Shown here one piece after another: positions 1 to 64,000 of a stretch of 64,000 bases of DNA (its first letter is position 1; the number at the start of each line of letters is the position of its first letter). The position numbers and the translations under genes were made by a program. The DNA comes from Nitrosospira sp. Nsp2 (GTDB lineage Bacteria > Pseudomonadota > Gammaproteobacteria > Burkholderiales > Nitrosomonadaceae), in assembly GCF_003050965.1 (NCBI RefSeq), contig NZ_QAOU01000002.1:496001-560000 (forward strand). The letters run 5' to 3'. Below the pieces are notes generated by a model. That model had not been told where the DNA came from and ran no database searches. It saw nothing but the letters and a program-made list of their open reading frames with translations.

Positions 1-825
1 CTCGGTGAAGCTTGGCCGTTCGGTGGTGTAGAGCACCTTGCGTCCAAATTCCACTGCGAGGGCCGGGGTATAGCCATTGATGCTGGCAAGCAGGGTGACG
101 CGGATGCATTGCAGCATCTTGGTGGAATCGTTGAGTTTCTGCTCCAGCACTGCCGCGCATGGCCCGACAAAACCATAACCGAGCAGAATACCCAGAAACG
201 TGCCTACGAGCGCCTGTGCAACCAGTATACCCAGCTCCGACGGCGGCAAGCCGACGGAGGCCATGGTATGAATGACACCCATTACCGCCGCCACGATGCC
301 GAAGGCCGGCATGCTGTCGCCCAGTTTGGTGATGCAGTGTACGGGTATCTCACCCTCGTGGTGGTGAGTCTCGATTTCGTTGTCCATCAGGTTCTCCAGC
401 TCGAATGCATTGAGGTTGCCGGAAACCATGAGGCGCAGGTAATCGGTAATGAATTCGACCACCTCATGGTTGGCCAGGATGCTGGGGTAATTCGCGAAGA
501 CGGGGCTTTCGCCCGGCTGGTCCACGTCATCCTCGATTGACATCATTCCTTCCTTGCGCACTTTTACAAGCAGCTCATATAGCAACGACATCAGGTCCAT
601 ATACATCGCCTTCGTATACTTGGGGCCTTGCAAAATCTTCGGTAGCGCCTTTAAGGTTGCTTTCTGCGCCTTATGCGTATTGCCGAGCAGGAACGCGCCT
701 ATCGCCGCCCCGGCAATCATGAGCAGTTCAACCGGCTGATAAAGCGCCACCAGATGCCCACCGGCGAGGACAAACCCGCCAAATACCGAGCCGACAACGA
801 CGAGAATCCCTACGATAACGAGCAT
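1..825 (-). CDS. motA: Flagellar motor stator protein MotA (partial, C-terminus beyond window)
   Basis: The reverse strand is open from an ATG at 825 to the window edge (275 codons; MotA is usually about 285). It begins MLVIVGILVVVGSVFGGF, a first membrane helix, and continues with a second helix (ELLMIAGAAIGAFLLGN). A cytoplasmic loop holds the charged segment VKVRKEGMMSIEDD, which in MotA faces FliG, followed by DSMPAFGIVAAVMGVIHTM, the third helix, and a fourth helix. MotA forms the proton-conducting stator with MotB in the inner membrane; motB is expected just outside the window. It lies downstream of flhDC on the same strand, but a strong terminator at 1054-1091 separates them, so it probably has its own promoter in 826-1050. 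Identification is by recognisable family sequence; only the last few residues are missing. Confidence 0.95.
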   Translation of the reverse strand, partial: MLVIVGILVVVGSVFGGFVLAGGHLVALYQPVELLMIAGAAIGAFLLGNTHKAQKATLKALPKILQGPKYTKAMYMDLMSLLYELLVKVRKEGMMSIEDDVDQPGESPVFANYPSILANHEVVEFITDYLRLMVSGNLNAFELENLMDNEIETHHHEGEIPVHCITKLGDSMPAFGIVAAVMGVIHTMASVGLPPSELGILVAQALVGTFLGILLGYGFVGPCAAVLEQKLNDSTKMLQCIRVTLLASINGYTPALAVEFGRKVLYTTERPSFTE

Positions 826-1053
826 TTAAATGTGCTTCCGATAGATTGTTCGCGCTTCTTCATGACCCCACGACACCCTCTCGATCATCGCAGCGGCGCG
901 TCCCGAACATAAACTGAGCAGGCGCATAAGGGGGTAGACCGTGACCAGGCAACGCACCTTCAGTAACGGTGAGAATCAGGCAAACTTTAGCAAACGGGGG
1001 AAAGGTCGGGAATGACACGACTGAGCCCTCGCCTCGTTGATACAAAGCGCCAT

Positions 1054-1091
1054 AAAAAAATCCCCCCGGGCGGCGGAAGCCCGGGAGGACC
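1054..1091 (-). terminator. Rho-independent terminator downstream of flhC
   Basis: CCCGGGC and GCCCGGG arms enclose a GGCGGAA-type loop. Read on the minus strand the stem is followed by a run of seven T, which fits termination of the flhDC transcript before motA. Confidence 0.8.
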
Positions 1092-1110
1092 TTGGGAGGA
1101 CGATTGAAAG

Positions 1111-1263
1111 GGGTGGCTAAGGGGGGTTACTACGGGGTTAACTAAGGGGGTTAACTAAGGGGGTTAACTAAGGGGGTTAACTAAGGGGGTTAACTAAGGG
1201 GGTTAACTAAGGGGGTTAACTAAGGGGGTTAACTAAGGGGGTTAACTAAGGGGGTTAACTAAG
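1111..1263. repeat. 13-bp tandem repeat, unit TTAACTAAGGGGG, about 9.7 perfect copies
   Basis: Nine perfect head-to-tail copies start at 1138, 1151, 1164, 1177, 1190, 1203, 1216, 1229 and 1242, with a tenth partial copy at 1255. Two degenerate units precede them (1111-1137). The flhC stop codon (1259-1261) lies inside the last unit. Because 13 is not a multiple of 3, the array carries stop codons in every frame on both strands. It sits between flhC and its terminator, so it would be transcribed as the 3' untranslated region of flhDC. Perfect copies suggest recent expansion by slippage. Confidence 0.97.
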
Positions 1264-1807
1264 CCGCCACCGCAGGGAGAGTACTGGGTCGCGCCCTATT
1301 GGTTTTTCCAGCTCGAGAGGGCGTATGGCACAGCCCGCATACATAACGGTTATGAAGATCGTGGGTATGCACCACAAAATGCCCGTGGCACTGCGTACAA
1401 GAGGTGGTTTGCAGCATCCCGCCATCGAAAAACCGCACCAGGGTCCAGGCTCGGGTAAGACTTAAGACCGGCTCCATCTCGCTTACCCGGCAGTGCTCCA
1501 GGTAGAGTTTATAGCTTTTGACAATAGCCTGAATGCCCCGGCAATCGCCATGCTGGATTAGGTAGTGGTAAATATCGGCAAATACCGAGGAGTGAACATT
1601 CGGCTGCCAGGTTAGAAACCAGTCGGTGGAAAAGGGCAGCATTCCTTTGGGGGGAGAGACGCCTCTCAGTTCCTTGTAGAGCTTGATCAGCCGCTCTCGG
1701 CTCAGGCTGGTTTCGCTTTCCAGCAACTGCAGTCGCGCACCCAGATTGATCATCTCTATCGCAGCCTGGATCTCTCTGGCTTCGGATACTACGCTCTTCT
1801 TGCGCAT
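1259..1807 (-). CDS. flhC: Flagellar master regulator subunit FlhC
   Basis: This 182-residue protein is strongly similar to enterobacterial FlhC (192 aa). It has the conserved LGARLQLLESETSLSRERL helix, KELRGVSPPKGMLPFSTDWF, and the C-terminal zinc ligands CTQC and CGLC. FlhC binds DNA with FlhD as FlhD4C2 and activates class II flagellar promoters. I chose the ATG at 1807 because the homology starts there (MRKKSVVSEARE) and a GGAG ribosome binding site lies just upstream; the open frame extends further, into flhD, without support. FlhD ends 19 bp upstream, so the two form one operon. The stop codon lies in the 13-bp tandem repeat, so changes in the repeat could alter the C-terminus. Confidence 0.96.
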   Translation of the reverse strand: MRKKSVVSEAREIQAAIEMINLGARLQLLESETSLSRERLIKLYKELRGVSPPKGMLPFSTDWFLTWQPNVHSSVFADIYHYLIQHGDCRGIQAIVKSYKLYLEHCRVSEMEPVLSLTRAWTLVRFFDGGMLQTTSCTQCHGHFVVHTHDLHNRYVCGLCHTPSRAGKTNRARPSTLPAVAA

Positions 1808-1826
1808 GAGCAAATCTCCGTAGTGA

Positions 1827-2144
1827 TCAGGAAATTTCTTCGACCGATTGACCTGAGAGAAGAATAGCTGCATGGGACTGAGCCATCGTTTTTTCTTTAC
1901 TGTAGTTCGCGAGCATGCCAAACACCAGGCTGTCGTCGAAACGGATGCGGCATAACATCATATTCGAATTGGATAGTTTGAGAATTTGCCCGGGTGTCAG
2001 CACCCTGAGGATTTCTGCTATATCCTTGCTTATGCCCAGCCGGAAAATCGCCATATCCTTATCGGCGTGCACCATCTGCTGGGCCAGCATAAGGTATGTC
2101 AGGTTCAGTTCCTTGATTTCAGTCGTCATCTCATTATCGTTCAT
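1827..2144 (-). CDS. flhD: Flagellar master regulator subunit FlhD
   Basis: The 105-residue product matches FlhD: EIKELNLTYLMLAQQMVHAD, then DKDMAIFRLGISKDIAEIL and LTPGQILKLSNSNMMLCRIR. E. coli FlhD is about 116 aa. FlhD dimers join FlhC to form the master activator of flagellar genes. The start at 2144 (MNDNEMTTEIKE) fits the family and has a GGGAGGGA ribosome binding site; the longer open frame to 2342 has no homology. It is first in the flhDC operon. A perfect 25-bp inverted repeat lies about 105 bp upstream and is a possible operator. Confidence 0.95.
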   Translation of the reverse strand: MNDNEMTTEIKELNLTYLMLAQQMVHADKDMAIFRLGISKDIAEILRVLTPGQILKLSNSNMMLCRIRFDDSLVFGMLANYSKEKTMAQSHAAILLSGQSVEEIS

Positions 2145-2248
2145 TTCCCAATCCCTCCCTTCGTCTGTGAATGAGTGCATTGTCCGTATCCACTCAACTT
2201 GGGGAAACCGGAATTCATCCGATTTGCGTGTAGGAAATAGCGAGCAAT

Positions 2249-2273
2249 CCGCGTAGGAAGTTTTCCTACGCGG
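2249..2273. promoter_or_regulatory. Perfect inverted repeat upstream of flhD, possible operator
   Basis: The arms CCGCGTAGGAA and TTCCTACGCGG (11 bp each, 3-bp spacer) form a perfect dyad. A third half-site-like sequence (GCGTGTAGGAAA) lies about 22 bp closer to flhD, near 2226-2237. No T-run follows on either strand, so it is not an obvious terminator. Its place about 105 bp before the flhD start suggests a regulator-binding site; this is an inference. Confidence 0.45.
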
Positions 2274-2506
2274 AACTCTTTGAAGGGGTGTGAGAAACTG
2301 TTCTGGAGTGAAAAGAGCGCGGAAGCCTGTTCCGGCAAACAACGCATGCGCTCTTTTTACCTGGTGGCAATCAGTGCCAGCACACAGAAACGGCCGTGCC
2401 GCGCGGAACTTTAGAGTGAAGACAAAATTTTTTTCGGGATCTGGTCAGGCGGGTAGCCGTACGAAGAAGCCGGAAAGCAGAATAAACGAATCCGGTACCG
2501 ATCGGG

Positions 2507-2536
2507 TTGACAAGAATAATGCGCGAACAATATTAT
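2507..2536 (+). promoter_or_regulatory. Sigma70-type promoter, TTGACA-N18-TATTAT
   Basis: A consensus -35 box TTGACA (2507-2512) and a TATTAT -10 box (2531-2536) are spaced by 18 bp. They lie inside a small inverted repeat, GGGTTGA (2504-2510) and TCAACCC (2536-2542). No protein gene follows closely on this strand, which led to the small RNA proposal. Confidence 0.45.
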
Positions 2537-2542
2537 CAACCC

Positions 2543-2753
2543 AGTCATCGTAGCCGGAGTGGCTGATGGACCGGACGTAAGCCTTAGTTAGAACCATCTG
2601 CAGCGCCGTCTTCACGCGTAGAGCTCATGCGGGTTTTAAAAAAAAGACGGCAAGATATTCGGGATTGAAACAAAGTTTTATGTGAAGCCCAGCTCAGTAG
2701 TCCATATCTCCGACGCATTATCAGATCAAGAACATAGTTCTTGTTTTTCTTTT
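2543..2753 (+). ncRNA. Candidate small RNA (promoter, internal stem, terminator, no ORF)
   Basis: A good promoter (2507-2536) and a terminator-like hairpin with T-run (CAAGAAC-ATA-GTTCTTG, then TTTTTCTTTT, 2727-2753) enclose about 210 nt without a convincing reading frame. Inside, GCCGTCTT (2605-2612) and AAGACGGC (2644-2651) can pair as an 8-bp stem. Nothing in the sequence identifies a known RNA family. The neighbours are flhDC (divergent) and a c-di-GMP enzyme gene, so a role in the motility-sessile switch would be attractive but is speculation. Confidence 0.3.
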
Positions 2754-3245
2754 ATCAACGAAGCCGGAGTTTGCGATGATAATCCTAACCGAGCCGGTTG
2801 GCAGTATACCTAGACCCCTGAACTAACTGAGGCGCTCGCGAATCGGGACTGCCTGATTCCGACGACACCTCGACAAGCCGTGACACAGCGTTTGCGAAGA
2901 TACAATCGCGTGTGCGCGGCACCGCGCTCGCTTCGAAAATAATAACAGGACAATAGTGACCCGGTGGTGGTATCAAGGAGCGGGACGCTGCTACGCTTTA
3001 GCTACCGGGTATTGACCTGTTACAAGCTGGCTCGAATTTGGATAAAAGTCATTACCGTCCGTTTTTAGTCCATGAACCCATACTTCCCCGCATCCCGTGG
3101 ATGCCGAGGGTTACCAGTCCGTAATAAACTTTACATTCTGTTTTTCTTTTGTGCGCTTCCCGCAGCCATACTACCGATCAGGGAAAGGCATTGAGATTAT
3201 TTTGTCTCCTTCAACCCATGCACCAGGCTGATCAGCCATGAATTT
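2754..3245. other. Intergenic region without recognisable gene
   Basis: Both strands carry only short frames. I see no RNA gene, repeat or protein fragment. It presumably holds the promoter of the GGDEF-EAL gene. Confidence 0.5.
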
Positions 3246-5516
3246 ATGAAGCATAAGCCAAGATTACCTCCGGTAACTCGTTCTTATCAGAAACGGACGA
3301 ACCAGGGGGAGCCCCCCACCGTTGAGACCGCCGATCAGGAGGAGGCTCTGCTTTACTCCACGGCCCTGCAAACTTCACGTGCCATCCTTGAGGCGCGTGA
3401 ACAAACTGAGCATGAGCTCAATCAAGCAAAAAAAGCACTGGAGGAAAAAACGGCGGAACTGGATCGATCAGTCGCCATGTTGAGAGCGACCATAGAATCG
3501 ACCGCTGACGGGCTTCTGGTTACAGATAAGCACGGCAAGGTGCTTTGCTACAACCAGCTGTATGTCGATATGTGGCCAATACCAGGCCCGCTTATGGACA
3601 ATGGCAGGCACCAGCCTATTATCGAGTATTGTTCCGCTCAGTTAACGGATCCGCAGCAATTCGTCCGATTAACTGGCCACATTTATGTGATGTGGCCGCC
3701 AGAAAGTTTCGATGTGCTTCAGTTTAACGATGGACGTGTATTTGAACGATATACGAAAGTCAAATTTGCAGAAGGGCGAAATGTGGGTCGCGTCTGGAGC
3801 TTCAGTGACATTACTGAACGCAGACGAGCGGAAGCCTATACAGCACAGTTAGCGGCTATTGTGGAGTCCTCCAACGATGCGATCGTTGTCAGCGATCTCA
3901 ACGGTACTATTACCAGCTGGAATACGGGCGCAGAAAAGATTTTTGGATACCAGGCCAGCGAAATAATAGGGTCTTCCATATGTCGATTGATGCCTCCGGA
4001 CGGCCTGGAAGAAGAGGACAACATCATGAATCTCAAGAGTGGAAAGGCTATAGGCCATTTTGAGACTGTGCGGTTACGAAAGGACAATAAACCCATTGAT
4101 GTTTCCGTCACAATTTCTCCGGTAAGGGATGGTTCAGGCCGAATCGCCGGCGCCTCAAGTGTCCTGCGCGATATATCGCAGCGCAAGGAATCACAGGCGC
4201 GCATCGAGTATCTCGCCCATTACGATTCACTTACGGAGCTGCCAAACCGCGCATTGCTTGCAGACCGGATGAAAATTGCGATAGGAAACGCTGCCCGATA
4301 TTCCACACGGCTAGCATTGCTATTCTTGGACCTCGACCGCTTTAAGCTGGTCAACGACTCGCTTGGCCACGAAATCGGCGATAAGCTCCTCAAGGTTGTC
4401 GCGGAGCGTATGCGGTCCACCATCCGCAATACGGACACGATAAGTCGAGTGGGAGGTGACGAGTTCGTCGTCCTGCTAAGTCCGATCGAGAAAGAAGAGG
4501 ACGCCGCACGGGTGGCCAAAAAACTTATTGCAGTGGTTGCTCACCCGTATCTAATCGACGAACATGAGCTGATCCTGACCGCAAGCGTCGGAATCAGCCT
4601 GTATCCGGATAACGGCAAGGAAGCAGGCAGTCTGCTCCGTAATGCCGACGCCTCGATGTATTCTGCCAAAGAAGCCGGCAGGAATAGCTATCAGTTTTAT
4701 ACAGACCACTTGAATTCCCGGGCAGCCGAAAGGCTCAGTCTCGATCGCGACCTTCGCGTGGCGATTGAGCGGGATGAAACTTTTACAGTATTCCAGCCGC
4801 AGATAGAGCTTACAAACAGACAGGTTATCGGCGCGGAAGCGCTCGTGCGATGGCGCCATCCAAGACGCGGATTAGTTTCACCTGCAAGCTTTATTCCTGT
4901 TGCCGAGGACAGCGGCTTAATTCTGTCTCTCGGGGAGCGCATTCTACGCGAGGCTTGCATACAGGCGCGCCGCTGGCATGACGATGGCGTCTTTAATCGC
5001 TTTAGCATTGCGGTAAATGTTTCAGCCGTGCAATTTCGCCAAAAAGATTTTACAGATGTTGTACTGCGCGTAGTCTCCGAAACAGGCCTTTCGCCAACAC
5101 AACTTGAACTCGAAGTAACCGAGAGCGTAGTGATGCAAAATGTGGAGTCCGTTGTCCAGAAAATGCGTATCCTTAAGGACCACGGCATAAAAATAGCGAT
5201 CGACGATTTCGGTACTGGTTATTCCAGTCTATCGTATTTAAGACAGCTTACTGTTGATCGACTGAAAATAGACCAGTCTTTCATCCGAGACCTCCCGGCG
5301 AACGATGACGCCAAGGCCATCGTTCGCGCCATTGCCGCAATGGGCCGCAGCTTGGGATTAAGCGTTACCGCGGAGGGTGTGGAGACAGAAGTGCAGGAAA
5401 AATTTCTGCAGAGCATCGAATGCGACGAAGGCCAGGGTTACCTATATGCAAAACCCATGGTTCCGACTGATTTTGAAGCATGGCTGAAAACGTGGAATTC
5501 TTCGCTCCTTCAATAG
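3246..5516 (+). CDS. PAS-PAS-GGDEF-EAL cyclic-di-GMP signalling protein
   Basis: The 756-residue protein has an N-terminal coiled coil (about 30-75), a degenerate PAS (80-190), a second PAS (about 200-315, LNGTITSWNTGAEKIFGYQ), a GGDEF domain and an EAL domain. The active-site motif GGDEF is intact near residue 402, and an RNTD inhibitory-site motif (RxxD) lies just before it. The EAL domain keeps EALVRWRH (near 531) and DDFGTGYSSLSYL. Both synthesis and hydrolysis of c-di-GMP are therefore possible. There is no membrane segment, so it acts in the cytoplasm, with the PAS domains probably sensing a ligand or redox state. It stands alone, just beyond flhDC, so a link to motility control is plausible. 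Start ATG at 3246; an upstream ATG (3238) is closed by a stop within three codons. Confidence 0.93.
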   Translation: MKHKPRLPPVTRSYQKRTNQGEPPTVETADQEEALLYSTALQTSRAILEAREQTEHELNQAKKALEEKTAELDRSVAMLRATIESTADGLLVTDKHGKVLCYNQLYVDMWPIPGPLMDNGRHQPIIEYCSAQLTDPQQFVRLTGHIYVMWPPESFDVLQFNDGRVFERYTKVKFAEGRNVGRVWSFSDITERRRAEAYTAQLAAIVESSNDAIVVSDLNGTITSWNTGAEKIFGYQASEIIGSSICRLMPPDGLEEEDNIMNLKSGKAIGHFETVRLRKDNKPIDVSVTISPVRDGSGRIAGASSVLRDISQRKESQARIEYLAHYDSLTELPNRALLADRMKIAIGNAARYSTRLALLFLDLDRFKLVNDSLGHEIGDKLLKVVAERMRSTIRNTDTISRVGGDEFVVLLSPIEKEEDAARVAKKLIAVVAHPYLIDEHELILTASVGISLYPDNGKEAGSLLRNADASMYSAKEAGRNSYQFYTDHLNSRAAERLSLDRDLRVAIERDETFTVFQPQIELTNRQVIGAEALVRWRHPRRGLVSPASFIPVAEDSGLILSLGERILREACIQARRWHDDGVFNRFSIAVNVSAVQFRQKDFTDVVLRVVSETGLSPTQLELEVTESVVMQNVESVVQKMRILKDHGIKIAIDDFGTGYSSLSYLRQLTVDRLKIDQSFIRDLPANDDAKAIVRAIAAMGRSLGLSVTAEGVETEVQEKFLQSIECDEGQGYLYAKPMVPTDFEAWLKTWNSSLLQ

Positions 5517-6043
5517 CGAGCTCCACCATTTCCGTGCATTGCGGATACCCGCACCGCGGTGCTAGCGCCCGATTGACCGGCACGCGTTGCAGTGCCCGTG
5601 CCGCGTTCGCTCCCTAGGACTTCGGGCACTGACCAGTCGCCTCCAAGGGAGCATGCCTGTTCCCCCGGTACGTGCGGCGAGCGCCTAAGTTCTCGCCCCC
5701 TCCCTCGACCCCTCCCCTCTGCTGCAGGCGCCCGAATACGATCCAACTTTACCGGCCAGAAGTACCACAGCCAAGATGATTTTTTTGACACTTGCGCGCT
5801 TTCATCTCAATCAGAAACTCGAACAAAAAGTTACGCCAGGTCGATCCTCACCCTTTCGCCCCCGCACCTTTCGCTGTATCGACAAAAACGTGAAGGAAAT
5901 CGCTTCAAGATTCGCTTCCGTTCACCCTGCTTGGGAGCGAACTTAAGTAAGCGCAAAAAAACGACGGAGAACCGGGAACCCATCCGATTTCAATGGCGTG
6001 AGGTCTGTTTCTGCCGCTCCGTTTTGGTCGACCGGATAGCACA
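5517..6043. other. Intergenic region, no gene recognised
   Basis: The open frame at 5592-6053 is rich in Arg, Pro and Ser and resembles no protein. No repeat or RNA gene was seen before the terminator at 6044. Confidence 0.5.
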
Positions 6044-6083
6044 TAAAAAATAGATGCCCACGGATTCCTCCGCGGGCATCTAT
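6044..6083 (-). terminator. Terminator of the RTX-like gene
   Basis: AGATGCCCgCGG and CCGtGGGCATCT pair around a short loop, and on the minus strand TATTTTTTATG follows. It lies 66 bp past the stop of the RTX-like gene. Confidence 0.85.
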
Positions 6084-6149
6084 TCTGATTACTTGAATCT
6101 CAGGTCGGCTTTATGTCTCTCGTACACAAGACTTGGACTTGGTGCGGCC

Positions 6150-7019
6150 TCAGTATGCTACGAGGATATCAGATGCATCGAGATCTCCTTTTCCGACGAT
6201 CGTAATCTCCGCCAACTTGACGAGTCCGTACGAATGCCCGCCCTGCTCCCCATCAGCGTCGAAATACAGCGTACCCGTGTCAGAGCCTCCCTTTCTGTCC
6301 CAGACGAAATGGTGATCAATATCGCCGGGTTTTTCCCACTTTTCATAATGATGCGATTTCTCGTCCGTGAAATACTTGGGGTTTAAGTGACCGTCCTTTT
6401 CCCAATCATGGTATTTCTTATCTTTGACCGCATCATCGAGATCATCTTTGCAGAATACCAGTTTGTCGTCTGATTTGCCTTTGTCATAATCATCCCGGCC
6501 GTGCTTGGGGTCGTTGTCTTCAAAGTCCTTTATCTTATCGGGACCGTCCCAATTGAACTTGCCCCCGTTCTTGTCACCGGTGAAGGCGAAGTAATCGTTG
6601 CCCTTGCCTCCCCAGAGGGTGTCATAGCCTTTGCCTCCCACGAGGATATCGACGCCGTCACCACCGTTGAGCTTGTCATTCCCTTTGCCGCCTATCAGCG
6701 CATCGTTGCCCTTGTTCCCATTAATCGTGTCATTGCCTCCGCGACCATTCAGATAGTCGTTCTTGTTCGAGCCATTGAGGTGATCGTCCTTCCAGTCCTT
6801 ACCATATTTATATTTGCCGTCATAGTCCCTGTTTTCCAGCCATTTTGGGAGACAGGCACCGTCGTATTTATCGCCGTATTTGCCCGGGTGACTGCCGTAT
6901 TCCTCGTAGTCTCCGTTATCCTTGCCGCCCTTATCGTCCTTCTTATCGTCCCCTGGCCCCTTGCCGTGGTCCTTTGCATCTTTGTCGTAATCGTCGTGGC
7001 TTGCTTGAGAGATTCCCAT
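6150..7019 (-). CDS. RTX-type calcium-binding secreted protein
   Basis: This 289-residue protein is very rich in Asp, Gly and Lys. After a charged N-terminal third it carries five or so glycine-rich nonapeptide repeats (GGRGGNDTINGN, GGKGNDKLNGG, GGKGYDTLWGGKGNDYF) typical of RTX proteins, which bind Ca2+ in a beta-roll. The C-terminus ends in a short hydrophobic segment (LDASDILVAY), as in type I secretion substrates, and there is no N-terminal signal peptide. It probably leaves the cell through an ABC-type secretion system; none is encoded here. The start at 7019 follows AGGAGACAAAC; the longer frame to 7061 lacks such a site. There is no enzyme domain, so the biochemical role is unknown. 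Confidence 0.85.
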   Translation of the reverse strand: MGISQASHDDYDKDAKDHGKGPGDDKKDDKGGKDNGDYEEYGSHPGKYGDKYDGACLPKWLENRDYDGKYKYGKDWKDDHLNGSNKNDYLNGRGGNDTINGNKGNDALIGGKGNDKLNGGDGVDILVGGKGYDTLWGGKGNDYFAFTGDKNGGKFNWDGPDKIKDFEDNDPKHGRDDYDKGKSDDKLVFCKDDLDDAVKDKKYHDWEKDGHLNPKYFTDEKSHHYEKWEKPGDIDHHFVWDRKGGSDTGTLYFDADGEQGGHSYGLVKLAEITIVGKGDLDASDILVAY

Positions 7020-7352
7020 GTTTGTCTCCTGAGGGTGAGTTAAACATTGTGTTACATGCATGTAAAAACAGGTCCGGCCGAAGCCGGTCGCAGGGCGGTT
7101 ATTATTCTATGGACCAGGCTGCTCTCCCTCGTCAACCCCTAAAACGATCCACTCCCGCACCTTGCAACTTCCCCTTAGCAGGGACTATGCCAGTAACCCT
7201 AACTCCTTGTTGCAGTTGCGCTTTTACGAGACAATAACTCGTATGTAACCTCAACCCGAACAATCTCCTCTGTCGCCGCAGACCCCGACAGTAAAGCTGT
7301 CGCGCAAGAGCTGCAATGTATCTAACGTATTGATTAATTATGAGAATATGGC

Positions 7353-7450
7353 TGTCTCCATTTTGAGACAATATATCCTTAAATTCGTCCACTTTCGGCG
7401 TGATGGCGATAGACAGAAGGCATTTCCAAATTGTCTCTAATTGGAGACAA
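7353..7450. promoter_or_regulatory. Two copies of palindrome TGTCTC-N6-GAGACA, 79 bp apart
   Basis: TGTCTCCATTTTGAGACA lies at 7353-7370 and TTGTCTCTAATTGGAGACAA at 7431-7450. Both have identical 6-bp half-sites and a 6-bp AT-rich spacer, with centres 79 bp apart. Two equal palindromes in otherwise empty DNA upstream of a divergent pair (RTX-like gene and SMP-30 pseudogene) suggest binding sites for a dimeric regulator. Confidence 0.5.
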
Positions 7451-7559
7451 CCTTGAAAACAATTATGGAAAAAATAGGGTCGGGATGAGCGTAGCCTGAT
7501 CCGGTCTCGAGATCCGCCTGACCAACTATCAGGCGCGCCGAGAAGGCGTGAACCGCTGT

Positions 7560-8389
7560 TAGCGGCCAAGGTACTTCCGCTTCGCGCCATCGGGAGGGAG
7601 GGTGCTGAGCTTCGACTTCGATTCCGCCGGTAACCTGATCGCAGCTGACGCGATCAGGGGTTTACTAACAATCGGTCCCGAGGGTCGAATCCCATGCTCG
7701 CAGAAACGGTGGAGGGCGCCCCGATCCGCTATGCGGATGCCGTCATCGCGCCAGGTAATGGCAAGATTTATTTCAGCGATGCGCCGACCCGCTTCGCGCC
7801 CTTGGAATAGGGCGGCCCTTTCGAGGCTAGCGTGCTCGACATCGTCGAGCACTCCACTCCTCAACTGGGCGCATCCTCGAGTACGACCCCGAGCAAACAG
7901 GCGGTGTGAATCATAGCGAGGGGCCTAAGCTTTGCCAACGGTGTAGCGCTAAGTAACGACGAGCAGTACCTGTTCATCAACGAGACCGGTAAATACCGAG
8001 TGTGGAAGATCCCTGTGTCGGCTCACACCTCGACATTGCAGCTCCCAGGCCACTGTCCTCCTCGACAACCTGCCCGGCTACCCGGACAACCTGATGCGTG
8101 GACTGAACGGCAAGATCTGGCTTGGTTTTGCCAAACCGCGTAATCAGGGCGGCCGATTCGATGGCGGGCACGCCGTTTCTGCGCCAACTCGCGCTGCGAC
8201 TTCCGCGCGTTGTGGCGGATCGCAATGCCCTATGGACATCTGATGGCCTTCACGGAAGACGGCAAGGTAGTGGCTGATCTGCAGGACCCCACCGGGGTCT
8301 ACCCCGATACGACCGCCGTTACAGAAACTGAAGACCGGCTCTATGTGCAGAGCCTCCACGCAAAGTGGCTGGGCTGGCTGTGGCGCTGA
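7560..8389 (+). pseudogene. Broken SMP-30/strictosidine-synthase-like (APMAP family) gene
   Basis: Protein similarity runs along the plus strand but hops between frames. Segments LSFDFDSAGNLIAADAIRG, then APIRYADAVIAPGNGKIYFS, a stop in PLE*GGPF, then SFANGVALSNDEQYLFINET, LLDNLPGYPDNLMRGLNGK, and finally LQDPTGVYPDTTAV to LYVQSLHAKWLGWLWR before a TGA at 8387-8389. Together they follow a six-bladed propeller hydrolase of the SMP-30/strictosidine synthase type. At least four frameshifts and one in-frame stop make it non-functional. The true start has been lost; coding traces begin near 7560. Confidence 0.8.
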
Positions 8390-8637
8390 ACAATGCGTAG
8401 GACCGCACATGTGTGCCGGCAAGGAACCAAGCGCAAGACCGGGGCGGCAAAGGATGATGCCTCAATAGAGGAGCACCTAAGCCCTGTTGAACGCCTGGAA
8501 TTTCACGACCCCGCCGACGCACCAGCCGGGCAAGGTTGGGACTCACTGTCCGGGCGGCGGTTACCTCAAACACCGCCGCCGATAGCCCGATATTTGAGGA
8601 AAGGACTGAACTGAGTATTGCGCAACTGCAGGGGTCA
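8390..8637. other. Intergenic, nothing recognised
   Basis: Only short frames occur between the pseudogene and the coiled-coil protein gene; they do not resemble proteins. Confidence 0.4.
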
Positions 8638-9060
8638 CTATAATCCGCGCACACTATTGGCCGGTTGACTATCGGACGCGTGCTTCTCCTGAAGCTTCGA
8701 AGCCGTTTGACGATGCACATTCGCCTCTTCTATAGTGGCGGTCACCGTCTGCTCGTGAGCGCGAATCAACGCTTCAGTATGCGATTGCAGGTCTTGGGCC
8801 TGTCTACCATAAAGATAGCTTTTATTCTGATATTGCTCCAGCAATTCCTTTTGTTCTTTCAATTTCGCCTGCACCTGAGCAGCAACATCTTCATAATGTT
8901 TCGCCACGGCCTCGTGGTCGCCCGAAGTTGTGGCATTCTGAGCAGCGGCGCGAATCTCGGGTGTGTCGACAGGCTGAGCCGCCGTTGCGGTAGAGCTCAG
9001 CAAAGCTAACGGCCCCATCACAGATAAAGCGGCGAAAATACGTACCAAATTTGTTTTCAT
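8638..9060 (-). CDS. Small periplasmic coiled-coil protein, paralogue A
   Basis: The 140-residue product has a signal peptide (KTNLVRIFAALSVMGPLALL, cleavage near ATAAQ) and a helical, Glu/Gln/Ala-rich body (VQAKLKEQKELLEQYQNKS, YLYGRQAQDLQSHTEALI) that should form a coiled coil. I do not recognise a named family. It is clearly paralogous to the gene at 14605-15030, sharing the first residues MKTNL, the KELLE-Y and KSYLYGRxAQDLQSHT blocks and the last residues GL. The two copies point outwards from the tRNA-Leu island, one to each side. Upstream, both share a conserved block (9118-9145 here). Probably an envelope protein; function unknown. Confidence 0.8.
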   Translation of the reverse strand: MKTNLVRIFAALSVMGPLALLSSTATAAQPVDTPEIRAAAQNATTSGDHEAVAKHYEDVAAQVQAKLKEQKELLEQYQNKSYLYGRQAQDLQSHTEALIRAHEQTVTATIEEANVHRQTASKLQEKHASDSQPANSVRGL

Positions 9061-9117
9061 GATGAGAATGAACCCATATAGAATTAATGTGAGTTCATCG
9101 TACTGCAGTCAATACCA

Positions 9118-9145
9118 TCAGTACATTGGGGAAACCATGGTTTTA
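9118..9145 (-). promoter_or_regulatory. Conserved upstream block of coiled-coil paralogue A
   Basis: On the minus strand the sequence AAACCATGGTTTCCCCAAT followed by GTACTGAT matches the block at 14526-14552 before paralogue B almost perfectly. The rest of the two leaders has diverged, so this block is likely a promoter or regulator site. Confidence 0.5.
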
Positions 9146-9356
9146 GACTAAGGGAAACCCTTATAAGCTGCTTTAGACCGGGGGAGTTTGTTTGAGCGTC
9201 GTTGGGTCTGGGCTGTCATGTTGCCTTAATGCTGTTCACCCCTCCCCATCAGCGGACCTTGACCTTATGCCCGCTCTAAACTCGGTAAAATTTTGCAGAC
9301 GTTTCCGTGTCTCCAGCGTCTCCGCTTGAGTTACAATAAAAAAACCTTACCCTACC

Positions 9357-9445
9357 GCCCGGATGGTGAAATCGGTAGACACAAGGGACTTAAAATCCCT
9401 CGGGCTTAATCGCCCATGCCGGTTCGATTCCGGCTCCGGGCACCA
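9357..9445 (+). tRNA. tRNA-Leu (anticodon UAA)
   Basis: GCCCGGA and TCCGGGC form the acceptor stem, the anticodon loop is CTTAAAA (anticodon TAA), a long variable arm (CGGGCTTAATCGCCC) follows as in class II tRNAs, the T-arm reads GCCGGTTCGATTCCGGC, and CCA is encoded. A 5-kb accessory block with defence genes and an integrase relic begins directly downstream, so the 3' end is a likely integration site. Confidence 0.97.
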
Positions 9446-9667
9446 AATTCAAGCACTTATAATGTAGATTTTCTCGCAGACTTTTTTGATCCCGTGTTTT
9501 GGGGCACTTACGGGACACTGGCCAAAGAAATTTGCATTTGAACCAGACAACTGAGAACCTTGAACTGCGGCCGGGAAGGTGGACCGCATTTCATGCTCCA
9601 ATACCAGCACGTCACGGCGTTATTGATGTGACAAATTGCTTGGCGATTGCTCGGCACCTAAACTTCC

Positions 9668-10336
9668 TCAGTGGTTTGGTAATTTGTATTTACCATTCTG
9701 AGCTGAGTCCAATAATTGCTCTTTTATTTTATCCATCAGTTCAATAATGTTATCGAACAACTCTTCAACATCATCTGACTTTACGTCGATAAATCGCCCA
9801 TGCGCTATTGCGTTCCGCTTGCTTACAAGCTTCGTATCGATGAGCATCCGTTTCAGCTCATAGCCTTGCCATGACAACCCCAGGGACTCATAAATATCGC
9901 GAAAAACATCGAACCACAAATTGCTCTTGGTATCCACGCCGTTTTTATATGGTATGTAACCACGACGGTCTCCGTGCTCTCGATAAAAGGAAGCCATGAG
10001 CCGATCGGCCTCAGCTCCAGTAACGTCACTTTGAGAAACATGCCGACGTGCAGCCAACGCCAAAAACGGGGATAACATTTCTTTGTTGGCAAGCCGCTGC
10101 AAGGCAACAAATTCCAAATAGGCCCCACATGCTGCCTTCACGAACCCTTCCCAATGCGCATATAGCATCGTGATGCAAGGTCTTAAGAGAGAAAGATCGT
10201 CCTCCCTAGCCACCCCAATTTTCCCGATACCCGATAAGAGTTTTTTACGTAATATACTTAACTCTTTTAATCGCCACACTCTCTCAGCATCCAGCGCATC
10301 TTGAAGCTGTGACAACGTTCGAAGAGTCTTGCTCAT
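9668..10336 (-). CDS. MAE_28990/MAE_18760-like HEPN nuclease
   Basis: This 222-residue helical protein carries KRNAIAHG near residue 175, an R-x4-H motif that is the RNase active site of HEPN domains. The region ITMLYAHWEGFVKAACGAYL is typical of the MAE_28990 group. Such HEPN proteins are found in toxin-antitoxin and phage-defence loci, commonly right after DUF262 proteins. Its ATG overlaps the stop of the upstream DUF262 gene by 4 bp (ATGA), so translation is coupled. It is expected to cut RNA when activated. The catalytic motif is intact although its partner is frameshifted. Confidence 0.8.
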   Translation of the reverse strand: MSKTLRTLSQLQDALDAERVWRLKELSILRKKLLSGIGKIGVAREDDLSLLRPCITMLYAHWEGFVKAACGAYLEFVALQRLANKEMLSPFLALAARRHVSQSDVTGAEADRLMASFYREHGDRRGYIPYKNGVDTKSNLWFDVFRDIYESLGLSWQGYELKRMLIDTKLVSKRNAIAHGRFIDVKSDDVEELFDNIIELMDKIKEQLLDSAQNGKYKLPNH

Positions 10337-11429
10337 TTTTTGAAATGCTTTCGTCCGAGCTCAACTAAACGAGGAATGCGTATTTTTGCGTTTGATCCGG
10401 AACCAACGTTAGCCAATAACAGCGGCATAGACCACATCTCTTTGATTTTCTGCCTAACAAGCGCAATGTCATTTTCGTCGTTCTCATCGTAGCTATCCAG
10501 GTTAAAACCTAGACCAACCGCAATGGGCTCAAACGCAGAATCGAGAAAGCGACCTTGGAATCTCTGGCCATTATATTTACGGAATGTGGATTCTCCAGTT
10601 GCGTTAAATAACAGGGTAAAAAGCTTTTCAAAACGTATTTTTTCATCGCTTGTCGCAATGTTCTGCTCGACGAAAAGTTTTTCAATGCTATCCGTCAAGT
10701 AGTCAGAAACATCCCTGCCGCCTAACTCGCTCCGGGACAAAGCAAAGTACTTTAAGGCCAGTTCCACATCGTAGCGCTCATCAAGAGCCCGGTCGGTTAG
10801 TGAAAGACATTCTTCAAATTTATCGAAGTGGCTAACCGCTTCCAACCATTCAAATGCCGCTAAATTCAACATCACCAGCAGGCAGTTTCTTACCTCTTGC
10901 TCTGACAAAAATGTTCCACCCGTATTCAACCGCTGAAACACCTCAAATTTAGCGTTCGCATCTGACTCCTTCTGGATAATTTCAACCTTGATTTCGAACG
11001 CTTGAAATCGAGCTGAAGCGATTTTGGAAGCGGTTTTGTGTTTTGGCTTGATTCCTCCCAAGCGATACCGTCGAGGCTGGGAAGTAGTTTTGTTCCAATC
11101 AATTTGAGCGGTGGCAATACCGCCCCTTGAGTGCCTTTTAGCTTTCCAACAAATTCAAGAATGGTTGATATTCTTTGTAAGCCATCAACCAACTCCCAAA
11201 CACCGTCGCTCCTCTGATAGACGAAAATTGCAGGTGTGGGAATGCCCAACAGAAACGATTCCACCAAACGCGACTTTTGCCCCTGAGTCCATCGGAAAAA
11301 TCTTTGGAAGTTTGGGTTAATGACCATTTCGTCGTTCTCGTAGAGATTTACGATCTCCCCGATGGACATTGGATACCCATCGGTTCTGAATTCTTTAACT
11401 CGAGCTTTTAGTTCTTCTAGAAGATCCAT
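10333..11429 (-). pseudogene. DUF262 (GmrS/ParB-like nuclease) gene with a frameshift
   Basis: Two overlapping frames give one DUF262 protein of about 365 aa. The first (start 11429) holds the core: NPNFQRFFRWTQGQKSRLVE and the ELVDGLQRISTI motif equivalent to DGQQR, up to LPKSLQLDFKR. The second continues from FEIKVEIIQKESDANAKF through EVFQRLNTGGTFLSEQE to the stop at 10333. The switch falls near 10995-11005, with no long homopolymer there. DUF262 proteins resemble ParB/GmrS, a DGQQR NTPase/nuclease used in defence against modified DNA. Together with the overlapping HEPN gene it forms a known two-gene defence pairing. The frameshift may be real inactivation or a sequencing error. Confidence 0.8.
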
Positions 11430-11662
11430 TTGGGCCGTTTAGTAGGATAAATACGTTTAATTACAAATAATATTAAAGCTCTGTTTAACTTGTTAAAAGA
11501 TACGGAAGGGGGGACACCACCTTATATCCTGCGGATACAGGAAGTTCCTATGCGACCTTAATCGGCCTGGCTATTGTGGGGAGACCAGACGCTTACGCTC
11601 AAAGCACTCAGCGGCGCATTTTTCGTCACGTCCAATGACTGCAGCGTTCGACTCGGCATTAT
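11430..11662. other. Spacer between the SEFIR gene and the DUF262 operon
   Basis: The AT-rich part next to 11430-11480 should hold the promoter of the DUF262-HEPN operon. Nothing else is recognised. Confidence 0.4.
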
Positions 11663-13225
11663 TCATGGTTTCGTGGCGATCTCGTTAAATCCAAGCAGTC
11701 CAGAAGGACCAAAGGATGTGCCCTCCCATCTAGGGATGCGTTGACGCTCTGTACGGAATCCTTCCAGAAGCGGCAAAAGAGCATCCTTGGACTCCACTCC
11801 TAGGAGAATCTTTACTTTTTCGAAATAAATTGCTGACCTGGAGCGTGCGAATACTTCAAAAGATCCGGGATGCTGACTGGCTACATACAAGAGAGTTTCT
11901 GGCCACCAATGCCACTGATCATTTGGCCTGTCAAGGTTGCCACGCATGAAGAGAATAAAGTCCGCCTGCATTAGATACCGGAACTCGACTCCCGATCCTT
12001 TCGAGCGTTGTTCGAGTAGGTCGGCTCGAAGAGATAGTCGACGTAGACCGAGTCTTTTGTTTCTATACTCGAGCGACTTCACGTGTTGGCCGAAGACCTC
12101 AAACGGAACCATCGGCTCCTTGCTGTACTTTGAGTAGCCGGATACGTAGTATCCGTTTGCCATGAGAAAGTTTGCAGATTCGAATCTTTCAGCGCGAATT
12201 AATGTTGCTAAGGCGTAGAGGAATAGTTCGTGAACGATAAATTTGAAATTATCAACATCCCATTCTCTATAGCTGCCAGCGTTCTGCTGCTGCTCGAGGT
12301 AGGGAATGAGGCGTTCAAAGAAGCGGTGAATCGCTGTATGAGTTTCGTACGAATCTCGGTATAGAGCAATATTCACGAATAACTCAATAGCTTCGTTTCT
12401 ATAAGGTAAGAATGTCTCAATGTTTTGAATTACCTCGTCGTCAAACGGATCAATTGATGCGTCGATTCGGAATTTCTCTAACTCGTTCGCAAGCGTTGTC
12501 AGATACTCGATCGTTACGGCGTCGGAGTTGCCACGCCCGTTCTTTATTGCGTCAAGTGCACGCTTCTGACGCGACGAAGTACCTAATGAAACCTGTCGCT
12601 GTTCCTCCGAGAGAAAACCTGGTTTTTGACCGAGACCAGGCTTTCTGTAAAGTGGTTGCTCATACACCCAGCGAATCAGCTTCTCAAAGTTTTCGCCCGC
12701 GGTACCAGCATCACTGAAGTCGATGTAAATGCGAGAATGGTAATAGGCTGGGAGATATGCCTTTCCTTCGTCATCTCGCTCCTTGACGACTGCGACAAAT
12801 TTATCTTGCGCTTGGCTAGTATAGATTTCCGGTGAGATGATCTGAGTTTCGGTTCCAACTCCACCGCTTCTGCCGTCGGCCTTCTGAACATAAACCTTGT
12901 CGCAGATGAGCGCCACCTTTTTTATTTCTGGGTCGGAAACCATACGTTCCATGAAGACATGGGCGTCGTGGCCTTCTTTGAGATCCCACTTGTCGAGGAT
13001 CACATCGATACCAGACTCTCGCAAATCAGTAGCAAGCTGAACGACCCAAGCTTCATGATCTTGGCTCGTCCAACTATAGGAAATGAAGAGCTTCGGATTG
13101 CACACCTTAACATCCTCTTTGTCGTTTTTTACAAGGCGACTGTTTTTCGCCCCAACCACAACTCGGCCTCTGGACTTCGCTTCCATCTCTATGGGGTAAG
13201 CGATCAACAAACTCAGATTTTCCAT
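11663..13225 (-). CDS. SEFIR (TIR-like) domain protein, probable defence effector
   Basis: In this 520-residue protein residues about 44-200 form a SEFIR domain, a relative of TIR: KLFISYSWTSQDHEAWVVQL, ESGIDVILDKWDLKEGHDAH, KKVALICDKVYVQKADG and GVGTETQIISPEIY. The remaining 320 residues are helical, with no known enzyme or repeat domain that I recognise. Bacterial SEFIR/TIR proteins are often found in antiphage islands, where the TIR fold cleaves NAD+ or signals. There is no membrane segment. It lies upstream of, and on the same strand as, the DUF262-HEPN pair, in the tRNA-Leu island. The start is uncertain: ATG 13225 is weakly served, and a nine-codon frame with a perfect ribosome binding site overlaps it; ATG 13186 is an alternative. 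Confidence 0.75.
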   Translation of the reverse strand: MENLSLLIAYPIEMEAKSRGRVVVGAKNSRLVKNDKEDVKVCNPKLFISYSWTSQDHEAWVVQLATDLRESGIDVILDKWDLKEGHDAHVFMERMVSDPEIKKVALICDKVYVQKADGRSGGVGTETQIISPEIYTSQAQDKFVAVVKERDDEGKAYLPAYYHSRIYIDFSDAGTAGENFEKLIRWVYEQPLYRKPGLGQKPGFLSEEQRQVSLGTSSRQKRALDAIKNGRGNSDAVTIEYLTTLANELEKFRIDASIDPFDDEVIQNIETFLPYRNEAIELFVNIALYRDSYETHTAIHRFFERLIPYLEQQQNAGSYREWDVDNFKFIVHELFLYALATLIRAERFESANFLMANGYYVSGYSKYSKEPMVPFEVFGQHVKSLEYRNKRLGLRRLSLRADLLEQRSKGSGVEFRYLMQADFILFMRGNLDRPNDQWHWWPETLLYVASQHPGSFEVFARSRSAIYFEKVKILLGVESKDALLPLLEGFRTERQRIPRWEGTSFGPSGLLGFNEIATKP

Positions 13226-13242
13226 TTTGCCTTCTCACCCAT
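13213..13242 (-). other. Nine-codon leader frame overlapping the SEFIR start
   Basis: GAGGAGGTA stands directly before ATG 13242, which opens MGEKAKWKI and stops at 13213. The SEFIR ATG (13225) lies inside it, out of frame. This could be a translational-coupling leader, or a sign that the annotated N-terminus carries a frameshift. Confidence 0.35.
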
Positions 13243-13323
13243 TACCTCCTCAAGGAATTGTCACCACGGTCTCCTTCGAACTTAAGAAATATACCGAGCT
13301 TCGGAAGAGGGAATCCTAATTCG

Positions 13324-13721
13324 CTACACAGGCGATGCTTCCGTAAGTCGGTTTATCTCTGCGGCAATCCGCGTCCTATTATTCACATCGATATTTTCTA
13401 ACTGTTTTTCATGTTTGCCATCAGTTATTGCTGGAAAGCCCCCCATTTCCCGGAACAAATCTTGGCTTTATGAAAGCCTTCAAAGATTTTCAGCTACCCG
13501 CCAAAAACAGTACAAAAATCTTTTATTTTTGCATACTCATGATAAACACGCTGCTCCCAACCCACCATCTGCTGATGTACTTCGAGCGGCAGTAATAGTC
13601 CTGTAGAAAGTGCTATTGACTTGAACATATCCGGTAACGGCCGCAACGTTCTTGCCTGAAGCTGGGTTATATGAGAAAAAATCATTTTTGTTGCCGCTAT
13701 GCCGTGAGAGGTAACAGTCAC
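13324..13721 (-). other. Two short minus-strand frames of unknown origin
   Basis: A 75-codon frame (13494-13721) encodes an amphipathic sequence with LSTGLLLPLEVHQQMVGWEQ. A 40-codon frame (13324-13446) encodes NNRTRIAAEINRLTEA. Neither resembles a family I can name. They may be parts of one decayed small gene. Ribosome binding sites are weak. Confidence 0.25.
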
Positions 13722-13919
13722 CGTAGCTTCTGCTTATTTATAACAGCGGAAAAAAATCCTTTTTCTTAGAACAGCCCCATGAATGCCCCATTACCGCGTC
13801 TGCCACGTTATTTATTATTGCTGTTACTGAACATTTTACGAAGCACTCGAGGGATTTAATATCCCTTGTTGCTATTTATTGGCTTCGTATGGTGTTTGGG
13901 ATATCTTAACGGGGCAGCA

Positions 13920-14191
13920 ATGGCAAATATTGAGAAATGTATTTCCGGGAACGGCAAGACTGCGTACCGGTAAAGGTGAGACTAAAAGGTTTCCCTATTC
14001 AATCCACGACTTTCGAGCGGCTGACGGATACTAGGAAATGGGCACAGGATACCGAATCGGCAATTCGCAGTAGCCGCCACTTTAAAACTTCCGAGGCGAA
14101 ACGCCATACACTGGCCATTGGTAGATCGCTCCATAAAAACGGTTACTTGGTGAGATGGGCACGAAGGCAACTGATCTGGAATGGGATTTAG
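13920..14191 (+). pseudogene. Tyrosine integrase relic (N-terminal arm-binding part)
   Basis: ATG 13920 opens MANIEKCISGNGKTAYR, hits a stop, and the frame shifts to VKVRLKGFPIQSTTFERLTD, then RKWAQDTESAIRSSRHFKTS and EAKRHTLA. This is the characteristic N-terminus of phage-type tyrosine recombinases (VRLKGFP, TFER, A..WA...E). The catalytic domain is missing. It marks the far end of the tRNA-Leu island and suggests that an integrative element once carried the defence genes. A terminator follows at 14284. Confidence 0.75.
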
Positions 14192-14283
14192 GCAACAGGC
14201 CTGTACTTTCTCCCCCGGTTCCCTTGCTTGGCTGATCTCTGCTAGCGCTTGAGAAAGCACCAGTGCTGTGGCTTTCCCTGATC

Positions 14284-14305
14284 AACCCGCTTCGGCGGTT
14301 TTTTA
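14284..14305 (+). terminator. Rho-independent terminator
   Basis: AAC-CCGC-TTCG-GCGG-TT followed by TTTTATT on the plus strand, downstream of the integrase relic. Confidence 0.6.
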
Positions 14306-14525
14306 TTGCCTGCGGAGAAGTGTCGCCAAGGCCAAGGCGTCAGATAAATACAAGGGACGAAAACCAAATGACGGGTATGAGTTATAAGATTTGATACTTT
14401 AGTCATATATAAGTGGACAAAGTAAAGAACCTTTGCTAAGCTGTTCTTATGTGGACAGTGCAAATCAGGTTTACGTAGGCAGCACGTTGTTATGTTTTTA
14501 TTCCTAATAGTTTTCCCTAGCAAAA

Positions 14526-14552
14526 AACCAAGGTTTCCCCAATATACTGATT
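14526..14552 (+). promoter_or_regulatory. Conserved upstream block of coiled-coil paralogue B
   Basis: AAACCAAGGTTTCCCCAAT followed by ATACTGAT matches the block upstream of paralogue A (9118-9145). It lies about 55 bp before the start codon. Confidence 0.5.
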
Positions 14553-14604
14553 CCATTAGCTGGATTAGGATGAAACTACCTATCCCCTTTGAATCATTGC
14601 GATC

Positions 14605-15030
14605 ATGAAAACAAATTTGGCGAATCTTATGGCAGCGTTATCAATGGCGGGCCTGCTCGCTTCGCTGAGTCCTGTTGTGATGGCATCCGAGCCTGTTGAG
14701 GCTGCCGTGATCCGTGTGGCAGCCGAGGGTGCGACTACGCAAGACGATCATGACGCCTTGGCAAAGCTATATGAAGACGCCGCAACAGAATTGCAGGCAA
14801 AGGTAGCGGAAACAAAGGAGCTGCTCGAACACTATGAGGATAAAAGCTATCTTTATGGCAGGCGGGCTCAGGATCTGCAATCGCATACCCATGCATTAAT
14901 CCGCAACTACGAGAAGTCTGTCAGGAAAAATCTGCAAGCCGCCGCGATGCACCGACAGATCGCTGGAAGGCTCAAAGAAAACCATGCCTCCGCAGAAGCC
15001 AGCATGCCTGAGGCGCTGAGTGGACTATAA
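14605..15030 (+). CDS. Small periplasmic coiled-coil protein, paralogue B
   Basis: The 141-residue protein has a signal peptide (LANLMAALSMAGLLASLSPV, cleavage near VMASEP) and an Ala/Glu/Lys-rich helical body (AKVAETKELLEHYEDKSYLY, GRRAQDLQSHTHALIRNYEK). It is the paralogue of the gene at 8638-9060; about half of the residues agree, with the KSYLYGRxAQDLQSHT block best kept. I recognise no named family. It probably acts in the periplasm, where helices of this kind bind the envelope or other proteins. Expression may be controlled through the conserved block at 14526-14552. Function unknown. Confidence 0.8.
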   Translation: MKTNLANLMAALSMAGLLASLSPVVMASEPVEAAVIRVAAEGATTQDDHDALAKLYEDAATELQAKVAETKELLEHYEDKSYLYGRRAQDLQSHTHALIRNYEKSVRKNLQAAAMHRQIAGRLKENHASAEASMPEALSGL

Positions 15031-15108
15031 GAGAGTCTTGATAGATCCATCAGTTCCGGCTGAGACAGCCTGCCAACACACATCTTAATCGCCACACTAG
15101 AGGAAACC

Positions 15109-15150
15109 ATGAACGTAGACGACATTTCTAAAAGTGCGAAGACTGGCTAA
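15109..15150 (+). other. Thirteen-codon frame, possibly a truncated gene start
   Basis: AGAGGAAACC precedes ATG 15109, which encodes MNVDDISKSAKTG and stops at 15150, inside the stop region of the convergent dioxygenase gene. It may be the stub of a second gene of the coiled-coil operon cut when the phenol operon arrived. Confidence 0.3.
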
Positions 15151-15824
15151 CCTCGGAATACGATATCGAATTCCGCGACCATGAAGTCGGGCTCCTCCCG
15201 GGACGGGCTGAGCTTTACAATCAGTGCTTCCGGATCAAGGACGCTCTGCAGAAATCGGTCCTTTGAGATATACGGATCTCCCTCGAAATACAGCTGTGAA
15301 ATCAACTCGTCGCGTTTGCCTCTCACATCGAAGTGAATATGAGCTGGCCGAATCATGCCTGGTGCAGCGGGGTAATGAAGCGGCTTTATAGTTTTGAACT
15401 GATAGCGGCCATCGGCGCCGGTAGTGACTGCCCCGAAACCCTCAAAGTTGGGATCGAGCGGCGCTGGGTTCGTGTCATCAGGATGAGCGTAGCGTCCTGC
15501 GGAATTGGCTTGCCAGATTTCGACATCGGCTCCCGCAACCGGTCTCCCGTGGGGGTCGATCACGCGGCCCCTGACAATGAGAAGCTCTCCCTTGGCGCGT
15601 TCCGAGCCTCCCGGGACCCGGGTTAGGTCCCCGCTGCGATTGGGCTTGCTCATGATAGGATAAAATGGACCCAGGATCTGGTCTTGTGTCCGCCTTAGCG
15701 TCATCTGGGCAAGAACAGAACTTATGGGGGCGAGCATACCGGCAGCGAGTAGAGCTGCTGAGGCTTTCAGAACGGTGCGCCGACCAGGTGTTGTCCGCCT
15801 TGGCGTTGGCCTGTCAAACTTCAT
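15147..15824 (-). CDS. Tat-exported intradiol ring-cleavage dioxygenase-like protein
   Basis: The 225-residue protein opens with a twin-arginine signal (GRRTVLKASAALLAAGMLAP). The rest is an intradiol dioxygenase fold: QILGPFYPIM, GRVIDPHGRPVAGADVEIWQ, then the iron-ligand positions in AGRYAHPDD (Tyr) and PLHYPAAPGMIRPAHIHFDV (Tyr, His, His). The family opens catechol or protocatechuate rings with Fe3+. A periplasmic form is unusual; Tat export fits a folded metalloprotein. Start chosen at 15824 (AGGAATATT before ATG) because the signal begins there. It is the last gene of a five-gene operon, 62 bp after the alcohol dehydrogenase. The exact substrate cannot be told from sequence. Confidence 0.85.
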   Translation of the reverse strand: MKFDRPTPRRTTPGRRTVLKASAALLAAGMLAPISSVLAQMTLRRTQDQILGPFYPIMSKPNRSGDLTRVPGGSERAKGELLIVRGRVIDPHGRPVAGADVEIWQANSAGRYAHPDDTNPAPLDPNFEGFGAVTTGADGRYQFKTIKPLHYPAAPGMIRPAHIHFDVRGKRDELISQLYFEGDPYISKDRFLQSVLDPEALIVKLSPSREEPDFMVAEFDIVFRG

Positions 15825-15886
15825 AATATTCCTCAAGGATATCTGATTAAATTGGCATACTCCTGATGGGATGCCCGCATGCTGAA

Positions 15887-17005
15887 TCATCCCTCACTGG
15901 CGGCCAGACGGATGACAGGCTTGATAGTGACGCCCTTCTCGCTGTCTTCTGCTGCCTGGTTGATCTGGTCGAGCGTATAGAATTTCACCAGCTTGTCGAA
16001 AGGAAACCTTCCCTGCATATAAAGCTCGACCAACGCCGGAATGAAAAGATCCGGCTTGCTTTCACCTTCTATAATGCCAATGATGCGCTTGCCAGCCGTC
16101 ATCACATCATTGACGTCGAAACTCGCCTCGGTGCCCAGGGCGGGCGCGCCAACTATGCCGCAGGTCCCGCCGATCGATAGCGCATCAATCGCCTGGCGAA
16201 GAACTGCGGGCCGGCCGCTTGACTCGAGCGTGAAATCGGCACCTCCCCCGGTAATTTCACCCACCGCTGTTATCGGGTCAGTTTCGCGGCTGTTCACGGT
16301 ATGAGTGGCGCCGAGTTCCTTCGCAAGCTCCAGGCGGGAAGGAACTACGTCGGAGACAATAATTGTCGTTGCACCCGCCACACGTGCCGCCATGACTGCG
16401 CTCAATCCAACCGCCCCACCGCCAAAGGTTGCGAAACTGCTGCCGGGCGTGACTTTAAGCGCATTGATGACCGCTCCGGCCCCGGTCTGGATGCCGCAGC
16501 CCAGCGGACCCAGTAACTCGAGGGGCGCATCGCGCGGCACCCTGATGACGTTACGCTCGTGCACCAGCGCCAAGGTCCCGAAAGACGATTGCCCGAAGAA
16601 ATGGTCGTGAATTGGCCTTCCCCCAGCTTCGCAAGTGGCTGTGCTCCCGTCCTCCCGCGCGCCGCCAAAATTGAGCGGGTAAAAATTCTCACAATAGGTT
16701 AGGTCTCCCCGCAGGCAGGGTTTGCAGTGCCCGCACCACATATAGGTCAGCACCACGTGGTCTCCTGCCTTGACCTTTTTCACACTGCCGCCCACCTCTT
16801 CAACCACGCCCGCGCCTTCATGCCCGAGCACGATCGGTAGCGGCACATCGTAGAGCTGGTCGCGCGCAACCATATCGGTATGGCACATGCCGGTCGCCAC
16901 TACCCGCACCAGCACCTCGTCCGGCCTCGGCTCATCCAGGAACAGTTTCTCGACCTGGAAAGGGCCGCCCTTCTGGCGTATTGTTGCCCCCGTGATCTCT
17001 CTCAT
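15887..17005 (-). CDS. Zinc-dependent (aryl-)alcohol dehydrogenase
   Basis: The 372-residue protein is a class III-like medium-chain dehydrogenase. It has catalytic zinc ligands in GMCHTDMV, GHEGAGVV and LGCGIQTGAG, four cysteines for the structural zinc (CGHCKPCLRGDLTYC), and a nucleotide-binding segment (ATFGGGAVGLSAVMAARVAG). Such enzymes oxidise aromatic alcohols, e.g. benzyl, vanillyl or 4-hydroxybenzyl alcohol, to aldehydes with NAD+. In this operon it would act on the alcohol made by the upstream flavocytochrome. It has no export signal, so it works in the cytoplasm, while cytochrome and dioxygenase are exported. Gap to the flavoprotein gene: 79 bp. Confidence 0.9.
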   Translation of the reverse strand: MREITGATIRQKGGPFQVEKLFLDEPRPDEVLVRVVATGMCHTDMVARDQLYDVPLPIVLGHEGAGVVEEVGGSVKKVKAGDHVVLTYMWCGHCKPCLRGDLTYCENFYPLNFGGAREDGSTATCEAGGRPIHDHFFGQSSFGTLALVHERNVIRVPRDAPLELLGPLGCGIQTGAGAVINALKVTPGSSFATFGGGAVGLSAVMAARVAGATTIIVSDVVPSRLELAKELGATHTVNSRETDPITAVGEITGGGADFTLESSGRPAVLRQAIDALSIGGTCGIVGAPALGTEASFDVNDVMTAGKRIIGIIEGESKPDLFIPALVELYMQGRFPFDKLVKFYTLDQINQAAEDSEKGVTIKPVIRLAASEG

Positions 17006-17084
17006 CCCTGGTCTCCGATATGCCTCATTCGGTTAACTTCGAAAAAGATTTTAGGCAGCATGGGACAATCCGCATGCGGCTCGG

Positions 17085-18632
17085 CTAAAGCCGGATGCCC
17101 GATTTGCCCGGCGCAAGAATCCCGTTTGGATCAAGCGCTTTCTTTAGAATTTTGTTGACGTTGCGCTGCACCGGGCCGTATGTATCGGCCACCTTATCCA
17201 TGAATGCCGTGTTGACGCGGTAGATTCCATATCCCTGTGCCGAAAACGTCGTCAGCAGCTCATCGAAGCACTCGTGCGCTGCCTTCACCTGCTCCGGGTT
17301 TGCCTTGTCGTACAAGACATCGACGACATGATGCATGTCGCGCATGCCGACAATGAATTCCCCGGAATAATCCAGCCCATGCTTGGCAAGAATTTGTTTG
17401 GTCAGGGTCATCTGTTTGAGCGTCTCGCTCCCGCGAGCCTGCGATACGGGCGCGAACCACATTGAGCCGCCGCCGCCGCGCCAGTTGTAGAGGGAAAATT
17501 CCTTGAGCGTCATTTCTCCGCTCATGAGCTTGGCCCGGTATTCAAACGCGGCGTCGCCTGCCGCTTCCTTCTCAGTCAATATCTTCGCCTTGCCGGATTT
17601 GCCAAACGCCTGTGTTACGATCTTCCAGTTCACGTCAATCTGTTCCTGTGTCCCATAGAGGGCCGCATACACGTTCCAGATTCCAAGATTGTGATCTTTC
17701 GTAATTTTACGAACAGCTTCATCCGGGATCGATCCAGGTCCGGTTACATAGTCGCCACGCCGCGCTTTGGTCGGGGCTTCGTACAATGCATGGGCTATGA
17801 CCACAGCATTGGGAATAACACTATTGATACGCAGCGGACGGATTGTTTCCACAATCTCCACGATATCCTGCTCATCCTGGTACTGAACGACGAACGGCTT
17901 GAAAACCGGTGGCGCAGGCATGAGCCAGAAACCGAATTTGGTGACGATTCCATAGTTGGACTGGGTAAAAATTCCATCAAGATAGGGACCGTATCCCCAT
18001 TTAAAAACCTGCCAGGTATTTGAGTTTGGCAGCGAGCCCATCCCGGTACGCAACACTTCGCCATTCGCCAGCACTACCTCCATTCCGCAGGCAAACATGA
18101 AATGCTCTCCATAGGGGGTATATCCGACTCCCCGGTCCAGCGTATTGCCTACCGGACCGGCAATGGCCGAGGGCGCTGGCATGGAAAGCCATAAGCCCAG
18201 CTTGTGCTCGGCGATATAGTCGTAGAGCTGTTTATAAGTGACGCCCGGTTCAACCAGGGCATAGGCCAGGTCCTTGTCGACTTCAAGAATACGATTCATG
18301 CGCTTGAGATCAAGCACCACCTGTCCGCGTTCGGCCGGTGCCGCTGAACCGTAACCCAAGTTCTTGCCGGTTGAGATGGGCCAGACAGGTACTTGGTACT
18401 TGTTGCAAATGCCCACGATCTTCTGGATCTGCTCCACCTTTGTGGCCATTATTGCCGCAGAAGGAGTGTGCCGCGAGTCCGGGACCGGCATCATGGTTTT
18501 GATGTAGGGGGCGAGTTGCTCAGCGGATACGAGCACAGCAGAATCTCCCAGTACGGCGCGAAAGGCGCTGATGGCGGCATCGAAAGTCTGTTCGGACACG
18601 CCGTGGGGCAACGCAATATATTTACTGGCCAT
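17085..18632 (-). CDS. 4-cresol dehydrogenase/eugenol hydroxylase-like flavoprotein subunit
   Basis: The 515-residue product belongs to the vanillyl-alcohol oxidase family. The FAD-binding half has VPVWPISTGKNLGYGSAAP and PAPSAIAGPVGNTLDRGVGY; the substrate half has YNWRGGGGSMWFAPVSQARG and the terminal LDPNGILAPGKSGI. Length matches PchF (about 521 aa) and EhyB. These enzymes take electrons from 4-alkylphenols, add water at the benzylic carbon, and pass electrons to a small cytochrome c, which is encoded 1 kb upstream in the same operon. Whether p-cresol, eugenol or a vanillyl alcohol is the substrate cannot be told. It has no signal peptide of its own; export might occur with a partner. The following gene starts 79 bp on. 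Confidence 0.88.
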   Translation of the reverse strand: MASKYIALPHGVSEQTFDAAISAFRAVLGDSAVLVSAEQLAPYIKTMMPVPDSRHTPSAAIMATKVEQIQKIVGICNKYQVPVWPISTGKNLGYGSAAPAERGQVVLDLKRMNRILEVDKDLAYALVEPGVTYKQLYDYIAEHKLGLWLSMPAPSAIAGPVGNTLDRGVGYTPYGEHFMFACGMEVVLANGEVLRTGMGSLPNSNTWQVFKWGYGPYLDGIFTQSNYGIVTKFGFWLMPAPPVFKPFVVQYQDEQDIVEIVETIRPLRINSVIPNAVVIAHALYEAPTKARRGDYVTGPGSIPDEAVRKITKDHNLGIWNVYAALYGTQEQIDVNWKIVTQAFGKSGKAKILTEKEAAGDAAFEYRAKLMSGEMTLKEFSLYNWRGGGGSMWFAPVSQARGSETLKQMTLTKQILAKHGLDYSGEFIVGMRDMHHVVDVLYDKANPEQVKAAHECFDELLTTFSAQGYGIYRVNTAFMDKVADTYGPVQRNVNKILKKALDPNGILAPGKSGIRL

Positions 18633-18647
18633 TATTTGGTCCCCTGG

Positions 18648-19658
18648 CTAAATGTCTATTACGAATGAGGTGAACCGGCCTGCCTTGTCGGGCCTGCCAC
18701 GCTTGACTCCGCCTGATTGGTATACATGGGCGCGCGCGGAGCAGGATTCATGACCCGCTTCGGCGCCTAGCGCGGCAGCCACTACTGCATACCCTACCGC
18801 TTCCACCCACCCGCTGGCATGCGGCTCATCGTTCTCGAAGGCGCTCCTTCGCTTTCCGGAGGCTGCTGTTTCGAGCCCTGGTTCCTGATTAACCGGAATC
18901 CATGCAGGGGTCGTGTCCCAGCCCAGCAATTGGCAGCCATCCGTTGGCGACACGCCAGCGCAATAAAGATAGGCCGGGTCGTGTCCGGATCCGGCGCCCT
19001 CGAGTCGCCAGGCTAGAAACCCGGGAGGAAATTTATTGGCCGTGCCCCGCTCTTCCGCCCCCTGAGTGGAAAAGAAATTCTCCACGATGGAAAAGCTGCG
19101 CTGGCTTTGGACGAGCCGCGCGGCGAGGATGCCGCCTGCGGCATGCGAAGGGGATGCGGCGGCCCAAACGTGCCTGAGTCCGGAAACGCGCGCGGCGCTC
19201 CCACGTACCAAAGCCTCGCCCGAAGAAGCATGAGAACCCAACGAAACCAAACCGCCGCCCGCGTTGCGCACCAGTTCGGTGAAGACCGCGGCGCTGCCAT
19301 CATCCATGACTGCGATCCATCGGGTATCGCGGAACGTCTCAAGCAAGTAGGCAACTTTCTCGTATTCGTTCAGCAATCCGTCTTTAAGCTTCATCACCTC
19401 CAGCCCACTTTGTGCGCCTCTTGCATCGGTTGCGGAAGTGGCATCGTGCCCTGTAGCGGCTCGGCGGGCGTTCGCGGCAAAGGCGGTGCGAGCTCCAGCT
19501 GCGAATTCGGCGTCAGCCGCCCCGCTCCCAAGCAACAGTCGCAGTCTTCCCGGCTTGCCCGCGGAAGCGGCCGCCGTTGTTATCGGCGAGATGCCCAGCG
19601 TCAGCAGCGTGCTTCCCATCAATGCGCCTTTCATGAGATTACGTCGATACACATCCAT
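18648..19658 (-). CDS. Tat-exported protein of unknown function in the phenol operon
   Basis: This 336-residue protein starts with a twin-arginine signal (YRRNLMKGALMGSTLLTLG) and is then Ala/Gly-rich. I do not recognise the family; no cofactor motif is obvious. Segments such as ARVSGLRHVWAAASPSHAAG and RTANKF-like stretches give no function. It sits between the cytochrome subunit (39 bp upstream) and the flavoprotein (15 bp downstream), so it is surely co-transcribed with both. It might help assemble or export the flavocytochrome, or bind the substrate in the periplasm; both are inferences from position. Confidence 0.75.
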   Translation of the reverse strand: MDVYRRNLMKGALMGSTLLTLGISPITTAAASAGKPGRLRLLLGSGAADAEFAAGARTAFAANARRAATGHDATSATDARGAQSGLEVMKLKDGLLNEYEKVAYLLETFRDTRWIAVMDDGSAAVFTELVRNAGGGLVSLGSHASSGEALVRGSAARVSGLRHVWAAASPSHAAGGILAARLVQSQRSFSIVENFFSTQGAEERGTANKFPPGFLAWRLEGAGSGHDPAYLYCAGVSPTDGCQLLGWDTTPAWIPVNQEPGLETAASGKRRSAFENDEPHASGWVEAVGYAVVAAALGAEAGHESCSARAHVYQSGGVKRGRPDKAGRFTSFVIDI

Positions 19659-19697
19659 GAGCTACTCTCCCCCGTTTGACTTCCCTTGGCAGCCTTT

Positions 19698-20024
19698 TCA
19701 GTTCGCCGAGATGTATTCGGCCAATTTTGTCAGAGACTCGTCGTCAATTTCTGCCGCGCGAAAAGATGGCATTGCCCGGTTTCCATTTCGTACAATAGTG
19801 CGGATATAAATGGGGGGAAGCGCACGGCCGCGAATGGCTGGCCCAACGCCCTGCTCGTGGCAATATGCACAGACCTTGGCATAGACCTCGGGCCCGTCTT
19901 TCCATACGAAGGCTCCACTGGGAGCAGGAGGAGCTGCAAATGAGGTTTTTGTCACGATTGCTGCAGCAATCGCTATCGCCATCATAAAACCACTCGCCAC
20001 GGCTGCGATCGCAATTTTCCTCAT
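19698..20024 (-). CDS. Small class I cytochrome c (flavocytochrome electron acceptor subunit)
   Basis: The 108-residue protein has a signal peptide (RKIAIAAVASGFMMAIAIAA) and a single haem site CAYCH (near residue 52), followed by GVGPAIRGRALPP and a Met ligand in NRAMPSFRAAEID. Size and order fit PchC or EhyA, the cytochrome subunit that accepts electrons from the flavoprotein at 17085-18632. It acts in the periplasm. It is the first gene of the operon, so the promoter should lie in 20025-20110. In an ammonia oxidiser the electrons could enter the existing cytochrome c pool; this is an inference. Confidence 0.88.
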   Translation of the reverse strand: MRKIAIAAVASGFMMAIAIAAAIVTKTSFAAPPAPSGAFVWKDGPEVYAKVCAYCHEQGVGPAIRGRALPPIYIRTIVRNGNRAMPSFRAAEIDDESLTKLAEYISAN

Positions 20025-20356
20025 ATCGCTGTCCTCCGGACGGGTGAAGAATAGTGCGTGAATATATTATTCGAGGAATGGAAGTCTATGTCTTATCCAT
20101 CGCTATCCGCACGCTTACATTGCAAGCGCGACATGACATCGCACCTCCAGAGCCTGCAAACCGGTACTTAACGATTCCTCTCGCGTGCCCACGCACCAAC
20201 TGATCGTCGCGCGGACGGATTTCTCGGCAGATACTCTGCCTCCTGCGATTTCAATATAGCTAAGGCGAGAAATAAAGTATAGAAAGTTTATCGATGCCCC
20301 CGTTTACATACCTTAAAGTTAAGCTAGCTTCATAGTCCAGCGTAATGGGGGAAAAA
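20025..20356. other. Promoter region of the phenol operon
   Basis: No gene is recognised. The first 100 bases upstream of the cytochrome gene probably carry the operon promoter. No regulator gene is adjacent. Confidence 0.4.
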
Positions 20357-20570
20357 ATGCGTGAGATCGGTCCTTCGAAGCCACGAACAAGCTTGGCACC
20401 TTGCTCGACTGGGTCGAGAATGGGGAAGAAGTTCTCATTACCCGGCATGGGAAAGCTGCAGCCCGCCTCATCCCCGATCCCACTGGTCCGATACCAGCAA
20501 GGCAATAGCGGCTGCACAGCGCATACGTTTACGGGCTCAACCACTTAAAAGCAAGTCTTTCAACTGGCAG
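20357..20570 (+). pseudogene. Decayed Phd/YefM-type antitoxin gene
   Basis: ATG 20357 starts MREIGPS, then the frame shifts to EATNKLGTLLDWVENGEEVL and ITRHGKAAARLIPDPTG, then again to AIAAAQRIRLRAQPLK and SKSFNWQ. This order matches Phd/YefM antitoxins (E-x-x-x-x-L-x-x-L-L, ITRHGKPVA, then the toxin-binding helix RLRAxxLKxxxFxW). Two frameshifts inactivate it. The expected VapC/Doc toxin gene is not seen downstream. Confidence 0.7.
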
Positions 20571-20682
20571 CTCTTGTTTCAATGTAGCAAAAGGAAGTCC
20601 TTTTACACTTCTCAATCTGGCGGAGTCACTCGAGTCGCCCTCTTGGCATACCTCGCTGATCGTTTTCCGGGCTACCAGGTTT

Positions 20683-21783
20683 TTACCCTCCCCGGCGGGC
20701 TGCCGGTGTGCCTACTTTCGCCGCCAAGTCCATCGCAAGCTGTCTGAGCGTTTCGTCTTCTTCCAGTCCATCCAGGAAGCGTTGGGGAATGCCAGACAGC
20801 CCGGTTTGGGCTCCGGCTAACGCTCCGGTCAGAATGGCGCGAGCCTGGTTTTGCCCTCCGCCATTCAGGGCGTGCAGCACAGCCGATTCAAAGTCGTGAG
20901 GGAAGCGGGCAGCCAAATAGTAGGCTGCGGGAAGCTGGTGGTAGATGGCGCAGGGCATGCCGTATACGAGGGACACCTTCCACGCGGGCTCTATCCGGAT
21001 GGCGGGATCTGCCGCGGCAGTGGAAATATACGATGGCGTCAGCAGCGCGTCAGGTGATGCGAACCTTCCTGCACGGGGAGGATCCGGATCGCCGGGGCGG
21101 GGTGGCTGTAGATCGGAGTGAGTCACCGCGTGGAAAGGCAGTTGGCCCGTCTTCACCAATTGCATCATGGTACTGGAGAGATTCTTGTCGAGCTTGTGCC
21201 CTTGGATCAGGAGGCCGAGCACGGCCCCGTAAGCCACCGTCATCGATAGCACGACATCGTCGGTTTGGGTAAGGCGAGCATTATCGGAAATGGCGGTGGC
21301 CAGTTCGTGCGGTTGCATCGCATAGCGAACCGCCAGGGCAAGTGTTCGTTCTATGGCTTCGGTAGTATCGGCATTCCCGCCAGTTTGTCCCCATGGCAGT
21401 CCCTCCTCGACGCGCTTGCGCCAGGCGTTGCGGATGGATTGGCTGGTGTATCCGCCGGGTCCGTTCGCCGGAGTACCGTCAAGCAAGGGAAACAGCTCTT
21501 CGTCCATTCGCCTGCAGAAATCCGCTTCGTCATAACCACCTCGCTCGACGAGCGAGCGGAGCATGAGCCTGAGAATAATGCCTGCCTGCGACAACTGGCC
21601 TGCTTTCAGCCCTTCATGGTAGCGGCCGGGCTTGGGATCAGTATAAGTCGTGATCCAGTCACCGTAGTCGCGGTGAAGCTCCTCGAGGTCATAGTACCAG
21701 TGAGGTCCAACTCCAAGGGCGTCTCCGATAAAGGCGCCCATGATCGCGCCGGCGGCTCGATCTTGAATGGTGGGTTCAGCCAT
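20683..21783 (-). CDS. ADP-ribosylglycohydrolase-family protein lacking the second metal motif
   Basis: The 366-residue protein has the N-terminal family motif GAIMGAFIGDALGVGPHWYY and the overall helical architecture of ADP-ribosylglycohydrolases, including ARLTQTDDVVLSMTVAYGAV. In active enzymes a second site, usually GGDTDTIA, supplies two magnesium-binding Asp. Here the matching segment reads NGGGQNQARAILTGALAGAQ, with no Asp, so catalysis as classically described is doubtful. Some relatives act as ligand-binding proteins or on other substrates. The start at 21783 follows a strong AGGAGGATC site. It is a single gene; neighbours give no hint of a target. Confidence 0.8.
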   Translation of the reverse strand: MAEPTIQDRAAGAIMGAFIGDALGVGPHWYYDLEELHRDYGDWITTYTDPKPGRYHEGLKAGQLSQAGIILRLMLRSLVERGGYDEADFCRRMDEELFPLLDGTPANGPGGYTSQSIRNAWRKRVEEGLPWGQTGGNADTTEAIERTLALAVRYAMQPHELATAISDNARLTQTDDVVLSMTVAYGAVLGLLIQGHKLDKNLSSTMMQLVKTGQLPFHAVTHSDLQPPRPGDPDPPRAGRFASPDALLTPSYISTAAADPAIRIEPAWKVSLVYGMPCAIYHQLPAAYYLAARFPHDFESAVLHALNGGGQNQARAILTGALAGAQTGLSGIPQRFLDGLEEDETLRQLAMDLAAKVGTPAARRGG

Positions 21784-22194
21784 GGTTCTGATCCTCCTGT
21801 GGTTAAACTGGATTTCGGAACAAATAAGTTGGAAACGTACGTTTGGGCCGGACTGCACACGTCCGCTCCCAGTGGAGATGCTATCGCGAATAGACTACTA
21901 GCGGCGAACGCTCTTCAATCGCTTCGCTCCCTGCTACTGGCGGTTAAAATACGCGTATTGGCGCAATACCCGGTCCGTATTTTCTTCATCGGCTCTCAAG
22001 CCCTGGGCCCATGCACGGGAAGCCATGTCCCCCGCTACACTAGGAAATGGAGCGACATTCGCTTTCCCAAGTGAACAGGGATCTACGCGATTTACGACGG
22101 CATAATAAAATATATCTTCGAGCACTTCTGTGCGAGAGTCGGGATAGTCCGGCTTGGACACGAATAGAACATGGAAAATGAGAAGATGCCCCCC
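21784..22194. other. Region with a doubtful minus-strand frame
   Basis: A 102-codon minus-strand frame (21934-22242) encodes LLIFHVLFVSKPDYPDSRTE and a charged tail, but resembles nothing I know and overlaps the pseudogene that follows. I see no other feature. Confidence 0.3.
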
Positions 22195-22600
22195 GAGCAA
22201 AGCGGCATCCGCAGCACATGACCCTGTGCGCGACGTTCTCAACGATGCGCGCTATGCGCCGTGACGAGACGAGGCGCTCCAGCGCGGCTATGCTTCAGTG
22301 ATTTCGCTGCCCGGTTCGCGTGGACGGGACGGTGACGGGCGCGCTAATGATATACGCGGCGAAACCGGACGCGTTCGACGACGAGGAACGGCGGCTACTC
22401 GTCGAAACCGCGTCGGCCGTGGCTTTGGCATCTCCTCACTACGGGTGAGTCAGAAGGCGGGGGAGGCCGATGACTATCTGGCGCATGGCCAACTACGACG
22501 AGCTGACCGGTCTGCCGAACCGGTGCGGCTGCGCGAGCTTCTCGCTCAGATGATCGTCAACTGCGGCAGAGGAATAGGCCGTTCGCACTGCTAACTGAGC
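22195..22600 (+). pseudogene. Broken GAF-GGDEF diguanylate cyclase gene
   Basis: Plus-strand traces read HDPVRDVLNDARYAP, stop, RDEALQRGYASVISLP, frameshift, VDGTVTGALMIYAAKPDAF and DDEERRLLVETASAVALA, frameshift, then MANYDELTGLPNR, the start signature of a GGDEF domain. The first part is the end of a GAF domain. Stops and frameshifts are frequent and the GGDEF core itself is missing. Confidence 0.75.
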
Positions 22601-22672
22601 ATTGGACGATTCACGATTTCTCACGAACGTCACCGATCGGACCGGTTGAAAAGGATTTCCCAAGAATAAAAA

Positions 22673-22822
22673 ATGCATGTGAAAATTTTTGTAGTTATAT
22701 TTTTGATTATTTCGTGGCTAGCCAGTTGTGCGACTAGTCCCTCTTCGAGCCGGTCAGGACAAAATGACGAATGTGCTTTAGCAGGAAGGGCGTTCGTCTA
22801 CTCCTGCATCAGTCGGAGGTAG
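22673..22822 (+). CDS. Very small lipoprotein
   Basis: This 49-codon frame begins with MHVKIFVVIFLIISWLASC, a basic start, a hydrophobic core and a lipobox (LASC) that predicts lipid-modified Cys19. The mature part is about 30 residues, Ser-rich and with two further Cys (DECALAGRAFVYSCISRR). An AAGGA motif lies upstream at a rather long distance. It lies in otherwise decayed DNA, so the intact lipoprotein signal is notable. No family recognised; small entericidin-like lipoproteins have a similar layout. Confidence 0.5.
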   Translation: MHVKIFVVIFLIISWLASCATSPSSSRSGQNDECALAGRAFVYSCISRR

Positions 22823-23601
22823 TTCAGGAAGTTTGCCCTGTGTCATTAATATCTTTCGCGCTGCCAGGTAGGCACCAGAAGAACGATCGAGCTAACGGCC
22901 GCAAGGCTGTAAAACGGGCTCTGGTGATATGAGGTCTGGAAGCATGGAACGGAAAAACAGAAACACGATTTTACGTATTTCTGTAAATACGAGGGGGTGA
23001 GGTCAAGCTTGGGAGGACCAAATTCTGCGCGGAAGCTCGTTCCGGGGGTAGGTAAAATCACTTGTGCTAGAGCCTCAACGAGTGCCACTTCCGCTTCAAT
23101 TTCTAGTGTCCTGCTCCAACGTCACCACGGGGCGCAAATCGCCGCCTTACCGCATACGCTCGTGGAGAATAAAGTGTCAATATGGTAGCAACGAAACAAG
23201 GGCGGCCGGTCACTAGATCCTGACCTAATCTCTCGAGTTGTTGGTAGGCCCTCCAGATTCAAACTGGCGACCAGCGGATTCAAAGTCGTTCCCACGCCCG
23301 CTGCGATGCTTCAGGAGGGGCACTCATAAAAAAATACTTGCGCTCATTTCGAAAATGCCAACGGTGATTGCCGTGACAACCCCAATGCTTAATCAGTAGC
23401 AATCACTGTTCTGCTTGAGGGTTCAACCGAGTATATGTCATCTGAATAGTAGCAAGCACAGTTTTTTGACAGGAGTTACCCCCGAAGTTACTCCTCAAAA
23501 TACCGCTGTCGACGTTGTACCAATCCATTTTTTAGTAATGGTAAATTTCCGTTCTCGCCACTTCCTGGTTATCCAATCTTTCTCTGAGAAGAATTTTCAC
23601 A
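22823..23601. other. Decayed region, no gene recognised
   Basis: Only short frames occur on both strands. The segment GGAGTTACCCCCGAAG with TTACTCC near 23473-23497 resembles the sequence just upstream of the integrase pseudogene (55994-56016). It may be the trace of another integrase control region. Confidence 0.4.
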
Positions 23602-24240
23602 CTAGGCTGGAGCAAGCATCGGAAACAGTGCACGTAACCCAGTGGCCATCATTTCTACGGCTATCGCCGCAAGGATAAATCCTCCAACGCGCTGTACTAC
23701 ATCCATAGTGGATTGCCGAATCTTCTTTTCCGCCTGACTAGCCATGTAAAAAGTTATCCAGCATACGATACCTACGATAAGGATAGGCACCACCACATGA
23801 ATCAAATCGACATAGGTCTGCCATGCGCTGTTTCCCATGACATAGCTGAATGCGGCCGGACCGGCCAGCAGTGGTACAGCTAAAGGGACAATTGCCGCTT
23901 CTCGAACCCCGTCTTCATTAGCGATACTGGGCGATCCCTTGAAGGTTGATTCCTTCCCAAGAACCATTGCTATTGCCAGCAATAAGACAATGACTCCTCC
24001 GCCAACTTGCATCGCTCCCAGCGATATGCCGAGCAATCCTAAAATAGGCATCCCCAGAAATGTCGCCACCAGCAACGCCATGGTGACGCTCAACCCAATA
24101 GTCCTGGCAAAGCGGCCCTTGCTGCGTAGATCAAAACCCTCCGTAGCGGCGAGAAAGACGGGGATCATGGAAACAGGCCCCATCAGCACGAACAGCGTGA
24201 TGGTTTTCTTGAGAGTTAAAGCCAAAATTGAAAGCATCAT
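23602..24240 (-). CDS. MarC family integral membrane protein
   Basis: The 212-residue protein has six predicted membrane helices and the MarC features: FVLMGPVSMIPVFLAATEGF near the start, GGGVIVLLLAIAMVLG, and a conserved VPLLAGPAAFSYVM re-entrant-like segment. Length is typical (about 210). MarC proteins are inner-membrane proteins whose transport function is still unsettled; they do not confer the multiple resistance their name suggests. The gene stands alone, with ATG ATG at the start. The 3' side is decayed DNA. Confidence 0.9.
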   Translation of the reverse strand: MMLSILALTLKKTITLFVLMGPVSMIPVFLAATEGFDLRSKGRFARTIGLSVTMALLVATFLGMPILGLLGISLGAMQVGGGVIVLLLAIAMVLGKESTFKGSPSIANEDGVREAAIVPLAVPLLAGPAAFSYVMGNSAWQTYVDLIHVVVPILIVGIVCWITFYMASQAEKKIRQSTMDVVQRVGGFILAAIAVEMMATGLRALFPMLAPA

Positions 24241-24625
24241 CTAGCGTGAATGGGTGAAATATTGTGCGCCCATACGGACGCAGAATTGGTGTTTATTCTT
24301 CTCAAAGTGGACGCTCAACATTTAATAATAACGACACCAGTAGAGGTGACAACTATCCTCAAAATGAAAGCGGCTACGGATGGCATCCGCTCAGACTGAC
24401 GTTCAGCCCGGTATCAAATTGTTTTTCAAGCATGCTATAAACAGGTTTTTCAACAGAATTGACAGACAGGCAACCTTGAACTTTCCGAAGCTGAGGTTCA
24501 GAACATGTTTACCACCCCCAATTCAAAACCTGTCAAACTTGTGTTTTATACTCTTTAAGCTATAAAGAAAATCGCACGATTGTACTAAGGCCAGAACAAG
24601 ATCAACAGCTTGAAGGGAAAGACCG
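24241..24625. other. Intergenic region before the cysteine protease
   Basis: No gene recognised. It should hold divergent promoters of marC and the protease gene. Confidence 0.4.
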
Positions 24626-25807
24626 ATGAACCTGTCTGAATACATCCACGCTACCAGCCGCCCCTACAGCTCTCTTTTGAAAGAACTTACCATCTGGGGA
24701 AAGCTTTTCTCGTCAAAACAGCTCGCGTTCAACATGCAGACGCAGACTGCGTCTAACTGGTGTTGGGCTGCAGCGTCAGCAAGCGTATCTCATTTCTATT
24801 GGTGGTGGAGCACGTGGACTCAATGCCGAGTGGCGAACGGAGAGCTTGGTCATAGCGATTGCTGCAATAGCCCTGTCCCAGCCCCATGTAATGTCCCTTG
24901 GTATCTCGACAGGGCCCTCACGCGTACCAATAACTTCGTAAGCACGCTGGGGCAAGGAAGCTTTCAGCAGGTAAAAGCGGAAATCGATGCATGCAGGCCC
25001 GTAGGCGCGAGAATTGGCTGGAACGGCGGCGGAGGCCATTTCATTGTGATTCACGGTTACAGCCGCATTCTCGATCTGGAATACTTCGATATCGACGACC
25101 CGATATATGGCAAGAGTCATATGACAGTATCGGATTTTGCCAGCAACTACCAGGGAAGCGGAACCTGGACGCATACCTATTTCACCAAGAGCTATTTTAA
25201 AATGCCAATAAAATATCTGATCCCGGTAGAGCCAATTCTTCGCCGTATCTGGGAAGCCCGTCCACTATTGCAGCTGAAACAGGGAAAAATTTCGGCTTCG
25301 GAGTCGGCAGAAGCGCGGGCAAGTCGAGACGCGGCCGATGAAGAACGCGCGGCATTGGGTATGGCTCATCGCGTGTATTCGCTAGGGCTGGACTCACTAC
25401 TAGGACAACGGGAGGCTGCCCCGGATCCTGTGGCGCTACGGGTTTTTGAAACTGTGGAAGGCACGCCCCAGGCCTTTTATGATGTCACTGAAGAAGCAGA
25501 ACCTCGCGTTCTGCAAATGTCGGCAGCAAAGCGGCGGCTGGATTTGTTTTCCCGAGGGCTATCCGAAGTTCTTGCCACAATCGGCAAAGGGGATCAGGAA
25601 GCTGAGCTACGGGTATTTCAGGTGCCGGGACTTAATTTCGAGGCGTTATGGATTAGTTATGAAGGCGAAGGACAGGATGTGCTCATTCCATTGCATACAG
25701 TAGGCCGGTTGGCTCAATACAAGCCGGTGTTCTGGAACGAAGCCTTGGACGCGTTACGGGAAGCCGCCCGGCCGTTAGCCGATATGGATGATACGATGGG
25801 AGCTTGA
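24626..25807 (+). CDS. AvrRpt2-like papain-fold cysteine protease
   Basis: The first 200 residues of this 393-residue protein match the C70/AvrRpt2 and C39-like papain fold: MQTQTASNWCWAAASASVSH with catalytic Cys46, GARIGWNGGGGHFIVIHGYS with His138, and FDIDDPIYG with the Asp (about 155-158). A DCC cysteine pair precedes NVPWYLDRAL. The remaining 190 residues are helical and mixed, without a known domain. There is no signal peptide or glycine-type leader. AvrRpt2 is a plant-pathogen effector, but relatives are widespread in soil and gliding bacteria, with unknown targets. The gene is single and ends at a hairpin (25853-25882). Start ATG 24626 follows GAAGGGAAAG. Confidence 0.75.
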   Translation: MNLSEYIHATSRPYSSLLKELTIWGKLFSSKQLAFNMQTQTASNWCWAAASASVSHFYWWWSTWTQCRVANGELGHSDCCNSPVPAPCNVPWYLDRALTRTNNFVSTLGQGSFQQVKAEIDACRPVGARIGWNGGGGHFIVIHGYSRILDLEYFDIDDPIYGKSHMTVSDFASNYQGSGTWTHTYFTKSYFKMPIKYLIPVEPILRRIWEARPLLQLKQGKISASESAEARASRDAADEERAALGMAHRVYSLGLDSLLGQREAAPDPVALRVFETVEGTPQAFYDVTEEAEPRVLQMSAAKRRLDLFSRGLSEVLATIGKGDQEAELRVFQVPGLNFEALWISYEGEGQDVLIPLHTVGRLAQYKPVFWNEALDALREAARPLADMDDTMGA

Positions 25808-25852
25808 CAGGTTGCCGCGAACGGAGACATATCCAGAGCACGCATCCTGAAA

Positions 25853-25882
25853 ACAAAGGGGGCGAAAAAAACGCTCCCTTTG
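25853..25882. terminator. Hairpin between convergent genes
   Basis: CAAAGGGGGCG and CGCTCCCTTTG pair with one mismatch position around an A7 loop. It lies between the protease gene and the convergent CHRD gene. No long T-run follows, so termination is likely but not certain. Confidence 0.45.
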
Positions 25883-25918
25883 CTGTACATAAAGTCTACT
25901 TATAAAGTCAACTGATAT

Positions 25919-26503
25919 TCAAACTCTGCGGCGGCGCGCCAGGATGCTGATGATTCCAAGCCCGGCAAGCAGCATCGCGTAGCTTTCGGGTTCGGGCACC
26001 AGCGTCAGGAAACCGCGAATCTCGCCAGCCTGAAATGTGCTGGAATGGATGTTCGCGTAAGCGCTCCCACTATTTAACCCTGCCACCAGCGCATCGAATG
26101 CGCCCGACGCGGTGCCGCCATGGTCAGTGATGAATGACGGGTTGTAGCTGGAAGGGTCCGTCATGTCAAACGTATGATCATAAACGCCTGACGTCGTGCC
26201 CGTGGGGAAACCGGTAAATGTGGGCGTGGTGGTAGCTACACCTACGTTTCCAGCAAGAGGAGTAGCTGTGCAACAATGAATATGGGAAGCAGTATTCCCT
26301 GCAACCAGGCCGCTAAACGTTTCCTCAACCCGCATCGTGAAGTTCGTGGTATCGACCGTGACGGTCGCGGTACCGGTTGCTGGAGATTCATTCGCCGGTT
26401 CTTCCGCAGATCCCCTTAGTACGGTTGTGTATACTGACTGAGCGGCCGCTGGCAGAGCGAGCGCCGCAAATAGAAATCCTGCGACCAAAGAACTGTATTT
26501 CAT
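25919..26503 (-). CDS. CHRD-domain PEP-CTERM protein, copy 1
   Basis: The 194-residue protein has a signal peptide (KYSSLVAGFLFAALALPAAA), a CHRD beta-domain (TASHIHCCTATPLAGN, GVYDHTFDMTDPSSYNP, NIHSSTFQAGEIRGFLTLVP) and a C-terminal PEP-CTERM tag: VPEPESYAMLLAGLGI, a membrane helix and ARRRRV. The tag is cut by exosortase during export, usually in bacteria making extracellular polysaccharide. It is a close paralogue of 46951-47541; even the promoter and leader are shared (see 26594-26621). The CHRD domain (named after chordin) has an unclear role in bacteria. Confidence 0.92.
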   Translation of the reverse strand: MKYSSLVAGFLFAALALPAAAQSVYTTVLRGSAEEPANESPATGTATVTVDTTNFTMRVEETFSGLVAGNTASHIHCCTATPLAGNVGVATTTPTFTGFPTGTTSGVYDHTFDMTDPSSYNPSFITDHGGTASGAFDALVAGLNSGSAYANIHSSTFQAGEIRGFLTLVPEPESYAMLLAGLGIISILARRRRV

Positions 26504-26593
26504 GATTATCCTCCTTTATATTTAGGAATTGCCGGGACAGCAGTATTCCACTAACGAGTCATCGATGAATTATTGAACAGGACTCAATACAGG

Positions 26594-26621
26594 ATAGTAC
26601 ATTTCCGAGGCGGTTTTTCAA
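26594..26621 (-). promoter_or_regulatory. Promoter of CHRD copy 1, TTGAAA-N16-TACTAT
   Basis: On the minus strand TGGTCTATTGAAAAAC, a 16-bp spacer and TACTATCCT are followed by a leader of about 90 nt. The same sequence, with the same spacing and a similar leader, precedes the second CHRD copy (46837-46864). Conservation between duplicated genes supports a genuine sigma70 promoter and 5' untranslated region. Confidence 0.7.
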
Positions 26622-26963
26622 TAGACCATTTGGACACCGTGGGCACTCCCCGCTGCCGCTATGCTGCCCGTATGATCCAGGCTCATTAACGGCTTCGAAA
26701 GCGTGGCTACAGCAGCGGGGCTTCGCCGGCGCTGGCTCCATGAGTTCTCCAAAGCATATCCCCTGGACTCCGCAAAAATGCCATCTCTCGTGCGGTCTCT
26801 CGGACTGCCGTGTGGTAATAACCGCGTTCTTATTTATTGTGTGCGATTGAAATTAGGTCAAAGAATCCTTTTTCACTTCTGCTCGCAGGGGTAATATTGG
26901 CAATGATGAGCCTCACTGAGTGAAACTACCACAAAATGGAGTTGGAAATTTTCTCACGCGTGT
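26622..26963. other. Intergenic region before the histidine kinase operon
   Basis: No gene recognised; only short frames. It must carry the promoter of the kinase operon. Confidence 0.4.
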
Positions 26964-28856
26964 ATGTTTAAAAACCTGACCATCCGAACCCGGCTCGTTT
27001 TCATCCTGTCTATCCTGGTTGCTTTTCTGCTGGGTAGCCAGATGCTCGGTCTCTTCGGTATGAGCAATGCTATCGGTGGGCTGGAAACCGTCTACCACGA
27101 TCGCGCGATTCCGCTCAAACAGGTGGGGTATATCGAATCGCTCCTGCTGCAAAACCGCTTGGCTATAACATCTGCCTTGCTTTTGCCGACCCCCGAGATC
27201 GTTGAAGAGAAAACGGCTCTCGTAGAGAAGAACATTGAAAGAATAAACCGAACGTGGGAACGGTACATGCTCACCCACCTAACCGACGAGGAGCGAAAGC
27301 TGGCTTTGAAGTTTCAAGCCGACCGTGAGATCTTTCTTCATGAGGGGATAGTTCCAGCAGCTGTCGCTCTACGGGCAAATAAAATCGGAGAAGCACACCG
27401 GCTTCTAGTCGAAAAAATTCGGCCGCTGTATAGGCCGGTCGGCGCAAGTATCGAAGCACTCGTCATGCTACAGCTCGATGAGGCTGGGCGCGAATACAAC
27501 CGGGAACAGAACCGTTACTCGACTATTACCAATATTCTCGTTGCTTCAATAATCATTGCACTGCTACTGACTGTGCTGATAAGCCGGGTATTCACCCGCG
27601 CCATTTCCAAGCCGCTGGAGAATGTCGTGAAGATCGCACGAGCGGTTGCAGCCGGGAATCTGACTCAAGAAATCGACGTTCGCTCGAACGACGAAGTCGG
27701 CCAGCTTATGCAAGCCCTCAAGGAAATGCGGGACAGCCTGGTGGATACCATCGGCCAGGTCCGCGCAAGCGAGGCGCACACCCGTGCCTTGCTGAACAAT
27801 ATGATCGACGGCATTGCGTCGGTAAATCAATATGGCGTGATTAAAACGTTTAATCCCGCAGCGGAGCTGATTTTTGGCTATACGGCAAAGGAAATCATGG
27901 GGCAAAATATCAGCCTGCTCCTTCCCCAGCAGGAACACAGCCAGGACGGGGATGCTGAACATCTCAAAGCTTTCCTGGCGAGGCGGTCGAGAGCATTCGG
28001 CGCCCCCTCGGAAGTGGCCGGGCAGCGCAAGAATGGCGCCACGTTCCCCCTCGATCTCGCCGTGGTCGAAATGCACGCCGAGGAAGCTCACATGTTCGTC
28101 ATCATCATGCGCGACATCAGCCAGCGCAAGCTCGCAGAAGAACAAAAAGCGCGTTTGATGAACGAACTGGAAAGCGCTAACGAAGAGTTGAAAAGCTTTG
28201 CCTACGTGGTGTCACATGACCTGAAGGCGCCCCTCCGCGCTATTGGCGCATTGGCCGACTGGCTTGCGACGGATTATGCGGATAAATTGGATGACCAGGG
28301 CAAGGAACACCTCCGTCTCCTTGTCAGCAGGGTTCACCGCATGGGAAATCTCATCGACGGTATTTTGCAATATTCCCGCGTGGGGCGAGTTAAAGAAGCG
28401 CCCGTGGCAATGGACGTGGGACGCGTGATTCGTGAGGTAATCGAACTCATCGCTCCACCGGAGAATGTTACCATAGAGATTGAAGCGCCCATGCCCACCA
28501 TAGTAGCGGAGCCGACTCGTGTTCAGCAGATATTCCAGAATCTGCTTTCGAATGCCATAAAATATATGGACAAGCCTAGGGGCGAAATTCGCATCGCTTG
28601 CAACGACGAGGGCAACCAGTGGAAATTCAGCGTTAGTGATAATGGGCCTGGGATCGAGTCACGCCATTACGACAAGATTTTCCAGCTATTTCAGACGCTG
28701 GCGCCTCGTGATCGAATCGAAAGTACCGGGGTTGGGCTGGCTTTAGTTAAAAAAATCGTGGAAATTTACGGCGGCCGGATCTGGCTCGAATCCCGGCCGG
28801 GGGAAGGCAGCACGTTTTTCTTCACCCTGCCTAAAACCGCACCAATTCCAATCTAA
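26964..28856 (+). CDS. Membrane-bound PAS sensor histidine kinase
   Basis: The 630-residue protein has a membrane helix at about 9-31, a helical periplasmic sensor (about 32-185, four-helix-bundle type), a second helix (TNILVASIIIALLLTVLIS, about 188-208), HAMP (210-262), PAS (272-393, GVIKTFNPAAELIFGYTAKE), HisKA with SHDLKAPLRAI (His near 417) and a HATPase domain (NLLSNAIKYM, VSDNGPGIE, STGVGLALVKKIV). The domain order of a phytochrome-type/Cph1-like kinase without the chromophore. The next gene, 15 bp on, encodes a stand-alone Rcp1-like receiver, its likely partner. The signal is unknown. Start ATG 26964. Confidence 0.93.
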   Translation: MFKNLTIRTRLVFILSILVAFLLGSQMLGLFGMSNAIGGLETVYHDRAIPLKQVGYIESLLLQNRLAITSALLLPTPEIVEEKTALVEKNIERINRTWERYMLTHLTDEERKLALKFQADREIFLHEGIVPAAVALRANKIGEAHRLLVEKIRPLYRPVGASIEALVMLQLDEAGREYNREQNRYSTITNILVASIIIALLLTVLISRVFTRAISKPLENVVKIARAVAAGNLTQEIDVRSNDEVGQLMQALKEMRDSLVDTIGQVRASEAHTRALLNNMIDGIASVNQYGVIKTFNPAAELIFGYTAKEIMGQNISLLLPQQEHSQDGDAEHLKAFLARRSRAFGAPSEVAGQRKNGATFPLDLAVVEMHAEEAHMFVIIMRDISQRKLAEEQKARLMNELESANEELKSFAYVVSHDLKAPLRAIGALADWLATDYADKLDDQGKEHLRLLVSRVHRMGNLIDGILQYSRVGRVKEAPVAMDVGRVIREVIELIAPPENVTIEIEAPMPTIVAEPTRVQQIFQNLLSNAIKYMDKPRGEIRIACNDEGNQWKFSVSDNGPGIESRHYDKIFQLFQTLAPRDRIESTGVGLALVKKIVEIYGGRIWLESRPGEGSTFFFTLPKTAPIPI

Positions 28857-28871
28857 TATAGGAAAAGCGAA

Positions 28872-29285
28872 GTGAAAATAACCAACAAGCCCATTCTCCT
28901 GGTGGAAGATGATCAAGTGGATACCATGACCGTAATTCGCGCGCTCAAGGAGATTCACGTAACGAACCCGCTGGTGAACGTCGAAAACGGCGAGGAGGCG
29001 CTAGCCTACCTGCGGGATCGGGAAAGCGAAAAACCATGCATTATTTTGCTTGATCTCAACATGCCTATCATGAACGGAATCGAGTTCCTCCACGTGGTTA
29101 AACAGGATGAGCAATTCAGGCGCATTCCGGTAGTTGTGCTGACCACGTCCGAAGAGCAGCAGGACAAGTTGAACAGTTTCAACATGGGGGTAGCGGGCTA
29201 TATGGCAAAGCCCGTCGATTACCGGCAATTCGTCGAAGTGATGCGTTCAATCGATGCTTATTGGACCATCAGCGAAATGCCATAA
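28872..29285 (+). CDS. Single-domain response regulator (Rcp1/CheY-like)
   Basis: This 137-residue receiver has ILLVEDDQVDTMTVIRALKE with acidic residues, the phosphorylation site in CIILLDLNMPIMNGIEFL (Asp near 60), VVLTTSEEQQDKLN and MAKPVDYRQF with the conserved Lys. The insertion after the first helix and the LLDLNMP form are typical of the Rcp1 type that pairs with phytochrome-like kinases. It has no output domain. The start is GTG at 28872 after AGGAAAAG. It should be phosphorylated by the kinase just upstream and may pass the phosphate to, or interact with, the hybrid kinase 50 bp downstream. Confidence 0.92.
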   Translation: MKITNKPILLVEDDQVDTMTVIRALKEIHVTNPLVNVENGEEALAYLRDRESEKPCIILLDLNMPIMNGIEFLHVVKQDEQFRRIPVVVLTTSEEQQDKLNSFNMGVAGYMAKPVDYRQFVEVMRSIDAYWTISEMP

Positions 29286-29335
29286 CGAAAATTCCGCGGG
29301 GGACGATCTGATTTTCGCTATAGCAAATTTTTTCC

Positions 29336-31042
29336 ATGACTAAGCCGCTGATCCGTGTACTTTTGGTCGAGGACGATGCGGTAGATCGCATGGCTTGCCG
29401 GCGAGTGCTTGCTCGGGATCCGGACTATGAATTCGTGCTTTCCGAAGCCGAATCCGGTCACGAGGGGTTGCAACTCGCCCATGAGCAAAGGCCGGACTGC
29501 GTCCTGCTCGACTATCACCTGCCGGACTTGAACGGTCTCGAGTTCCTGGCCGCGCTCGCTGACGACACGGGCGATATTTCCATTCCCGTTATGATGCTGA
29601 CCGGAACGGACAACGCCACAATCGCCGTGGAAGCGATGAAGCGAGGGGCACGCGATTATCTGATCAAGGACATGGAGCAGCAATATCTGGAATTGCTGCC
29701 CGCCGTCATCCAGCGCGTGCTGGGAGAACGGAAGGTCCTGCTCGAAAAAAAAAATGCAGAAGAGAAACTCGCGCAGGCCGAGGCTAAATACCGCTCTTTG
29801 GTCGAAACCATACCGGCGATCGTATATATCGCCGCGCTTGATGGCACCAATCGGTTCCTCTACGTCAGCTCCCGCATCGAAACCCTCGGGTTTCCTTCGG
29901 AAAAATGGCTCGACAATCCGGATATCCTGCTTGCGCAAACTCACTCGGACGACCGGGAACGCACGCTTGAGGAGCGGGCGAAGAGCCAGGAAACAGGCGC
30001 TCCATTGCGCTGTGAATACCGTCTGCTTACAGCCGACGGAAAAGTCCTGTGGTTTCGAGACGAAGCCAGCGTAGTGCGGGACGAATCGGGACGGTCGCTG
30101 TTTCTCCAGGGTATTCTGGTCGACATCACCGAAAGCAAGCAATCTGAAGAGGAACTGCGGCAACACCGCTTTCGCCTCGAGGAACTGGTGGCGCGACGTA
30201 CGGATGAGCTGGCGAAGTTGAATGACGAACTGCGATGCGATATCGCCGAACGCAAGCTGATCGAAGCGGAGCTGACCAAAGCCAAAACCGAAGCGGAAAA
30301 AGCAAATCTCGCGAAATCCGAGTTTCTTTCCAGCATGAGCCATGAATTGCGTTCCCCGCTCAATGTCATGCTTGGGTTCGCTCAGTTGCTCGAGTCAAGC
30401 TCGCCGCCGCCGACCTTCAACCAGATGACCATGCTCAAGGAGATTAACTCCGCGGGATGGTATTTGCTGGAGCTGATCAACAAGATACTCGATCTCGCCA
30501 CAATCGAATCGGGCAAGCTGGTGGTTTCGCCTGAACCGATGTCCATGACCGATGTCATGCTCGAATGCAGGACCATGATCGAGCCGCAAGCACAAGAACG
30601 CGGCATAAAGCTGATCTTTCCGCCACTGGATGTGCATCGGTTTGTCAGGGCCGATCGTACCCGGGTTAAGCAGGTGCTGATCAACCTCTTGTCGAATGCC
30701 ATCAAATATAACCGTGAGGGTGGCACAGTCGAAGTGAGTTGTCAGGGTGGGGCGGACCGCGTCCGTATAAGCATACGGGACACGGGGCCCGGCCTTACGC
30801 CGGACAAGATGACGCAGCTTTTTCAACAGTTCAATCGGCTCGGGCAAGAGAGTGGCTCCGTCGAAGGCACAGGCATTGGACTAGTCGTGACCAAACAACT
30901 GGTCGAATTGATGGGGGGCCAGATCGGGGTGGAAAGTACTGTCGGCACCGGTAGCGTATTCTGGTTCGAACTGATCTCAGAGAGCCCCCCTCAAGTCGCC
31001 ACGGGCGAAAGCAAAATTGAAAAGTTGACCGCGAAGCGGTAA
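29336..31042 (+). CDS. Receiver-PAS-histidine kinase hybrid protein
   Basis: In this 568-residue soluble protein an N-terminal receiver (LLVEDDAVDRMACRRVL, CVLLDYHLPDLNGLEFL with Asp near 62, DYLIKDMEQQY) comes before a PAS (about 150-265, LYVSSRIETLGFPSE), a coiled coil, HisKA (FLSSMSHELRSPLNVML) and a HATPase (NLLSNAIKYN, DTGPGLT, GTGIGLVVTKQLV). An N-terminal receiver lets another kinase gate this one. Together with the two preceding genes it makes a three-step phospho-signalling operon with no DNA-binding output. There is no membrane segment. The final target is not encoded here. Confidence 0.92.
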   Translation: MTKPLIRVLLVEDDAVDRMACRRVLARDPDYEFVLSEAESGHEGLQLAHEQRPDCVLLDYHLPDLNGLEFLAALADDTGDISIPVMMLTGTDNATIAVEAMKRGARDYLIKDMEQQYLELLPAVIQRVLGERKVLLEKKNAEEKLAQAEAKYRSLVETIPAIVYIAALDGTNRFLYVSSRIETLGFPSEKWLDNPDILLAQTHSDDRERTLEERAKSQETGAPLRCEYRLLTADGKVLWFRDEASVVRDESGRSLFLQGILVDITESKQSEEELRQHRFRLEELVARRTDELAKLNDELRCDIAERKLIEAELTKAKTEAEKANLAKSEFLSSMSHELRSPLNVMLGFAQLLESSSPPPTFNQMTMLKEINSAGWYLLELINKILDLATIESGKLVVSPEPMSMTDVMLECRTMIEPQAQERGIKLIFPPLDVHRFVRADRTRVKQVLINLLSNAIKYNREGGTVEVSCQGGADRVRISIRDTGPGLTPDKMTQLFQQFNRLGQESGSVEGTGIGLVVTKQLVELMGGQIGVESTVGTGSVFWFELISESPPQVATGESKIEKLTAKR

Positions 31043-31085
31043 GCAGTTTCTGATCCTTGCCGCTGAGCTGGAAGGCTCAACCGAC

Positions 31086-31715
31086 ATGAAAGCTACATCC
31101 GGATATGCCCCCAACCCCGCGGAGTATGCCGGGAATACGATTGAAGCGTTGCGAGACGCTGCGATGGGTTGCCAGGCTTGCCCGCTATGGGAGCATGCCA
31201 CTCAGACGGTCTTCGGCGAAGGGCCTTCCGGCGCTCCGGTGATGCTTGTAGGCGAGCAGCCTGGGGACCAGGAAGATGTTACAGGGCACCCGTTCGTCGG
31301 TCCCGCCGGTCAACTTCTGACTCGAGCGCTGACGGCGGCTGGCATTCCGCGCGACCGTGTTTATATAACCAACGCGGTAAAACATTTTAAGTTCGAGCTT
31401 CGCGGCAAGCGCCGAATGCACAAGAAACCAGTGGATGCGGAAATCGCCGCCTGCCATGGCTGGCTGAAAAGGGAAATCGAGCTGGTCACCCCGAGCCTCA
31501 TCGTAGCCATGGGGGCTACGGCGGTACGTTCAGTGCTTGGCCGCCCTGCCCCTATCATGGCTAGCCGGGGAAAAGTGACTGAATATGCGCGGGGGGTATC
31601 GTTGCTGATTACCGTGCATCCATCATTCCTGTTGCGCGTGCCGGAGCAGGACAAAGACGACGAATACGAACGCTTTCTTGACGATCTCAAGCTCGCAAGG
31701 CCCTTCTTGCGGTGA
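31086..31715 (+). CDS. UdgX-like uracil-DNA glycosylase
   Basis: The 209-residue protein belongs to the uracil-DNA glycosylase superfamily. It has GEQPGDQEDVTGHPFVGPAG (motif A in UdgX form), ITNAVKHFKFELRGKRRMHK, and the motif B-type VHPSFLLR. The KRRxH loop, with its His, is the hallmark of UdgX, which forms a covalent bond to uracil-DNA; the usual spelling is KRRIH, here KRRMH. It also has CQACPLW, giving cysteines for the iron-sulfur cluster of this group. The gene follows the signalling operon by 43 bp but is probably unrelated in role: DNA repair. Confidence 0.88.
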   Translation: MKATSGYAPNPAEYAGNTIEALRDAAMGCQACPLWEHATQTVFGEGPSGAPVMLVGEQPGDQEDVTGHPFVGPAGQLLTRALTAAGIPRDRVYITNAVKHFKFELRGKRRMHKKPVDAEIAACHGWLKREIELVTPSLIVAMGATAVRSVLGRPAPIMASRGKVTEYARGVSLLITVHPSFLLRVPEQDKDDEYERFLDDLKLARPFLR

Positions 31716-31882
31716 TGTTGTTCCATGCGGATATCCAGCAGCGCTTGCCCGTCGTGCTTGGCAACTGCCAGATGCTCGACGAATAGGCCTGTGCGGTAAG
31801 TAACCGACTTCTTCCAACCCGGCGGGCATTATTTTCCCGGCGCTGCTTAATTTTTTTTAGTCGCGCTGGGAAAGGAGATGCA

Positions 31883-32224
31883 ATGAAACGAAAGAATCTT
31901 CAGTTCGAAAGTGGGTTTCGCGTCATCCCGGGTAATCGTTTTTCGCAGGCCACGGAGATGGTCCTGCCGCCCGGGCAGGCGGAAGGGGGCCCGGAAAACC
32001 GCCATCGGGGGGCAGACCAGTGGCTCTATGTGGTCTCCGGGACCGGTATCGCAACCGTAAATGGGAAACGCTATTCCCTGGGCGAGGGTACGCTCATGCT
32101 GATTGAACGGTGCGATGAGCACGAAATCCGCAACAACGGCGATGATCTGCTCCGAACCCTGAATATCTACCTGCCGCCTGCCTATGGCAAGGACGGGGAA
32201 GAACTGCCGCCGGCACGGAGGTGA
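31883..32224 (+). CDS. Small cupin-domain protein
   Basis: In this 113-residue single cupin the core reads NRHRGADQWLYVVSGTGIAT, then NGKRYSLGEGTLMLIERCDE and HEIRNNGDDLLRTLNIY, with His residues placed as metal ligands. Start at 31883 follows GGAAAGGAGATGCA. The next gene (DUF72) starts 6 bp after the stop, so they are co-transcribed. Small cupins bind metals and may isomerise or sequester sugars or other small molecules; the substrate is unknown. Confidence 0.85.
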   Translation: MKRKNLQFESGFRVIPGNRFSQATEMVLPPGQAEGGPENRHRGADQWLYVVSGTGIATVNGKRYSLGEGTLMLIERCDEHEIRNNGDDLLRTLNIYLPPAYGKDGEELPPARR

Positions 32225-32230
32225 TGCCCG

Positions 32231-33106
32231 ATGAGCTCAGCATTTGTCGGAATTTCCGGTTGGCGCTATCCTCCGTGGCGCGGTGTTTTTTATCCTCCTG
32301 GTCTTCCCCAGCACAGGGAGCTGGAATACGCATCTAGAGAATTTCCCACCATAGAGATTAACGGTACGTTCTACTCTCTGCAAACACCTGAAAGTTTTCA
32401 GCACTGGTACGAACAAACACCGACCGGCTTTATTTTCAGCGTAAAAGGGGCGCGGTATATAACCCATATACGCCGCCTGCGCGATATTGATGCGCCGCTC
32501 GCCAATTTCTTCGCATCCGGCTTATTCAACCTCAGAGAGAAACTTGGCCCCATCCTGTGGCAATTCCCGCCAAGCTTTCGTTTTGATCCAGAAAGAATGA
32601 AGCAATTCCTTGAGCTTTTACCTCAGGATACGGAACAGGCGCTGAGCCTTGCCCGCCATCGCGAGGCCCGCATGGTGGGGCGGGTACGGCTCGCGATCGA
32701 CGCGCCGCGACCGTTGCGCCACGCGGTCGAAATTCGGCACGAGAGCTTTATCGACGAATCGTTTGTACAAATGCTGCACGAGCATAACGTTGCATTAGTC
32801 GTTGCCGATACTGCAGGCAAATGGCCTTACCGCGAGGATGTCACCGCTGATTTTCTCTACCTTCGCTTGCATGGCGATAAGGAACTTTATGCAAGCGGCT
32901 ATACCGATGAGGCATTGAATCGCTGGGCAGCGCGGATCGAGGCCTGGCGTGCCGGTTTTCAGCCGGATGATGCGCATCTCATCTCGACGGGATTTAAACC
33001 AAAACAATGCCCCAGAGATGTCTACTGCTATTTTGACAACGATATCAAAGTCAAGGCACCGTTTGACGCCAAGGCACTGATAGAAAAACTTGACCTAACT
33101 AAATAA
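32231..33106 (+). CDS. DUF72 family protein
   Basis: The 291-residue TIM-barrel-like protein begins GISGWRYPPWRGVFYPPGLP and has EINGTFYSLQTPESFQHWYE, GPILWQFPPSFRFDPERMKQ, AVEIRHESFIDESFVQML and DFLYLRLHGDKELYASGYTD, all typical of DUF72 (YecE family). The function is unproven; proposed roles involve DNA or nucleotide processing because of conserved Asp, Glu and His residues. It forms an operon with the cupin gene. It ends 46 bp before the convergent KGG gene, with a shared terminator region. Confidence 0.9.
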   Translation: MSSAFVGISGWRYPPWRGVFYPPGLPQHRELEYASREFPTIEINGTFYSLQTPESFQHWYEQTPTGFIFSVKGARYITHIRRLRDIDAPLANFFASGLFNLREKLGPILWQFPPSFRFDPERMKQFLELLPQDTEQALSLARHREARMVGRVRLAIDAPRPLRHAVEIRHESFIDESFVQMLHEHNVALVVADTAGKWPYREDVTADFLYLRLHGDKELYASGYTDEALNRWAARIEAWRAGFQPDDAHLISTGFKPKQCPRDVYCYFDNDIKVKAPFDAKALIEKLDLTK

Positions 33107-33112
33107 ACAAAC

Positions 33113-33136
33113 AAAAAAGGGGGAAATTCCCCCCCT
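33113..33136 (-). terminator. Terminator of KGG gene 1
   Basis: GGGGGAA-type arms pair with TTCCCCC, and on the minus strand CCCCCTTTTTTGTTTG follows. It also lies just past the DUF72 stop on the plus strand. Confidence 0.65.
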
Positions 33137-33151
33137 CCGTACACCGAACTA

Positions 33152-33613
33152 TTAATGGTTTTTATAGCTTTGGCTACCCGCTTTGGCGTGCTGTGTGGAT
33201 GAACGACCCCGCGATGAAGAAGAGGATTTCGTTTCATCATCACGTGAGGCAGCCTTGCCCCGGGCCTCCCCGCCTTTTTTGCCCGCTTCGCGGGCCTCTT
33301 CCGAGTCAAACTCGTGAGCCGTGCCCTTCTCATGCGCGGCCTTTCCGCCTTTCCGGCCGGCCTCGCGCGCTTCCGCTGAATCAAACTCGTGAGCCGTGCC
33401 CTTTTCATGAGCGGCCTTTCCACCTTTCCGGCCGGCCTCGCGCGCTTCCGCTGAGTCAAACTCGTGAGCCGTGCCCTTTTCATGAGCGGCCTTTCCGCCT
33501 TGGCTGGCTATTTGACGCTGTCTTTCTGCATCCATAGAGGCGAAGCCGCGCTTACTCGTCCCGCCACCTCCACCACCCCGCTCTTCGCCAGTTTTTTCTC
33601 TATTTGTCGCCAT
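33152..33613 (-). CDS. KGG-repeat stress protein with three repeats
   Basis: The 153-residue hydrophilic protein contains RGFASMDAERQRQIASQ and three nearly identical 25-residue repeats, each holding GGKAAHEKGTAHEFDS and EAREAGRK. This is the KGG motif of YciG/con-10-type stress proteins, which are intrinsically disordered and linked to dry or osmotic stress. The tail is Ser/Arg/Lys-rich (QHAKAGSQSYKNH). A one-repeat relative lies at 48598-48912. The DNA of the three repeats (75 bp each) is almost identical, so they arose recently by unequal exchange. Start at 33613 after AGGAGATTTATG; ATG 33616 is an alternative. Confidence 0.9.
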   Translation of the reverse strand: MATNREKTGEERGGGGGGTSKRGFASMDAERQRQIASQGGKAAHEKGTAHEFDSAEAREAGRKGGKAAHEKGTAHEFDSAEAREAGRKGGKAAHEKGTAHEFDSEEAREAGKKGGEARGKAASRDDETKSSSSSRGRSSTQHAKAGSQSYKNH

Positions 33614-33616
33614 CAT

Positions 33617-34262
33617 AAATCTCCTATCATGGATTATTTCAATAATTTCCCGAGACATGCAATTTACTTAAGATTCCCTATATGTCTCGGATTTTCTATC
33701 TCCATTATTAGAGTTAAAAGCCAGAGAATGCCTGAATGCTAGTGGGCGGAAACACTTCGCTCTGTTCGGAAGCAAACATAATGAGGAGCCTGTGCGATTG
33801 GCGGGGTGAGAGGTGCCAAAACGGAGCGGAGAAAAAGTTGGATGGTGGAGCAGAATTTAAAGAACGACCTGGAGGCGCTCATTGATACGACTCTGCATGT
33901 CCTCCATCCACGGTTTTAGGAGATAATTAGCCGAAGCCCCTGAATCCGCTTGTGTCGCACCCCGCCCTAAATTCTGAAGCTAACAGCTTGGTCACCCGGT
34001 TTCCAAATCTCCAGGTCGCCCGAACCGTTGATTTGAGTAATCTCATTCACAGCGCGTCATTCCCTATCGCTGTCAACCCCGGCCCGAGCGGACCCGCTCC
34101 CTTCCAGCCTCATGTGACCCCGCTGCGCCAACAAGGCAGATAGAGGTGAAAAGGATAATGGACTATTCCGTTGGATGCATGAATATCCGATTAGTGGTAA
34201 AAGTCCTGCAACACATCTTCAATACACTTGCCACTTGAAGTTACCACCACAGGAGTGCAGTC
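33617..34262. other. Intergenic region, no gene recognised
   Basis: Short frames only. No repeat, tRNA or protein relic was seen. Confidence 0.4.
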
Positions 34263-34502
34263 ATGCCGTCATATGCTGTTTACATACGAACCAAGGAAGG
34301 CCACATAGAGCGTATGAAAAATGTTGTCTCACATCTTCCGCTTGTCGCCCGAACGCATTCTGGAGCATCGAATACCTACGTACATGAAGAATCCCTCGTG
34401 GGCTTTCCCGAGTCGATGGTGCTTTGGGCAGCTAGCACGGGACCCAGCGTGGGCATCGCTCCACTCAACCCTGATTTGGGTGATCAAATGGCCGGCAGTT
34501 AA
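34263..34502 (+). CDS. Hypothetical small protein
   Basis: ATG 34263 follows a good CAGGAG site. The 79-residue product starts MPSYAVYIRTKEGHIERMKN and has no signal peptide, membrane helix or family match that I know. The first part looks like a small soluble beta-alpha protein, while the second half (Gly/Pro/Ser-rich) looks less natural. It may be a truncated gene. Confidence 0.35.
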   Translation: MPSYAVYIRTKEGHIERMKNVVSHLPLVARTHSGASNTYVHEESLVGFPESMVLWAASTGPSVGIAPLNPDLGDQMAGS

Positions 34503-35014
34503 GCCTTGGTGGTGAAGGATCGGCATCGTTGAATATCAGCTTGATCGAAAAGCTGAAGAACTGGAACTGATGCTTATATCGTTGCACTGGGGACAGGGCA
34601 ATCGATTCATAATAAAAACTTTGAGCCGCAAAATCGAGCACGAGATGACGGATTATGTCCTTTAGACAAGCACGAGAGCAGGAGCCCTCACCCACAAAAG
34701 TTTCCCCATTTTCTGGTGTTGCGAGTCGCTGCTGCCTTACGTGCACGAAGAGGCGCTCGCAGCGCTTACGCATGATTTAAGTCCCCAAGACGATAACGCA
34801 TAGAGAACGCGGCCCATTCCCCTGCCCCAAGAACACCGGGAAATTCGCGGACACCGCGCGGCAACGAACCGATATGCCCTTGCAGCAGATGTCCCAAAGA
34901 TGCGAGCGCACCCCCGTGGGAAAACAGTAATAGCTCTGGTTGAACGAATAGACGATAAAAAATTCCCAATTGCGCGGGCGTCAGAACGTTATTTGATTTG
35001 CCAGGATAGTTATA
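34503..35014. other. Intergenic region, no gene recognised
   Basis: The overlapping minus-strand frames here (to 34773 and 34766-35149) do not resemble proteins; the second crosses the tRNA-Cys-like relic. Confidence 0.35.
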
Positions 35015-35095
35015 CGGAAAGGGGTTCGAATCATCCGCGACCCCGGCTTTGCAGGCCCGACGTTGCCTTACGCGGAACCACTTATTCTCGGTGTC
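35015..35095 (-). pseudogene. tRNA-Cys-like relic
   Basis: Compared with the real tRNA-Cys gene (56132-56205), this stretch keeps the T-arm side (GGGGTTCGAATC...CC), then the 14-base anticodon block CGGCTTTGCAGGCC without change, and AACCACT of the D-arm after an insertion. It cannot fold as a full tRNA. An integrase relic lies 0.9 kb away, so this may be an old attachment site or displaced tRNA end. Confidence 0.4.
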
Positions 35096-35271
35096 CGAGG
35101 CGCGCGTCCCTGAATCAATTCCCTTGCGTGAACCCAGTAGTGTGGACAAGTTTTTCCCATCCTACTTCCCGAGAGTACTCTTGATGCGGGATCTTACGAG
35201 AGGGCGAATGCCTGGAAGTACGGCGCGGAGCGGAGATGAAAAGGTTGCAGGTTCCACGATGGCGGTATCTT

Positions 35272-35547
35272 CTACACTTCCGGGGGCTCCAGACTCAGCC
35301 CCGACATCACGACGATCTCGATCGGCGCCAGATGGCTGAGGTTGGATGCTCTGGCTATCACATCCTGTTCCTGAAGAAGCTGATGCTGAAACACGTCCTC
35401 GTACATGTCCTGGATCAGGAGGTTCACGACTCTCTTCGGCCACCCCATCATCCACCGGTTTGCGATCTCGATCCCAATCTGGCCCGATTCCAATATCATT
35501 TGCCGGATCTCATCCGGGTAGATGTCAGCGTTGTACAGTGAATGCAT
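35272..35547 (-). CDS. Hypothetical protein
   Basis: The 91-residue protein begins MHSLYNADIYPDEIRQMILE and has a helical body (IGIEIANRWMMGWPKRVVNL). There is no signal peptide or membrane helix. I do not recognise it. Start ATG 35547 is preceded by CAGGAGAAAAAA, a clear ribosome binding site, and codon use looks natural, so it is probably a real gene. It stands alone, between the tRNA-Cys-like relic and an integrase relic. Confidence 0.6.
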   Translation of the reverse strand: MHSLYNADIYPDEIRQMILESGQIGIEIANRWMMGWPKRVVNLLIQDMYEDVFQHQLLQEQDVIARASNLSHLAPIEIVVMSGLSLEPPEV

Positions 35548-35989
35548 TTTTTTCTCCTGAATCTTGCAGGTTTTTAACATACTCCACGGCCTCCTGCTCG
35601 AGTTGACCTGTGATCCTATCTTGCTAGCTCTATTATTCTGTTAAAGAGTTATGCTTCGCTAATTCAACCGTCGAGGTTTGCTCTTTTAGTCATTATCCGG
35701 TGCAAAGTTCCCGCCACGATATGCTGCACCAGGTCGTAGAAAATAATAGGCACCATTATATTTTGCCAGGGCCTTGGAATCACGACCATAAGGCCCGTGA
35801 CCCGAGTGGTAATTTGCCCCCGAGCTCGCCCCGCTGATATCAAGTTATATGGTTAACCAGTTATATAGATATACGGTATGTGGGTTATGCCTTTCAGGTC
35901 TTTCTATCTGGGCCGCTATCGCTATCACATATCGGAGGACCTGACTCGCGGTTTGCCACTGCCCAACGTGCCGTTTCTAGCGCATCCCT
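35548..35989. other. Intergenic region, no gene recognised
   Basis: AT-rich stretches and short frames only. It may once have held the rest of the integrase gene whose relic follows. Confidence 0.35.
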
Positions 35990-36208
35990 TCAATCCGGCG
36001 CATTACTAAAACAATACGGTGCGGTATCGTGGCTAATCTGAGGCCCGCCTACCCACGGCAAAACGTCGCATTCGAAGCTGCGGATAATATCTTTTATATG
36101 AGCCGCTGACCGAGAGCGGCCGTATTTGGGGACGAAGATGGATTCGCCTGCCGAAGCATTCACGCAGGTGGCGGTTCGCATTGCCAACGGGCATTTTGCC
36201 GTTTGCAT
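35990..36208 (-). pseudogene. P4-type integrase relic (core-binding domain)
   Basis: The fragment contains KYGRSRSAAHIKDIIRSFEC and DVLPWVGGPQISHDTAP. It aligns with residues of the integrase at 55063-55970 (KYGSSWSQAHGERIIRRFER, DVFPWIGGHPVSDV). Both ends are lost; no catalytic residues remain. Confidence 0.75.
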
Positions 36209-36381
36209 ATACTCGCCAATGAAACGCTATTGATTCGACCTATTGATTCGACCGGTAAGTGCCGGGCGTCCAGTCATATTCGGGGTTTCGATCCCTAATG
36301 ATCACTAGGGCGCCTGGGGCGGCAAATGCCCAACTGTGTAATGCGAGGGTTTTTATTTCGGGATCAGACTTGGTACTGGGC

Positions 36382-36681
36382 TCAATCGGGATGGTCTGGA
36401 CCTTGACCTAACCGACCGCCTTGAGGCGGCTGAGCACCTTTATAATTCCCTGTGTCCTTTCCCGGCTCCTGCTTCGATTGCTTCTTTCCCGTTATTCTCC
36501 CTTCGTTCGTTGCACCGTTCTTATTCGCAGGCTTTTCTTCGGTTATCACCGGTTTTTGCGTGTTTTCACCTTTAGGATTTTGCGACTGAGCATGAACCAT
36601 ACCTGTGAAACCCAGAATCAAGGCGTTGATAAGAATTATCGCCTGAAGCTTCTTACTTTTTGAGGAAAAAAGATGTTTCAT
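36382..36681 (-). CDS. Small secreted hydrophilic protein
   Basis: This 99-residue protein has a signal peptide (KKLQAIILINALILGFTGMV, cleavage at VHAQS) and a Lys/Gln/Gly/Pro-rich, probably disordered body (NYKGAQPPQGGRLGQGPDHP). The ribosome binding site is AAAGGAGCCGCC. No family recognised. Two other small secreted proteins of similar style occur at 62327 and 62874, but sequence similarity is low. Confidence 0.65.
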   Translation of the reverse strand: MKHLFSSKSKKLQAIILINALILGFTGMVHAQSQNPKGENTQKPVITEEKPANKNGATNEGRITGKKQSKQEPGKDTGNYKGAQPPQGGRLGQGPDHPD

Positions 36682-36989
36682 GGCGGCTCCTTTATATAAC
36701 AGGGTTGAGATAACAGTCTATGTAATATATGAAATAGAAACCGTACGCTACCACACGTCTCCTTCACGCGAAATCGTGGATGGTTCGACCTAACCCTCAT
36801 CGCCGCAGTTTCATTCTTGTTTAAACCCCCGCTATGGGATATTTCATCAGTATTGCAGGCGAGAACACCGGATGACACCGGTTGCGGGCCCCAAGCCGTC
36901 ACTTGGCTACCCCTTGATTCACGCTGCCGGTACTGGATTTTTGTAGACACTGCTGCCGGATGAAGCCTATTCGATGCCCTTTCATTCTC
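36682..36989. other. Intergenic region, nothing recognised
   Basis: No convincing frame or repeat. It should include the promoter of the small secreted protein. Confidence 0.35.
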
Positions 36990-38189
36990 TCAGCTCCCTA
37001 AAGACTCCCCTGGGTTGGGCTTAGTACTCCTAAGACGTCTTAGCAAATTGCTTATTACTCGTATTGGTTTGGTTATGCGCATTGAGTTGGATCTATGGAG
37101 CGCTGTTATCGTCTGCTCCTGCACGGCGATTACCTGTTGAATATGGTTATTCTCCAAAAGCAACCGCTCACGGTCCCTCACCATTGGCATCAGGGATTGA
37201 ATATAGTTAGCCATAGCATGCAGCTCATTAGTAAATCTCGCCGAAGGAAGAGGATATTGATCACTGAACCCCTCAACTGTCCTTAGATACAAAGATTCCA
37301 GAGCGTCGGTCGCCGCGCTAAGCGTGCATCTGCTCCTGACGGCCTCGGTTACAGCTTTGACGTGCTCAGGATTGTACGAAGAAACAGCGCGAACTATGGA
37401 TTCAGCATTAAACTGGCCTGTGCTCAGTCTTGGCGAAAAATTTTGACTTTGGAAGAAATCAAAGTTGGTTAGATCAACAAGGTCAAGGCAGGCGGAAGGG
37501 CTAATTGGCAAGACAGCACATCCAGAAGCCATCGCCTCAATTGCTGATCGGCCGGAAGCAAGCACAATGTCGTACTGGGGTAGCACGACCTCAGGCGCAC
37601 GTGTCTCTCGCTGCGGCATCCAAAGATCCAGCTTTATACCCATCCATTCAAAGGCTTGGCAGAGCTGGGATGCGTGCCAGCTATGGCGATCAAAACTCCT
37701 CAAGTAAAGCAAGGCCTTCCGAGGTTTATGCCTCGGATCACGTACAAAACGAAACCGATCAAGGTCAACCCAATTTGGAATCGTCATGACGTCTCGATCA
37801 GATAAACCCAGTGAGAAGCGAATACGTTCCGAAACCACTGAGGACATCCCAACGTAATACCGGATTCGTGGATGAACCGGCGGATCTTCAACCCAGGGTA
37901 GATATCCATGGCAATGATAGATGGCCGGGACATCAGGAAAAGCACACAGGGCACGCACCGTATCTAAATGATGCTGGCCATGAATTACATCAGGCTTGAA
38001 TGGAGAATCAAATGGATCAGGAATGACTGGGATCGACATCCCTTTTAGCATCGTTCCCGCTTCGGCTATTTGCGAACTGCATGCCGCAACCTGATGTCCT
38101 CGAGAAGATAAGGCCCTTGCGAGTTCAACCACCACCCACTCACTACCTCCCAAGGTTGCGAGGGTATTGTTGGTGATTAATATATTCAT
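36990..38189 (-). CDS. Glycosyltransferase, family 4 type
   Basis: The 399-residue protein has an N-terminal GT-B domain: NILITNNTLATLGGSEWVVV, ELARALSSRGHQVAACSSQI, DVIHGQHHLDTVRAL and a middle IPNWVDLDRF. The C-terminal domain keeps IVLASGRSAIEAMASGCAVL, the usual nucleotide-sugar site. The end (SMRITKPIRVISNLLRRLRS) resembles the tail often seen in cell-surface glycosyltransferases. It probably adds a sugar to an exopolysaccharide or O-antigen. It is single, flanked by relics, so it may be accessory cargo. Start at 38189 fits the family; ATG 38225 is an alternative. Neither has a strong ribosome binding site. Confidence 0.85.
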   Translation of the reverse strand: MNILITNNTLATLGGSEWVVVELARALSSRGHQVAACSSQIAEAGTMLKGMSIPVIPDPFDSPFKPDVIHGQHHLDTVRALCAFPDVPAIYHCHGYLPWVEDPPVHPRIRYYVGMSSVVSERIRFSLGLSDRDVMTIPNWVDLDRFRFVRDPRHKPRKALLYLRSFDRHSWHASQLCQAFEWMGIKLDLWMPQRETRAPEVVLPQYDIVLASGRSAIEAMASGCAVLPISPSACLDLVDLTNFDFFQSQNFSPRLSTGQFNAESIVRAVSSYNPEHVKAVTEAVRSRCTLSAATDALESLYLRTVEGFSDQYPLPSARFTNELHAMANYIQSLMPMVRDRERLLLENNHIQQVIAVQEQTITALHRSNSMRITKPIRVISNLLRRLRSTKPNPGESLGS

Positions 38190-38478
38190 GAGTACCGGTG
38201 CGGTGAGCAAGTCGCCAAGGTACATCGGCTGACTTCGGAAATCATGAGCTTCGACGGAGACTTGTCAGTGGGCAAGGCCAAATACCGCTATGTGCCGCAA
38301 GGTATGACATTAGATAACGGAATAGCGCCTCAAAGTAGCTGTCAAATCTTACAGGTAGTGCTGGATGTTAAATTCGCCCGGCATACTGTCCACTGCTGAG
38401 CTTACTATCAAGGATTCTAAAGATTGGATTTAGATATTCGAAAGGGCTATCATCGGATTCAACATTATGGGAGGGCCT

Positions 38479-38613
38479 ATGGAATGGATACTAATGGCGG
38501 TGATAGCTTTCGTGGGCGGAGGTTTGATTGGATTAAAATTAGGTCGCACGAGAACCGATCTTCGGCAAAGGAAAAGCGTACGCGAATGGGCAAAGGGTAG
38601 AGCTCGGAAATAA
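38479..38613 (+). CDS. Small membrane protein (44 aa)
   Basis: The frame starts with MEWILMAVIAFVGGGLIGLK, a single membrane helix, and then has a basic tail (RTRTDLRQRKSVREWAKG). GGGAGGG lies directly upstream and a stem follows the stop. An in-frame ATG at 38467 is an alternative. Composition (hydrophobic helix, then Arg/Lys) is natural for a small inner-membrane protein. No family recognised. Confidence 0.55.
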   Translation: MEWILMAVIAFVGGGLIGLKLGRTRTDLRQRKSVREWAKGRARK

Positions 38614-38615
38614 AA

Positions 38616-38633
38616 AACCCGCCGAAGCGGGTT
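38616..38633 (-). terminator. Terminator of the PEP-CTERM locus
   Basis: AACCCGC-CGAA-GCGGGTT; on the minus strand GGGTTTTTTATT follows. It may also serve the small membrane protein on the plus strand. Confidence 0.75.
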
Positions 38634-38649
38634 GCGGACTTGCTTAACG

Positions 38650-39134
38650 TTATAACGGGTTTTTTCTCTTCGCACGGCGAAGCCGCCATGCCATCACTCC
38701 CAACCCTGCCATAAACATTGCGTATGTTTCAGGTTCAGGGACGGCAGGCACATAGGGCGTCGCAACATAAGCGCTGCTCACATTAAGAATATCAAGCGCC
38801 CAGTGGGAATTTCGCCCACCAAAGTTTTGGGCATTAAGCCGCCAATCCCTGGAACCCTTGGGATGCAGTATGAGATACATTCCCCGCCATCAGCGAGGTT
38901 GAAAGGCTTATACGTGGGTTTGGTTCCGAATGCATCGTTACAACTTTAAATCGAAATCTTCCGCCGATATCTTTTGCTACTTTTGCTACAACAGTGTATG
39001 GATCAGACGTTGGGAAAAACTCCGCAATGTAGCTCTCGCCGCTTTCGTTGATCTCGCATCGAAGTAATGGTGGTGCGGCAAGCACGGTTGAGGGCAACCA
39101 TATTGCAAGGAAGATAACGCTCCGCCAGCCTCAT
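38650..39134 (-). pseudogene. PEP-CTERM gene fused with an integrase fragment and frameshifted
   Basis: Traces read from ATG 39134 (MRLAER), then by a shift to VIFLAIWLPSTVLAAPPLLR (signal peptide), CEINESGESYIAEFFPTSD and FKVVTMHSEPN. After the integrase segment the frame ends LNVSSAYVATPYVPAVPEPE and TYAMFMAGLGVMAWRLRRAK, a PEP-CTERM tag. The middle (38790-38935) looks like P4-type integrase, not like the PEP-CTERM gene. At least two frameshifts. The tag itself is intact. Confidence 0.7.
38790..38935 (-). pseudogene. P4-type integrase N-terminal relic inside the PEP-CTERM gene
   Basis: YKPFNLADGG, a one-base shift, then MYLILHPKGSRDWRLNAQNF and GGRNSHWALDI follow the DUF4102 start of P4 integrases (LADGGGMYL-hP-GS--WRL). 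The relic at 49945-50070 has the same block. It lies between the two halves of the PEP-CTERM pseudogene. Confidence 0.65.
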
Positions 39135-39183
39135 CCTTAATAGCCGTTTTTGAGATGTGCCATCAGTCAAATTCATCCGAAGT

Positions 39184-40005
39184 TCAGAACTTCAATTTCA
39201 TCTGATGCCGGACAGCGCGAGCAAAAAGTCTAGCGCCAAATAGCCATCGGGCTGCTACGGACACTTTTGAATCAAGAGGTAATGCATGTCGGACCGGAGG
39301 ATTTGAGTCCGTCACAGAATCGAGTACAGCTTGTGCAATGATGTTCGGACCAGGGGATCTGGGTTCATTTGCGAGAAGGTGATGAAGACCTTTAAGGATT
39401 TTCTGATAAGCCGGGGGATGCGCTACTGTCTTCAATAGCTCGAGTTGCTTTGGCACGAACTCGGTCTTGATAAGCCCTGGAGCAATGAGCACAACTTTAA
39501 TCCCAAATTCCATTACTTCACCGCGTACGGCCTCGGTCAAGGCTTCAACCGCGTGCTTCGAAGCCGCGTACCAGCCAAAGCCCGGGGTGGATATCCTCCC
39601 CATTACTGACGTTATATTTACGATGTGCCCCGACTTCTGCTTTCGCATTTGCGGCAACACTGCTTGCATGAAACGAGCATATCCGAACACATTCACGTCC
39701 AGCTGCCTGCGAGCAGCTTCCATCGAGACGCATTCTATAGTGCCTAATTGACCGAAGCCTGCGTTATTCACCAATACGTCGATCTGTCCGCGGCTTAAGA
39801 TGACATGATCTACTAACTCACGTATCGCAACTTCATCGGTAACATCCAGCTCGATGGGCTCAATATGATTGGAACGTAACTCTTCAAGCCTGCCCATCCG
39901 CCGCCCGCTGGCGAAGACATAATAACCATTCGCGGCGAGAAGCTCTGTGGTTGCTCGACCGATCCCGCTAGATGCTCCTGTAACTAGCGCTACTCGCTGA
40001 ACCAT
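39184..40005 (-). CDS. Short-chain dehydrogenase/reductase
   Basis: The 273-residue classical SDR has the cofactor motif TGASSGIGRATTELL near the start, NNAG (LVNNAGFGQLGTIECV), the catalytic Ser in NITSVMGRISTPGF and Tyr-x3-Lys in GWYAASKHAVEALTEAV. A basic residue in GRRMGRLEEL suggests NADP(H). Such enzymes reduce carbonyl groups of many substrates; this one resembles YusZ/ketoreductase-like oxidoreductases, so the substrate is open. It stands alone after the PEP-CTERM pseudogene. Start ATG 40005 follows AGGAGGGTAT. Confidence 0.92.
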   Translation of the reverse strand: MVQRVALVTGASSGIGRATTELLAANGYYVFASGRRMGRLEELRSNHIEPIELDVTDEVAIRELVDHVILSRGQIDVLVNNAGFGQLGTIECVSMEAARRQLDVNVFGYARFMQAVLPQMRKQKSGHIVNITSVMGRISTPGFGWYAASKHAVEALTEAVRGEVMEFGIKVVLIAPGLIKTEFVPKQLELLKTVAHPPAYQKILKGLHHLLANEPRSPGPNIIAQAVLDSVTDSNPPVRHALPLDSKVSVAARWLFGARLFARAVRHQMKLKF

Positions 40006-40202
40006 ATACCCTCCTGTTTTTTTCTTTCGGAGGAATTCTACCTCTAGCTCGTTAATTCCTGTGTACGCTTGAGCACAATCGGACAGCCGGAGGCGACGAA
40101 CTGCAGACGCACCGCTTCAGGAAGCTGGTGGCGCTGCACCAAGGTCCAGTCGTCCCCGGTTCAGAAGTAGTGCGACTAATGTTAAGAGTCGCGGTCTCAC
40201 GG

Positions 40203-40268
40203 TAATGGAAAAACCCGCAGTTACGCGGAACTATGGAGGTTCTTGGATTTACTTGGGTCGTTGTATGG
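40203..40268. other. Decayed attachment-site-like copy of the tRNA-Cys flank
   Basis: AAAAACCCGCAGTTACGCGG, then GGTTCTTGGATTTACTTGG and TATGGAGG. The same order is found beside tRNA-Cys: AAAAAGCCCGCAACTACGCG, TGTTCTTGGATCTACTTGG and AATGGAGG (56074-56141). About three quarters of the bases agree. This indicates an old element boundary. Confidence 0.55.
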
Positions 40269-40275
40269 AGGTAAA

Positions 40276-40865
40276 CCAGAGATTCAGTGCGGGTATTCGG
40301 AATTTAAGGACGGAGGAGACCGGCGAGCGGGCGCAAGAGGATGAGTTTGAGCGGGTTTATTCGGTCAGATGCTTGCTGCGACTTGTACAAATCTCATCTG
40401 ACAATAGTGATCCATAAAAGAAGTATGTCTTACTGGCTGAGTAACGCATAAGACTGTAGTGGAGATAACTGGAAGGGCAATTTATAAAGGTTTCAGCAAT
40501 TTACCCCGCCCCCTCAATGTTGAGGATTCGTTAGTGAGGGTGGGGATCCGGGTGGGAATTTTGAGTGTTCTGCCATAATGCTCGATGAGAAAGGTATAAC
40601 GACCCGCCACCGCGACAAGAGGGGCCCACGATATAAAGCAGGAGCGGGTCCAAGGCGAGGAACTGTCGGCGGGCACGATTGCTTGTAACTTAGCAGCCGG
40701 CGAGGACGGAGGTTAAAACACCGTTGAGCAAGCGGCGTACATAGCGCACAGCGACTCGCGAGGACATTCCCCGGTTGAGTGCGGAGGCTCAGAAGGCGAA
40801 GAAAAAGTGGCGGTCTAGGCCGTAGTGATTACGAAGATGCAGGTCCAGATGAGGATGGCGAATAG
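40276..40865. other. Intergenic, probably decayed element DNA
   Basis: No gene recognised. The region is GC-rich with many short frames; it may contain remains of a transposase or integrase too decayed to name. Confidence 0.35.
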
Positions 40866-41024
40866 ATGATTAAGAACGTGCCCTTTGTTGCCGAGGAATA
40901 CATCGAGCGTGATGTGGCCGCTTCCACCGACTTCATCCAGGGGGTGGCGAAGCGTCGGTTACCGACGCCGCTTTCTTCAAACAGTCGTGCTAGCGCTTAC
41001 TTGACGGTTCGCCCCAACAGATAA
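40866..41024 (+). CDS. Small frame coupled to the Na+/H+ antiporter gene
   Basis: A 52-codon frame (MIKNVPFVAEEYIERDVAAS, then DFIQGVAKRRLP) ends with TAA overlapping the antiporter ATG (TAATG). The overlap would allow coupled translation, but the ribosome binding site is not evident and the protein resembles nothing known. It may be the tail of a lost gene. Confidence 0.3.
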   Translation: MIKNVPFVAEEYIERDVAASTDFIQGVAKRRLPTPLSSNSRASAYLTVRPNR

Positions 41025-42655
41025 TGAGCAGTCTCCAACAACTTGAGACCGTCATTCTACTGCTGATGGCTGTGCTCGCCCTGACGACAATCGCGCGCAA
41101 GCTGGTCATTCCCTATCCCATACTGCTGGTAATCGGGGGCTTGGCTCTAGGCTTTATCCCGGGCCTACCGACGATCCATCTTGAGCCGGACCTGGTATTC
41201 CTGGTCTTTCTCCCGCCTATCCTATGGGCAGCTGCGTACTTCACTTCGTGGCGGGATTTTCGCGCAAATCTTCGCCCGATCACCTTACACGCCGTTGGTC
41301 TGGTGCTCGTCACGACTGCAGCGGTCGCGGTTGTCGCCCATGCTGCGCTGCCAGGACTCGGGTGGGCAGGAGCCATTGCGCTGGGGGCCATTGTTTCTCC
41401 TCCGGATGCCGTCTCGGCGACCGCGATAGGAAAACAGCTGCACCTTCCTCACCGCGTCCTCACAATACTGGAGGGCGAGAGTCTCGTGAATGATGCGACT
41501 GCGCTGGTGCTCTACCGCGCAGCAATCGCAGCGGCGGTCAGCGGTGCCTTCGTGTTAAGCGACACACTGCTGGCCTTCGTTCTGGCAGGGGCCGTTGGGA
41601 TCGCGATCGGGCTTACAGTGAGCTTCGTAAGTCGCTGGATTTTAGTCTTGGTCAAGGACAGCTTCAGCGAGATCGCCATCACGCTCCTGGCTCCATATAT
41701 TGCCTGGGTCTTGGCCGAGCAGGCACACGGCTCAGCCGTGTTGGCCTGCGTGGCAGGAGGTTTCTATCTCCGCCGGCATTTAAGCACGGCCGTTGCGCCG
41801 TCTACTCGAATCCAGGCGCGGGCGGTTTGGGAGTTCCTCGTGTTCGTGCTCAACGGCGTCATTTTCATTCTTATCGGCCTGCAGCTCGGCGCCCTTCGTG
41901 ACGCTGTCCCATCTGGCGAGCTTAACGTCCTCATTCTGGTAGGCGCCCTGGTGAGTGTGACAGCCATCGTCGTGCGCCTGGTGTGGGTGCCGGCCGCCGC
42001 CTGGGTGCCCCGACTGGTGAGTCCGCGCTTGCGCGCGCACGATCCGATACCGCCCTGGTCTAATTTGTTCATCATCGGCTGGGCCGGCATGCGCGGGATC
42101 GTGTCACTCGCTTCGGCGATGGCCCTGCCGCTGACAACTGCCGCCGGAACTCCATTTCCGTTTCGTGCGGAAATCATTCTCATCGCCTTCATGGTGATTT
42201 TCGTGACGCTGGTATTGCAAGGCCTGTCGCTTCCTCTGTTGATCCGCGCGTTGAAAGTAAGGGAAGATCGAGGTCATACGGATGAGGAGAGGCAGGCGCG
42301 GGAACAGGCAGCATCGGCCGCCCTTGCTCGACTGGATGACATAGCAAGCGAAAACTGGCCCGTGCCGGAACAAATCGAACGGATGCGGGACCATTATCGC
42401 AGCCGCCTGAGGCGCTCCGCCCTAAGCCAAACTGTTGACCCTGAATGGACGCCGGAGGCCGCAGAGGCATTCCGGCGATTGCGGCACGAGACCCTCACGG
42501 CTGAGCGACTGACCGCAATCAGGTTTCGGAATGAAGGCGTAATCAGCGATGAGGTGCTCCATCGTCTCGAACATGAACTCGACGTTGAGGCGCTGCGGGC
42601 CGGGGTCGGGGAGCTACGTGTCTCATCAGAAAACAGAACCCGGAAGAATCACTAA
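41024..42655 (+). CDS. Na+/H+ antiporter, CPA1 family (NhaP-like)
   Basis: The 543-residue protein has 12 or so membrane helices (residues 1-410) and a charged cytoplasmic tail (410-543). Key family segments: VIGGLALGFIPGLP, FLPPILWAAAYFTSWRDF, ALGAIVSPPDAVSATAIG, LEGESLVNDATALVLYR with the ion-binding Asn-Asp, and WAGMRGIVSLASAMALPL. The Asn-Asp pair suggests an electroneutral exchanger. It expels Na+ (or K+) against H+, helping with salt and alkaline pH. No regulator or other transporter is near. It begins inside the TAATG overlap with a small frame. It lies within the tRNA-Cys element stack, so it may be cargo. Confidence 0.93.
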   Translation: MSSLQQLETVILLLMAVLALTTIARKLVIPYPILLVIGGLALGFIPGLPTIHLEPDLVFLVFLPPILWAAAYFTSWRDFRANLRPITLHAVGLVLVTTAAVAVVAHAALPGLGWAGAIALGAIVSPPDAVSATAIGKQLHLPHRVLTILEGESLVNDATALVLYRAAIAAAVSGAFVLSDTLLAFVLAGAVGIAIGLTVSFVSRWILVLVKDSFSEIAITLLAPYIAWVLAEQAHGSAVLACVAGGFYLRRHLSTAVAPSTRIQARAVWEFLVFVLNGVIFILIGLQLGALRDAVPSGELNVLILVGALVSVTAIVVRLVWVPAAAWVPRLVSPRLRAHDPIPPWSNLFIIGWAGMRGIVSLASAMALPLTTAAGTPFPFRAEIILIAFMVIFVTLVLQGLSLPLLIRALKVREDRGHTDEERQAREQAASAALARLDDIASENWPVPEQIERMRDHYRSRLRRSALSQTVDPEWTPEAAEAFRRLRHETLTAERLTAIRFRNEGVISDEVLHRLEHELDVEALRAGVGELRVSSENRTRKNH

Positions 42656-42741
42656 TGATGCGACAAGAGTCAAGAACCGATCGTTATGCCGGACGGCAGC
42701 GTGAGCACAGGGCCGCACTCCGCTCAACGCCACGGTGATCA

Positions 42742-43077
42742 TTAAACCCTTCCTTCACGCGATGATGGCAGTTCAAGCCCCGCGCCGCACTGCCAGCAAA
42801 GCTGAAAATTAAACGGATTTTCCTCATGGCATGCGCGGCAGAATACCACTCGGGTCTCGACCGGGGTTTTTTCAAATTCATTAACGACGCCTTGCCCCCG
42901 CTCAAAATCACTGTCCCGAATAACCCACACCTCTGGATAAGCGTGGGTAAACGGAATATCCCCCAGTCCCCCCTGGGCATGCTCGTTAAATAATTTCGCC
43001 GAGATACAATTGTGGTCGAGCATATCGAGCATGATCTGCGCTTCCATAATGCTTGAGGCTGAATAAGTTTTTTTCAT
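42742..43077 (-). CDS. DUF2007 domain protein with zinc ribbon
   Basis: The 111-residue protein begins MKKTYSASSIMEAQIMLDML, the DUF2007 (putative signal-transducing) fold, with SAKLFNEHAQGGLGD and YPEVWVIRDSDFERGQGVV, and ends in a small zinc ribbon, CRAC...CWQC. Similar proteins appear widely in proteobacteria; the role is unknown. Start chosen at 43077 where the homology begins; the longer frame to 43182 is unsupported. Single gene convergent with the antiporter gene. Confidence 0.85.
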   Translation of the reverse strand: MKKTYSASSIMEAQIMLDMLDHNCISAKLFNEHAQGGLGDIPFTHAYPEVWVIRDSDFERGQGVVNEFEKTPVETRVVFCRACHEENPFNFQLCWQCGAGLELPSSREGRV

Positions 43078-43373
43078 TATTTCACAATACTGATAAAAGC
43101 CACTCTTACCACCATTGATGTTGTTTCTTGAACCATTAACCTGGCGCTTCTCATGTTCGGTTTTGGTTGGCGCATGCTCCAAACAGTAGTCTACAGCCGC
43201 GCATATCGCGCAAACCCGATCAGTTCCACAGCTTGTTCACATTGTAGGACAGCAAAAGGGGAGGAACATCGAGCCCATCAAAGCATAATGTACCTCCTTC
43301 CCCGACTTTTGCTCCGGGCCTGCTCGACTTTGAGCCCCGTCCGGGTCTTTGCAGTGAGAGGCAAACTCAGCAT

Positions 43374-43463
43374 TCAAATCTGGTATAGCCATCGGGCGGT
43401 CAGGCTCACCAGCGCTATAAATATACCAACAGCAAAGCGGGAAGTATTGAGCGACATTTTCAT
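43374..43463 (-). CDS. Possible 29-residue membrane microprotein
   Basis: A strong ribosome binding site (TGGAGGAA) stands before ATG 43463. The frame encodes MKMSLNTSRFAVGIFIALVS and LTARWLYQI, a single membrane helix. A second good site (AAGGAGGT) downstream near 43290 opens only two codons. Likely real by its features, but too short to be sure. Confidence 0.35.
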   Translation of the reverse strand: MKMSLNTSRFAVGIFIALVSLTARWLYQI

Positions 43464-43603
43464 TTCCTCCAGAAATAATCAAAGGAGAAAATCTAGCATC
43501 ATCGTTTTTTTATCCCAACCAATAAAAAATGAATAGCTTATCAATCGGCCTGCTGTATTCTGCCATTCCCTGCCTCATTCCAAGTCGCTTTTTTTTGGCA
43601 GAG

Positions 43604-44008
43604 TTACCTTGCGTCAAGCAACGCTTTCAGCTCATATTTTTCCCGGTCGATTTCACCTCGAGTACGCACACCCATCCGGCGCAACATGGGTAAAGGCGGA
43701 CACCATCCCTGCAGTCCGTGCTGTAACAGGAATGACAACACAAACCCCGGTAACAGGAGCCATCTCCGGTTGACCGTCACCCCAAGCAGAAGGCCCGTCA
43801 AGGCCAGTGTGGACGCATTGACTTCAAGTGCGCGCTCGATGTCCCACTCTCGGTCAAGTTCTTCTATTCTTCCACGAATGGCTTCCTCGCTGCTGTTAGC
43901 GTAATGCCGGATGTTGTTATTTGTTCGGTGATCTATTTCGCGGTTCACCTCTGGCGCTGTTGAGCGGCGAACGCGATCTGCGCTGGTTGAGTCTTCGGCA
44001 TGTAACAT
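43604..44008 (-). CDS. DUF2892 (YgaP-like) membrane protein
   Basis: The 134-residue protein has a charged N-terminal half (NNNIRHYANSSEEAIRGRIE, EELDREWDIERALEVNAST) and two closely spaced membrane helices (LALTGLLLGVTVNRRWLLLP, GFVLSFLLQHGLQGWCPPLP). The segment HGLQGWCPPLPMLRRMGVRT is the DUF2892 signature seen at the C-terminus of YgaP rhodanese and in stand-alone proteins. The adjacent divergent genes are YeeE/YedE transporters of sulfur compounds, which are often linked with rhodanese-like proteins, so a shared sulfur role is likely. Start ATG 44008 follows AAGGAGCAAAAAC. Confidence 0.85.
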   Translation of the reverse strand: MLHAEDSTSADRVRRSTAPEVNREIDHRTNNNIRHYANSSEEAIRGRIEELDREWDIERALEVNASTLALTGLLLGVTVNRRWLLLPGFVLSFLLQHGLQGWCPPLPMLRRMGVRTRGEIDREKYELKALLDAR

Positions 44009-44262
44009 GTTTTTGCTCCTTGGAGATTGATCCCGCGAATGTTCTGACCGCCTGCTAGGTGACACCAGCCATCTTGCTTTTATCCGTGTCTGTCTTCTGT
44101 GCGGAAAAACACGGTCATAGGGTAGAGATTGATTTTCTCCGAACTCAAGTCGAGAGGGTTAAAAATTGCCATTATTATTTATACTATCTTTAACAGCGAA
44201 GGGCCGGCGGTTTCGCCTTTTCTTCATACGCTATCGAATCTTTCCTGCTGAAGGGAGCACCA

Positions 44263-44697
44263 ATGTTCATTGACTGGAGTCAGTTTACCCCGTGGTCTGC
44301 GCTCATTGGCGGCGGGATGATCGGTTTTGCAGCTGCGCTGCTGATTCTCCTTAACGGAAGGATCGCAGGGATTTCCGGCATTGTCGGGGGGTTGTTCACT
44401 GCTGGCAGGGACGATGCAGGATGGCGTATCGCCTTTCTTTCCGGCCTTGTTGCTGCACCCCTGGTCTGGCAGTTTTTCCGGGAGCTGCCGCTAATCCGGG
44501 TTGACGCCAGCTATGCCGTATTGGCAGTGGCGGGACTGATTGTCGGAATCGGCACCCGCTATGGTTCGGGTTGCACCAGCGGGCACGGAGTTTGCGGAAT
44601 CTCGCGCGGGTCGCCGCGCTCGGTTGCAGCAACACTCATTTTCCTGGGGGTAGGCATGCTGGCGGTTTACGTCATTAGGCATGTACTTCCATCATAA
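44263..44697 (+). CDS. YeeE/YedE family sulfur transporter, first half
   Basis: The 144-residue protein has four predicted membrane helices and the family's Cys-containing stretch TRYGSGCTSGHGVCGISRGS, together with LLILLNGRIAGISGIVGGL. YeeE/YedE proteins take up thiosulfate or similar sulfur compounds through a Cys relay; in many bacteria the protein is split in two halves encoded side by side (PmpA/PmpB), as here. The second half starts 12 bp after this stop. Start ATG 44263, with AAGGGAGCACCA upstream. Confidence 0.92.
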   Translation: MFIDWSQFTPWSALIGGGMIGFAAALLILLNGRIAGISGIVGGLFTAGRDDAGWRIAFLSGLVAAPLVWQFFRELPLIRVDASYAVLAVAGLIVGIGTRYGSGCTSGHGVCGISRGSPRSVAATLIFLGVGMLAVYVIRHVLPS

Positions 44698-44709
44698 GGG
44701 AGAAACTGG

Positions 44710-45123
44710 ATGATCAATCTGATAGCGCTGTTGTCCGGCCTGATTTTTGGCCTGGGGCTGATCCTTGCTGGGATGGCCAACCCTGCAAAGGTTCTGGCGT
44801 TCCTTGATGTTGAGGGTGCATGGGATCCCTCTCTTGCACTCGTCATGGGAGGGGCGGCAGGGGTTGCTTCGCTGGCATTCGCCGTTGCCCGGGCGCGCCA
44901 TCGCAGCTATCTAGGCGCAAAGATGCAGATTCCTGACTCGCGGGTGATAGACAGGAGGCTCGTTCTCGGCAGCCTTGCATTTGGCATTGGCTGGGGAATG
45001 GCTGGCATATGTCCTGGACCTGCCCTGGTGCTGCTTGGAAGCGGGAGCGCCAAGGGCATCGTCTTTGTCGGGGCCATGCTGCTGGGGATGGGTATTTTTG
45101 CGATGCTGGAGAAAAATCGGTAA
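44710..45123 (+). CDS. YeeE/YedE family sulfur transporter, second half
   Basis: The 137-residue protein has four membrane helices, beginning with INLIALLSGLIFGLGLILAG and MANPAKVLAFLDVEGAWDPS. A conserved Cys lies in GWGMAGICPGPALVLLGSG. It complements the preceding gene to give a complete YeeE/YedE channel (PmpA/PmpB type) in the inner membrane. The ribosome binding site AGGGAGAAACTGG precedes ATG 44710. The substrate, thiosulfate or sulfide species, is inferred from the family. Confidence 0.92.
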   Translation: MINLIALLSGLIFGLGLILAGMANPAKVLAFLDVEGAWDPSLALVMGGAAGVASLAFAVARARHRSYLGAKMQIPDSRVIDRRLVLGSLAFGIGWGMAGICPGPALVLLGSGSAKGIVFVGAMLLGMGIFAMLEKNR

Positions 45124-45211
45124 TGGATAGAGGGCAGGATTTTACGGACATGACCCGCATGCATGCTGCGGCGTCCAGCGCCTGCAAGGTGCTCAAGATA
45201 CTGTCGAATGA

Positions 45212-46276
45212 TTGGCTTCGGATCCTGTGTTAACTGATCACTACCCACAGCAGGGTCGGCGAATTGGAAAAAGAACGCCGAATCCGCCAATTCTAATTTT
45301 CGTCATCTTCCTTCTTAATTTCTCTGCAGGTTGGGCTGATGAGTCATTAACCCTTTCGCTACCCATCGGTTGTGAAGTTGGCAAAAACTGCTTCGTCCAG
45401 AACTATGTGGATCACGACCCATCCTCCGGCTACCGTGATTTTTCTTGCGGTACCCTAACCTATGACGGGCATGATGGTACTGATTTCCGCTTACCTTCGA
45501 TGACCGTGATGCGAGCAGGCGTGGCTGTCCTCGCAGTCGCTGATGGCGAAGTCACAGGAGTCAGAGACGGCGAGAAAGACATATCAATCCGAGTGATCAG
45601 CAAAGCAGCAGTCGCTGGCCGGGAATGCGGAAACGGCGTTTTGCTACGACATCCCGATGGATGGGAAACGCAGTATTGCCATTTAGCTAACGGCAGTGTC
45701 TCCATCTCCAAGGGCCAGCATGTTAAACGCGGTCAGGTACTCGGAAAAGTTGGACTTTCGGGCGCCACCGAGTTTCCACACCTGCATCTATCCGTCTGGC
45801 ATAACCGGAAAATCGTCGATCCATTTTCTCCCAATGCCCAGTCGGGACAATGCGGTTCTGAACAATCCCTTTGGGATGACGTCACGGCGAAAGTAGTAGC
45901 GTATCGAACACGCATTCTGCTTAATCTAGGCTTTGCCGACCGAATCCTCTCCATGGATGATGTCGAGAATGGTAGCCTGGAGAATTTTGCGTTTACCGCG
46001 GACAGTCCTGCGTTGGTGGCGCAGGTCAGAATGATTGGTCTTGAGGGCGGTGATATACCGAAGTTGGTTCTGCGAGATCCAAACGGCTCCATCCTTGTCC
46101 AAAGCAATCTGAAACCGCTCGATCGTCCGAAGGCACAATTTTTAACGCAGATCGGGAGAAAGCGCCCCGTCACAGGTTGGCCTCAAGGCCGGTACGAAGC
46201 GAGATATAGCGTACTCAGAGAGGGTGAATCGGTATTCGAGGAGCGCTTCGGGATCACACTTCAACCCAGCCTATAG
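45212..46276 (+). CDS. M23 family metallopeptidase (LytM-like), exported
   Basis: The protein (up to 354 aa) has a hydrophobic signal (PILIFVIFLLNFSAGWADES) and a LytM domain in the first half: TYDGHDGTDFRLPSM with the first zinc ligands (His, Asp), NGVLLRHPDGWETQYCHLAN, and the HxH motif in FPHLHLSVWHNRKI. The second half (about 220-354) has a beta-rich extension of unknown role. M23 enzymes cleave peptidoglycan crosslinks in the periplasm. All zinc ligands are present, so it should be active. No ATG is available in front of the signal; TTG 45212 or GTG 45227 may be the start. Single gene. Confidence 0.85.
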   Translation: MASDPVLTDHYPQQGRRIGKRTPNPPILIFVIFLLNFSAGWADESLTLSLPIGCEVGKNCFVQNYVDHDPSSGYRDFSCGTLTYDGHDGTDFRLPSMTVMRAGVAVLAVADGEVTGVRDGEKDISIRVISKAAVAGRECGNGVLLRHPDGWETQYCHLANGSVSISKGQHVKRGQVLGKVGLSGATEFPHLHLSVWHNRKIVDPFSPNAQSGQCGSEQSLWDDVTAKVVAYRTRILLNLGFADRILSMDDVENGSLENFAFTADSPALVAQVRMIGLEGGDIPKLVLRDPNGSILVQSNLKPLDRPKAQFLTQIGRKRPVTGWPQGRYEARYSVLREGESVFEERFGITLQPSL

Positions 46277-46836
46277 ACTATATAATCCGCCAGCGCACGC
46301 TCTCAACGTCGGGACGAGATCTCCCCATTCAGACTTCTAAGGCTAACAGACCGACTTTCTTATCGCAGTTGAAAAATAATATAACCTATCCATCAAGTCA
46401 TTGAAAGGCGGGATCCCGCTTCATCCTCACGGACCGCAAAGTGCACATGATCTCTACTGTCGGAGACAAGTCGCCTTTGTGCACAAACAAAAACCATCTG
46501 ATGTGCTGAGGATGAAATGGGATCACTCAAAGACGGGGCGCTCTGAAAGACGGGGCGCTCTGAATGGATGTAAAGCTCATGGATATTGGATGTCCGAAAG
46601 AGCGAACGAATTTATACCTCCAATATGCCCCCAGGCGGATGATGCTATGCTACCGGTTGGGTGGAGGCGACCCTCTTATGTTCCCAACGGTTGGAACGGA
46701 CAAGGCCTCTACGGCCACCAGAGTTTAGGTTTCCCCTTCGCTATATTGTAACTTGGAGCGGCTTTTCGATACGTCGCTTCCGAACAATACGAGCAGTAAC
46801 GCCGGGCGCGCTCATCCGGGGAATCCATATGGTCTA
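46277..46836. other. Decayed region with a 17-bp tandem duplication
   Basis: AAAGACGGGGCGCTCTG occurs twice in tandem (46528-46561). The 116-codon frame over it (46401-46751) resembles no protein. GGTTTCCCC at 46731 resembles part of the block in front of the coiled-coil genes. Confidence 0.5.
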
Positions 46837-46864
46837 TTGAAAAACTGACTCTGACATGTACTAT
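46837..46864 (+). promoter_or_regulatory. Promoter of CHRD copy 2, TTGAAA-N16-TACTAT
   Basis: ATGGTCTATTGAAAAAC, a 16-bp spacer and TACTATCCTA match the element upstream of CHRD copy 1 (26594-26621) in sequence and spacing. The following 85-nt leaders are also alike (GAGTTCTGTCAAATAATTGA against GAGTCCTGTTCAATAATTCA). Confidence 0.7.
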
Positions 46865-46950
46865 CCTAGACTGAGTTCTGTCAAATAATTGATCGACTCG
46901 TTAGCGGCGTACCGCAGTGCCTGAAATCCCTGAATATAGAGGAAAATAAT

Positions 46951-47541
46951 ATGAAAAACAGTCCGTTAGCTGCAGGATTTCTGTTTGCGGCGGTCTCGAT
47001 GCCAGCGGCAGCTCATGAGTCAGTATACACAGCAGTACTAAGCGGGTCTGCGGAAGCTCCGCCAAACAGTTCTCCAGCAATCGGCACGGCAACCGTCACG
47101 ATGGATATGGATCTCGTGACCATGCGAGTGCAGGAAACTTTCAGCGAGCTGCTTGGAAATACCACGGCGTCCCATATTCATTGTTGCACCACTGCGCCAG
47201 CCGGCACTGCGGGCGTTGCTACCACCGTACCCACATTTACCGGTTTCCCGTCCGGTGTGACGTCAGGTGTTTATGATCACACATTTGATATGACGCTTCT
47301 GTCAAGCTACAACCCGGCATTTATCTCTAACAATGGGAACACCGTTTCTGGCGCTTTTAATGCGTTGGTGGCAGGGCTGGATAGCGGCAGTTCGTACGTG
47401 AACATTCACTCGACCGTCTTCCAGGGCGGAGAAATTCGCGGCTTCTTGACACTGGTCCCCGAACCTGAAAGCTACGCAATGCTGCTTGGCGGGCTCGGTT
47501 TGCTTGGCTCCCTGGCTCGTCGGAAAAACAAATCGACCTAA
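46951..47541 (+). CDS. CHRD-domain PEP-CTERM protein, copy 2
   Basis: The 196-residue protein resembles copy 1 (25919-26503) along its whole length: signal peptide (KNSPLAAGFLFAAVSMPAAA), CHRD domain (TTASHIHCCTTAPAGTAGVA, GVYDHTFDMTLLSSYNPAFI, NIHSTVFQGGEIRGFLTLVP) and PEP-CTERM tag (VPEPESYAMLLGGLGLLG, then ARRKNK). It should be exported and processed by exosortase. The promoter and leader are shared with copy 1, so the whole transcription unit was duplicated; the copies are now 20 kb apart in opposite orientation. An HNH-endonuclease relic begins right after its stop. Confidence 0.92.
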   Translation: MKNSPLAAGFLFAAVSMPAAAHESVYTAVLSGSAEAPPNSSPAIGTATVTMDMDLVTMRVQETFSELLGNTTASHIHCCTTAPAGTAGVATTVPTFTGFPSGVTSGVYDHTFDMTLLSSYNPAFISNNGNTVSGAFNALVAGLDSGSSYVNIHSTVFQGGEIRGFLTLVPEPESYAMLLGGLGLLGSLARRKNKST

Positions 47542-47781
47542 CAATCTCATACGGAAGCTGGAATATCTGCCCTTGCCACGGAAAGGGACCACGTTACCCC
47601 ATTGTTCGAAGGCGGCACAGAAGATCCGAGCAACACGGTCGGATTGTGCGCTGAGTGCCACAAGGAAAAGACTCGGCAGGAATCAAACAGAGCCAGAGGG
47701 ATCACGACAAAGCCAAGGATGAGAAGCGGATGTGACATACACGGCTTTCCAACGGACAAATCCCACCATTGGCACAAGTAA
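47542..47781 (+). pseudogene. Phage-type HNH endonuclease relic (C-terminal part)
   Basis: The frame reads ATERDHVTPLFEGGTEDPSN, TVGLCAECHKEKTRQESNRA, then KPRMRSGCDIHGFPTDKS and stops at 47779-47781. DH...GGTEDPSN...LC-ECH is the HNH motif of small phage endonucleases. The N-terminal zinc-knuckle half is missing: the frame opens directly at the end of the CHRD gene. Confidence 0.7.
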
Positions 47782-47851
47782 CCCTGCCGGCCCGATAGTC
47801 TCCAGAGCAATTTCTTCGGGTACCGTAGGGCTTCTGGTAGCGTTTGAAAGC

Positions 47852-47885
47852 AAAAGCCCCTTGGCCTAAAAACCAAGGGGCTTTT
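47852..47885. terminator. Bidirectional terminator
   Basis: AAAAGCCCCTTGG and CCAAGGGGCTTTT (13-bp perfect stem) with an 8-base loop, A-run before and T-run after, so it works on either strand. Confidence 0.85.
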
Positions 47886-48180
47886 CGTTGCCTGCCGCGC
47901 AGGGATAAAGGAGTGGAGCAAAGCCTGCCGCAAGCACTCGAGGTTAGCGCACTCTCGAATTGCGTCCATGATTCTCTATTGATCAGAGAGGGCCCATGAA
48001 TGCCCATCAGCTGGGTTATCAGCCCTGCCAAGGCTTAAAGCCAAGCTAGCACTGAGGGGTACAACAACTCGACTCTACTGTATAGACGAATGAGAGAGTA
48101 CATCTCGGCAATACGGACTCAGGTTGTACGCACCAACACCCTCGATCCGCAGCACAACCCGCGAAAGGCTTAGAGCGCCT
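47886..48180. other. Intergenic, nothing recognised
   Basis: Short frames only on both strands. Confidence 0.35.
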
Positions 48181-48330
48181 TCATGCTAAAACAGCAATTC
48201 TCTGTATCGATACTCGATGAGGATTCTCTTTCAGGTATCTAGCGGCGAAGATGACGGACGCTTCTTCATGTGAAGCGGCATCACATTGATAGTCTAATGC
48301 CCAGTCATATGCGACTCTGTCATTTTCCAT
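48181..48330 (-). CDS. Possible small protein (49 aa)
   Basis: ENDRVAYDWALDYQCDAASH, EEASVIFAARYLKENPHRVS and IQRIAVLA look like natural protein, but only a weak AAGG site precedes ATG 48330 and the family is unknown. The frame extends to 48399. It may be a fragment. Confidence 0.25.
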   Translation of the reverse strand: MENDRVAYDWALDYQCDAASHEEASVIFAARYLKENPHRVSIQRIAVLA

Positions 48331-48428
48331 GGCCTTCGTTGGCGTAACGATACATTTGGTGGGTAGGGCTCGATTCGGTCGGCGGCAGCTCATCATCAAC
48401 GAGCTAATGCGGCAGAGGTAGCAAAGCG

Positions 48429-48557
48429 ATGGTTAGAATAAAAAAATGCCGGAGCAACGCAAGGTTGCATGAATTGCTAGTATCGAAAGAGGGAGCCAGT
48501 GGGTCCTTGTTTACCGCGTTAGCCGCATTTTTTGGCGGTCTTGCTCTTGGGAAATAA
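48429..48557 (+). CDS. Possible small protein (42 aa) with hydrophobic tail
   Basis: ATG 48429 opens MVRIKKCRSNARLHELLVSK and ends SLFTALAAFFGGLALGK, a membrane-like tail. A hairpin follows the stop at once. There is no good ribosome binding site. Unknown family. Confidence 0.3.
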   Translation: MVRIKKCRSNARLHELLVSKEGASGSLFTALAAFFGGLALGK

Positions 48558-48561
48558 GAAG

Positions 48562-48585
48562 GAAAGGGCCCGATAGGGCCCTTTC
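48562..48585 (-). terminator. Terminator of KGG gene 2
   Basis: GAAAGGGCCC-GATA-GGGCCCTTTC, a perfect 10-bp stem. Only a CTTCTT tract follows on the minus strand. It lies 12 bp past the KGG gene stop. Confidence 0.7.
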
Positions 48586-48597
48586 GTGTCTCATCTG

Positions 48598-48912
48598 TTA
48601 CTTGCTTTTATGGCTTTGGCTGCCGGCCTTGGCGTGCTGCTCCTGAGAACCGCCCCGTGTTGCGGAGGAAGAGCCTTCCTTACTTCCGTTGCTGCGGTCG
48701 TCGGATTTACCTCCCCCATGGCTGTGCTCGCCACCTTTCCTACCCGCCTCCCGAGCCTCTTCGGAATCGAACTCATGAGCGGTACCCCTTTCATGTGCCG
48801 CTTTGCCGCCTTTGCTGGATATTTCCCGCTGCTTGTCTGCGTCCATCGAAGCAAAACCGCGATTGCTTGTATCACCCTTATTGTTGCTGTCCTTGCCATG
48901 ATTAGAAGCCAT
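48598..48912 (-). CDS. KGG-repeat stress protein with one repeat
   Basis: The 104-residue protein has NRGFASMDADKQREISSKGG, one KGG unit (KGGKAAHERGTAHEFDSEEA, REAGRKGG) and a disordered Gly/Ser/His tail ending QHAKAGSQSHKSK. Start and tail match the three-repeat paralogue at 33152-33613, so the two differ mainly by repeat number. It starts after TAGGAGGTAAT, a strong ribosome binding site, so high expression is likely. The family is induced by stress in other bacteria (YciG). Confidence 0.9.
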   Translation of the reverse strand: MASNHGKDSNNKGDTSNRGFASMDADKQREISSKGGKAAHERGTAHEFDSEEAREAGRKGGEHSHGGGKSDDRSNGSKEGSSSATRGGSQEQHAKAGSQSHKSK

Positions 48913-49312
48913 ATTACCTCCTAAAATGTGAATGAATATGGAATCTCCCTCTTATGAACATTGTTCTCCCATCGAGAGAACTCCCTTCTTCGGGGGCGTG
49001 ACCATATCTTAGGTAGCTGCTTACGCTGTGTCTGTGTGCTGGTTCACGATTCTATAAAGTTAATAGTCCCGGACCACCAGCGCGAACTGCACCGGTACAT
49101 AAACCTGTCTGACAGCTGATCAAAAGCCGTACGATGGGTCGCGTACCTCAGCGCTTCCGCCATAAGGGCTAATGCTGGGCGGCCGTTATCATCTTCTGCT
49201 CTCATCCTCGCCGGTCTCGTGCCACCTCAACCAACTCCTCACGCAACAGCGCAAGTTCTCGTGCCCTTTTCTCCCACAGCCTTTCATTTTCGGATGAGTT
49301 TGTTTCCGACAC
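48913..49312. other. Intergenic, nothing recognised
   Basis: Contains the promoter of KGG gene 2, otherwise only short frames. Confidence 0.35.
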
Positions 49313-49804
49313 TTAATACCCCCCTATCCTCACATCAACCTTAGCCCCTGATACGGGTATATGCGCATCGTTGTACGCCTGATAACGGGATGCAACGGAT
49401 CTGATTTGCCTACTCTGCCGCACCGCGCCGCTTGTGCCTGGCTGAAGTGCGCCTGGCATCACCACGATGATGCGGGTGAATTTTTTCGTGTATGGAACCG
49501 CAGTCCCGCTCGCGCCGATAACCAAGTCTGTAATAGCCTCTCCATGTCCGGCGCGTCAACCGTCGCCATCATTCTGTTAATCTTGCCTTGTGTCGTGCAT
49601 GATCCTATCGTCCCCCTGAATTGATAGTCCGCGGGCCTCGCCGTAATTTGGCCTGGGTTGCCACGGGGCAGAGTAAGTGCCGTAGAACGAGCCGGACTCA
49701 GCGAATGCGGCCAGTCGACCGCGAGGAATGAATTGGGGTCGGCCGGGTTGAAGTTCGCCGCGGATGCTCGGGGCGTCTTCCTCCATGGTCAGTTCGATCG
49801 CCAA
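49313..49804 (-). pseudogene. Degenerate gene of unknown origin (possibly phage-derived)
   Basis: One reading frame holds two stretches divided by two in-frame stops: GELQPGRPQFIPRGRLAAFA with GTYSAPWQPRPNYGEARGLS, and VIGASGTAVPYTKKFTRIIV with DAHIPVSGAKVDVRIGGY. They look like natural protein, perhaps phage structural, but I recognise no family. Confidence 0.3.
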
Positions 49805-49944
49805 TGGGGGCCGTATTTCTTGTCCGTTACGCGGGATACCTTGTCGGTCTGCCTCAGAAAGGCGGCAGGGGTAACAGCCAACGATCCAACAATCCGGATT
49901 GGTCGAGGTGCATTACTGGCGCGGCATACTTGCCGGCATAAATC

Positions 49945-50070
49945 TCAAATGTCATGCCAACGACCCGCAAACCGGTATTTAAGCCGCCAATATTTAGAAC
50001 CATTGGGGTGAACCACGAGATACATTCCCCCGCCACCGGAGAGCTTGAAAAGCTTATCCGGTTTGGCTCG
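49945..50070 (-). pseudogene. P4-type integrase N-terminal relic
   Basis: DKLFKLSGGGGMYLVVHPNG, then SKYWRLKYRFAGR and a stop. This is the DUF4102 start of P4-like integrases (LADGGGMYLLVHPNGSK). The rest is missing. It lies about 200 bp from the att-like site at 50239-50282, similar to the spacing of the integrase at 55970 to the tRNA-Cys site. Confidence 0.75.
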
Positions 50071-50098
50071 TCGGCCCGTTATGTCCGACAGCCACGTG

Positions 50099-50146
50099 GG
50101 GGTATATCAAAGGGGCATAAAAGAATATGCCCCTTTGATATACCCC
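50099..50146 (+). terminator. Exceptionally strong terminator (21-bp perfect stem)
   Basis: Positions 50099-50119 and 50126-50146 pair perfectly (GGGGTATATC...GGGGCATA), the loop is AAAGAA, and an A then seven T follow on the plus strand. No intact plus-strand gene lies upstream, so its original gene was probably lost. Confidence 0.85.
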
Positions 50147-50238
50147 ATTTTTTTCCGGGAATGCAATGGAACAGGATGAGATGCGTTAGGAGTAAAACGA
50201 TCCTTAACGCTCGGTTTGTTTAGGAAATTTACAGGAAG

Positions 50239-50282
50239 TTAGGATGCCTTGAGACTTCCTGAAATACTTAAATGGAGGCGGG
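50239..50282. other. Putative attachment site, direct repeat of tRNA-Cys 3' end
   Basis: TAAATGGAGGCGGG at 50269-50282 equals 56128-56141, which covers the end of the tRNA-Cys gene. Upstream bases also align (TTAGGATG...CTT against TTAAGGATG...TCTT). The repeat brackets the RND pump and an integrase pseudogene, about 5.9 kb. Confidence 0.6.
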
Positions 50283-50400
50283 TTAACTTACAACTTTTTT
50301 TTATTAGAAATGTTCGAGTTACGATATTGTGTTGTTACGTTGTGCTGCAAAGATCAGACGTGTAACCTTCAATCTATGCGCGCCCTTTATTTCTGTACCT

Positions 50401-53400
50401 TCAACGAGCTGTGCCGTATTGAGCGAGCTTGCGTCCTGTCAACAAGCGCAGGCCAACGTAGAACACCGGCGTCAGGAACAGGCCGAACAGGGTTACGCCA
50501 ATCATGCCGGCGAACACGGTGATCCCGGTAGCGGAGCGCACTTCGGCCCCAGCCCCTTGGGAGAGAACAAGCGGGATGGTACCGGCGATGAACGCAACCG
50601 AGGTCATCACGATCGGACGCAGGCGCAGGCGGCAGGCTTCGAGCGCGGCCTCAACGATACCCTTGCCCTGAAACTCCAATTCACGCGCGAATTCAACGAT
50701 TAGAATTGCATTCTTGCATGCAAGTCCCATCAGCACCACCAAACCTACCTGCACAAAGGTATTGTTGTCCCCGCCGAAGAGCTTTACGCCCGCCAGTGCC
50801 GAGAGCATGCACATCGGCACAATCAAGATCACCGCGAGCGGCAGCACCCAGCTTTCGTACAGCGCGGCGAGCACGAGGAAGGCCAGCAGGATTGCGACTG
50901 GAAACACGAGCAGCGCCGCGTTGCCCTGTGTGGCTTGCTGGAAGCTCAAGTCAGTCCACTCGAAGCTCATGCCGCTCGGAAGCACGGAGCCAGCGAGTTC
51001 CGCGATCCTGCTCATCGCTTGCGCCGAGGATAACAGCTTTGGATCAGCTTCGCCGATGAAGTCGGCGGCCGGATAGCCGTTGTAGCGCAGTACAGGATCA
51101 GGACCAAAGCTCTCATGGATCTTTACCACCGAACCGATCGGCACCATATCGCCGCGCGCGTTACGCGTCTTCAGATTGATGATGTCCTCGACCGTCCTGC
51201 GGAAGGGCCCGTCACCCTGAGCATAAACGCGCCAGGTGCGGCCGAACAGGTTAAAGTCGTTGACGTAGGCCGAGCCGAGATAGACCTGCAGTGTGCTAAA
51301 CACGTCGGTGAGAGCCACGCCTTGTGCCTTGGCTTTCATGCGATCGACGTCGACATCGAGCTGCGGCACGTTGGACTGGTAGCCCGAAAAAGGGAAGCCC
51401 ATGGCTGGGTCTTGCATCACCGCACCTTGCAGCGCGCCGACCGCGCCCTGCAGCGCTCCGTAGCCAAGACCGGTGCGATCCTCGACAAACAGCGAATAAC
51501 CGGCACCCGTGCCGATGCCCTCGATCGGCGGCGGCATCAGGATGAAGGCCATGCCTTCCTCGATGCGGGAAATCTTTTCCTGGATCTCGTCGGCGATTTC
51601 CTTCGCGCTGCGGCGGCGCTCGTTGAAAGGTTTCAGGATGGGGAAGGCTACACCGTAGTTCGGCGTGTTGGTGAACTGCGTTGGATTCAAGCCGATCATC
51701 CCCGGCACATTGGCAACGCCCTCTGTGTTCTTTGCGATTTCGACCACCTTTTTCAAGACCTTGTCAGTACGCTCGAGGGAGGCGCCCTCGGGCAGCTTCA
51801 CGCCGGCGATCAGATAGAGCTTGTCTTGGGTCGGGATGAAACCACGCGGCACAACATTGAACATTATGCCGGTGCCGAACAACAACAGCGCATAGACCGC
51901 GAACACGCTGCCGCGGCGCTTCAGGATACGCGCCACCGAGCTGTGATACTTGTCAGAGCTGGCCTTGAAGAAACGATTGAACGGACCGAATAACCAACCG
52001 AAGGTGCGGTCGATGCCGCGTGCGAGCGCATCCTTCGGCGCGCCGTGCGAACGGAGCAGTTTGGCTGCGAGCGCTGGAGACAAGGTCAGCGAGTTGACCG
52101 CCGAGATTACTGTCGAGATCGCGATCGTCACGGCGAACTGCTTATAGAACTGGCCGGTCACGCCGGTTAGGAATGCCATTGGCACGAATACCGCGCAAAG
52201 CACGAGTGCGATCGCGACAATCGGGCCCGAAACCTCCTTCATGGCCTGATGCGCGGCTTCGAGCGGCGTACGGCCCTCCTCGATGTTGCGCTCAACGTTC
52301 TCGACCACGACGATCGCGTCATCGACAACGATTCCGATCGCGAGCACGAGGCCGAACAGGGTCAGCGTATTGATCGAGAAGCCGAGCACGTAGAGCGCAG
52401 CGAATGTGCCGACCACTGAGACCGGCACCGCAATCAATGGAATAATCGAGGCGCGCCAAGTCTGCAGAAACAGAATCACGACGAAGACAACCAGCAGCAC
52501 GGCTTCCAGCAGCGTGTGCACCACTGCGTCGATCGAATCGCGCACGAAGATCGTGGTGTCGTAGTCCGATCGCCATGTCATGCCGGGCGGAAACTGCCTG
52601 GCCAGTTCGTCCATTTTCGCGATCACCTCGTCGCGCACAATGAGGGAATTGGCACCTGGCGCCTGGAACAAGCCAATGACTCCGGCATCCTGGTTATCGA
52701 GTTCGCCGCGCAAGGTGTAGTCGGCTCCCCCAAGTTCGATGCGCGCGACATCGGCCAGACGCACGATTTCACCGTTCACTCCTGCCTTGAGCACGATATT
52801 GCCGAATTCCTCGACTGTGCGCAGGCGGCCTTGCGCATTGATCGGGATCAGGAAATCGCTACCACCTTTCATCGGCTCGGCACCAAGCTGACCGGCCGAA
52901 ACCTGGATGTTCTGCTCCTGCACAGCGAGCATCACATCGCCGGCGGTCAGGCTGCGGGCGGCGACCTCGTTCGGATCGAGCCATATGCGCATCGCGTAGT
53001 CGCCGCCGCCGAACAGCTGAACCTGACCCACGCCGGGCAGGCGTGCGAGTTGGTCCTTGATCTTGATATTGGCGTAGTTGCGCAGGTAAAGCGCATCATA
53101 TTTCCTGTCCGGCGAGATCAGGGTGATCAGGACCAGAAAGCTCGGCGATTGCTTCTGCGTCGTCACGCCGAGCCTGACCACGTCGGCGGGCAGGCGCGAC
53201 AGAGCCTGGCTGACACGATTCTGCACCTGCACCTGGGCAACATCGGGATCGACGCCCGGACGGAAGGTGATCGTCATCTGCAGCACCCCGTCCGTGCCGG
53301 CAACCGACTTCATGTACATCATGTTCTCGACACCATTGATCTGCTCCTCAAGTGGCGTCGATACGGTTTCGGCGATCACTTTGGGATTGGCGCCGGGATA

Positions 53401-53550
53401 GGTCGCCCGCACGATCACCGTCGGCGGCACCACGTTTGGGTATTCGCTGATAGGCAGCAACGGGATCGCGATTAGGCCAGCAACGAAGATAATGATCGAC
53501 AGCACGGCCGCGAAGATTGGCCGGTCGATAAAGAATTTGGAGAAGTCCAT
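50401..53550 (-). CDS. RND efflux transporter permease, HAE1 family
   Basis: At 1049 residues it has AcrB/MexB length and layout: FFIDRPIFAAVLSIIIFVAG at the start, two groups of six membrane helices, two large periplasmic loops, and the proton-relay pair in LAIGIVVDDAIVVVENVER. The motif GVGQVQLFGGGDYAMRIWLD (porter domain) and the second repeat's FVQVGLVVLMGLACKNAIL are typical. It exports drugs, solvents or detergents using the proton gradient. The adaptor gene ends 12 bp upstream, so they form an operon. No outer-membrane channel gene follows, so it must borrow a TolC-like protein. It lies in a putative small element beside tRNA-Cys. Confidence 0.96.
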   Translation of the reverse strand: MDFSKFFIDRPIFAAVLSIIIFVAGLIAIPLLPISEYPNVVPPTVIVRATYPGANPKVIAETVSTPLEEQINGVENMMYMKSVAGTDGVLQMTITFRPGVDPDVAQVQVQNRVSQALSRLPADVVRLGVTTQKQSPSFLVLITLISPDRKYDALYLRNYANIKIKDQLARLPGVGQVQLFGGGDYAMRIWLDPNEVAARSLTAGDVMLAVQEQNIQVSAGQLGAEPMKGGSDFLIPINAQGRLRTVEEFGNIVLKAGVNGEIVRLADVARIELGGADYTLRGELDNQDAGVIGLFQAPGANSLIVRDEVIAKMDELARQFPPGMTWRSDYDTTIFVRDSIDAVVHTLLEAVLLVVFVVILFLQTWRASIIPLIAVPVSVVGTFAALYVLGFSINTLTLFGLVLAIGIVVDDAIVVVENVERNIEEGRTPLEAAHQAMKEVSGPIVAIALVLCAVFVPMAFLTGVTGQFYKQFAVTIAISTVISAVNSLTLSPALAAKLLRSHGAPKDALARGIDRTFGWLFGPFNRFFKASSDKYHSSVARILKRRGSVFAVYALLLFGTGIMFNVVPRGFIPTQDKLYLIAGVKLPEGASLERTDKVLKKVVEIAKNTEGVANVPGMIGLNPTQFTNTPNYGVAFPILKPFNERRRSAKEIADEIQEKISRIEEGMAFILMPPPIEGIGTGAGYSLFVEDRTGLGYGALQGAVGALQGAVMQDPAMGFPFSGYQSNVPQLDVDVDRMKAKAQGVALTDVFSTLQVYLGSAYVNDFNLFGRTWRVYAQGDGPFRRTVEDIINLKTRNARGDMVPIGSVVKIHESFGPDPVLRYNGYPAADFIGEADPKLLSSAQAMSRIAELAGSVLPSGMSFEWTDLSFQQATQGNAALLVFPVAILLAFLVLAALYESWVLPLAVILIVPMCMLSALAGVKLFGGDNNTFVQVGLVVLMGLACKNAILIVEFARELEFQGKGIVEAALEACRLRLRPIVMTSVAFIAGTIPLVLSQGAGAEVRSATGITVFAGMIGVTLFGLFLTPVFYVGLRLLTGRKLAQYGTAR

Positions 53551-53562
53551 TGCTGCGTCTTC

Positions 53563-54732
53563 TCACCTCGTCCTGGCGACCGCCGGCGGTGCAGCCATCG
53601 GCACTTCATTCGGCTTCACCGGTGCGCCGGGAAAGAGGATTTTCTGCAAACCGGCCACGATGATTTTGTCATTCGGCTCGAGTCCGGACTTTACGATGCG
53701 CAGACCATCGATTACTCCACCGAGCGTGATGTCCTTGCGCATCGCCTTGTTCTCCAGGCCGAGTACGTAGACGTACTTGCGATCCTGGTCGGTCATGACC
53801 GCCTTGTCGTCGATCAGGATCGCGGGGAATTCACCACTGCCCTGAAGCTGCACACGCGCATACAGGCCGGGTGTGAACACACGGTCGGGATTGGGCACCA
53901 CTGCGCGCGCACTGATCGTGCCGGTAGCCGGATCGACCTGGTTGCTGACAAAGTTCACCGTGCCAGTGTAAGGATAGCCCGTATCGCTGGCGAGGCCGAC
54001 GCGCACCGGGTTCGCCGAGCCGGGACGTTCACCCTTGCGCGCAAGTTCCGCATAGCGCAGATAGGTTTGCTCATCAGGCTGGAAATAGACGTAGACCGGA
54101 TCCTGCGAAACCACTGTTGTCAGCACGCTCTCGTCGGCCTGGGCAAGATTGCCGACAGTCAGCAGCGCGCGGCCGATGCGTCCTGCGACCGGCGAGCGCA
54201 CCTGGGTGAAATCGAGATTGAGGCGGGCAGTGGCAACGGCGGCCTCAGCCGCGCGCACATCGGCATTACCCTGGGTCAAATTGGTTGTGCGCTGATCGTA
54301 TTCCTGGCGCGAGATCGCCTGCTCGTCGATTAGCGGTTGTGCCCGTCTTTCCTGCAAATGGGCGAACTGGGCCGACGAATGTGCGCGTTCGAGTTGCGCC
54401 TGCGCGCTGTCGAGCGCGATGCGGTATGGGCGCGGATCGATCACGAACAAGAGGTCGCCGGCCTTGACCTCGTCGCCTTCCTTGAATGCGATACGATCAA
54501 TGTAGCCCGAGACGCGCGGACGCAGCTCGACCGTATCGATTGCAGCAATACGGCCCGTGAACTCATCCCATTGATACACCGGTTTCGACACGACCGTCGC
54601 CACGCTGACCTCCGGCAGTGGCGCGCCAGTGTCAGGCGGCTTTCCACCTTTGCTGCAGCCCGCAATGAAGACGGCAAGTAGTGCAACGAAGGACAGTGTT
54701 TGGAACAAACGGATGATATGGTACGCATGCAT
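53563..54732 (-). CDS. RND efflux periplasmic adaptor lipoprotein (AcrA/MexA-like)
   Basis: The 389-residue protein has a lipobox signal (LSFVALLAVFIAGC, lipidated Cys near 26), a barrel-sandwich/lipoyl domain (VELRPRVSGYIDRIAFKEGD), an alpha-hairpin (AQAQLERAHSSAQFAHLQER), the second lipoyl part (LDFTQVRSPVAGRIGRALL) and the membrane-proximal domain at the end (GLEPNDKIIVAGLQKILFPG). It bridges the RND pump and an outer-membrane channel. It is the first gene of the operon. No TetR- or LysR-type regulator is adjacent; the promoter must lie in 54733-54860. Confidence 0.95.
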   Translation of the reverse strand: MHAYHIIRLFQTLSFVALLAVFIAGCSKGGKPPDTGAPLPEVSVATVVSKPVYQWDEFTGRIAAIDTVELRPRVSGYIDRIAFKEGDEVKAGDLLFVIDPRPYRIALDSAQAQLERAHSSAQFAHLQERRAQPLIDEQAISRQEYDQRTTNLTQGNADVRAAEAAVATARLNLDFTQVRSPVAGRIGRALLTVGNLAQADESVLTTVVSQDPVYVYFQPDEQTYLRYAELARKGERPGSANPVRVGLASDTGYPYTGTVNFVSNQVDPATGTISARAVVPNPDRVFTPGLYARVQLQGSGEFPAILIDDKAVMTDQDRKYVYVLGLENKAMRKDITLGGVIDGLRIVKSGLEPNDKIIVAGLQKILFPGAPVKPNEVPMAAPPAVARTR

Positions 54733-55062
54733 GGCGAGGGAGTTCGCAGGCTAGGGTCAAGTGGTGAATTCGCGATTCGGTGCTGGGCTCCAGTGATCAG
54801 ACGCCAAAGCAGATGCGGACTGACTGCGGCAATGGCCAGCGAAGCAGGCAAAATTGTTCTTAGATTAGTAGCGTGAGTGACATTTAGTAATTGGAACCGC
54901 TGCCCCTAACGCAGCTGTTTGAAGCTTGATCGTATGCGATAGCGGGTGGAATATGAAAAGCTCTGATCGCAATTTCGAGTAGAGCCGGAAATATAAGACC
55001 GGCATTCCTATTTGCTTACCTGACACAATATGGGTAAAACACGTCTTCATCTCAACTCAGGT
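54733..55062. other. Promoter region of the RND operon
   Basis: No gene recognised between the adaptor gene and the integrase pseudogene. The region is more AT-rich than the operon. Confidence 0.4.
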
Positions 55063-55970
55063 TTAATTTCTCCCGAGGAAACGAAATCTAAAAAGAGCAG
55101 ATAGGGCTTGAGTCGATAGTGGAACAATGTGCGGAGTATTCGTCTTGCTAACCACGTACGGCCATTCCGCACAATCGAGATCGATATCCTTCACTGGGCT
55201 TTGCGCAGCTCCCCCGGACGAACAAATACCAGGGGTGCGAGGCATAGCGCGCACGCAACTACGAACGTTCCTTGGTAACCGTCGATCGTTCGCAACAATT
55301 CGGCTACATGGTTGGGCTCGGTCACCGCTGCAAAGTGTGCTCCACGGAGGTCACCTGAAGGGTCTCGCTTTGCCCTGCCTGTTGCAACCCCATAGCGGAA
55401 CACTTGGCCTCAATTTGCGAGCGCTCGATCCGCCGCTTCTATGGCACCGCGGCTTTCAATTCTGCGGATAACGCTAAGCAAGTCAGAAGAGGCAACATCC
55501 GAAACGGGATGTCCTCCAATCCACGGAAAAACGTCCCGCTCGAAACGACGAATAATGCGTTCTCCATGGGCCTGGGACCACGAAGAGCCGTACTTCGCAT
55601 ACCGTTCTCGGGCTACCACTTCGAAGCTGTGTGCCGCCCTAGTCTGTTTCGTGGCTTTTTGCGCCTTGCGATCCTCATCAGGATCGACCCCTTGTGCTAG
55701 CAGCTCACGAGCCTTGTTCCGCAATTCACGCGCGCCCTTGATCTTTCGAGTCTTACCCGTTTCTTCGTCTTTCAGCGTTCGGCTTGCAAGGAGAATGTCA
55801 GGATATATCCCCAGGGATAGGAGCTTTTCCTTGCCATCGGACTTGTAGCGGAAGCGCCACCATCTACCGCCGGAAGGGGTGACGAGCAAGAACAGACCGC
55901 GTTCGTCAACCAACTTAAAAGGCTTTAGGCCAGGCTTGGCGTTAAGGATTGCAGTGTTAGTGAGGGACAT
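55063..55970 (-). pseudogene. P4-type tyrosine integrase, frameshifted and truncated
   Basis: The first 186 codons from ATG 55970 are open: LKPFKLVDERGLFLLVTPSG, GRWWRFRYKSDGKEKLLSLG (DUF4102) and KYGSSWSQAHGERIIRRFER (core-binding). The frame then shifts to VFRYGVATGRAKRDPSGDLR and HFAAVTEPNHVAELLRTIDG, with RPGELRKAQ carrying the first catalytic Arg, and again to EWPYVVSKTNTPHIVPLSTQ, ending at 55063. The HxxR and Tyr end is missing. It is transcribed away from tRNA-Cys, whose 3' end lies 160 bp upstream, the classic place of such integrases. Confidence 0.88.
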
Positions 55971-56072
55971 TGGGTAACTCGATTTCCGAATTAGGAGTTA
56001 CCCCGAAGAGTTACCCTATCAAAAGCCGGATGCTACCGGCTTATAATACCCCTTACTGGACAAACAAGGCAA

Positions 56073-56098
56073 TAAAAAGCCCGCAACTACGCGGGCTT
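56073..56098 (-). terminator. Terminator of the tRNA-Gly-tRNA-Cys unit
   Basis: AAGCCCGC-AACTAC-GCGGGCTT; on the minus strand TTTTTATTGCC follows. It lies 34 bp past the end of tRNA-Cys. Confidence 0.8.
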
Positions 56099-56141
56099 AA
56101 GGATGTTCTTGGATCTACTTGGATACGTAAATGGAGGCGGG
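56099..56141. other. Putative attachment site at the tRNA-Cys 3' end
   Basis: TTAAGGATGTTCTTGGATC, TACTTGGATACG and TAAATGGAGGCGGG; related copies at 50239-50282 and 40235-40268. Integrase pseudogene upstream in the expected place. Confidence 0.6.
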
Positions 56142-56205
56142 GGTCGGAATCGAACCGGCGTCCACGGCTTTGCAGGCCGCTGCATAACCACTCTGCCACC
56201 CCGCC
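56132..56205 (-). tRNA. tRNA-Cys (anticodon GCA)
   Basis: On the minus strand GGCGGGG pairs with CCCCGCC, the D-arm is GCAGAGTGGTTATGC, the anticodon arm CGGCCTGCAAAGCCG (GCA), and the T-arm CGCCGGTTCGATTCCGACC. The discriminator is T and CCA is encoded. It follows tRNA-Gly in one transcript. Confidence 0.97.
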
Positions 56206-56348
56206 ATTGCTGCGACAACCCTATGGGCTGGTTGCACCGTTGCAGTGCAATCGCGAAACTGAAAGCTAAAAAGGGAAAACGGATTTCAGCAAAGGCGCAT
56301 CTGTTTCATACGATGGCCTTATGCGAAAGGATCCATTTTCCCTGTAAC

Positions 56349-56423
56349 TGGAGCGGGAAACGAGGCTCGAACTCGCGACCCCAACCTTGGCAAGGTTGTG
56401 CTCTACCACTGAGCTATTCCCGC
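56349..56423 (-). tRNA. tRNA-Gly (anticodon GCC)
   Basis: Minus strand: acceptor GCGGGAA with TTCCCGC, D-arm GCTCAGTGGTAGAGC, anticodon arm CAACCTTGCCAAGGTTG (GCC), T-arm GCGAGTTCGAGCCTCGT, discriminator T and encoded CCA. Confidence 0.97.
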
Positions 56424-56560
56424 GAAATACAATCCTGGCATTATAAGGATGCTGGCATCTTTGTCAAGAAAGGCGCCTGCGGAACGCCGGGACCCCCTGC
56501 AACTGTTATGGCAATTTATATCCAGAATGCTTACAAAGTCCAGGCAAACGTTTAAACCTG

Positions 56561-57133
56561 TCAGCCGTGTTTCAATGCTTGGGGAATGGCCACCTTGAGA
56601 TAGTAAGCCATCGACCAAAGCGTCAGTACCGCCGCGAGATAAATCAGCCACGTCCCTACTTCCTGCGGGTTGAAGCTGTCGCCTATTTTTTCGTGATACA
56701 AGAGCAGCGGGATCGCGGCCATCTGCGATACCGTTTTCAGCTTGCCTAAAAATGAAACAGCCATGCTTTTACCCTTGCCGATCTGAGCCATCCATTCGCG
56801 CAGGGCTGAAATTGTGATCTCGCGCCCAATGATGATGAACGCGATAAGCGCATCCAGCCTGCTCAAATAAACAAGCACGATCAACGCCGCCGCCACCATC
56901 AGTTTATCCGCCACCGGGTCGAGAAAGGCGCCAAAAGCTGAGGTCTGCCGAAGTACTCTTGCCAGGTAACCGTCCAGCCAGTCGGTAATGGCCGCGCCGG
57001 TGAAAATAACGGTGGCGATCAGGTTCTGATTGGACGGAGAAAGCCAGGTCGGTGGGAAATAAAAAATTCCTACGAACAGCGGGATTGCCAGGATACGCAT
57101 CCAGGTAAGGATGTTGGGAAGGTTAAAAGGCAT
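56561..57133 (-). CDS. pgsA: CDP-diacylglycerol-glycerol-3-phosphate 3-phosphatidyltransferase
   Basis: The 190-residue membrane protein has the CDP-alcohol phosphotransferase motif DWLDGYLARVLRQTSAFGAF followed by LDPVADK (D-G-x2-A-R-x8-G-x3-D-x3-D). It starts MPFNLPNILTWMRILAIPLF, as PgsA does. It makes phosphatidylglycerol phosphate from CDP-diacylglycerol and glycerol 3-phosphate, the committed step to phosphatidylglycerol and cardiolipin. The neighbourhood (uvrC upstream, tRNA-Gly and tRNA-Cys downstream) is conserved in many beta- and gammaproteobacteria. Confidence 0.96.
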   Translation of the reverse strand: MPFNLPNILTWMRILAIPLFVGIFYFPPTWLSPSNQNLIATVIFTGAAITDWLDGYLARVLRQTSAFGAFLDPVADKLMVAAALIVLVYLSRLDALIAFIIIGREITISALREWMAQIGKGKSMAVSFLGKLKTVSQMAAIPLLLYHEKIGDSFNPQEVGTWLIYLAAVLTLWSMAYYLKVAIPQALKHG

Positions 57134-57396
57134 AAGAGTCAGGCTATGCCAGCGAGGATACGGGCGGATAACTCCATCTTCCGGGCTTTCGCTTCTGATT
57201 GCCTGCGGAACTTGCCTCGTTACAGCACATCATCATATCCAAGATTCTCGCATATCAACTGTGGATGCCAATATCTCCGCACCTCAGCGCCCGGACACCG
57301 GGATCGAGTGCGAGACTGGCTACTGAACTGGCATGAAGATTGGCTGCATAACTTGCGTACGCTTGAGGCTAGCGAGGCCACATGCCTGGGAATCAC

Positions 57397-59217
57397 TCAA
57401 TGCAGCTCCCGGTAAATTTTTTCCGCGAGCCCTCGGCTGATACCATCCACTTGCTGCAATTCGTCAATGCTCGCCGTGAGTACGCCCTTGAGGCCACCGA
57501 ACCTTTGCAGAAGGCTTTGACGGCGCTTGGCGCCGATACCCGCGATCTGTTCAAGGGTAGAGCTGGTGCGCGACTTGCCGAGCTTGGCGCGATGACCGTA
57601 AATCGCGAAGCGATGGGCCTCATCGCGAATTTGCTGGATCAAATGCAGCCCGGCATGATCCTTTGACAATTGTAACGGCTTTTCCTTTGTCGGGAAAACC
57701 AATTGCTCCATGCCAGGCTTTCGTTCTTCGCCTTTCGCCACGCCCAGCAGATTCGCGTCATTCAGCCCAAGCTCGACCAACACCTCATGAGCTGCATTGA
57801 CCTGTCCCCTGCCGCCGTCAATCAAAATCAGGTCGGGGAGGCTCCCCTCGCCTTCCGCGACTTTTTGATAACGCCGCGTGAGCACATCGCGCATCGCGGC
57901 GTAGTCATCCCCCGGCGTTATGCCAGCTATATTGTAGCGGCGGTATTCGCTATTGCGCATGGCGAAATTGTCATAGACCACGCAGGATGCAATGGTCGCC
58001 TCCCCCATGGTGTGGCTGATATCGAAACATTCGATGCGCCCAAGCCCTGTCATATCCAGCGCCTGTTGCAAAGCTTGCAGCCGGTCCTCCTGACTGGCCT
58101 GCCGGCTCAGCATCTGTTCCAGCGACAGGCGGGCGTTTTCCGTGGCCATGTCGAGCCACATGCGTCGGTCCCCTATAGGGTTCGCATTGATGACGATCTT
58201 ATGGCCGGATTGCTCCACCATCAGCTCCTGAAGCGTGTCCCGCTGAATTTTTTCCCCGACGATGATGAGATTCGGTACGCTGCGATTCAGATAATGCTGG
58301 GCGAGAAAAGCCTCCACGACCTCGGGGAGGTCGTAGCCCTCCGCATTCTGAGGAAAAAAACTCTTGTCCCCCAAATGCCGCCCTCCCCTGATCATGGCCA
58401 GATTAACGCATATCCTTCCACCGGCGTCACTCTCTGCCACAGCGGCCACGACGTCGGCGTCGAGCGCTTTACCGCTATCCACAAACTGTTTCTCACGAAT
58501 CCTGCGCAGCGACTGAATCTGGTCACGAAACAACGCGGCCTGCTCATACTCCTGTGAATTCGCTGCCGCCTGCATTTTTCCGGCAAGACTTTCCAGCACC
58601 TCCGTCTGCTTGCCCTGCAAGAATAACTCGGCATCTCGCACGTCTTCGCTATAGGCCTCCTCCGAGATCAGGTTCACGCACGGACCGCTGCAACGCTTGA
58701 TCTGATAGAGCAGACAGGGCCGTGTACGGTTGCTGAACACGCTGTCCTCGCACGTACGGATGCGAAAAACCTTCTGCAGGAGCTGGATGCTTTCCCTGAC
58801 TATTCCGGCACTCGGGAACGGGCCGAAGTATCGATGTTTCTTATCCAATGGACCACGATAAAAGCCGAGCCTCGGAAACCGGTTGCCACTCAAAATAACG
58901 TAGGGGTATGACTTGTCGTCCCGAAACAGGATGTTATATTTCGGGGTGAGCGTTTTAATCAGATTATTTTCGAGTAATAATGCCTCCGCTTCGGAACGGG
59001 TAACGGTGGTTTCGACGCCCACAATTTGCGAAACCATTAATTGCGTGCGCGGCCCCAGTCCGTTTTTCTGAAAATATGAGGAAACGCGCTTTTTGAGATC
59101 GACGGCCTTGCCGACATAAATCACCTGCCCTGCCGAATTTATCATGCGATAAACCCCCGGCTGGGAGGGAAGGCGCGAGCAAAATGGCTTCGGGTCGAAA
59201 ACAGACTCTGCCAGCAA
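57397..59217 (-). CDS. uvrC: UvrABC system protein C
   Basis: The 606-residue UvrC has the N-terminal GIY-YIG nuclease ([20 protein letters not shown] with [10 protein letters not shown]), a UVR motif ([20 protein letters not shown]), the RNase H-like C-terminal nuclease ([38 protein letters not shown]) and helix-hairpin-helix repeats ([35 protein letters not shown]). UvrC cuts both sides of a lesion in nucleotide excision repair. I chose TTG 59217, well placed after GAGGAGGA; TTG 59262 gives a longer product overlapping the previous gene. It lies 5 bp after the 4-OT-like gene. Confidence 0.96.
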
Positions 59218-59222
59218 CGAAC

Positions 59223-59411
59223 TCAGTCCTCCTCGCCCAGTAATTTCCCTGCGATAGCCCAACTTTCGTGCGGCAACTCATCGAAAGCAATGTAGGTGTA
59301 GGATTTGGGTTTATGTGCCACGCGTTCGAGCGTATCGGTAATTTCCTTGGCGATCTGTTTCTTCTGCTCGCGGCTGAGCGAACCTGCTATGCGGATGTTG
59401 ACGTAGGGCAT
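59223..59411 (-). CDS. 4-oxalocrotonate tautomerase-like protein
   Basis: This 62-residue protein begins [20 protein letters not shown], so that after removal of Met the catalytic Pro1 is exposed, as in the tautomerase superfamily. It ends [12 protein letters not shown]. The family isomerises keto-enols, classically in catechol meta-cleavage, although many members have unknown substrates. It forms a tight run with the glycosylase gene (3 bp upstream) and uvrC (5 bp downstream). No link with the phenol operon 40 kb away is implied. Confidence 0.88.
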
Positions 59412-59414
59412 CGG

Positions 59415-60113
59415 TTAGTCTCCAGTGTTCTGATGAGAAGCGGAATCGGCGCAAATTTTTTCAAATACCTGCTCAAACATGTCAGTCGTCAGACGCCGCG
59501 TCTGGGTATTGTAGCGACTGCAATGATAGCTGTCATATAGCGTTAACCCCGCTGACCTCGCATCATCAGCCGTGCCCCCGGCAGAAAGGGCATGAATGGC
59601 GCCATGGCTGAATGGAAAGCTTTTGAGCTTGAGTCCCAGCGCCATAAGCACAGCCTGATGAGCGATCGCGCCAAGAGCGAGTAACGCAACGCCGCTCGCC
59701 GTAAAATCGGAAATCTCCTCAGCAAGATACCGATTGCATTGCCGGATCTCGTCCGGTTCGGGCTTGTTTCCTGGCGGCAGGCATTTAACCGCGTTGGTAA
59801 TGCGGCAACGCATGAGCTGCAGATTGTCGTTTGCGGAAGCGGAACCCTCATGAGTCGCAAACCCGAATTTATAAAGCGTTTGATATAACAATATACCGGC
59901 GAAATCACCGGTGAATGGCCTTCCGGTGCGGTTCGCGCCGTGCATCCCGGGCGCCAGACCAATAATGAGAAGCTCGGGCGCAGCATCGCCAAAAGCTGGC
60001 ACGGGACGGGCATAGTAATCCGGGTGGCGCGCCTTCACCTCGTCTAGAAAACCCGCCAGCCGTTGGCACTGACGGCAGTCAACGGAAAATCTGGTTTGCA
60101 TAGCGATACCCAT
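59415..60113 (-). CDS. Family 5 uracil-DNA glycosylase (UDGb)
   Basis: About 232 residues. The core reads LLIIGLAPGMHGANRTGRPF, the motif A of type 5 enzymes (GLAPGxxGANRTGRPFTGD), then MRCRITNAVKCLPPGNKPEP, and DSYHCSRYNTQTRRLTTDMF, whose H-x-S-x-x-N is motif B. An N-terminal Cys pair (VDCRQCQRL) helps bind an iron-sulfur cluster. It removes uracil, hypoxanthine and related bases. The start is uncertain: ATG 60113 or 60101 fit the family; the longer frame to 60221 overlaps the divergent efp gene. It heads the operon with the 4-OT-like gene and uvrC. Confidence 0.92.
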   Translation of the reverse strand: MGIAMQTRFSVDCRQCQRLAGFLDEVKARHPDYYARPVPAFGDAAPELLIIGLAPGMHGANRTGRPFTGDFAGILLYQTLYKFGFATHEGSASANDNLQLMRCRITNAVKCLPPGNKPEPDEIRQCNRYLAEEISDFTASGVALLALGAIAHQAVLMALGLKLKSFPFSHGAIHALSAGGTADDARSAGLTLYDSYHCSRYNTQTRRLTTDMFEQVFEKICADSASHQNTGD

Positions 60114-60159
60114 AACATTCTGTAGTAAAATGCGCGATTCTTGATTCAGTGGATAAATA

Positions 60160-60726
60160 ATGGCTAAAGTTCTTGCAACCGAAATCCGCGTCGGCAACCT
60201 GATCGAATGGGAGAAACGCATATGGCGCGTACTGAAATGTTATCACGTCCATGTGGGCGGCCGCGGCGGCGCCTTTATGCAAGTGGAAATGAAGGATATC
60301 GAAGCGGGCACCAAAACGAACCAGCGAATCCGTACAGAAGATAAAGTGGAACGGGCTTTTGTCGAACCACGCGATATGACTTTTCTCTACCAGGAAGGCG
60401 ACAATTATATCTTCATGGATAAAGAGAACTATGAACAATTGAGCCTTTCGCAGGACTTTCTCGAAGGTCAGTACGAATACCTGTTGCCCAATACTGATGT
60501 TCAAGTCAATTTTCACAACGATCGCGCCATTGGCGTGCAGCTTCCCGCCAGCGTAGTGCTGGCCATCACTGATACTGAACCCAACCTCAAGGGTGCCACT
60601 GCCACCAGTTCCTACAAACCGGCCACAATGGAGACCGGTCTTGTCGTCATGGTTCCGCCCTTCGTCCTTCAAGGGGAAAAAATCAAGATCAATACCGATA
60701 GTGGAGAGTATATCGAGCGTATGTAG
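60160..60726 (+). CDS. efp: Elongation factor P, variant with Arg at the loop tip
   Basis: The 188-residue protein has three EF-P domains: AKVLATEIRVGNLIEWEKRI at the start, TFLYQEGDNYIFMDKENYEQ in domain II and GLVVMVPPFVLQGEKIKINT with EYIERM at the end. EF-P relieves ribosome stalling at polyproline. The tip loop reads HVGGRGGAF, with Arg35 where PGKGGAF-type EF-P carry the lysine that EpmA modifies. The whole sequence resembles that lysine type more than the arginine (EarP) type. Divergent from the glycosylase gene, the starts 46 bp apart, so they share a promoter region. Confidence 0.95.
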   Translation: MAKVLATEIRVGNLIEWEKRIWRVLKCYHVHVGGRGGAFMQVEMKDIEAGTKTNQRIRTEDKVERAFVEPRDMTFLYQEGDNYIFMDKENYEQLSLSQDFLEGQYEYLLPNTDVQVNFHNDRAIGVQLPASVVLAITDTEPNLKGATATSSYKPATMETGLVVMVPPFVLQGEKIKINTDSGEYIERM

Positions 60727-60803
60727 CCATGCCGCACCGGAGGATAGCGGCAAAGGTCCCGGTTCTTGTCCACGCCAGTAATGTTCTCCGTTTCCAATCC
60801 CGG

Positions 60804-62093
60804 TTAAAAGCTCAGTTGAGTGCGAAAGGAAATCGCGTAGGGCTCGTCTTTCCGGTTTACTTCGCCCGCACCCGCATTACCGATTGATGCTTCAGTCACA
60901 TAATAATTCAGCATGAAGCGTAGACCGGGCCGAACATACCAGTTAGCGCCCAGGGTGATGACCTGCACCTGACATTTCGATGTTGCAGTGCGGCAAGGGT
61001 CCGCAATCAGGCTCTGGGTTGTGTTCTCCGCCACATCGTACCGAACGGCCAGCTCAAGCGCGCCCCACTTACTGATCGGTTTCGGCTTGCCAAACGTCCC
61101 GCGGTCTTTCCGGTACAGTGCCCTCTCACCCGTAACAAACCAGCTTGCCTGTACATAATAGGCCTGCACAGTGGAGTTTTTTTGCGCTCCTGCCACCAGA
61201 TGGGTATTGTCGAGTCGAACGTTCGCATACTCTCCCTGCACGGTCACAGGACCCATTGCATAGGCCGCTTCCGCGGCGAAAGTCGTTTGCGTAGCGTTGC
61301 CGGGAGAGCCCATGCCCACGCCTGCGGTACCGAGAGATTTGCGAATTCCCTGACGCCCGCCATAAATATCAACCGCACTCGCGGAAAGCGATTCGGCATT
61401 AGCCTGATCCCGGCTGAAGGAAAACCCGAAATGCATCGTCGTATTCTCGTCCGAGATAGGCAACCAGACCACGCGACCCCCATAAGTCAGGCCCTCGATC
61501 GGCAATCCGGCATGGGCCAGGCTCATGACATCCACCCCAAAACCAAACTTGTCCCCAACGGTGTTTTTATAGCCCATCCCCATCAGGAACTGTCGCCCGT
61601 TATATATGCCGGTGGACGACGTCGAGGGGCGCTCCATGAAGGTGATCTCGTTCGAACTGGTTAATTCTTCCAGGCCGCGGTAGGGCTTGAACTGACCCAC
61701 CGTGACGAGACCGGAGCCCAGTTTGGTCGACACCCAGGTTTCGCGAAGTGTGTGAGGAAAGTCGCCTGCGGCAAAATCGTTTTCGAACTTGAAGTTCAGG
61801 CGATAAAACCGGCCGGTGAAGGTGGTATAGGTGCGGCGCCAGTTGAAGCCGCTTCCTTCATCGGCTCCCAATACTTGGCTGCCGAACGGCGGAAAACGTG
61901 AATCTACGTTGTCCTGATTGAACCAATGCACGTCAAGATGCGCACGTGCATTGAGTCCAAGCTCAAAATTGCCGCCCTCCGATTGAATTTTAGGTCCTCC
62001 CTCCGTGGTGACGCGGAAAGCATGAGCCGGGCTAACAACGGCGGCTATAAGTGCAAATACCGCCAACGCGCTATATCGCAATAGATCTGGCAT
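60804..62093 (-). CDS. Outer-membrane porin, OprO/OprP-like
   Basis: The 429-residue protein has a signal peptide (LLRYSALAVFALIAAVVSPA, cleavage AHAF) and a beta-barrel ending in phenylalanine (YAISFRTQLSF). The sequence NFELGLNARAHLDVHWFNQD, FNWRRTYTTFTGRFYRLNFK and FGFGVDVMSLAHAGLPIEG is like the phosphate-selective porin family (OprO/OprP). The size fits a 16-strand barrel trimer. It lets anions such as phosphate or polyphosphate through. Start at 62093 was chosen because the signal peptide begins there. Single gene; its promoter lies in 62094-62200. No pho box was recognised. Confidence 0.9.
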   Translation of the reverse strand: MPDLLRYSALAVFALIAAVVSPAHAFRVTTEGGPKIQSEGGNFELGLNARAHLDVHWFNQDNVDSRFPPFGSQVLGADEGSGFNWRRTYTTFTGRFYRLNFKFENDFAAGDFPHTLRETWVSTKLGSGLVTVGQFKPYRGLEELTSSNEITFMERPSTSSTGIYNGRQFLMGMGYKNTVGDKFGFGVDVMSLAHAGLPIEGLTYGGRVVWLPISDENTTMHFGFSFSRDQANAESLSASAVDIYGGRQGIRKSLGTAGVGMGSPGNATQTTFAAEAAYAMGPVTVQGEYANVRLDNTHLVAGAQKNSTVQAYYVQASWFVTGERALYRKDRGTFGKPKPISKWGALELAVRYDVAENTTQSLIADPCRTATSKCQVQVITLGANWYVRPGLRFMLNYYVTEASIGNAGAGEVNRKDEPYAISFRTQLSF

Positions 62094-62326
62094 CTCGATG
62101 AAGGCTGGTTTACTTGAGTCAGTAGTAAGCACCCTGTTTTTTATTCATCTCACTTCTTTACCACACGATATATGCATAACCCGGGCACCCCCGGGATGCA
62201 AATCCGCGATGCGGAAACGTCTGGCGACGCTCTGCGGTTTCGTATGCTACCGCACTGAACGATGGATCACGGCACCCTAATATAGCTGGCACAGCACTGT
62301 TGCTGGATTAAAAAAAAGGAATGTTT

Positions 62327-62629
62327 ATGAAAATTTTTCCAATCGTCGCAGCAATGATTTTTGGCGCCGCGGGCGTGGCCAATGCCCAGGGTTATGATTC
62401 AGATAAGCGTGATCCCATGAAAGAAGAGCAACGTCGTGACTCTTCCCAGCAAGGCACGGGCTCTTCGAACACGTCGGGCTATGGCACAAGCGGATCGCAA
62501 CGCGATGATAGCACTCGCAGATCGAGTAGCAGCCAGTATGGAGGATCGTATCAAAACGGCGTGGATGTCGATCTGTATGACCAGGATGCCGCGAATGGTA
62601 CCGGGCCGCGAATCAAGGGAAGATATTGA
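62327..62629 (+). CDS. Small secreted Ser/Gly-rich protein
   Basis: The 100-residue protein has a signal peptide (MKIFPIVAAMIFGAAGVANA) and a Ser/Asp/Arg/Gly-rich, probably unfolded body (DSSQQGTGSSNTSGYGTSGS), ending DQDAANGTGPRIKGRY. AAAGGA stands 6 bp before ATG 62327; ATG 62321 lies too close to it. No family recognised. It is followed by another small secreted protein with a similar signal (62874-63254), perhaps related. Confidence 0.75.
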   Translation: MKIFPIVAAMIFGAAGVANAQGYDSDKRDPMKEEQRRDSSQQGTGSSNTSGYGTSGSQRDDSTRRSSSSQYGGSYQNGVDVDLYDQDAANGTGPRIKGRY

Positions 62630-62873
62630 TCGTTCTGCTTCCGACACTGATCGGGCGGGGCTTGCCGGGTGGAGAGTATGGCAAGTCCCTTATGCCGAGC
62701 CAGCTTCTATAAGCCATGCCTCGCTGCTGGTGCCGTTGTGACATCTGCGAAGTTGCATCAGGCTTCCCGCGGCCAATGGATGACCTTGGTGTGATAGCGC
62801 ACTGAACAATTGGCAACCAAAACGTAACCTTTCAAACACAGCAATATCGCTGGATCAACAAAAAGGAACAGCC

Positions 62874-63254
62874 ATGAAATCTACTACAGTTAAAAACCGC
62901 TCAATGGCCTCCGCATTAGCTCTGGTCAGCGCCGCCATCTTTGGCATGGCGGGAATCGCGCACGCCCAGTATGGCGGTAGCTCATCCGGGCAAGGCAGCA
63001 ACGCTGCTCAGAGTGGCAGTTCTGCTGGTCAGAGTGGTTCAGCGGGCAAAACGCCCAGTGAAAGCGAGAGCCTTAAGGAAGGAAAGGCAGGAATGGATCA
63101 AGGGCAAGTAGACCAGCAAAAAAGGAACGAACGGAACAAGGATGCAGCTTCGCCAAGCCGGGAGTCCCACGTTCCGGACTTTCCGCGAGATAAAGAAGGA
63201 AAACCGATGAAGGACCTGAAGGACGAGCAAGGCGGACCCATCGGGCCCAACTGA
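62874..63254 (+). CDS. Small secreted Ser/Gly/Lys-rich protein
   Basis: The 126-residue protein has a signal peptide (MASALALVSAAIFGMAGIAH, cleavage AHAQ), a Ser/Gly/Gln-rich stretch (GSSSGQGSNAAQSGSSAGQS) and a charged tail (RDKEGKPMKDLKDEQGGPIG). A ribosome binding site AAAAGGAACAGCC precedes ATG 62874. Compared with the gene before it, the upstream sequences are alike (CTGGATTAAAAAAAAGGA against CTGGATCAACAAAAAGGA), so the pair may stem from duplication. Function unknown. Confidence 0.75.
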   Translation: MKSTTVKNRSMASALALVSAAIFGMAGIAHAQYGGSSSGQGSNAAQSGSSAGQSGSAGKTPSESESLKEGKAGMDQGQVDQQKRNERNKDAASPSRESHVPDFPRDKEGKPMKDLKDEQGGPIGPN

Positions 63255-63370
63255 TCTGATGCATAGCTCGGTCTATGCGGCGGTTCACGGCAACGTCGAA
63301 TCGCCGCCATGACCTACGACCTTCCATCGTACCACCATGAAGGTCATGAGGTTCCCGGCTGCCGTCATCG

Positions 63371-64000
63371 TTACGGGGTCGTGCTGATGCGGCTTGCAGC
63401 CAGAACGGTTGGGCGCAACCGCACCGCGGCGATGCCAGCCACCGCAATCAAGCCCATGCCTAGCAGCGCCACGACTGTAACCGGGTCATCGAACAGCAGA
63501 ACGCCATACAAGTAGGACCAGGCGATGCCCAGGTACTGCAGACTGCCATTGACAAGCATGCGGCCAGTAGCATAAGCACGAGTCATCAACAACTGCGCAA
63601 GTGTCGCCAGCAAACCTACAGCCAGCAGCAATCCCAGACCCGACACGGTATGCGAATGCCATCCGCTGAAAAGTGACGCCCCCACCGCCCCTCCGGCGAT
63701 GCCTCCCACAGAGAAATAAAATACTACGCGCTCTTCCGGTTCGCCGGCTCTTCCAAGCGCGGCCACCTGCATATAAGCCAGCGCGGTGAGCAGACCGGAA
63801 AGCAGGCCGGCCAGCGCCCCCCATAACTGATCACTTTGCAAAGTGGGCTGCAGGATACACATCACGCCCACGAAACCCACAAGCGCGGTCCAAATGAGAC
63901 GAGTGCTCACCGTGGCGCCGCGTCGCAATGCAGAACCTCCGATAAGTAAAACCACCATCCAGATAGGCGCCATGTAATTCAGGGTGAAGGCAGTAGAAAG
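63371..64000 (-). CDS. EamA (DMT) family transporter, partial
   Basis: The frame runs open from the window edge to the stop at 63371 (209 codons seen; EamA proteins are about 290-300 with ten helices). The visible part contains six to seven helices, e.g. LIWTALVGFVGVMCILQPTL, LWGALAGLLSGLLTALAYMQ and GLLLAVGLLATLAQLLMTRA, and the second EamA domain end LLFDDPVTVVALLGMGLIAV. The family exports or imports small metabolites. The N-terminal part lies beyond 64000; ATG 63973 is internal. Confidence 0.9.
   Translation of the reverse strand, partial: LSTAFTLNYMAPIWMVVLLIGGSALRRGATVSTRLIWTALVGFVGVMCILQPTLQSDQLWGALAGLLSGLLTALAYMQVAALGRAGEPEERVVFYFSVGGIAGGAVGASLFSGWHSHTVSGLGLLLAVGLLATLAQLLMTRAYATGRMLVNGSLQYLGIAWSYLYGVLLFDDPVTVVALLGMGLIAVAGIAAVRLRPTVLAASRISTTP

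What the first reader, a model, noticed from the sequence alone, without database searches (positions are those of the whole stretch)
15147..20024. Five-gene operon for phenolic compound oxidation with two Tat-exported proteins
A cytochrome c (CAYCH), a Tat protein of unknown function, a 4-cresol/eugenol-type flavoprotein, an aryl-alcohol dehydrogenase and a Tat-exported intradiol dioxygenase are encoded in one run with gaps of 15-79 bp. This would turn a 4-alkylphenol into an alcohol and aldehyde, and cut an aromatic ring outside the cytoplasm. In a presumed ammonia oxidiser, seen as a strict chemolithotroph, such a set is unexpected. The unknown Tat protein between cytochrome and flavoprotein may be a new subunit or chaperone.
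Basis: partly seen in the sequence, partly recalled or inferred. Interest (0 to 1): 0.75.

Follow-up and report, generated by a model that had tools for sequence, protein, structure and literature searches.

The report
Nitrifiers' shared p-cresol-oxidising operon
An ammonia-oxidising bacterium carries genes for oxidising p-cresol-like phenols outside its cytoplasm; the same gene block is found in many other nitrifiers, including nitrite oxidisers of another phylum, and its puzzling middle gene looks like a carrier that takes the signal-less flavoenzyme across the membrane.

Summary
The five genes are real. They form a p-cresol methylhydroxylase (pch) operon: cytochrome PchC, a Tat protein, flavoprotein PchF (321 of 508 residues identical to P. 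putida PchF, FAD-linking Tyr kept), a benzyl-alcohol-type dehydrogenase and a Tat-signal intradiol dioxygenase.

(1) The set is not peculiar to this genome: 49 close flavoprotein rows form one clade of ammonia oxidisers, Nitrotoga and Nitrospira, with the same gene block. The dioxygenase is accessory (3 loci). (2) The 'unknown' Tat protein is homologous to the gene at the same place in other pch loci (recalled name: PchX). A small Tat-signal ORF accompanies signal-less PchF at 49 of 49 nitrifier and 45 of 54 other loci, against 7 of 246 and 8 of 106 control positions. Three flavoproteins with their own Tat signal lack it. I propose that PchX is a Tat 'hitchhiker' that carries folded PchF out; a 2025 paper notes that PchF lacks a signal although PchCF is periplasmic.

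Ring cleavage as a next step is not supported: no pobA over cut-off in 21 genomes. The natural substrate is unknown.

The parts
19698..20024 (-). pchC-type cytochrome c (108 aa), N-terminal hydrophobic signal
   Evidence: PF13442 4.2e-20; only PDB match at E <= 1e-4 is the PCMH cytochrome subunit 1dii_C, 1e-21
19857..19871 (-). haem c motif CAYCH (residues 52-56)
18648..19658 (-). pchX-type Tat protein (336 aa): proposed Tat carrier of PchF
   Evidence: no Pfam or NCBIfam match; 36-row alignment A1; mature part matches the pchX-position proteins of intermediate loci, prob 98.6, E 1.1e-15
19572..19658 (-). Tat signal MDVYRRNLMKGALMGSTLLTLGISPITTA
   Evidence: R5, R6, K10, G11 invariant in 36 rows; residues 1-24 mean pairwise identity 0.69 against 0.45 for the mature part
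19221..19400 (-). conserved PchX core (residues 87-146, ..RWIAVMDDGSAAVFTELVRNAGG..LGSH..)
17085..18632 (-). pchF-type flavoprotein (515 aa), no signal peptide of its own
   Evidence: 321 of 508 aligned residues identical to P. putida PchF 1dii_A, 776 bits
17487..17489 (-). codon of Tyr382, equivalent of the FAD-linking Tyr384 of PchF
15887..17005 (-). Zn-dependent aryl/benzyl-alcohol dehydrogenase (372 aa)
   Evidence: ADH_N and ADH_zinc_N; benzyl alcohol dehydrogenase 1f8f 487 bits; beside pchF in 47 of 50 nitrifier loci incl. the window
15147..15824 (-). intradiol dioxygenase of PcaH type with Tat signal (start at 15824, or 15890)
   Evidence: Dioxygenase_C 1.4e-37; PcaH alignment keeps the two Tyr, two His and Arg recalled as iron ligands and active-site Arg; adjoins the block in 3 loci only
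15705..15824 (-). Tat signal of the dioxygenase (..GRRTVLKASAALLAAGMLA..)

Best explanation
The operon makes a periplasmic p-cresol methylhydroxylase-type flavocytochrome. PchF folds and takes up FAD in the cytoplasm but has no export signal; the middle protein (PchX) binds it, lends its Tat signal and takes it through the Tat pore as a hitchhiker; outside, PchF meets the Sec-exported, haem-loaded cytochrome PchC. The enzyme hydroxylates the para-alkyl carbon of a 4-alkylphenol with water and passes electrons to cytochrome c, hence to the terminal oxidase; the 4-hydroxybenzyl alcohol or aldehyde formed is oxidised further by the NAD-type dehydrogenase and, in about 20 relatives, by an adjacent aldehyde dehydrogenase. 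In nitrifiers this most likely removes inhibitory phenols, with a few electrons gained, rather than feeding growth. Shown by sequence: enzyme identity, gene block, its spread in nitrifiers, the PchX-PchF pairing. Inferred: the carrier role, the substrate, the benefit.
For: PchF identity and residues; PchC. Middle protein is homologous to the pchX-position protein of other pch loci: full length to L084 (prob 99.7, E 4.9e-26), mature part only to a set of eight intermediates (98.6, 1.1e-15; best of 25 column shuffles scores 19 against 107). Pairing: small Tat-signal ORF at 49 of 49 nitrifier and 45 of 54 other loci; control positions 7 of 246 and 8 of 106. Of the nine misses one (L107) has such a gene by eye, three (L095, L103, L113) carry a Tat signal on the flavoprotein itself and show no other Tat-type small ORF on their strand, five (L098, L100, L101, L112, L119) show neither a cytochrome nor a signal. 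The own-signal clade sits inside the PchX-bearing set. The PCMH crystal entries in the PDB search show only flavoprotein and cytochrome, as expected if PchX is not a lasting subunit. The nitrifier signal is more conserved than the mature protein (0.69 against 0.45). Precedent: the Tat hitchhiker subunit of FAD glucose dehydrogenase (PMC6719666, passages). Detoxification: neighbours include WrbA-type quinone reductase (12 of 50 loci), FMN reductase (16), LigB-type extradiol dioxygenase (20), aldehyde dehydrogenase (20); no pobA over cut-off in 21 genomes.
Against: No experiment and no structure or complex model (structure prediction busy, switched off). The own-signal switch is one clade, so one evolutionary event. 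Sequence similarity to the short alphaproteobacterial and the distant small Tat proteins is weak (nitrifier set against distant set scores below its best shuffle), so family-wide homology is not proved. The automatic hit at L071 is not a PchX (it is a spurious ORF or the cytochrome). Published authors suppose that the cytochrome's signal guides the flavoprotein (PMC12724174, discussion read). Against a role on the root inhibitor MHPP: N. europaea and N. multiformis cells did not degrade 200 uM MHPP over the assay (PMC13056722, passages). 81 of 125 family genomes lack a >=84% copy, so the operon is dispensable.
Confidence: 0.66

Rival explanations
1. PchF is exported through the cytochrome's Sec signal and PchX does something else. 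This is the supposition in print for BpfAB and PchCF.
For: PMC12724174 (discussion read) says signal peptides are predicted for the cytochrome but not the flavoprotein and supposes guidance by the cytochrome.
Against: From established knowledge, Sec threads unfolded chains and haem c is attached outside, so a folded FAD protein cannot ride on the pre-cytochrome. It does not explain why a Tat gene accompanies signal-less PchF or why three flavoproteins with their own Tat signal, beside a cytochrome, lack it.
Confidence: 0.08
2. PchX is a lasting periplasmic subunit, or an assembly factor for flavinylation or haem binding, and not mainly an export carrier.
For: A folded mature domain of up to about 300 residues with a conserved core and a conserved C-terminus; the C-terminal part is larger than a mere signal carrier needs.
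Against: It does not explain how PchF leaves the cytoplasm. PDB entries of PCMH show two chain types only. The relatives of Paracoccus type are only about 110-120 residues including the signal.
Confidence: 0.2
3. The operon is for mixotrophic growth on alkylphenols.
For: Dioxygenase beside the block in three loci; aldehyde dehydrogenase and LigB-type extradiol dioxygenase near it in 20 of 50 loci each.
Against: No pobA over cut-off in 21 genomes; PF00775 is missing in 9 of 21; the dioxygenase is not part of the conserved block. Nothing in the operon makes a catechol. Other routes were not searched.
Confidence: 0.12
4. The enzyme serves an internal need: clearing p-cresol made by thiamine synthesis (ThiH), or supplying 4-hydroxybenzoate for ubiquinone.
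For: Would explain presence in autotrophs without an outside phenol.
Against: ThiH over cut-off in 0 of 24 genomes or records; UbiC is present in 16 of 21 incl. this genome; the Nitrospira members lack UbiC but their quinone was not tested.
Confidence: 0.03

Closest known systems
P. putida p-cresol methylhydroxylase PchCF (pchC-pchX-pchF order recalled, not fetched)
   Same: 63% identical flavoprotein, FAD-linking Tyr and active-site residues kept, matching cytochrome; small Tat gene between the two in its nearest relative fetched (L053, Thiobacillus).
   Different: Middle protein is 336 aa against 223 in L053; dehydrogenase in place of the recalled pchA; own clade; no pobA.
BpfAB of Sphingobium yanoikuyae (bisphenol F)
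   Same: Signal-less flavoprotein with cytochrome; in strain SJTF8 (whose flavoprotein the paper% identical) a Tat-type small gene lies next door (L114:4976-5545).
   Different: 46% identical over the match; no covalent FAD by the paper; the paper passages seen do not mention that gene.
Tat hitchhiker gamma subunit of Burkholderia FAD glucose dehydrogenase
   Same: Proposed logic: small Tat-signal protein carries a signal-less FAD subunit that pairs with a cytochrome (PMC6719666, passages).
   Different: Different enzyme fold; no match of the PchX profiles to that chain at E <= 1; gamma stays in the complex.
Novosphingobium sp. ES2-1 type flavoprotein (PDB 9ffk/9fge kin)
   Same: 52% identical, cytochrome next door.
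   Different: Own Tat signal, no small Tat gene.

Membership tests
p-cresol methylhydroxylase (PchCF) | full-length VAO/PCMH flavoprotein close to PchF | tested here: met
   321 of 508 identical, 776 bits
p-cresol methylhydroxylase (PchCF) | FAD-linking Tyr384 and active-site residues (list recalled) | tested here: met
   Y95, E380, Y384, W394, E427, H436, V438, D440, Y473, R474 kept; R512 is Lys
p-cresol methylhydroxylase (PchCF) | dedicated c-type cytochrome encoded beside it | tested here: met
   1dii_C 1e-21
p-cresol methylhydroxylase (PchCF) | oxidises p-cresol with cytochrome as acceptor | not testable with these tools
   needs the enzyme
PchX family | pchX position next to pchC/pchF | tested here: met
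PchX family | homology of the mature part to PchX proteins of other pch loci | tested here: met
   intermediates 98.6, 1.1e-15; A2 set mature part 88.7, 2.6e-6, best of 40 shuffles 16.3 against 44.5; weak to short and distant sets. P. putida PchX itself was not available
Tat hitchhiker carriers | Tat signal on the carrier, none on the cargo | tested here: met
   (motif and hydrophobicity rules of my own, no SignalP)
Tat hitchhiker carriers | carrier binds cargo and is needed for its export | not testable with these tools
   structure tool switched off; needs bench work
Protocatechuate 3,4-dioxygenase (PcaGH) | alpha and beta chains together | tested here: not met
   single PcaH-like gene; 164.7 bits against a cut-off of 296.4 for TIGR02422; no second PF00775 gene in the block
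Aryl/benzyl alcohol dehydrogenase | Zn medium-chain fold close to benzyl alcohol dehydrogenase | tested here: met
   1f8f 487 bits over nearly full length

The most novel reading that the evidence does not exclude
Cytochrome-linked VAO/PCMH-type dehydrogenases as a group are exported by a so far unrecognised kind of Tat carrier (PchX), lost when the flavoprotein gains its own Tat signal; and a nitrifier-adapted version of this operon has spread across phyla (Nitrosomonadaceae, Nitrotoga, Nitrospira) as a shared defence against phenols that inhibit nitrification.
Probability: 0.38. Interest if true: 0.82.

Novelty: new variant of a known kind. Interest (0 to 1): 0.7.

Why it matters
How the signal-less flavoprotein of p-cresol methylhydroxylase reaches the periplasm is open in print (PMC12724174 supposes the cytochrome's signal). 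A Tat carrier gene lying beside it, with natural counter-examples that carry their own signal, makes the question directly testable and would help heterologous production of this enzyme class. Separately, a phenol-oxidising operon shared by ammonia and nitrite oxidisers of two phyla suggests a common chemical pressure on nitrifiers; if the phenols are plant or sludge inhibitors of nitrification, it bears on how durable such inhibitors are. In the papers library I found no paper linking this enzyme to nitrifiers (searches: 0 papers each) and none relevant for pchX (listing only); the library lacks most subscription journals.

Tried and rejected
Rejected on evidence: p-cresol from thiamine synthesis (ThiH over cut-off in 0 of 24); 4-hydroxybenzoate supply for ubiquinone (UbiC in 16 of 21); growth via pobA (0 of 21); the middle gene as nitrifier-only (L084, a genome without an AMO match, carries a full-length relative). 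The direct tblastn of the middle protein against plasmids found nothing; its kin appear only through neighbourhoods and profiles. PDB searches with the PchX profiles gave no credible relative (chance or Tat-signal matches). Promoter and terminator scans were uninformative (7 promoter-like sites against 3.5 expected, 5 terminator-like against 6.1). Paper searches gave context only.

Limits: the genome-contig scan uses exact 8-residue patterns of the window protein and so favours close relatives; 'nitrifiers only' holds for the 49-row clade among the loci found there and for samples of 399 order and 398 phylum genomes, not for all bacteria. AMO absence in some assemblies, e.g. N. europaea (G136), shows that AMO can be missed. 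Tat calls rest on my own motif and hydrophobicity rule; the automatic nearest-hit list has false picks, adjudicated by eye. Rows dropped before the 49 of 49 and 45 of 54 count: the window itself, L031 (masked), L048 and L061 (N-terminus off contig), L102 (flavoprotein cut by an IS).
Full report
What is there. Five minus-strand genes at 15147-20024 encode, in order of transcription, a small cytochrome c, a 336-residue Tat-signal protein without Pfam or NCBIfam match, a 515-residue FAD protein, a Zn alcohol dehydrogenase and a Tat-signal intradiol dioxygenase. Upstream 659 bases separate the cytochrome from an ADP-ribosylglycohydrolase gene; downstream the next ORF is convergent, so the five can form one unit. 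The genome (3.46 Mb, 21 contigs) has an AMO gene.

The enzyme. The FAD protein aligns end to end with P. putida p-cresol methylhydroxylase PchF: 321 of 508 positions identical, and the residues that I recall as FAD link and active site are kept except Arg512, which is Lys. The cytochrome's only PDB match at E <= 1e-4 is the PCMH cytochrome. The dehydrogenase is closest to 5tnx and to benzyl alcohol dehydrogenase. The dioxygenase resembles PcaH and keeps the two Tyr, two His and Arg recalled as ligands and active-site Arg, but scores far below the PcaH cut-off (164.7 against 296.4 bits).

Spread. A scan of one genome per species with the flavoprotein gave 70 loci. With the window, 49 rows form one clade (SH-aLRT 100; quick tree without bootstraps): Nitrosospira, Nitrosovibrio, Nitrosomonas, Ca. 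Nitrotoga nested in Nitrosomonas (98), and Nitrospira. A few rows carry vague names (Proteobacteria, Gallionellaceae, Burkholderiales, Nitrospirae bacterium) but lie among the named nitrifiers. Identity to the window is 78-92%. Cytochrome, Tat protein, flavoprotein and dehydrogenase stand in the same order in nearly all of them; the Tat protein gives a tblastn match in 0 of the 25 other loci of that set that were compared. In the window's family a relative of at least 84% is in 44 of 125 genomes, a 65-67% one in 4 more; in its genus 17 of 23. In the family of N. defluvii 12 of 175 genomes have a full-length relative of 78-84% and 4 more have broken or partial ones. One of seven further Nitrospira genomes tested has AMO, so is likely comammox; the rest of the seven, and the four, have no AMO match. 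In an even sample of 399 genomes of the order, 5 have at least 86% and 5 have 64-74%; the 74% one (L084) has no AMO match and is sister to the nitrifier rows. Cross-phylum transfer is the plain reading; its direction is not settled.

Neighbours. Among 50 nitrifier loci incl. the window, many of them truncated, clusters near the block are an aldehyde dehydrogenase (20 loci), a LigB-type extradiol dioxygenase (20), an FMN reductase (16) and a WrbA-type quinone reductase (12). The intradiol dioxygenase adjoins in three (window, L010, L018); PF00775 occurs in 12 of 21 genomes tested. pobA is over cut-off in none of 21. This looks like oxidation of a phenol to a benzoate plus care of quinones, not a complete catabolic route; other routes were not searched.

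The middle gene. Gene order in P. putida (pchC-pchX-pchF) is recalled. In loci of other bacteria fetched here a small protein with a Tat motif lies between cytochrome and flavoprotein, or just outside them. The nitrifier protein is homologous to these: full length to L084 (prob 99.7), mature part to eight intermediates incl. Thiobacillus L053, whose flavoprotein groups with P. putida PchF (98.6, E 1.1e-15), and, mature part, to a mixed set A2 (88.7, E 2.6e-6, score 44.5 against 16.3 for the best of 40 column shuffles). To the short alphaproteobacterial and the distant proteins alone the link is weak: nitrifier against alpha 2.7% (20.5, best of 25 shuffles 15.2), nitrifier against distant 0.6% (17.4, below its best shuffle 18.9), intermediates against distant 57% (34.5 against 19.3), intermediates against alpha 20% (26.3 against 15.7). 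So membership of the nitrifier protein is firm; one family for all is likely but unproved.

Carrier hypothesis. No nitrifier flavoprotein shows a signal by my rule, while a Tat-type small ORF is found at 49 of 49 nitrifier loci and 45 of 54 others; positions shifted by 3-6 kb on the same strand give 7 of 246 and 8 of 106. The L071 hit is spurious. By hand: 39 other loci have cytochrome and Tat gene, 6 the Tat gene without a cytochrome seen in the held stretch, 3 have a flavoprotein with its own Tat signal and no Tat gene (L095, L103, L113; cytochrome beside each), 5 have none of these, and 2 (L071 on a 3.3-kb contig, L102 cut by an IS) have a cytochrome and no Tat gene. The three own-signal rows are one clade nested in PchX-bearing rows, hence one event. 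Three of the five that have nothing are actinobacterial, two (L112, L119) are not; flanks of L112 are 1.5 kb only. In nitrifiers the signal (residues 1-24) is more conserved, 0.69, than the mature part, 0.45. Precedent for the logic is the hitchhiker subunit of FAD glucose dehydrogenase (PMC6719666, passages).

What is known. PMC12724174 (discussion read) states that the flavoproteins BpfA, PchF and PcmI lack a signal peptide, that PchCF is periplasmic, and supposes guidance by the cytochrome's signal. In S. yanoikuyae SJTF8, whose flavoprotein that paper% identical to BpfA, a Tat-type small gene follows the cytochrome (L114). Searches for pchX (13), PCMH with twin-arginine (49: two papers; passages of one seen) and PCMH with signal peptide (101: eight listed; passages of two seen) gave me no proposal of a PchX carrier.

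Function in nitrifiers. Detoxification is my best guess. Against one attractive substrate: N. europaea and N. multiformis did not degrade MHPP over the assay (PMC13056722, passages), though cells were not said to be induced. PMC12642758 (abstract and outline) shows that heterotrophs degrade such inhibitors.

Noticed in passing
window 11663-13225 (-): SEFIR-domain gene, PADLOC bSEFIR 3.5e-118, Pfam SEFIR 8.6e-19: candidate anti-phage gene.
   Followed up: partly
window 10333-11429 (-): Two overlapping ORFs in different frames match successive parts of one GmrSD_N/NsnA-type protein: looks like a frame-broken restriction-type gene next to the SEFIR gene.
   Followed up: partly
window 24626-25807 (+): Papain-like cysteine protease of Pfam Peptidase_C70, 1.2e-8, in an ammonia oxidiser.
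   Followed up: no
L002 (G000:C3:196015-197496, outside the window): A second VAO/PCMH-type protein in the genome, 27-31% identical to the flavoprotein; best PDB matches 9fge/9ffk.
   Followed up: no
L088-L091 (four Nitrosomonas-genus genomes G049, G017, G015, G018): A different pch type (65-67% identical) that groups with Thiobacillus and other betaproteobacteria, so a separate acquisition.
   Followed up: partly
L018/L027 (Nitrosomonas sp. JL21), L016/L074 (N. multiformis Nl18): Two copies of the operon in one genome.
   Followed up: no
G181:C29:1655-3100: Nitrospira-family flavoprotein gene read with two stops inside: decayed or misassembled copy.
   Followed up: no
window 14605-15030 (+): Convergent small ORF with signal-like N-terminus and no Pfam match; a relative lies near L022's pch block.
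   Followed up: no
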